Below are positions 1 through 24,489 of a stretch of 24,489 nucleotides of DNA, piece by piece (within the stretch, counting starts at the first letter, position 1; each line of letters opens with the position of its first letter). A program made the position numbers and the translations under genes. The DNA lies in IMG/VR virus record IMGVR_UViG_3300047550_001185, positions 1-24,489 of that record. The stretch is one strand, 5' to 3'. This DNA is from a virus. The notes under the pieces were generated by a model that was not told where the DNA came from, made no database searches, and saw only the letters and a list, made by a program, of their open reading frames with translations.

Positions 1-1605
1 TGACGCTGCCAGGCGTGCCGTAGTTGCCAGCTGAGTCGATACCGGCCAGCCAGTAGGTGTAGGTGCCGGATTGCGTCTCGAAAACCGTGGTGAAGCCGCC
101 CTGCTTGGTGCCGATCACCGTGCCGCCGGCCCAGCTTGCGCCCTTGCGCAGCTCGTAGCTCAAGATCGGCAGGGTCTGCGTGACATCGTTCCAGCGCAGT
201 AGGACGTTGTTGTCGATCACCTGCTGCGTGATGGTCGGCGCTGACGGTACGGTCACGATCACATCGGTATCGTCCGGCGTGCCTTCGGTGCCGTTGACAT
301 CCACCGCTGCCAGCCAGAACTTCTGCGTGCCGCTCCAGTCGGCCTTCAGCGTGTAGGCGGTGCCATTGATAGTGGCAACCGTTGTCGCAGCACCCCATGT
401 TGCGCCGCGCTTCAGCCGGTAATAGTCGGTATCGAGGGTGCCCTTGATAGCAGCCCAACTCAAAACAACGTTCTGGCCAGCAAAGCTTGACGACAGAGCA
501 GGTGCTCCAGCCGCCAAAACGGAGATCACCGCAGATGCCTGAGTGCCGTAGTTGCCGTTCACATCACGCGCCACCACCCAGAAGGTCTGCGAGCCCGACC
601 AGCTGGCTCTCAGCGTGTAGGTGGTGCCGGTGATGTTGGCTAGCACCGTCGCCGTGGCGAAGGTCACGCCTTGCCGGATCTCATAGCCCGAGGTGGGCAG
701 GGTGCCCGCTACTGCAGTCCAGCTGAGCGTGGCGTCGGTGCCGCCGACTGTGGTGGTGATTGTCGTAGCACCTGCAGTGTTGATGGTGACGACTTCGCTG
801 TCGGGCGATGCCGGGACCTTGCCCACTAAGTCGATCGGGGCAACCCAGAAGGTGCGAGCACCAGCCCAAGTGATCGGCACCTTGAAGCTGGTGCTCTGCG
901 TGACTGCTAACTCTGTAGATGTGGCGTAGGTGCCGCCGTAGGAAACCCGGCAGTTAGCGATCTGATAGGTGGTTACGACTGGCGTGGTCCAGCTCAGCAC
1001 CAGATCAGTGCCCTCGATTGTGCTGCTGATGATCGCCGGATTAGGAGGTGAGACGCTGACGGCAATGCTTGCGGCGTTAGCGCTGTAGACGCCCGAGGTG
1101 TCGATTGCCTTCACCAGATAGGTGTATGTGCCGTCATCCAGTGAACCCAACTTGTAGGTTGATGCCTTGACCTGTGTCACCAGCGTGGCGGTGCCCCAGT
1201 TGGTGCCACGGCGGATCTCATATTGGTCAACGTCGATGTCCGTGATTGAAGTCCATGTCAGCAGGATGCCGAGATCCTTGTCTGCCGTGTAGTTAAGGTT
1301 CGTGACATCACTAGGCGGCGCTGTCTTACCTAATGCCGCAATGCTGCCGGTCAGCGAGGTGGCGGATTGCTTGAAGGTGGCACTGAGCGAATAGACTTCA
1401 AAGTCAAATGTGCCAGGCGTGATGTCGTAAATCTCGTAGTCAGGCCCGGTTACGGTCTCAGTCGTCCAGTTCCCTTCATCCTTGCGCCAGCGGACGCGAT
1501 ACTGCGCGACACCATTGACCGGCTGCCAAGAGGTAATTACCTTGGCCCTGACCTGCCCTTGGTACTCATAGAGAGCTTCCGCAAACGCAAGATTACTTGG
1601 GGCAG
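1..1605 (-). repeat. Array of six FN3-like domains in J (last one partial)
   Basis: Translated on the minus strand, this part of J contains consecutive modules of about 88-100 residues. Approximate borders are 1605-1318, 1317-1050, 1049-787, 786-514, 513-250 and 249-1. Each module has a Trp in an early strand (LLTWTS, LVLSWT, ATLSWT, VVLSWA, LLRWND) and a late aromatic strand (YTYLVKAID, RTFWVAPID, QTFWVVARD, QKFWLAAVD, YTYWLAGID). Modules 3 to 6 resemble one another more than they resemble modules 1 and 2, which suggests later duplication. FN3-like arrays are common in phage tail tips and probably act as spacers or weak glycan-binding surfaces; that role is inference. Confidence 0.8.
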
Positions 1606-3532
1606 CTGGTATTTGGTTAAGGTCTGTTACGTCACGAGGTTCAAGGGGAGCGCCGCGTTCGATGTAGTTATATTTGCTTGAGTTGTAAGCAAGCGCCGAA
1701 ATGGCGTATTGCGCTTGATCCTGCTCCTGAACGCTGAGAACGCGCCAGGTACTTGTCTGCAGGGTGCTGTTTTCGTAGATCCAAACGCTGTTACTATTCG
1801 GCGCTGTTGTGAAAGGCGTGCTGACCGTGATGACATTGCCAGTCCGGCTTGTCATCACAGTTTTCTGTATTGAGCCGTTGCTTAGGATGACTGAGAGCGT
1901 GCCGCCTGATGTCGGAAGCCCAGTGGCATCATCGACGGTCACAGCAGTTGTCGTGGCGGACGTAATGCGACCACCACGACGAGAGCCAGCTCGTACCGGA
2001 TCGCTGATCTGAATGATCTGTCCAGGGCGCACCAAGACGCCTGCGTCGATCGAAGCGGTGAAACTGACTACCTCAGACTCGTAGCGTTCTGAAAAGAGGA
2101 GCCACTCACCGATGCGGCTGGCCTGGCCACGAGATGTGCAGGCGAATGCTGAGACCTCGGTTTTGACGACGCCGTACTTGTCAATGCCGTCTGCGTCCTC
2201 GACCGACTCGTAGGCCATGTCGCGGGTGGCCATGTCAAAGTAGCTGACTACCGCAACTGTTGGCCGAGTCTTTTTGCTTGAGCCTGAATAGCTGAAGCCT
2301 TCCTCCGTTACGTTGGCAAGCGTGAACAGGTAAGCCGGATCAGATGGCTTGTCTTGGCTAACGGTGAGCGCACCAGTGCTCCAGTACGGCATGGCGCGGA
2401 ACACCGAGCACATGTCGTTGATCAGCTTGTAAGCTTCTTCCTGCGTCTGGATGTTGACGTTGCAGCTGAAGCGAGGCTCCGTGCCGCCAAAGCCATCAGG
2501 CACCAGCTCTGAGGCGTACTGGCTGGCTGCGTAGAAGGCCCACTTGTCTAGGTTTGCAGCGTTGCCGTTAAACGATGCTTTTTCGGCGTCAGTAAGAATG
2601 TGGTCCCCAAAACCGTAGCGCGTTGAGGTCAGCAAATCCCACAGGATCCAAGCTGGGTCGCTGCACCATTGCGCTGCAGCAAACGTTCCATTCCAGACCC
2701 CGCTATAGATCAACCGCCCAGTAGTGGCGTCAACAGTGGCGTTGCTTGGGATGCGTACTTTAATACCTCTTATATGGTAACTGCGCTGTGGGATGCTACT
2801 GAATTGCTTTGCATCTGCCCGCAATGCTACTATGGCACTGTTTGGATAGTTTAGTTTTGCGTTGATGATTTCCGTGTATGAAGTCCAAGTGATGCTGTTT
2901 GCTTTCTTGGCGCTGGTGCTATCAGGTGTGATTCTGGTGACTTTGATGTCTACGGGGAAAGCGCCATTCAGGGCTAGCTGGTAGTCACGCTGAAAGAGGT
3001 CTGGAGTGCGTCCTGTAATCGTGGCATCTATAAAGCCGCTACCGGTGGTTGCATAGCCTCCACCGTTGTACTGCGCTTGAATCCAAAAGCGAACGCTTTC
3101 GCCAACGATGTCACCATCGTCCGTGACTCTTTGAAGAGCTGGGACTCCAATCGTGACTTTAACCGCAGTGACGTTGGTATCAGTAATAGTTCTAATAATG
3201 GGCTCGTCCTTTTCGACAGCGACATCGACTGACCTAATGTCCTCGACAGTGTTTGCCAGTCTCAGCTGCGGTTGGTTCTGATAGCCGGTTGCAACGCCCC
3301 ATTGTACGTTTTTGAAGTTAAGTGTGCCGCCAATGCTGCGAATCGGCGTATTGTTGAGGTAGATAGATTTATCGCCATCCACAAGGCCCTGGATTTCTCC
3401 TTCGCTGATGAGATCTATGCCCTCTGCGTATTGCGTCGATTCGAGGTTGTCCTGAGCCTCATCAGGCGTGCCGCCGCCGCCACCGCCGCTACCTTTGCCG
3501 CCGCCGCCGCCGCTGCCAATTAGTAATGTCAT
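1..3532 (-). CDS. J: Tail tip / host-specificity protein J, 3' end cut by window edge
   Basis: The frame is open from an ATG at 3532 to base 1, at least 1177 codons, with no stop inside the window. The product is the central tail-tip fibre, which contacts the host receptor and in lambda also nucleates tail assembly. After a glycine-rich start, the segment TPDEAQDNLESTQ followed by ISEGEIQGLVDG matches the N-terminus of lambda gpJ. Further typical J segments are WILWDLLTSTRYGFGD and EEAYKLINDMCSVFRAMPYW. From about residue 640 onward the protein is a chain of FN3-like beta domains, the sixth being cut by the window edge. The start codon overlaps the stop of gene I (ATGA), so the two are translationally coupled. 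Lambda gpJ is 1132 residues; this protein is already longer. The receptor cannot be inferred. The family assignment is secure. Confidence 0.95.
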   Translation of the reverse strand, partial: MTLLIGSGGGGGKGSGGGGGGTPDEAQDNLESTQYAEGIDLISEGEIQGLVDGDKSIYLNNTPIRSIGGTLNFKNVQWGVATGYQNQPQLRLANTVEDIRSVDVAVEKDEPIIRTITDTNVTAVKVTIGVPALQRVTDDGDIVGESVRFWIQAQYNGGGYATTGSGFIDATITGRTPDLFQRDYQLALNGAFPVDIKVTRITPDSTSAKKANSITWTSYTEIINAKLNYPNSAIVALRADAKQFSSIPQRSYHIRGIKVRIPSNATVDATTGRLIYSGVWNGTFAAAQWCSDPAWILWDLLTSTRYGFGDHILTDAEKASFNGNAANLDKWAFYAASQYASELVPDGFGGTEPRFSCNVNIQTQEEAYKLINDMCSVFRAMPYWSTGALTVSQDKPSDPAYLFTLANVTEEGFSYSGSSKKTRPTVAVVSYFDMATRDMAYESVEDADGIDKYGVVKTEVSAFACTSRGQASRIGEWLLFSERYESEVVSFTASIDAGVLVRPGQIIQISDPVRAGSRRGGRITSATTTAVTVDDATGLPTSGGTLSVILSNGSIQKTVMTSRTGNVITVSTPFTTAPNSNSVWIYENSTLQTSTWRVLSVQEQDQAQYAISALAYNSSKYNYIERGAPLEPRDVTDLNQIPAAPSNLAFAEALYEYQGQVRAKVITSWQPVNGVAQYRVRWRKDEGNWTTETVTGPDYEIYDITPGTFDFEVYSLSATFKQSATSLTGSIAALGKTAPPSDVTNLNYTADKDLGILLTWTSITDIDVDQYEIRRGTNWGTATLVTQVKASTYKLGSLDDGTYTYLVKAIDTSGVYSANAASIAVSVSPPNPAIISSTIEGTDLVLSWTTPVVTTYQIANCRVSYGGTYATSTELAVTQSTSFKVPITWAGARTFWVAPIDLVGKVPASPDSEVVTINTAGATTITTTVGGTDATLSWTAVAGTLPTSGYEIRQGVTFATATVLANITGTTYTLRASWSGSQTFWVVARDVNGNYGTQASAVISVLAAGAPALSSSFAGQNVVLSWAAIKGTLDTDYYRLKRGATWGAATTVATINGTAYTLKADWSGTQKFWLAAVDVNGTEGTPDDTDVIVTVPSAPTITQQVIDNNVLLRWNDVTQTLPILSYELRKGASWAGGTVIGTKQGGFTTVFETQSGTYTYWLAGIDSAGNYGTPGSV
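3470..3517 (-). repeat. GGC/GGT trinucleotide tract encoding a glycine-rich N-terminus of J
   Basis: Residues 6-21 of J are 13 glycines broken only by Ser7, Lys13 and Ser15, encoded almost entirely by GGC. Lambda gpJ has a short Gly/Ser/Lys stretch at the same place (MGKGSSKG), so this looks like an expansion of a known flexible leader. Near-perfect GGC runs of this kind are prone to replication slippage. Confidence 0.85.
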
Positions 3533-4128
3533 GCCTTCACCCGAACAGTGTCAATGCCAGCGGAAATCACAATCGAACCCACTATCATCTCGCCGTAGAC
3601 AATCGGGACCGGAACACCTTGGCGGCTGGTGTTTTGCACGCCGCTAAAACTGTAGGACTTTCGAGGATCCTTGATTGAATCGCTGCCGGAGGGCATTGTG
3701 GGGACAGGCGTGAGCAGTTGAGCCACGCCGCCGAGCGCCAAACTAACACCCACGCCTTGCAGGACAGTTAGCAAGCCAATGTTCTTGGCGAATGCTGCGC
3801 CGAAGATAGCCCCACCTCCTGCTGTGGCCAAAGTTGCAATCGCAAACAGTGCTACACCAGCGATAATCCGCGCCGTAGCACCAGCGCCAGCAACCACCGG
3901 CACAATCTTGATCTCCTGCTGTCCTGCAGGATGATGCAGCTCGTCTGCGCTCAGGTCGTAGTCACCGACGCTCACGCGATAGTGCTGATCCGCCATGTGC
4001 TTCTCCAGCTCCGGCCAGTTCGTCAGCAGAAACCGCACAGCCTCAGCAGCGGTTGCCACATCGGCTTCAAGCACGCGCCTGCCGATGAACTTGGCAAGCC
4101 TTCCATAGAGCCGGATCTTCCGCAGCAT
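3529..4128 (-). CDS. I: Tail assembly protein I
   Basis: The product is 199 residues and matches the lambda tail assembly protein I family, which is needed to build the tail tip with J, K and L and is not a major virion component. The N-terminal ~75 residues (LRKIRLYGRLAKFIGR onward) have the ubiquitin-like look of the family. Residues ~78-135 are a Gly/Ala-rich hydrophobic stretch that could span or insert in a membrane. The C-terminal part contains PRKSYSFSGVQNTSRQG and VPIVYGEMIVGS, signatures of the family. The start at 4128 lies 8 bases after the K stop and has GGAGG upstream inside the end of K. The stop overlaps the J start. The exact biochemical role of I is unknown. Confidence 0.93.
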   Translation of the reverse strand: MLRKIRLYGRLAKFIGRRVLEADVATAAEAVRFLLTNWPELEKHMADQHYRVSVGDYDLSADELHHPAGQQEIKIVPVVAGAGATARIIAGVALFAIATLATAGGGAIFGAAFAKNIGLLTVLQGVGVSLALGGVAQLLTPVPTMPSGSDSIKDPRKSYSFSGVQNTSRQGVPVPIVYGEMIVGSIVISAGIDTVRVKA

Positions 4129-4136
4129 GGCCCGCT

Positions 4137-4859
4137 CTAACCTCCCGCCATTGTAGGCAGCTCAGGGTGGCGGAGCCTGCGCCCTGTGCATTTCATCAGC
4201 CAACCGCCGTAGAGATCACGGCTGCTCAGCCTGCCCCTGACGTGATGCAACAGCAGCTGGTCGCCCAGGTAGACGCCGCAGTGGTTGAGCCCGGTGCCGC
4301 TGATGTTCATCAGCATGAAGTCGCCGGGCTCCAGCTGCTCATCTTCCTCCAGCTCTCGGAAACCAGCTTCGCGCCAGCAGCCGTCGAACATCGGCTCCGC
4401 CTCGAATTGCTCCGGCGTCAGAGGCCGTTCCCAGTCGCGCAGCAGCAAACCGTGCTCGCCGTACCAGTCACGCGCCAGCGTCCAGCAGTCCGTTAGGCCC
4501 CATGCCCATTGCCGCCCGATCAGCGGCGCCTTGTAACCGGTTGGCAGCAGCTCGGCGCTCCACTGATCGGTCTTGGGGTTAACGATGAACCAAGGCAGGT
4601 CGCCGCGCTCGATCGCCACAAGGTCGGCCTGGCTCGGCTCAGGTGGCGTGATCGGATGGCTATGAACCACAGCCGCTATCTCGCCAGCGTCCTCTGCAGC
4701 TGCGTAGTCGTCTGGATTAAGAATGAATTGGTCGATGCCAGAGCATAGGTTGCGGCAGGGCCAGTAACGCTCGCGCCCTTTGACTACCACGACCAAACCG
4801 CAAGACTCACGCGGATCCTCGGCCTTGGCGTGCTCTAGTGCAGCATCACGCCAACTCAT
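4137..4859 (-). CDS. K: Tail tip protein K: JAMM domain plus NlpC/P60 peptidase
   Basis: The product is 240 residues with two enzyme-like domains, as in lambda gpK. Residues ~1-105 are a JAMM/Mov34 metalloprotease fold with the expected set Glu18, HSHP (His66, His68), Ser76 and Asp79. Residues ~112-232 are an NlpC/P60 cysteine peptidase: Cys125 in [13 protein letters not shown] and His193 in [17 protein letters not shown] before the His is the usual NlpC strand. By family knowledge the second domain cuts peptidoglycan peptides during DNA entry and the first may act in tip assembly. The start ATG overlaps the L stop (ATGA). All catalytic residues seem present, so both domains may be active. 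The family call is secure; the substrate is inferred. Confidence 0.95.
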
Positions 4860-6328
4860 TGGTAATAGCTCCCAACGCCAGGAAAAGAGCCAAACGGAAG
4901 TAACTCGTTATTGCTGCGGAAGGAATAGTTCGGAGTAGCTATTTGAATTGTGTAAGTGGATGAGCCGGGGGAGGCTGGCATAAAATAGAGGGTGATTTTA
5001 TCTGGTTGCGCGAAACCGCTGAAAGTCAATCCCGACGTGTTCGTGAGCGTGATCCGATTTAGCGATGCGTCTTTACTAGCAATGGTAGTATTGATTCCGT
5101 TAGCGCCGCGAACTCGCATTCCAACGCTAAGGCCAGTTACGTCAGTGAGCTGTAGCACAAGTCCAGGCAACGTCCATGCTGTCCTCTTGTACTGATAAGG
5201 CCGCTGATTGAGCGTCAATGTCGTGCCAGAGATCGAGGCAATAGTGGTATTCGCTGGCATGTAAAGGCCAGTGACGGTCATGCCAGCAATCAATCCCGCT
5301 GCGCTGGTGACGGTCATCGAACGGGCTGTCGCAGAGGCAGTGCCTGTTTTCGATAGAGAGGTGGTCGCTGTTGCAGCAGCGCTCATCACAACGACCGTTG
5401 CACTTGAAACGCTAGAAACAGTTGCGCCCGAAGGGATGCCAGGGCCGGTAATAGGAAAACCAGCGATAATCCCATCAGTATTGTTCAAAGTTAACGTGGT
5501 GCTGCCCGATGTGATAGTGCCAGTCTTTACGAGAGCGCCAAACCGCAGCTTGCAGCTGCTCAAACGCTTGCCGCAGAAATCAACAGCAGCAATGCCGCTT
5601 TTGCTCACGCCAGTTCCCCATGCACCAGCAGTCTTCGGTCCGTAGTACAGATTGTTTGTGGTGTCGTAGTAATACTGCCCATCTGTTCCGGTTCCCGCCG
5701 ATGGGGCGCCACTACCAGTGCGGATCAGCTTGTCATCAGTCGTGTAGTAAACCGCCGCGCTATATCCACATTCTGCTGATCTGTATTCCCACTGACAGAC
5801 GTTGGCGATACACTGACGCTTTGGAGCGCGGACACCAGCCAAGTCAAATGCTGCTGCCAGCTCGAACTCCACTACATCACGGTTCTCAGTCGTCTTGCGG
5901 TCGATGTAATAGACCTCGCGTGGAAACTCTGCGGTCGGATCCGGTGTGCCATACGGGTTCACCGCTCCAGGGAAGTTGGCGGCGTCGAGATACCGTGCCA
6001 GCGTGCGGATGCGCGTAACCTTCGCACCTTCCAATCCATCAGGCAGCGTCAGGAGAACTGCTGTGATCGTGCTGAGCAGGTTGGCGACGCGAATCTTCGG
6101 ACGCGGCAGCTGACCGTTGCCGCTGTACTCGAAGCCATCTGCTTCAACTGGAAACCGAAGATAACTATTGCCAGCCCAGACCAGTTCGCCGTTGGCGTTC
6201 AGGTTGCTGCCAGCGTGAAAGCGGTAGACATCCGCTACGCCGTGCTGCTTGACGTTCAGCTCCAGTACAAACAGCTCGATCACAGAGCTGGGTGCAATGG
6301 CTTGTAGATCGGAGAATGGGACTGCCAT
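4856..6328 (-). CDS. L: Minor tail protein L (iron-sulfur tip protein) with two insertions
   Basis: The product is 490 residues, about twice lambda gpL (232). Residues 1-170 follow the family ([30 protein letters not shown]). The cysteines that bind the [4Fe-4S] cluster of gpL are present as Cys178, Cys187, Cys252 and Cys259; the 9- and 7-residue spacings are those I recall for lambda Cys173/182 and Cys205/212. An extra Cys lies at 173. Between the two pairs sits a ~42-residue insert (about 201-245). Between KLRFG (260-264) and the family's C-terminal [10 protein letters not shown] (477-486) lies a ~210-residue Ser/Thr/Val-rich insert. Both inserts fall inside the conserved C-terminal domain, which keeps its ends, so they look like surface loops rather than damage. 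M and K overlap it on either side (TAATG, ATGA). Confidence 0.92.
5039..5527 (-). repeat. Three tandem ~45-residue beta repeats inside L
   Basis: Residues ~268-430 of L hold three related units. Unit 1 (~268-318) reads through [18 protein letters not shown] and [15 protein letters not shown]. Unit 2 (~328-374) reads through [18 protein letters not shown] and [16 protein letters not shown]. Unit 3 (~389-430) reads through [18 protein letters not shown] and [18 protein letters not shown]. The shared pattern is T-x-T-x-x-x-G-L-x-x-G-M-x-V-x-G, a short gap, then T-T-I-A-S-I and a TLTL strand. Such units occur in phage structural proteins and look all-beta. They have no counterpart in lambda gpL. 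Confidence 0.75.
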
Positions 6329-6663
6329 TAGGGCTCAAACACCTCACGGAAGGTGGCCTGAATCTGGTTGTTGTTGCAGTTGCTCAGCGTGGTCTGCCAC
6401 TTCTCGCAAACGTACTTGCCAGCGGTACCGCGTGGCGGTATCCAGTCGAATGACTCCACGCCGCCGCGTGCTTCTAGGAACACCAGGATGTCGTCGCGCT
6501 CGGTGTCGGTGCGGTTTGCGAACGTCAGACTCCACTCCTTTGGATCGGTGTGAAGGCCAAACCGCACGCGCTGCTCATACCCGTCCCCAGCCTGAAACTT
6601 CCGTACCCGAGGCTGGCTGCTCTCGGTTGCCTCAAAGCTTGGGACGTAGGTGAAGCTTGCCAT
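6328..6663 (-). CDS. M: Minor tail protein M
   Basis: The product is 111 residues and matches the phage minor tail protein M family over its whole length: Pro/Arg-containing start (ESSQPRVRKFQAGDGYEQR), WSLTFANRT in the middle, and FLEARGGVESFDWIPP followed by Trp and Phe strands near the end. Lambda gpM is 109 residues. M joins the tape measure and the L/K/I/J tip in forming the distal tail end. The ATG at 6663 lies two bases after the H stop, and its stop overlaps the L start (TAATG). Nothing is unusual in this gene. Confidence 0.93.
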   Translation of the reverse strand: MASFTYVPSFEATESSQPRVRKFQAGDGYEQRVRFGLHTDPKEWSLTFANRTDTERDDILVFLEARGGVESFDWIPPRGTAGKYVCEKWQTTLSNCNNNQIQATFREVFEP

Positions 6664-6665
6664 GA

Positions 6666-9600
6666 TTATGCCGCCAGCAGGCCGCCAGGCCGTTTCTGTC
6701 TGACCAATTCTGCCTGCACCGCCTGCGAGATTGCACGACCCAGTTGCTCGCCCTGACCGCTGTTGCCCTGCACACTGGTGCCTTTGGCGTCCACGTTCAC
6801 GGTCACATTCGTGGCGCCACCGCCGCCAGCCACGCCCAGCTTGCCATCACGACCACGGCGCAGCGGGATGATCGCCTCGGGGCCGGCTTCGCCCATCAGG
6901 CCGGTGTTCATGTAGCCGCCGTTAGCGAACTTGAAGAGGGTGGGGCGGGTGACGATGCCGCCCATTGCGTAAGGCACGACGCCTTTGGTGTCGAAAACGT
7001 TGCCCTGGGCCGAAAGCAGGCTGGGCATGGAAAAGGCTCCCGGATTAAACCCGGCCTGCCCACTGCTGAACACCGACGCGCCAGACACCGGGCCAGCGCC
7101 CGAGAAGCCGCTAAACCCGCCACCGCCAACACCACCCCCAATCGCCCCGATCACCTGCATAATCGTGCGCAGGACGAGCTGCTGAATGATCATCCGCGCC
7201 GTGTCCTTGAGGATCGAAGCCGCGAACTCGCGGAAGTTGGCAGTGCCGGTGGTCACCAGGCTCACCAGAGCATCCTCGACACCCTTGATGCCGGTCTGCG
7301 CCAGCTGGGCTGTGGCCTCGCGCATTGTGCCGATCGAGTCGACGTACTGCTGGGCACCCTCGCGGATGCCGGCGCCGATGTTCATGTCTTGGCGGAAACG
7401 CATGGCGTCGCTGAACGCGATTTGAGCCGCAGTGGCTGCGTCGGTGCGATTCTTGAATTCTTCAAGCTGAGGATTCAGCGCGGCGATACCTTGGCTGTAG
7501 GCGTCTACCTGCGTCTTGGCGTTGATCGCTTCTTGCGTGTTGCCTTTGTTTGCCGCCTCAAGCTCTTGTAGCTTTGCTTTCGCCGCGTCCAGCAAGGTCT
7601 GCAAAGTCGCGAGGCTCTGGCTGTTCTGCTGAACTGCCTCAGCCTTTTTGACCTCGCTATCAATAATCTCGGGACGAACGCCCTCCAACTGAAGCCGGTT
7701 CCTTAACGCGGTAATTGCAGCGCTGTCTTTAAGCGCAGCGTTCTGCTGGCGAAGGTCGTCGGTGAGGTTCAGCACAAAGCCCTTGACTGCCTCCGGCGTG
7801 AGTTTGCTTAATTGCTCGTTGTAAAGATTGAGCAACTGATTTGCTGTGGCCAGATCCTGCTCAGCGATGTTTGCAGAACCCTCTGCCGCAATGTCGCGGC
7901 GTCCGGCAGCACCGACTCCGCCGCCAGCGCTGGGCCGAACAAAGTAGCCACCACTCTTGAAGTAGCCAAGGTCGGGATAGTTGCCAACCGCCAATCCACG
8001 ACTTCTGGATTGATGGAAGACGCTGTCTCCACCGGTATAAACGCCGACGTGAGGAGTGTCTCCAGGGCGCCCAGTCGCGACGATGTCGCCTGGCTGGAGT
8101 TTGCTCCAGTCAGTCATCACCTGACCGGCCTTGCGCACGGTGTCGGCCCAAGCAGTGACGCCTGGCAGGGAGATTCCGAGCGATTTGTAAAACGCCTTCA
8201 CCGACTCGGCGCACATGTTGGCGATGCCGGTAAAGCGGCTCGCCTCCTGAGCGGCAGCTTGCAGCTGGGCCGCCGAAAAGCCCGGCCCGCTCATGACGCC
8301 ACCACCAACGGTCGTGACTGCCATTGCTTGAGTGGATTTAAGCTTCTGCGTCGAATCGGCAAGCTGCTGCTGGGCCTGAACCATTCGGCCTTGCATCTGA
8401 TCCAGCTCGCCCAAGAACTGAGCAACAATGCCGGCAGTGGTTCTCGCAGCGCCGGTCTGGCTCTTGACCCAATTGTCGCGCTGCTTGTTGATCAGCTCCT
8501 GCTCGTACTCATAGCGCTTGCGGATCAGTTCCATCGCATTGCGATGGACTGCGTCATCAAGAGCAATGCGTGCTTTCGCTAGTGATTCTTCAGTGCGCTG
8601 TCGCTCATCTGCGTCACGTTTGGCCGCCGCGGCAGCCTTCTTCGCTTCCGACTCGCCAGATCCATCTTTGCTATCGGGATTCTGAAAGGTGCTTTGCCCA
8701 CGGTCCCCACCGGAGCCGGACTTGAAAATTGGCTGACCCGTTCTTGCATCAACCCAGCCAACGCCAGGCACTTGATAAGCCAGCTTCCCGGCGATTTTGC
8801 GATAGCCGTCAGGAATGCTTTTGCCAGCGTTCGGTCCAGCGCCGGGCGCATTGCCACTGAAAATCTGTTGAATTTCGATTTTGGCCTTGTAGGTCCCCTT
8901 GACGGAATCAAGTACCCCTTTCAGCTCCGCGACTTTGGCGCGGTAAAACTCGGCTTCCTTGGTGTTGTTCTTGTTCTGCAGCGCCAGGGTTCTTAGGCGC
9001 CCCTCAAAAATAATCAACGCACCCTGGGCGGCGCTGATTGCTTTGCCTTGCTCTTCTAGTGATTGGCCACTGGCCAATAAAGCCTTTCGGTGAGCGGCGA
9101 CGGCGCCCTCTGCTTCATAGAAGCGCGTGATGCTTGCCTGCAGTTGCGTGTCGGTGTTTCGCAGCTGCGTTTCAAGTTCGGTGGTGCCGCTAAACCACTG
9201 AAGTATGGCGTCACCGATGCCGCCATCGACGCCTGTTGTGCCTGTTTTCTTGAACTCTTCAAGCGCCTTTGCTGCAGAAGTTGAATTCTTTGTTGCCTCG
9301 CCAAGCGCCGCATTCAGCTCTTCGCTATTGCGAGCGGTCAACAGCATCTGCGAAGCCGCTTCGGCCAGACTGGCCGTCATATCTTGAATCGCGCTTCCGA
9401 GCGGCTGGAAGGTGCGGCCAAATTCTTCGCGCAAGGTCGCAAATGCGACCTTCAAGCGCTCGCCCGAAGCCTCAGAGGACGAGGCAATTTTTTCGTTGGT
9501 CTCTGCGTACTTGTCGCCAAGGGCAATGGCGAACTTCATTACGTCGTTCAGCCCGACCGTACCCTGCTCAAAAGCCTTGGCAAGTTCGGCGCCGGTGCGG

Positions 9601-10481
9601 CCAGTGGCCTCTGCGAACAGCGTTACGGCACCGGGTAGGCGTTCACCCAGCTGACCTTGGATTTCCTCCGCTGTGGCTTTGCCTTTCGAGAAGACCTGAG
9701 CCATGGCGACCAGTGCGCCTTGCACGTCTTCCGCGCTGCCGCCGGTCGCTCGGATAGCGGAGGAGACGCCATTGAATACCAGCTCTGCGTCCCTGACCTT
9801 GCCGCCGGCGCCAATAACAGCAGCCGCAAGGCCGGTGAAGCCTTGAATTGCCTCCTGCTTGGTGACGTTGAATGAGCGAGTGGCGTTATTGATAACGCCC
9901 ATCGCCGCCTCGTACTCTCGAGACGACTGCGTCACGCCTTTGAGCGCGATCTGCAAGCGCTGGAACTGAGCGGCCTGATCGGCCATCGCGGCAATCTGCT
10001 GCCGGACGATCGAAACTTGCGCTCCGATGGCGCCACCAGCCAATGCTCCTTGCGGGCCGAAGAAAGCGCCGATGCCTGCGCCGATCAGGCCCTCGGGGCC
10101 GCCGAACACACCCGATGCGGCGACCGCACCAGCGGTCTGCGCGAACTGCAGCGCTTTACCGCCGCGCTGCTGTGCGCCAGTCGCCTTGTCGAGCTGCGCC
10201 TGATACTTGTTGATCGTGCCGGTGAGCTTGCGGTACTCAGCGTCCGTTATGGACAGCTGAGCACGCACATCCTTCAGTGCGTTAATTGATCGCCGCAGGT
10301 CGTTCTCGCTGCGGTCAGCGGCGCCGCCTAGCTGCAGGGCAGCATTCTTGAGCTTCTGAAGGTCGGCTGCAGCCGGTGATGCGGTGGTCTGAAGCTGACG
10401 AACGGCATTCTTCAGGCTTTCGACCTGATCCATCCCCTTGAGGAGGACCTCGATCCTGGCTCTGATCGTCTCATTTGCCAT
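6666..10481 (-). CDS. H: Tape measure protein H with embedded NlpC/P60-like peptidase
   Basis: The product is 1271 residues, longer than lambda gpH (853), and sets tail length. Residues ~1-110 are coiled coil. Residues ~110-160 are a Gly/Ala-rich hydrophobic segment. Residues ~170-390 are the common tape-measure N-terminal domain (GQLGERLPGAVTLFAEATGR). Residues ~615-720 are charged coiled coil. Residues ~745-850 form a peptidase domain: Cys757 (ANMCAESVKAFY), LQPGDIVATG, and His811 (PHVGVYTGG). Residues ~880-1030 are coiled coil again. The C-terminus is lambda H-like: KGVEDALVSLVTTGTANFRE, then MGEAGPEAIIPLRRG at about 1196. The start at 10481 overlaps the end of T by 11 bases. By the usual tail-length rule, roughly 1.5 angstrom per residue gives a tail near 190 nm; this is only an estimate because the peptidase domain is globular. 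Confidence 0.94.
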   Translation of the reverse strand: MANETIRARIEVLLKGMDQVESLKNAVRQLQTTASPAAADLQKLKNAALQLGGAADRSENDLRRSINALKDVRAQLSITDAEYRKLTGTINKYQAQLDKATGAQQRGGKALQFAQTAGAVAASGVFGGPEGLIGAGIGAFFGPQGALAGGAIGAQVSIVRQQIAAMADQAAQFQRLQIALKGVTQSSREYEAAMGVINNATRSFNVTKQEAIQGFTGLAAAVIGAGGKVRDAELVFNGVSSAIRATGGSAEDVQGALVAMAQVFSKGKATAEEIQGQLGERLPGAVTLFAEATGRTGAELAKAFEQGTVGLNDVMKFAIALGDKYAETNEKIASSSEASGERLKVAFATLREEFGRTFQPLGSAIQDMTASLAEAASQMLLTARNSEELNAALGEATKNSTSAAKALEEFKKTGTTGVDGGIGDAILQWFSGTTELETQLRNTDTQLQASITRFYEAEGAVAAHRKALLASGQSLEEQGKAISAAQGALIIFEGRLRTLALQNKNNTKEAEFYRAKVAELKGVLDSVKGTYKAKIEIQQIFSGNAPGAGPNAGKSIPDGYRKIAGKLAYQVPGVGWVDARTGQPIFKSGSGGDRGQSTFQNPDSKDGSGESEAKKAAAAAKRDADERQRTEESLAKARIALDDAVHRNAMELIRKRYEYEQELINKQRDNWVKSQTGAARTTAGIVAQFLGELDQMQGRMVQAQQQLADSTQKLKSTQAMAVTTVGGGVMSGPGFSAAQLQAAAQEASRFTGIANMCAESVKAFYKSLGISLPGVTAWADTVRKAGQVMTDWSKLQPGDIVATGRPGDTPHVGVYTGGDSVFHQSRSRGLAVGNYPDLGYFKSGGYFVRPSAGGGVGAAGRRDIAAEGSANIAEQDLATANQLLNLYNEQLSKLTPEAVKGFVLNLTDDLRQQNAALKDSAAITALRNRLQLEGVRPEIIDSEVKKAEAVQQNSQSLATLQTLLDAAKAKLQELEAANKGNTQEAINAKTQVDAYSQGIAALNPQLEEFKNRTDAATAAQIAFSDAMRFRQDMNIGAGIREGAQQYVDSIGTMREATAQLAQTGIKGVEDALVSLVTTGTANFREFAASILKDTARMIIQQLVLRTIMQVIGAIGGGVGGGGFSGFSGAGPVSGASVFSSGQAGFNPGAFSMPSLLSAQGNVFDTKGVVPYAMGGIVTRPTLFKFANGGYMNTGLMGEAGPEAIIPLRRGRDGKLGVAGGGGATNVTVNVDAKGTSVQGNSGQGEQLGRAISQAVQAELVRQKRPGGLLAA
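7932..8234 (-). other. Peptidoglycan peptidase domain inside the tape measure
   Basis: Residues ~750-850 of the tape measure contain an NlpC/P60- or CHAP-like cysteine peptidase: Cys757 at a helix start, an LQPGDIV strand at 795-801, His811 in PHVGVYTGG and a further His823 in SVFHQS. Lambda gpH lacks this domain, but many other phage tape measures carry a wall hydrolase that is ejected ahead of the DNA. The domain is flanked by coiled coils, as expected for a bead within a long rod. Confidence 0.8.
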
Positions 10482-10758
10482 GGTCGTTCAGCACCTGAAG
10501 AGCGGCCGCTTCCATGACCTGGATGCCCTCCAGCATGGCCTTTGGATCCTCAACAGAGTATAGGTCGCACAGCCACCGGAGCACCTCGTACTTCAAGCCT
10601 GTGAAGCCACCCATGACGACGTTCCACTGCGTCTGCATGCGCATGAACATCATTACGATGTCCCAGTTCTCGTCCCAGACTTCAAAATCCTTTTCCGGCT
10701 CAGGTTCAGGGAGGACGACACCCATCAACCTGGCATCGTCCTCCGTGTCATCCTTCAC
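10471..10758 (-). CDS. Tail assembly chaperone T region (DUF1799-type), mainly read as a G-T frameshift fusion
   Basis: The coordinates give the stand-alone frame from its first possible start, a GTG at 10758 (95 residues, AGGTGG four bases upstream). The same frame is open back to 10797, where it joins the end of G by a -1 slip. That adds 13 residues (LEEAARHWAAGGS) and gives a 216-residue fusion. The sequence resembles the DUF1799 tail proteins found between G and H: acidic start (PEPEPEKDFEVWDENW), then FMRMQTQWNVVMGG and YEVLRWLCDLY. In lambda, the GT fusion binds tape measure and tail tube subunits during assembly and is absent from the virion. The position just before H fits. I think the fusion is the main product, since the codons upstream of the GTG also read as protein of this family. 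Confidence 0.85.
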   Translation of the reverse strand: MKDDTEDDARLMGVVLPEPEPEKDFEVWDENWDIVMMFMRMQTQWNVVMGGFTGLKYEVLRWLCDLYSVEDPKAMLEGIQVMEAAALQVLNDHGK

Positions 10759-10768
10759 CGATCCACCT

Positions 10769-10803
10769 GCGGCCCAGTGGCGGGCCGCCTCCTCTAGTTT
10801 TTT
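10769..10803 (-). promoter_or_regulatory. Programmed -1 ribosomal frameshift signal between G and T
   Basis: On the minus strand, bases 10803-10797 read A AAA AAC in the G frame (codons AAA and AAC), a canonical X-XXY-YYZ slippery heptamer. The G stop TAG follows directly (10796-10794). After 8 bases (10796-10789) comes a perfect 7-bp stem, GCGGCCC (10788-10782) with GGGCCGC (10775-10769), closing a 6-base loop. A one-base backward slip moves reading exactly into the T frame at CTA (10797), which is open to the T stop. The spacer contains AGGAGG, which has no start codon at a usable distance. Lambda uses G GGA AAG at this gene pair, so the site is different but the logic is the same. Confidence 0.85.
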
Positions 10804-11120
10804 GCTTTGCTGCCTTCCAGGCTTGCCAGATAGGCAGCGATGATCCCACGGGTGAAGTAGGGATCATCCAGCTGCTCCTTGACGGTGGCCTTGGTGAAAG
10901 GCAGCTCCTTGCCGGCTTCGTCCGTGATGCCTTCCCAGCCCTGGAGGACGGCCTCGATCAACTCGATGTCGCCTTTATCGATCAGCTTCTGAAATTCAGA
11001 ACGACCGATGCGCTTGAAAACAGCATCGAAGGTCTCGTTCTCAAACCGGCCGCCGTCGACGGGTGATTCGACGGTGACCGGCCATTTGAAGGTCGAAGAC
11101 TTCTTGCGGACGAATGCCAT
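10794..11120 (-). CDS. G: Tail assembly chaperone G
   Basis: The product is 108 residues, in the place of lambda gpG (140 residues), upstream of T and the tape measure. It reads as a tail assembly chaperone: basic start (MAFVRKKSSTFKWPVTV), a middle helix RSEFQKLIDKGDIELIEAVL, WEGITDEAGKELPF, and a final amphipathic helix FTRGIIAAYLASLEGSKAKN ending in the slippery sequence. G coats the tape measure before the tube polymerises. A ratio of G to G-T is set by frameshifting in lambda and probably here too. The ATG at 11120 lies 18 bases after the tube gene stop, with GGAG upstream. Family call from context and sequence pattern. Confidence 0.85.
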   Translation of the reverse strand: MAFVRKKSSTFKWPVTVESPVDGGRFENETFDAVFKRIGRSEFQKLIDKGDIELIEAVLQGWEGITDEAGKELPFTKATVKEQLDDPYFTRGIIAAYLASLEGSKAKN

Positions 11121-11138
11121 GCAGGGGTGCTCCGGTGA

Positions 11139-12071
11139 TCAGGTGTAAACGAGCGAAACCTCGTCGTTACCTGCGCTGGTGGGAATGGCCACGTAAGGCA
11201 GGTTCAGCATCTGGATGCCGTCGCTGTCACTATACGTGGGGTTGCCAATGTCGACCTTCTGTGCGGTGAAGGTCACGATATTGCCAGCCGTAGTGCCGTG
11301 CGCGAAGGTCAGGCTGCCGGTGGTGTTGTTGTTGGCGATCGTGAAGTAGTCCTTTTGCGCAATGGTGGGCGCTTCAATCACGACCTCACCAGCGGGGGCG
11401 CGGTTGGTGATCAGGACAGACTTGGTGCAGCCAATCAGCTCGCGGTACACCACCTCGTTGGCGATGTCGAAGCTGCAGTTCATCAGGCAGCCGCTGTAGC
11501 TCAGCAGGCTGAACGCGGAGGTGTTGCCTTCCTTGAAGATCAGCGGTGTGGCCTGAGCCGAGTAGGTGACAGACGGAGCGGCAGTGTCGGTTGGGGCGTT
11601 GTAGATGCCGGTCATCGTGAACGAGATCACCGGGATCTCATTCAGGTTGCAGGTCATCGTGAAGGTGCCGCGACAGCCGGTCGCCTTGTGCAGTACACCA
11701 TCGTTGTTGAAGTAGATGGTGGCGCTGGAGAAGCTGGAGCTCACCGGCGCATAGGTCACGCTGGTGGTAGCCACGACGGTTTCAGAGAAGCCGCAGGCTT
11801 TCAGTAGAGAGCCGTACTTCGGAGCGGTGCCAGCAGTGCCGGAACCAGCCAGTTCCACCTCAAAGGTGATGCCGACGCGGGTGTTGGCGAGCAGCTGCTC
11901 GGAGTTGCCCAGGTAGGGGCGGATCAGGTCGCGGCTGACGGTGTCAGCATCGAGCGGGGTGATCTCGAGATTGCGGACCAGAATCGCATCAGTGCCGGCA
12001 GGCGTGCTGTCGGTGGCGTAAGTCGATTCAGTCTTCGCCAGAATCAGGCGCTTGCGGGTCAGCAGAGCCAT
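11139..12071 (-). CDS. Major tail tube protein
   Basis: The product is 310 residues and occupies the gpV position. It looks like a phage tail tube protein: MALLTRKRLILAKTES at the start, then NLEITPLDADTVSRDLIRP and YLGNSEQLLANTRVGITFEV, a segment common to these tube subunits. The rest is rich in Thr, Val and Gly and reads as beta strands (CRGTFTMTCNLNEIPVISFT). It should polymerise into the hexameric tail tube on the tip complex, and length is set by H. The ATG at 12071 lies inside the end of the preceding 60-residue gene (44-base overlap) and has GAGG about 10 bases upstream. No Ig-like C-terminal domain of the lambda gpV type is evident. Confidence 0.85.
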   Translation of the reverse strand: MALLTRKRLILAKTESTYATDSTPAGTDAILVRNLEITPLDADTVSRDLIRPYLGNSEQLLANTRVGITFEVELAGSGTAGTAPKYGSLLKACGFSETVVATTSVTYAPVSSSFSSATIYFNNDGVLHKATGCRGTFTMTCNLNEIPVISFTMTGIYNAPTDTAAPSVTYSAQATPLIFKEGNTSAFSLLSYSGCLMNCSFDIANEVVYRELIGCTKSVLITNRAPAGEVVIEAPTIAQKDYFTIANNNTTGSLTFAHGTTAGNIVTFTAQKVDIGNPTYSDSDGIQMLNLPYVAIPTSAGNDEVSLVYT

Positions 12072-12210
12072 CGGTGATTACCTCAGGAGTTGCGTGAGCG
12101 GGGGTGATGGCCGGCTCAGTACGCTCGATGAGCTTCCGCTTGCCGGTTTTGGGGTCTTGGAGGTATGTGCCTCCTTGCCCATGGTATTCATCGGTCGTGG
12201 TAGCCATCAT
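12028..12210 (-). CDS. Small conserved-type phage protein upstream of the tail tube, unknown function
   Basis: The product is 60 residues, starting MMATTTDEYHGQGGTYLQD. I do not recognise a function. The N-terminal half (GQGGTYLQDPKTGKRKLIER) looks like a short folded motif or peptide with an Asp-Pro-Lys-Thr-Gly turn; the C-terminal half is acidic, Pro-rich and probably disordered. Upstream in-frame codons exist (to 12261), but they lie inside the previous gene. The ATG at 12210 overlaps that gene's stop (TAATG), so I chose it; a second ATG follows at 12207. The position between terminator and tube suggests a small tail component or assembly factor. Its end overlaps the tube gene by 44 bases. 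Confidence 0.7.
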   Translation of the reverse strand: MMATTTDEYHGQGGTYLQDPKTGKRKLIERTEPAITPAHATPEVITDGSADPQAPDSGED

Positions 12211-12632
12211 TAAGCCGCCAGGTTGGTGACAGAGGATCTGTACCGAACAAGGTAATCGCACATGACGACACCCGCCGGTTGATCAGCCTCGACTGTTTGG
12301 AACTCTACTCGCAACGGCTGGATGTCCATGGCAAGCCCGCCAAGGGTTAAGTCAGCCATCACTTTGCTGTGCAGCGATTCCACAATCGGATCCGCAGCCT
12401 GATCAGGGACATTGGCCCGCACGACTACTGCCACGCGCACGGTCAGTGACCAGTCCAGGGTTGGCAGGCTGGTGTTCTGCTGTGCGGTGTCTTCAAGCGG
12501 CTCGACAACAATCGCTGGGCTCTCCTGCCGTGCCATTGGCTCGACCCGGCTGCGATAGATCCTGTTGCCGACACCAGTGGTGCCATTGAGGGCCGATCGG
12601 ATTGCGGCCAGGATCTGTTCGCGCTTGGTCAT
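12210..12632 (-). CDS. Tail terminator candidate (gpU position)
   Basis: The product is 140 residues, close to lambda gpU (131). It starts MTKREQILAAIRSALNG, continues with ESPAIVVEPLEDTAQQN, then LDWSLTVRVAVVVRA and HSKVMADLTLGGLAMDIQPL, and ends with strands MCDYLVRYRSSV. This alpha/beta layout and length fit tail terminator or completion proteins that cap the tube and join it to the head. The gene lies immediately upstream of the tube region, as gpU does. No strong ribosome site is seen before its ATG; it follows a 55-base gap. A gpZ-type role cannot be excluded because no separate Z is visible in the window. Confidence 0.65.
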   Translation of the reverse strand: MTKREQILAAIRSALNGTTGVGNRIYRSRVEPMARQESPAIVVEPLEDTAQQNTSLPTLDWSLTVRVAVVVRANVPDQAADPIVESLHSKVMADLTLGGLAMDIQPLRVEFQTVEADQPAGVVMCDYLVRYRSSVTNLAA

Positions 12633-12650
12633 GGCTTCAGATTAGCTGCA

Positions 12651-12664
12651 TTCGACAGGTCGAA
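12651..12664. repeat. Short perfect inverted repeat in the gap before the terminator gene
   Basis: TTCGAC and GTCGAA, two bases apart, form a perfect 6-bp inverted repeat in the 55-base gap between the repeat-protein gene and the terminator candidate. This is one of few gaps in the operon. It could be a protein site or a short RNA hairpin of 5 bp with a 4-base loop. No U-run follows it, so it is not an intrinsic terminator. Confidence 0.35.
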
Positions 12665-12687
12665 GCGCGGGCAATTCCGGGACATTG

Positions 12688-14706
12688 CTAGAAGATCAGC
12701 ACGTTGCGGCGCCGTGCTGTGCTGGTTTTCTCCAGCGTTGCAGCATTGCCGGTGAATGCAAACGTTCCAGCATCAGCCGGCAGCTCAAAGGCACCCGTCT
12801 CGGTCAACGCAGCGCTGTTGCCGGTGAGAGCGAAAACGCCAGCACTGGCCTGCACAACACGGGTGCGGTTGAAGACCGCCGGCCGACCTGTGAGCGTGAA
12901 TGCTGCATTTGCGGCAAATAGGGTGCGGCTTGTTGCAAATGCAGCATTGCCGCCACTGAGCGCAAACGCGCCCGTGTCAGCCGACAGCACATGGCTGCGC
13001 GAAATCGCGACTCCGCCGCCTGTGAGCAGGAACTGGCCGGCCTCAGCCGCCAACTGCTCACTGTCGGCAAAGGTAATGGACTGGCCGGTGAAGCTGAAGT
13101 TGCCGCTGTCGACCGGCAGCACATAGCTGCGAACAAGGTCAACTGGTTGGCCGTCTAGTTGAAACTGCCCAGCTTCTGCAGCGACAGCCTGACTTTGCGT
13201 GAAATTCGCCTGCTGGCCGGTGACGCTGTAGCCGCCTGCGTCGACGCCGAAGAGGCGGTTGTGAGCCAATCCGGCCTGTTGGCCTGTCAGCGCAAAGCTG
13301 CCGACGATCGGGTCGATTTCAAATGCGCCCAGCGTGGTGAGCACTGCGGGCTGGCCGGTGAGCGAGAACTGCCCAGCGTCGGCGCCCAGCGCCCAGGTGC
13401 GACTGAAGGTGACCGACTGCCCGGTCTCGATGAACGTGCCGGCGCCGCCGCTGAGGTAGTAGCCGCGGAGCAGGGCGGGCTCGCCACCGCTAAGCGCGAA
13501 CGATCCAGCGTCGGCCGCCAGATCATGATCATGTAGCAGAGCGGCATTGTTGCCTACCAAGGCAAAGGATCCAGCCTCAACGACCAGCGAGTAGCTGCGG
13601 GTCAGGCTTGGTTCGCCGCCCGTCAGCGTGAAGGCGCCCGTCTGGCCCGCCAACTCGTCGGTGTCAGCCAGTCCGGCAGGATGGCCTACAAGGTCGAACG
13701 TGCCGGCCTCGGCCGTGATCGAGTAGGTGCGGCTGAATGAGGCAGCCTTTCCGTCCAGGGCAAAGGTGCCAGCTTCTGCCTGCAGCTCCTCGGCCGCTGC
13801 TATCGAAAAAGTGGCGTCGTTGCCGACCAGCGCGAACGATCCGGTGTCCGCCGCCAGCTGGTGCTGGTGCTGAAGCGTGGCGTCGTTGCCGACCAGCGCA
13901 AACAGGCCAGTCTCGCCGGCAATGTTGATGTTGTGCCGCGTGTCGGCCGGGTTGCCCGTAAGCGTGAACGCACCGCGCTCGCCGGTCATCACACGATTGC
14001 GCGTGAGGTCTGCGGCATTGCCTGTCAGCGTGAAGTCGCCGACGATCGGCGTCTCAGTCCGGTTGACCAGCTCGCGGACCGCGAAATAGACCGCAGCCAC
14101 GTCATCTGAGCCGGCACTGAAGCCAACGTTCCGAGCACCTTGCCCCGCCGTGGTCTCGCGGACCATCGCGGCGCCGAACTGGCCAAAGTCAATGCTGGTC
14201 AGAGCCGTGCTGCCAGTGCCGTCTCCCGTTGGCGTCGCCAGGCCGGAATAGGTGGCGGCATAGCGCAGGCTGTTAACGCCGACGCTTCCATCGTCGATGG
14301 AGACCACCGCCAGCGCTTGGTCACCCTCCCTGATCTGAACGCCGGCCCAGGTGGTGTTTGTCGCGGCGGTAACGGTCGCCGCCGACGCATACATGACCGT
14401 GGCGTTATTGGTCCGGTTGACCGTGATCGTCTGGTTGCCGGTGCCAAGCCCGGAGCCCAAGAAGAACATGTCGGTGCGACCAGGCTCACCGGCCGAGTCG
14501 ATCGCGACCGCGCCAGCGACACGAGTCAGTGCCGTGCCGCCATAGGTGACCGACGTGATGAAATCGCTGGCGCTGATCGTGTGAACAAAAACGAGCACAC
14601 CCTGCGGCGTGCCGCTTTGCGTGTGCGTCCAGCTGAATGACGCCTGGTTAGTTGAGCCTGTTGTACCTGTGTGGCTCTCGGAGGCAGCGCTATGGGCTAC
14701 AGCCAC
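12688..14706 (-). CDS. Large repeat-rich surface/fibre protein, 20 x 22-residue tandem repeats
   Basis: The product is 672 residues with two parts. Residues 1-219 are an all-beta N-terminal domain (SHTGTTGSTNQASFSWTHTQ, VTYGGTALTRVAGAV, TDMFFLGSGLGTGNQTITV). Residues 220-~660 are 20 tandem copies of a 22-residue motif, and the protein ends with a basic tail TARRRNVLIF. No signal peptide or membrane segment is seen. The start is GTG with GGAGG six bases upstream. It lies in a cluster of fibre genes between head and tail modules, so a virion surface fibre or appendage is the best inference. I recognise the repeat type as one I recall from proteobacterial prophage-like proteins, but not a function. 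A beta-solenoid fold is likely from the fixed period and alternating hydrophobics. Confidence 0.8.
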   Translation of the reverse strand: MAVAHSAASESHTGTTGSTNQASFSWTHTQSGTPQGVLVFVHTISASDFITSVTYGGTALTRVAGAVAIDSAGEPGRTDMFFLGSGLGTGNQTITVNRTNNATVMYASAATVTAATNTTWAGVQIREGDQALAVVSIDDGSVGVNSLRYAATYSGLATPTGDGTGSTALTSIDFGQFGAAMVRETTAGQGARNVGFSAGSDDVAAVYFAVRELVNRTETPIVGDFTLTGNAADLTRNRVMTGERGAFTLTGNPADTRHNINIAGETGLFALVGNDATLQHQHQLAADTGSFALVGNDATFSIAAAEELQAEAGTFALDGKAASFSRTYSITAEAGTFDLVGHPAGLADTDELAGQTGAFTLTGGEPSLTRSYSLVVEAGSFALVGNNAALLHDHDLAADAGSFALSGGEPALLRGYYLSGGAGTFIETGQSVTFSRTWALGADAGQFSLTGQPAVLTTLGAFEIDPIVGSFALTGQQAGLAHNRLFGVDAGGYSVTGQQANFTQSQAVAAEAGQFQLDGQPVDLVRSYVLPVDSGNFSFTGQSITFADSEQLAAEAGQFLLTGGGVAISRSHVLSADTGAFALSGGNAAFATSRTLFAANAAFTLTGRPAVFNRTRVVQASAGVFALTGNSAALTETGAFELPADAGTFAFTGNAATLEKTSTARRRNVLIF
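12727..14049 (-). repeat. Twenty tandem 66-bp (22-residue) coding repeats
   Basis: The consensus is x-E/D-A-G-x-F-x-L-T-G-x-x-A-x-L-x-R-x-x-x-L-x, for example AEAGTFALDGKAASFSRTYS, ADAGSFALSGGEPALLRGYY and VDSGNFSFTGQSITFADSEQ. Copies 4, 11 and 19 are 24 residues long, each gaining two residues near the end of the unit (SIAAAEELQ, TTLGAFEID, TETGAFELP). The G-x-F-x-L-T-G core is kept in nearly all copies; copy 18 has Ala for the first Gly and copy 10 has TFIETG. DNA identity between copies is moderate, so the array is old or diversified rather than freshly amplified. Confidence 0.9.
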
Positions 14707-14731
14707 GGTCCGCCTCCGTCACTCAGGTAAA

Positions 14732-15151
14732 TCAGGCCAAGGTCAGGATGCCAGCAGCGTCCCAGGTGATCGTGAAGGTCTCGCCGTTCTGAAGCGAAAC
14801 GGTCGCGCCATAGTCGTAGAACCCGATCAGCTCGCCGTTGGTAGCTGTGGAGTTGTACAGCACAACGTACCTGAAGTCGGGAACCGTGCCCGTCGCTGTG
14901 AGCACCAGATCGTTGGCATCCAACTTGTAGGTGCCGCTGGTCTGCGCCGAAGTTACGCCAGTCAGGTTGCGGCCGGTGGTAGTGCCGTTCTGAATGTTGG
15001 TGTAGCTGATCTGCGTGATGTTGCTCAGCTGCGTGTTCGTGTTCACGGGCAGCGTATTGGTCAGCGCCACCGTCAGCGTGTCGCTGCCGAGGTTGTGGAC
15101 CTTCTCGGCAAGCGCCTCTACGAAGGAGTTGAACTTGGTAAAGGTTGCCAT
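14732..15151 (-). CDS. Virion-associated protein of unknown function, fibre cluster
   Basis: The product is 139 residues, starting MATFTKFNSFVEALAEKVHN, then LGSDTLTVALTNTLPVNTNT and LTATGTVPDFRYVVLYNST. Proteins with this start occur in many tailed phages among structural genes, as I recall, without a defined role. The sequence reads as beta strands after a short N-terminal helix, with no catalytic motif, signal peptide or membrane segment. The ATG has GAGGAG about 11 bases upstream. It lies between a fibre-like gene and the large repeat protein, so a fibre-associated or adaptor role is a reasonable inference. Confidence 0.7.
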   Translation of the reverse strand: MATFTKFNSFVEALAEKVHNLGSDTLTVALTNTLPVNTNTQLSNITQISYTNIQNGTTTGRNLTGVTSAQTSGTYKLDANDLVLTATGTVPDFRYVVLYNSTATNGELIGFYDYGATVSLQNGETFTITWDAAGILTLA

Positions 15152-15186
15152 GAATCGAAGGGCTCCTCTGTTGGGGTCAGTCTAGG

Positions 15187-16305
15187 TCAGAACGCCACCG
15201 ACAAACTGAACTCAGCCACGGTGCCGGTGACGCCCGTGATTTTCAGCCATACCCAGCGGTCGGCTGGAATCGGCTGGTTCTGCACCGTGGCGGCATCGCC
15301 AGTGGTGGTGTTCGTCACCGTGTCAGAAACGGTCGCCAGTGTGCCCGCAGTGGTGCGATCGGCCGCATAGCGCAGCTCGTAGGTGACGGATCCGCCTGAC
15401 ACCAAGCCAACCACGCTGCTGATCGTGGTCTCGCGGGATGTACGGAACAGCGTGAAGCTGTCATTGACCTGCGGACCGGCGATCGTGACGCTGCGAGGAG
15501 CGCTGCCATTCACAGGCGGCCGATGCTCCCAGCGGTTCATCGGATCAATCCAGGTCAGCACATCGCCGTCGTGAGCGTCGCTGGTCACAACATCGTGGCA
15601 GTCCTTCAAGAACTGACCAGTCGCTGCACGCACGAAGATCGTGCCGTTATTGGCTGAGCTAATCACCGCCGCCACCGACAGCTTCAGGTTCGGCCCATCA
15701 GGTTCGGCGGTCACATAGCCGCCAGGGTTGGCAGGGTCGCAATACAGAATTGAATCCTCGGGATACGCGCTGGTATTGATGCCGCGCACCTTGCCGAAGG
15801 TCGTGACAAACCCATCGCCACCCGCGGGCACTTCCTCGGTCATCACGCCAAGGAACACATGCCCAGGCAGCGTGCCGTTGGCGATCATTGGCGCCACCTG
15901 CAGTCGGCCGCTGTTGCCGTTGGTGCCCACATACATCACCGCAGCACCGTTCGCGATGGTGTTGGCAGTGTTGTTGTGAACCAGGAAGGACATCTCTTGG
16001 CCGACCTGCAGCACCGTGCCGCCACCCTTGGCGACATCAAGCGTCTGCTCGTCCTCGTTCCAGGCCAGCTCACCGGCATTGTCCGCGTTACCGCCCGTCG
16101 TCAGTAGCTGAATCGACTGAAGAGTTGGATTGCGGTTCAGCGGCGCATACTCAAGCTGACTCCAGGTCGAGCTGCCATTGCCGATCTTGGCCTGCTTCGT
16201 ATCGGTCTCGTAGCCCAGCTCACCAGCAGCCAACACGGGATTGGCCGCCGTCCAGTTCGCCGCTGTATCGCGCCGCAGCTTGATCCGTTGGCGAGTAGTA
16301 GCCAT
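15187..16305 (-). CDS. Tail-fibre-like protein with Mtd-type N-terminal domain
   Basis: The product is 372 residues in modules. Residues 1-~55 (QRIKLRRDTAANWTAANPVL, AGELGYETDTKQAKIGNGSS) match the N-terminal domain seen in Bordetella phage Mtd and many fibres. Residues ~72-230 form a widely used fibre module (VGQEMSFLVHNNTANTI, FLGVMTEEV, FGKVRGINTSA, SILYCDPANPGG). Residues ~238-265 are a linker (HDGDVLTWIDPMNRWEHRPP). Residues ~266-372 are a beta-sandwich-like tip (FTLFRTSRETTISSVVGLV, PADRWVWLKITGVTGTV). It probably is a trimeric receptor-binding or capsid/tail appendage. The C-terminus does not look like a C-type lectin, and no retroelement is nearby. Its ATG overlaps the gpFII-like stop (TGATG). 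Confidence 0.82.
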   Translation of the reverse strand: MATTRQRIKLRRDTAANWTAANPVLAAGELGYETDTKQAKIGNGSSTWSQLEYAPLNRNPTLQSIQLLTTGGNADNAGELAWNEDEQTLDVAKGGGTVLQVGQEMSFLVHNNTANTIANGAAVMYVGTNGNSGRLQVAPMIANGTLPGHVFLGVMTEEVPAGGDGFVTTFGKVRGINTSAYPEDSILYCDPANPGGYVTAEPDGPNLKLSVAAVISSANNGTIFVRAATGQFLKDCHDVVTSDAHDGDVLTWIDPMNRWEHRPPVNGSAPRSVTIAGPQVNDSFTLFRTSRETTISSVVGLVSGGSVTYELRYAADRTTAGTLATVSDTVTNTTTGDAATVQNQPIPADRWVWLKITGVTGTVAEFSLSVAF

Positions 16306-16736
16306 CAGCTCGCGCCTCCGCCGTCGATCTCATTGGTGTCCACCCATTCTGATCCGTCGTAGATCAGCGCATCGCCTTGCTGGGCGTTGGTGATGTTCAC
16401 ATCAGTCAGATCAGCCAGGCCGAACTGTCTCGGATCCTGACCTGGTGCGCTGCTTTCGGGCGCCAGCCTCGTCAGCATCAGCTCGGTCATTGCACCATCG
16501 TCGACCTTCAGCGCCTCGCGCACCTGGTAATTGACACCGTCCACCGTGATGCCGGCGCCATAAAGCAAACCGCCAAAATCAGCCGTCCGCACTGTCAACT
16601 TGTAGTCGGTGGTCAGCACCATCCCGTCAGCCACGATCTGGCTGGGCATGTCGAGGATGCCCTTGGCCGTCACCACGCCAGCCGTACAGGTGACCCCGAA
16701 ATCCTCGAGGAACATTCCAAGGTTCTCGGTGATCAC
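16305..16736 (-). CDS. gpFII-like head-tail joining protein with fibre-type C-terminal extension
   Basis: The product is 143 residues. Residues 1-~95 fit the small head-tail joining family of lambda gpFII (117 residues): MITENLGMFLEDFGVTCTAG, a TTDYKLTVRTADFGGL strand pair, then VDGVNYQVREALKVDDGAMT. Residues ~96-143 differ: FGLADLTDVNITNAQQGDAL followed by IYDGSEWVD is a motif I know from phage tail fibres, where it links modules. The extension ends in GGGAS. The start is GTG at 16736, overlapping the previous stop (GTGA); the end overlaps the fibre gene (TGATG). The joining role comes from position and family likeness; the extension's role is unknown. Confidence 0.72.
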   Translation of the reverse strand: MITENLGMFLEDFGVTCTAGVVTAKGILDMPSQIVADGMVLTTDYKLTVRTADFGGLLYGAGITVDGVNYQVREALKVDDGAMTELMLTRLAPESSAPGQDPRQFGLADLTDVNITNAQQGDALIYDGSEWVDTNEIDGGGAS

Positions 16737-17749
16737 AACGGCACCGCCTTCTGTCGTGCAATCAGGCTAGCCGCATCGCTTGCCAGCACAGCGACTTCAG
16801 TTCCAGCCCAGGCTGGCTGGCCCTTGATCATCACATCTCCGGTAAGGCGGATCCTTACCTCGCCGCGTGACGAAACGGCGGTAGAGATGCGCCGCATCTG
16901 CTCCACCCGGATCGCATCGATCGCGCAGTCCAGGTCGTTCCTGCCGTAGGCGATCAGTGCCTTCTGGCCAATCACCTCAAGCCCGCCTGGGAACACGCAA
17001 AGCGGCTGCCAGCCCTGCGCACCATCTGGCGCACCCCATTCCTCTTTTGCAGTCAGCACCGGTGCCGTCGACATCATCGAAGGCGCATGCGGCGCCGTAG
17101 CACCAAATGCCACCCATGCGGCGTGATACAGCCGACTGCGGCGCGGGTGTTTCTCCCAGCTGTGAAACATCGTCAGCTTCTGGCCCTGCCAGTCGACAGC
17201 AGGCGTGCCGCCGCTCATCCGGCCCCAGCGCCAGCGCAGGGGAGGGTGCCTCCACTCCTGCACCACCTCGTCGCCATCAAGTTCAAGTACGACCCAGCCG
17301 CTCGCACCCATGTCGTAGATGCAGCGCAGGGCACCCTCAGCCTCGAAGAACGTCCAGTTCTTTTCCTTGCTGCTCCAGTCGTTGACACCGTACTTCGGTA
17401 CCCACACATCAGTCAGGCTCCAGCTGCGGCTTTTCTTGATCAGTCGGCCGTACGCCTGCACGCACTTCCAACCTTGCTCAAGCCGATACCGGGCGATCGA
17501 GAACGCGATGTACGGACAATCGCCGTACATAAACAGCCGCGGATCCTCTAATGAGCATCCCTTCTCAATTCCAGGCACCTTCAGGCGCTGGTTGCGCAGC
17601 ACATTTTGCGCCGCATCCATCTCAGCAAGAATGATCTCGCTGACCTTGAAGTCTTTCGGTTCAGACCGGTACGCCAACAGAAAGCCCTCCCCGGCCGAAA
17701 CCAGGGAGGGGTTGTAGTTCCGCTTGGCCTCGATTAGCCCAGCGATCAT
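16733..17749 (-). CDS. GH130-like five-bladed beta-propeller protein in the head module
   Basis: The product is 338 residues. Residues ~1-290 have the pattern of five-bladed propeller glycosidases, closest by eye to GH130 mannoside phosphorylases/hydrolases: NYNPSLVSAGEGFLLAYRSE (11-30), SLEDPRLFMYGDCPYIAFS (66-84), KEKNWTFFEAEGALRCIYDM (128-147), SGGTPAV (179-185), SRLYHAAW (205-212) and YGRNDLDCAIDA (268-279). Asp69 of ED-x-R would be the family's proton donor, from memory. Residues ~295-338 (VRIRLTGDVMIKGQPAWAGT, then ASLIARQKAVPL) look like a small phage head-module protein. No signal peptide is present. The chosen ATG follows the capsid stop by two bases (TGAGCATG); a longer frame to 17890 lies within the capsid gene. 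Whether it is an enzyme, a lectin or a decoration protein is open. Confidence 0.72.
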   Translation of the reverse strand: MIAGLIEAKRNYNPSLVSAGEGFLLAYRSEPKDFKVSEIILAEMDAAQNVLRNQRLKVPGIEKGCSLEDPRLFMYGDCPYIAFSIARYRLEQGWKCVQAYGRLIKKSRSWSLTDVWVPKYGVNDWSSKEKNWTFFEAEGALRCIYDMGASGWVVLELDGDEVVQEWRHPPLRWRWGRMSGGTPAVDWQGQKLTMFHSWEKHPRRSRLYHAAWVAFGATAPHAPSMMSTAPVLTAKEEWGAPDGAQGWQPLCVFPGGLEVIGQKALIAYGRNDLDCAIDAIRVEQMRRISTAVSSRGEVRIRLTGDVMIKGQPAWAGTEVAVLASDAASLIARQKAVPL

Positions 17750-17751
17750 GC

Positions 17752-19737
17752 TCAGCTCAGAGCGCCGGTGCCGTAGCAGAAGGCGCCAGCTTGCTTCACA
17801 GCGAAGTCCACATCCTGCAGAGCAATGATGCGAACGGTGCCGCTGGTGGCGCCGGCATAAGGATCGAGGGTCAGATCCAGACCGGACCACAGGCCCATGA
17901 TCATCTGGTCGAAGGCACCGAAGATGATGTCGTCGAAGGCCAGCTGGTTGGAGATCACGGCGGGATAGCCGTTCACCTCGTTGTTCTCGTACACGAAGCC
18001 AGCAGCCACAGCAGAGGCAGACTTGGCGGTGGACTTGAGAGCGCCGCGAGCAGCAGCGTTCATCAGGTAGAACAGCGAGCCGGCGTCGGCGTTGTCCTTG
18101 GCCACCTCGGTCTCCATGTCGATCAGCTCGGCGAAGGTGCCGTAGCCGGTTAGAGCCTTGGTGTTGATGCCAACGGTGTTCACCAGGCCGAGGGGCTGGT
18201 TGCTGGAGCCGGAGCCGTAGATGCCAGCGCGGTCGATCTCGAGAGCGATCACGCGAGCCAGGTCGTTGCGCACCATCTGCTCCACGTCGATGGAGCTCTG
18301 GAGCAGCAGGCGGCGGCTGTAATCCACGAAGGCGCCCACAGTCTTGGGCGACATGGTCACCTGACCGAGGGTTTCCTGGCTCTCGGTAGGAGCGCTGCCC
18401 TCGCCGACCCAGTACGCGGTCGCCGCGCCGGTCTGTTTGGGAATTGCGATGTTGCCCTGCAGGCCGTTGAGCACGGTGGCGCCCACGTTGGCCAGAGCCA
18501 GCTTGTTGCGGAGCAGCTCGATGAACGAACCGGCCAGCAGGTCGGTAGCAACCAGGTTGCCGCCGGCGCTTGCGGTGCCGACGTTCAGGTCACGACGGAG
18601 CACCTCGTTGGGCACCATCAGACCGTTGGCGGGCTTGCCATAAGCCTTGGCAGCAGCGTCAGAAACCTCACGCTCGAAAGCGGCGGCTTCAGCAGCCTGC
18701 TTGTCGCCAGGGTTGGCGAGGTAGTTCAGAGCACGCAGGAAGGAGTAGCTGCGGGTCTCTTTGTCGTTCAGACCCACTTCCTGGGTCTCGGCGATGCGGT
18801 GCTCCACTTTGGTGCTGCGGGTGTCGATTTTTTCGAGGAAGGCAGCACGGGCCTCGTCGAGGCTGCGGCCACCGTCGATGAGCTCGCGTGCAAGCTCGGT
18901 CATGCCGTGCTTGTCGCCGAGGGCGGTGATGGAAGCGATACGGCTGCGCTCGGCCTCGACGGCCTTGGACCGGATCACCTCCACGTCAGGGGTGGTGTTC
19001 TCCATGTGAACCTCAGGTTCTTGAGGGGTTGGTGATGCGGCGGTGGCCGCAGAGTCGATCGCAAGCGACCGGCCAAGGCCGACGCTCGGGTCTGCAGCGA
19101 TGCTACAAACCGAGACTTCGTACGGACTCCATTGAGTAGCTACGAAGTTGTCGCCTCGCTCCTCCATTTTGTTGATGGAGTAGCCAAAGCTGACGCCCCG
19201 AAGAACGCCATCTTTGACATCAGCCATCACTTCCTTGGCGAAGCTGTTGCGGGAGAAACGTACTTTGACGTAGCCCCGCTTCTTCTTGCCGTCGATCCAG
19301 GCACGCTCGACGACACCCACGACCTTGTCAGGGTTGTGGTTGAAGAGCAGTGGAGCGCCGTCGTTCAGGCGACTGAGGTCGGCGGCGTCCATCTCGTGGC
19401 TCAGAACTTCGTTGCCGAAGTACCGGGCCACGGGATACTCGGAGCTGAAGGGGAACTCGAAAGTTCGATCTTCAAGCTCGGAGAATGAAGTGACCTCGGT
19501 GCGCTGGTACTTGCCCTCCAGTGAGCGATCGCCACCTTCGGCTATTTCCTGCGCATCGGACTCAGCCTCGGGGTCGACACCCATTAATGTCTCGACCGTG
19601 TCCTCGACGATTTCGTCCATGTGCTCGGCCACAACTTCAGCGATAGCTTCGCTGACAGCGGCCACTTGCTCTTCGGTCAGATCAGCAAGAGCGCGATCTT
19701 CCTCGGGTGTCTGGTTTTGTTCTTTGAGTTCGTCCAT
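17752..19737 (-). CDS. Fused prohead protease and HK97-fold major capsid protein
   Basis: The product is 661 residues and carries two normally separate proteins. Residues 1-70 are acidic and helical. Residues ~75-228 are an S78/U35-type prohead protease with His134 (FNHNPDK) and Ser183 (LRGVSFGYSI), and YEVSVCSIAADPSVG at the end. Residues ~250-325 are charged helical sequence (scaffold/delta-like). Residues ~326-661 are an HK97-type capsid subunit (GGNLVATDLLAGSFIELLRN, GLQGNIAIPKQTGAATAYWV, IYGSGSSNQPLGLVNT, FAVKQAGAFCYGTGALS). The protease presumably cleaves itself off within the prohead. A Met at 245 lies near the boundary (EVHMENTTP) and could be an internal start. The 5' start overlaps the portal stop. 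Confidence 0.93.
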   Translation of the reverse strand: MDELKEQNQTPEEDRALADLTEEQVAAVSEAIAEVVAEHMDEIVEDTVETLMGVDPEAESDAQEIAEGGDRSLEGKYQRTEVTSFSELEDRTFEFPFSSEYPVARYFGNEVLSHEMDAADLSRLNDGAPLLFNHNPDKVVGVVERAWIDGKKKRGYVKVRFSRNSFAKEVMADVKDGVLRGVSFGYSINKMEERGDNFVATQWSPYEVSVCSIAADPSVGLGRSLAIDSAATAASPTPQEPEVHMENTTPDVEVIRSKAVEAERSRIASITALGDKHGMTELARELIDGGRSLDEARAAFLEKIDTRSTKVEHRIAETQEVGLNDKETRSYSFLRALNYLANPGDKQAAEAAAFEREVSDAAAKAYGKPANGLMVPNEVLRRDLNVGTASAGGNLVATDLLAGSFIELLRNKLALANVGATVLNGLQGNIAIPKQTGAATAYWVGEGSAPTESQETLGQVTMSPKTVGAFVDYSRRLLLQSSIDVEQMVRNDLARVIALEIDRAGIYGSGSSNQPLGLVNTVGINTKALTGYGTFAELIDMETEVAKDNADAGSLFYLMNAAARGALKSTAKSASAVAAGFVYENNEVNGYPAVISNQLAFDDIIFGAFDQMIMGLWSGLDLTLDPYAGATSGTVRIIALQDVDFAVKQAGAFCYGTGALS

Positions 19738-21353
19738 CAGTTAAGCGGTCCTTCTGGACGCTCAGATTGAACTTCATCCACCTTAGACGCTTTCTTGCGA
19801 CGCGATCTGGCGGGGCGGCGGGGAAGCTCATCGGTGGGGCTCGCGGCCTCCCCGCCTACCGGCTGCTCCTGGGGAAGGGGAGCAGCCGGATTGATGTCGG
19901 CATCCAGTGAAACGCCGAGGTCGGTAGCAGTCTTGCGCTCGCGTGCAATCTGCTGAAGGTTGTCATCCAGATCACCGCCCAGCTGAGCGCAGATCTGTGC
20001 CTTCGTCATATAACCCGCCATTTCCATTTCGCGGTAAGCCTTGACTTCCTTGAGTGGATCCACCCAGCTCCAGCCGCGGGCCAGCCATTTCGGGCTGTCG
20101 TAACGCTCAGGCCGTAGCTCGTAATCCGGCAGAGCCAGCTCACCGCTCAGCACCGCCACATCCAGCCACTCGCGGAACACCCGCATGTGGAAGTTCTCGA
20201 TCAGGTACTGCTGCACCACCTTCCAGTGGTCACGGTCCTCAAGCAGGCTCAGGCGGCTGCTGCTGTAGTTCGTCTCACTGAAATCCCTCGACAAGGTCTC
20301 GTACGAGCAACCGAAGCCCGACGCGAACCGGCGCGTCTTGGCCCGCACAAACTCTTCGTACTGCGCGTCTGGTGACTTGAGATCCGGCACCGTCACGCTT
20401 TGGCCAGGCTCGAGGTACTTGAAGACCCCAGGCTCAAACTCGGTGATCCGCTGTTCGCCTTCAACGTCATCAGCCTCGAGCTCACCTTCAGGCGAATTCA
20501 CGAAGCCCATGATCGAGCTGGCGGCACGAGCACGCACCACCGCAGCCTCTTCATAGCCGGCCAGCTGGTGGGCATCGGTGATCACCGGCGCAAACCAGGG
20601 CACACCGCGGTGCTGCGACGGGCGTTCCGGCACGAACAAATGAATCACGTCCTTGGCCGGCAGGAAGACATGCTTCGAGCCGGCCTTCTCGGTGGAGCCC
20701 GCAAACCAGTAATCGCCCGGATGCCGCGTCAGGAAGGCATACTGCACCGGCCGGCCGTAGCGGTCGATCTCGACCCCCATGCGCCACTCGTTGCCCTTGG
20801 CGCTCACTGCGCCGTTGTACTCATCGTCGAGCAGGTCGCTCTCGATGATCTCCAGGGCGATAGGCACCTTGCTGCCGCCGAACGGCTTGCGGTGGATTCT
20901 GAACAGCACCTCGCCGCTCTCGGGCAGGGCGCCAACTGCCAGCCATTCAAAGATGTTGAAGCTGCTCTTGCCAGCCACATCGCAGTGGTCCTTGCGGCAC
21001 CAGCGCTCCCACTTCGCTTCGATCAGCCCATTGATCCGATCGTCCCGCTTGTTACCGCGCAGGCTCATCACCTGCGACTGCAGCTTGACGCCTTGGCCGA
21101 CCACGTTGATCTGCGTGGTGCGCTTCGCCTGCCGTGCATACGGGTTGTCCCGCACCATCTGGCGGCTGCGATCACGCAGCTTGCGCAGGCTCGTCTTGAT
21201 CTCAGCGTCAGCGCTGGTGCCGTTGCTGATCCAGTCGCTGGTCAGTCGGTTGATGATCGCGCCGGCATAGGTGCGGCGCCGGCGACGCGGCTGCTCCGGC
21301 TGCTGCTTTGGCCCGAATCCAAGGGCGGTCATTACGCGAGTGCGGAGTCCCAT
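19737..21353 (-). CDS. B: Portal protein, lambda gpB family
   Basis: The product is 538 residues (lambda gpB 533) and forms the dodecameric vertex through which DNA is packaged and leaves. Family features include a basic N-terminus (PKQQPEQPRRRRR), RQMVRDNPYARQAKRTTQIN, PESGEVLFRIHRKPF, KDVIHLFVPERPSQHRGVPW, FASGFGCSYETLSRDFSETN and SSSRLSLLEDRDHWKVVQQY. The C-terminal ~50 residues are Pro- and charge-rich with a basic stretch (PRRPARSRRKKASK). The start ATG overlaps the gpW-like stop (TGATG), and its stop overlaps the protease-capsid start. No separate head protease gene follows because protease is fused to the capsid here. Confidence 0.95.
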   Translation of the reverse strand: MGLRTRVMTALGFGPKQQPEQPRRRRRTYAGAIINRLTSDWISNGTSADAEIKTSLRKLRDRSRQMVRDNPYARQAKRTTQINVVGQGVKLQSQVMSLRGNKRDDRINGLIEAKWERWCRKDHCDVAGKSSFNIFEWLAVGALPESGEVLFRIHRKPFGGSKVPIALEIIESDLLDDEYNGAVSAKGNEWRMGVEIDRYGRPVQYAFLTRHPGDYWFAGSTEKAGSKHVFLPAKDVIHLFVPERPSQHRGVPWFAPVITDAHQLAGYEEAAVVRARAASSIMGFVNSPEGELEADDVEGEQRITEFEPGVFKYLEPGQSVTVPDLKSPDAQYEEFVRAKTRRFASGFGCSYETLSRDFSETNYSSSRLSLLEDRDHWKVVQQYLIENFHMRVFREWLDVAVLSGELALPDYELRPERYDSPKWLARGWSWVDPLKEVKAYREMEMAGYMTKAQICAQLGGDLDDNLQQIARERKTATDLGVSLDADINPAAPLPQEQPVGGEAASPTDELPRRPARSRRKKASKVDEVQSERPEGPLN

Positions 21354-21958
21354 CAGCGGCCACCGAAGCGAACAAACAGGTTGTGGGGATTACCCAGGCC
21401 GTTGGCGATCATCGCCGCCTTGCCCTCGCGGGCGACCACAGCCTTGAGCCGTGATTCAAGCGCCAGCAGCTCGGCCAGGTCATAGCGCTTCAGGTTGCGA
21501 GTGCCGATCCGGTACTCCTGCACCGCACCGCCGCTCATCAAGCTGCGAATTGCCGACTGCACTGCATCCAGATCTTTCTGCGCCTGGCTGCGGCCATCGA
21601 ACGCGCCGGGGGTGCCGGCGTAGCTGAGGCTGGGAAGAACTTCGATCTGCCCCGAGCCGAGGGTTGTCTTGGCACCTCCGGCAACGGCTGTGCCGACCGC
21701 CTGGAAATACCAAGTGCCTGCGTCGAAGTTCGCGGTTGTATTAGCAGGGAGGGTTACCTTCCAACCGCTGCCTTCAGCTACGCCGACCACGGTTGCACCC
21801 TCACTCGCGGTGTTGGTGCGCAGGTAGTAGGTGAGGGTATGGGTCGAACTGTCGATGGCTGCGCCAAACACATCCACCGTGGGCTCGTCGAGCCACACCA
21901 CCGTGTCACCTGCCCGGATTTTGGAAGGAATCTTCACGGCCTCACCACTGGCGGACAA
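21353..21958 (-). CDS. gpW-like head-tail joining protein with N-terminal Ig-like domain
   Basis: The product is 201 residues, three times lambda gpW (68). The C-terminal ~75 residues match gpW: LDAVQSAIRSLMSGGAVQEY followed by DLAELLALESRLKAVVAREG, against lambda's ARAALHDLMTG...VSDLKKYIAELE, and it lies between A and B exactly as W does. Residues ~1-108 are an all-beta, Ig-like domain (IRAGDTVVWLDE, TLTYYLRTNT, WKVTLPANTTANF, GTWYFQAVGTA, LGSGQIEVLPS). gpW stops packaged DNA leaking and docks FII. The start given is TTG at 21958, overlapping the terminase end by 17 bases; a GTG at 21937 is the alternative. The Ig-like domain would probably project at the portal-neck surface; that is inference. 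Confidence 0.78.
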   Translation of the reverse strand: MSASGEAVKIPSKIRAGDTVVWLDEPTVDVFGAAIDSSTHTLTYYLRTNTASEGATVVGVAEGSGWKVTLPANTTANFDAGTWYFQAVGTAVAGGAKTTLGSGQIEVLPSLSYAGTPGAFDGRSQAQKDLDAVQSAIRSLMSGGAVQEYRIGTRNLKRYDLAELLALESRLKAVVAREGKAAMIANGLGNPHNLFVRFGGR

Positions 21959-23795
21959 AACTCCGTTTTGGAGCCTTGTTCGATCTTAGCGGGGCCTTTC
22001 GCTCCCTTTCTACGGGCTTTTCGAGCCGTTTCTCCAGCTGATCCCAGATTGTTCTTCGGTCGTACCGCTGGTACAGCCGATTTAATCCTGCGTACGCATA
22101 AACCAGTTCGTCTAACGCTTCATTGCGCTGGCTTGATTTCTTTACCCATACCCTTTCGGGGTAGCCCCGCACGAACCTTGTGATCTGCTTTTCTGCAGTC
22201 AGTTCCTCGAAATACTCCTTCCCGGCTTCTGCATAGAAGTGCAGGTAGCCCGGCCCAGGCTCGTTGTGCTTCAACCGGCCAAACAGCAGGCTCTTCACCG
22301 TGTCAGATCCGACCGGATACACCTCAGCGCCTTTCTTCAGCGCCTTGCCCTTGTGGTTCAGATCCACCTTCGCTGGCTTGCCGATCGGTGGCTTGCCCTT
22401 CTGGCTCTGACCCTTGATCGCGATCACGCCCATGTTCTGGCGCTCCCTCGCGTATTGGTACACCTCCATTGTGTGGTGGCCGCCAGAGTCGATGCAGACA
22501 ACGTCCGGCCTGATCTCGGCGCCCAGCGCATGCTTGAACGGCTTCAGCAAAATCTCATCCAGCTGCTTCCACGGCTCCGGCCGGCTCGGGTCGCCGTGAA
22601 TCACCTGGCGATCGATCAGCCAGCCTTCTTCTTCGCGGCCCCATGCCCAGATCGACAGGCTCAGCCTGTTGTCCTGCACGTCGCATCCGATCGTCACCGC
22701 TGATGCCTCGGCCGGCACCATCTGGCTCTCGTAGAACTCCGCACGCTCCAGCAGGCTGTCGGCGCCCACCTTCGCCGCATAATCGTCCTCCCAGCTCTCG
22801 CCAAGCACCGTGTTGACGAACGTCTTCAGCGCTTCAGGGTCAGACTTCGCCTCGAGGAATTCATCGCGCAGGTTGTCCCAGCTGGCGTTCGGTGAGTAGC
22901 TGTAGGCCGCCCAGATGTGGAAGCTCGCGTGCTTGCCGTTGCCCGGTGCTGTCGCCCGCCACTGGCCGCGCTCCACCATCCAGCGCTTCTTTGAATGCGG
23001 GATCAGGACGCCGCAGCTCTCGCACACGTAATTCACTGGCGACAGCTGATCGTCCCAGCGCATGTTTGCCCACTTCAGGTATTGCATGTGTCCGCAATCG
23101 GGGCAGGGCACGAAATACCGCCGCTGGTCGCCCTGGCTGAACAGCCGCTCGATCCGACTCGCGTCCTTGAGGGTCGGCGTCGACCCAGCCACGATCTTGC
23201 GGTTCCAGTAATACTCCGTCCGTCGGATACCGAGCTTGATCTGGTCGCCCTCGGGGCCAGCACTCGGTGGGTAGCCGTCGGTCTCGTCGAACATCACAAT
23301 CCGGCGGCTCACACGACGGAAGCCCCGCGGCGAGTTAGCACCCACCAGGCCGAGAGTGCCGCCCGGATACTGCTTCTGCAGGATCGTGTTGGCGCCGTCC
23401 TTGGCCTTGCTGTCGCTCACCAATCCCTTGAGCACCGGCACGTCGCGCAGCATCGGCGCGATCTCCTCTTTCGAGTAGCCCTGGGCGTCCTCGATCGTCG
23501 GCTGCACCAGCATCATCGGGCACGGATCCTGGTGGATGTGGAACGCGATGCAGGCGTTGAGGCACTTGGTGTATCCCACTCGAGCGCTCTTCATCACCGA
23601 GATCTGCTCGATCGCTGGATCCGTGATCGCGTTCATGATGCCCTTCTGGTAGGGCAGCGTGTGCCAGCGGCCGGCCTCAGCGCTCGACTCCGCCGATAGG
23701 TAGAAATACCGGTCTGCCCACTCGCTCAGCGTCAGTTTCTCCGGTGGCTTCCACGCCTGCAGCGCGGCCTTCGCGATGTCGCTGATGTCAGCCAT
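21942..23795 (-). CDS. A: Large terminase subunit, gpA family
   Basis: The product is 617 residues (lambda gpA 641). It pumps DNA into proheads and cuts it at the genome ends. The ATPase part has an adenine/Walker-A-like segment SVMKSARVGYTK (66-77) and a Walker B IVMFDETDGYP (166-176). A zinc-binding pair follows: CPDC (231-234) and CESC (258-261). The nuclease part has acidic residues in IGCDVQDNRLSLS (Asp372), DVVCIDSGGHHT (Asp436) and ALDELVYAYAG (Asp562). The C-terminus is basic. The ATG at 23795 overlaps the end of the small subunit by 8 bases. A gpA-type enzyme usually goes with cos ends, though some relatives use other modes. Confidence 0.95.
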   Translation of the reverse strand: MADISDIAKAALQAWKPPEKLTLSEWADRYFYLSAESSAEAGRWHTLPYQKGIMNAITDPAIEQISVMKSARVGYTKCLNACIAFHIHQDPCPMMLVQPTIEDAQGYSKEEIAPMLRDVPVLKGLVSDSKAKDGANTILQKQYPGGTLGLVGANSPRGFRRVSRRIVMFDETDGYPPSAGPEGDQIKLGIRRTEYYWNRKIVAGSTPTLKDASRIERLFSQGDQRRYFVPCPDCGHMQYLKWANMRWDDQLSPVNYVCESCGVLIPHSKKRWMVERGQWRATAPGNGKHASFHIWAAYSYSPNASWDNLRDEFLEAKSDPEALKTFVNTVLGESWEDDYAAKVGADSLLERAEFYESQMVPAEASAVTIGCDVQDNRLSLSIWAWGREEEGWLIDRQVIHGDPSRPEPWKQLDEILLKPFKHALGAEIRPDVVCIDSGGHHTMEVYQYARERQNMGVIAIKGQSQKGKPPIGKPAKVDLNHKGKALKKGAEVYPVGSDTVKSLLFGRLKHNEPGPGYLHFYAEAGKEYFEELTAEKQITRFVRGYPERVWVKKSSQRNEALDELVYAYAGLNRLYQRYDRRTIWDQLEKRLEKPVERERKAPLRSNKAPKRSFVRQW

Positions 23796-24324
23796 CGCTC
23801 GCCAGCTCCTCGAGCGCCTCGCGCACGATGTCTTCCAAGATCGCGATCTGATCTTGGGTGAGATCGGGGATCCGCTGCTTCGCCTTGCTGGCGATGCCGA
23901 GCACCTTGGTGCGGCTGATCGTGATTACCTCGACCCACTTCGCCTCGACCTCGGCCGCCCGCACCAGCAGCCCTTCCTTCTCCTTGCGCTCCAGCTCAAG
24001 CAGCTCGGCCTTGAGGTACTCGGTGCGGGCTCGGCTTTCGTTGTAGTCGGGGACAATGTCACCGGGTTCGGGCTCGGTGAGTGATCGGTCTCGCTTGGGT
24101 CGCTCTGGAGGAAAGGCGGTCTCGCCCATCGGCGGCTTGGGGCCAACGCCGATCTTGGCCATGGTGTTGGCGAACCAGTCCTCGCGCAGCGTCTCGGACT
24201 TGATCAGCTCCTTGCCATCAGAGGTCCGCACGACCGGGAGCCGGCCCTGCTTGATCGCCTTGTAGACCGCCGTGCGGGACACGCCCAGCGCGTCGGCCGC
24301 CTCTGACTTGGTGATGAGCGGCAC
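23788..24324 (-). CDS. Small terminase subunit, Nu1-like DNA-binding protein
   Basis: The product is 178 residues (lambda Nu1 181). Residues 3-40 are a winged helix-turn-helix (TKSEAADALGVSRTAVYKAI, then QGRLPVVRTSDGKELI), the MerR/excisionase-like type used by Nu1. Residues ~55-95 are Pro-rich and probably disordered. Residues ~98-178 are charged helices (RTEYLKAELLELERKEKEGL, LVRAAEVEAKWVEVI) that should form the oligomer and bind the large subunit. It recognises the packaging site and recruits gpA. No ATG is available in frame after the upstream stop at 24360-24358, so the GTG at 24324 is taken as start, with a weak ribosome site. Being first of the late genes matches lambda. Confidence 0.88.
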   Translation of the reverse strand: MPLITKSEAADALGVSRTAVYKAIKQGRLPVVRTSDGKELIKSETLREDWFANTMAKIGVGPKPPMGETAFPPERPKRDRSLTEPEPGDIVPDYNESRARTEYLKAELLELERKEKEGLLVRAAEVEAKWVEVITISRTKVLGIASKAKQRIPDLTQDQIAILEDIVREALEELASDG

Positions 24325-24489
24325 GGGATGCCGTTGATGTGAACCGATGTTACAGGTTTACAGTCTTGGTTGACACTCTCCCCAAAACGCTGTCCTGGAG
24401 GGTAGTCTGGTCGGTTGCCTCGTTGGCGGGGAAAGGGGGGTCTTTGCGTGAGACAGGCTGGACTCAAACCAAGTTGCGCGGCCGATGCC
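24325..24489. other. Non-coding stretch upstream of the small terminase; possible packaging site and late-gene leader
   Basis: No convincing gene is seen in these 165 bases. In phages with this gene order the cos site lies just upstream of the small terminase, so part of it may be here or just beyond the window. A direct repeat GTTACAG GTTTACAG (plus strand, about 24350-24363) sits 26 bases before the GTG and could be a protein site. A weak promoter-like pair for the minus strand is TTGGGG (24385-24380), 17 bases, TGTAAA (24362-24357); the match is poor. A plus-strand TTGACA-like hexamer near 24369 has no good -10. Confidence 0.3.

Follow-up and report, generated by a model that had tools for sequence, protein, structure and literature searches.

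The closest described counterparts of the locus analysed here are the GH130-type mannoside enzymes and the accessory proteins of tailed-phage heads. BT3780, a GH130 mannosidase, has a single candidate proton donor, Asp142; its minus-one mannose is held by Asn74 and Asp363, its plus-one sugar by Arg89 (PMC4599007). On the phage side, glycan-binding decoration proteins are known, namely Hoc of T4 and pb10 of T5 (PMC7602432); that review nowhere uses the word 'propeller'. The cement protein of phage BPP-1, Bbp16, is a jellyroll that is essential for infectious particles (PMC3863775). No GH130-type protein encoded in a phage head operon is described in the open-licence literature that we searched. 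We analysed a stretch of 24,489 nucleotides from a virus (IMG/VR record IMGVR_UViG_3300047550_001185; hereafter the window), in which a gene for a GH130-like propeller follows the capsid gene. The features that concern us are, in order of transcription:

17752..19737, minus strand: major capsid protein carrying a fused protease, directly upstream of the propeller gene (phrog_617, E = 1e-168; phrog_80, head maturation protease)
16733..17749, minus strand: whole gene (338 aa plus stop), in which a GH130-like propeller is joined to a DUF7210-like small domain
16886..17749, minus strand: five-bladed β-propeller, predicted GH130 fold, residues 1–288 (AF2 pLDDT 89.8; VIA Z 26.4; PF04041)
17543..17545, minus strand: Asp69 (LEDPR), which aligns with the proton donor of GH130 enzymes, Asp142 in BT3780 (HMM alignment to Teth514_1788)
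17354..17368, minus strand: KEKNW motif, residues 128–132, a viral-family signature (K130 and N131 invariant in 20/20)
16862..16894, minus strand: neutrally evolving linker, residues 286–296 (median dN/dS 1.13 versus 0.18 and 0.24 on its flanks)
16736..16861, minus strand: DUF7210-like domain, residues 297–338, homologous to a stand-alone ORF after the sister-phage capsid gene
16305..16736, minus strand: head closure Hc1-like protein (phrog_82, E = 1.8e-7), its start overlapping the propeller stop

The open reading frame runs from an ATG at 17749 to a stop at 16733. It starts two bases past the capsid stop, and its own stop codon shares sequence with the GTG at which the Hc1-like gene starts. 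The 338 aa protein contains the motifs NYNPS, SLEDPR, KEKNW, SGGTP, LYH and YGRND in that order. The original prediction had described this frame, its six motifs, its spacing and overlap, and a place between the capsid and a head-tail joiner; the sequence bears out each of these, and the profile matches of the two neighbours identify them as proposed. The propeller and capsid proteins are 100% identical to those on a 55.9 kb IMG/VR contig. By eye, this contig has a tyrosine-integrase-like ORF as well, and a helicase-like ORF seems to continue across its ends; it could therefore be the whole genome of a temperate phage. Two further genes of the window are recorded as side observations. Directly 3′ of Hc1 lies a gene for a 372 aa protein (15187-16305, minus strand) whose N-terminus matches tail fibre PHROGs, and a fibre-like gene is unusual at this place. 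A 672 aa protein (12688-14706, minus strand) consists mostly of ∼ 20-residue repeats (GxFALTGNxAxL) and has no PHROG match; a gene resembling it comes after a 139 aa gene in the sister phage L059.

The original prediction had assigned the propeller to the GH130 type and had set structure prediction followed by a fold search as the test. An initial AlphaFold2 model built from close relatives alone reached a pLDDT of 65.5 and its top matches were a mixture of GH43 and GH130. Addition of distant relatives settled the assignment, the 20-sequence alignment giving a pLDDT of 89.8 and a pTM of 0.81 for residues 1–288. In VIA this model is matched best by the GH130 structure 5ay9 (272 residues aligned at rmsd 2.8, Z 26.4), and every entry in ranks 1–21 is a GH130-type mannoside enzyme or a near relative of one, with Z from 26.4 down to 22.8 and an rmsd close to 3 Å across some 265 residues. 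The GT108 mannosyltransferases come next (Z 22.3) and GH43 enzymes follow at about Z 19 and below; Foldseek concurs with the GH130-type assignment. GT108 ranks below GH130 in this list and is the less likely assignment: the Leishmania mannosyltransferase/phosphorylases 6q4y and 6q50 have the same fold (Z 21–22), but GH130 structures match better (up to 26.4). Neither of the outcomes named beforehand as refuting the assignment, a different fold or a profile match to a known non-carbohydrate phage family, appeared. Profile searches point the same way. The Pfam model Glyco_hydro_130 is matched by 17 of the 20 family members, with 34.4 bits for the L018 homologue (above the 26-bit cut-off) and, for the window protein itself, 22.6 bits (E = 5.8e-5, below that cut-off), and a search of the PDB with the family profile returned GH130 chains (E = 1e-15). 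We therefore predict with high confidence, on the basis of the model, that residues 1–288 form a five-bladed propeller of the GH130 fold. On GH130 enzymes such as Teth514_1788 (9fj8), Uhgb_MP (4udg) and BT3780 (5a7v), the propeller superimposes with an rmsd of about 3 Å over 262–272 residues at an identity of only 12–16%.

The similarity extends to the sugar site. The EDPR aspartate, the substrate asparagine, the arginine and the final aspartate occur in the same order in the GH130 enzymes and in the window protein, and profile alignments place N13, R28, D69 and D272 on N74, R89, D142 and D363 of BT3780, the correspondence with BT3780 itself relying on motifs that it has in common with the aligned GH130 chains. 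All four residues are invariant in 20/20 aligned members, down to 20% identity; Asp69, singled out beforehand as the active-site residue, is the one that aligns with the GH130 proton donor. For the chemistry, we compared the positions that we take to bind phosphate in Uhgb_MP. H196 fits one basic phosphate-site position and D146 stands where phosphorylases seem to have an arginine, both within the uncertain alignment of blade 3; with the same uncertainty, the three basic phosphate-binding residues of phosphorylases are not clearly kept, and the paired carboxylates of hydrolases are hard to place. Since the GH130-type sugar residues are invariant and those for phosphate or the water nucleophile are hard to assign, a sugar site is likely, and it may or may not be catalytic, given that the residues for phosphate lack clear conservation.

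In contrast to the GH130 enzymes, the window protein is encoded in a head operon and is fused to a phage head-module domain. The original prediction had overlooked this domain: judged by profile comparison, the last 42 residues are a separate fused unit related to a 66–76 aa ORF of sister phages, whose capsids are 74–76% identical to that of the window. Residues 299–337 align with this ORF (hhalign P = 2.4e-5), and the propeller-family profile finds it in the record of the sister phage L058 (E = 9.5e-5). Against the ORF profile the window domain scores 24.2 bits, and the best of 1000 shuffles scored 17.1 and the next 7.5. The match of residues 297–338 to Pfam DUF7210 (PF23843) is below the cut-off (E = 0.16), and a search for PDB relatives gave chance matches only. 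A profile search found no second copy of the domain in the two genomes examined for it (G001 and G012). The C-terminal extension of the distant L083 and L084 propellers was considered as a further DUF7210-like domain, and the comparison gave no support.

Relatives of the gene occur on 20 IMG/VR contigs at 66–100% identity. All 17 full-length copies are intact, encode 336–338 aa, start two bases past the capsid stop and precede Hc1. Median dN/dS values are 0.18 for residues 1–285 (78 pairs), 1.13 for the linker (residues 286–296) and 0.24 for residues 297–338. The propeller value resembles those of the capsid C-terminus (0.21) and of Hc1 (0.14). The propeller and the small domain are both under purifying selection and the linker is neutral; the gene therefore encodes a maintained two-domain protein. 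The number of related contigs, the constant position and length and the dN/dS of 0.18 rule out a chance ORF or a stray insertion, and the original claim of membership in the head operon stands. The capsid tree fits a single gain of the propeller in 70% of bootstrap trees.

What occupies this position in relatives is a second point that had been overlooked. In the sister phages and in the Synechococcus phages S-LBS1, S-CBS1 and S-CBS3 (capsids 49–53% identical to the window capsid), the capsid gene is followed by the 66–76 aa ORF and then by a gene for a ∼ 127 aa protein, with Hc1 further downstream. This ∼ 127 aa family gives a match to Bbp16, the cement protein of BPP-1 (E = 1e-5), and its homologues in other phages are annotated as minor capsid or virion structural proteins. 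The propeller gene therefore occupies the place where relatives keep a cement gene, with a fold unrelated to the Bbp16 jellyroll. Neither the window nor any of 15 related propeller-clade records (11 of them 43–57 kb) has a match to the cement profile; the profile matches 8/8 sister records, as expected, since these are rows, or near-copies of rows, of the profile itself. What is informative here is that the propeller clade lacks the gene: over the 24 records searched, the cement gene is missing exactly where the propeller occurs. The earlier statement that the window holds no lambda-D-type decoration gene is in line with this, the sister-phage cement gene being missing there too. Achromobacter phage Mano and Rhodobacter phage RcCronus have only a DUF7210-like ORF between capsid and Hc1 (a weak match in RcCronus, 9.4 bits). 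The DUF7210-like domain is the constant element of the slot, and cement is dispensable without a substitute, so that functional replacement of cement by the fusion is possible but not required. S-CBS1 and S-CBS3 carry Mtd-type receptor-binding genes between capsid and Hc1 (L076:7610-8671 and L077:7835-8995), and the interval therefore accepts host-recognition genes; these belong to the Mtd family and, unlike the window propeller, are separate, unfused genes.

These data suggest that a GH130-type sugar-binding propeller was joined to the N-terminal end of the small DUF7210-like protein encoded directly after the capsid. The fusion would have taken over the slot held in sister phages by the small ORF and the cement gene, and its product would, from its place in the operon, be made late, together with the capsid and neck proteins. 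As the DUF7210-like family does not itself indicate a function, we take its role from synteny: most likely it attaches the fusion protein to the head or neck. The propeller would then sit on the virion and may bind, or slowly cleave, a host envelope or capsule glycan, acting as an extra head protein in contact with host glycans much as Hoc and pb10 do (PMC7602432); Hoc has Ig-like domains and the window protein a propeller. From sequence and synteny we put the probability that this is a glycan-active module, grafted on a conserved head-module protein and associated with the virion, at roughly one half. The fuller proposal, that a virion-borne GH130-fold protein tethered by the DUF7210-like domain in the cement slot acts on mannoside-type glycans during adsorption and represents a new class of head part, is tentative, and we lean slightly against it. 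The fold, the invariant subsite, the fused core small ORF, the fixed position and the absence of cement speak for a virion protein; against it are distant homologues that lie next to, or are fused to, glycan-synthesis enzymes, and the loss of cement without replacement elsewhere.

Some of the distant homologues are encoded on large AT-rich contigs, others in phages. On one of the AT-rich contigs, of 79 kb, a Glycos_transf_1 domain is fused to a GH130-like propeller (L082:3822-5876), and methyltransferase genes come after the propeller genes of L084 and L085. BFVD predicted structures include giant-virus homologues, some of them multidomain proteins and some named LicD, WcaK pyruvyl transferase or fucosyltransferase. 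Taken as a whole, the wider family points to a part in glycan handling; its associations with glycan synthesis keep alive the alternative of a late intracellular enzyme (phosphorylase-, hydrolase- or GT108-like transferase) that tailors a capsid or host-envelope sugar, its place in the head operon being explained by co-expression. That GT108 mannosyltransferases share the fold (Z 22.3) and that some GH130 relatives are predicted to act in the bacterial cytoplasm (PMC6784887) fits such an enzyme as well. However, it leaves the fusion to a head-module domain unexplained, the phosphate-binding residues are not clearly kept, and a search for GT2 genes, confined to that family, found none in ten 49–57 kb records of the clade. 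We regard an intracellular enzyme as the main alternative, less likely than the virion reading.

Several other observations concern these distant relatives. L083, L084 and L085 are phage-like contigs in which a methyltransferase gene follows the propeller homologue; some of their large ORFs resemble scaffold or capsid genes and have no match in PHROGs or the annotated phage collection, and no confirming match was found for portal, scaffold or capsid labels, which therefore carry no weight here. The N-terminal part of a further fusion (L104:3846-5477) looks by eye like a heptosyltransferase (GT9) and precedes a propeller of the same family; Pfam has no match for this fusion, which adjoins methyltransferase- and GT2-like ORFs. 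The annotated phage collection holds no homologue of the window protein or of the L085 and L044 propellers. Two scans of contigs for bacterial homologues gave candidate stretches, none of which was confirmed as a relative.

Homologues at different points of unrelated phage genomes, such as that of L044, which has a Mu-type portal on one side and a minor head protein on the other, are what one would expect if a sugar enzyme had been acquired horizontally for a benefit unrelated to the virion, with the loss of cement and the fusion as by-products of recombination; the dispensability of the cement gene in related phages agrees with this. Such a moron is nevertheless improbable, for the same fusion and position recur in 17/17 copies, down to 66% identity, and purifying selection acts on the fused domain too (dN/dS 0.24). 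Least probable of all is a purely structural substitute for cement with a vestigial sugar pocket: the exact complementarity of cement and propeller in the 24 records and the essential role of Bbp16 in BPP-1 (PMC3863775) fit it, but the pocket residues are invariant in 20 members down to 20% identity, and relatives exist with neither cement nor any substitute.

The preferred reading, a virion-associated fusion, connects a fold known from carbohydrate-active enzymes of bacterial mannan metabolism, and found also in giant-virus glycan proteins, with the head module of a tailed phage. Nature here provides a graft of a putative sugar-active domain on a conserved protein of the head operon, and the fusion offers a way into the role of that small DUF7210-like protein. 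If the protein is carried on the virion, it would add another fold to the glycan-binding head proteins, and the interval between capsid and Hc1 would be suggested as a swap site at which structural cement is exchanged for host-recognition modules. A family of uncultured bacterial viruses carries a propeller resembling mannose enzymes directly 3′ of its capsid gene, and this propeller may be a sugar-handling part of the virion.
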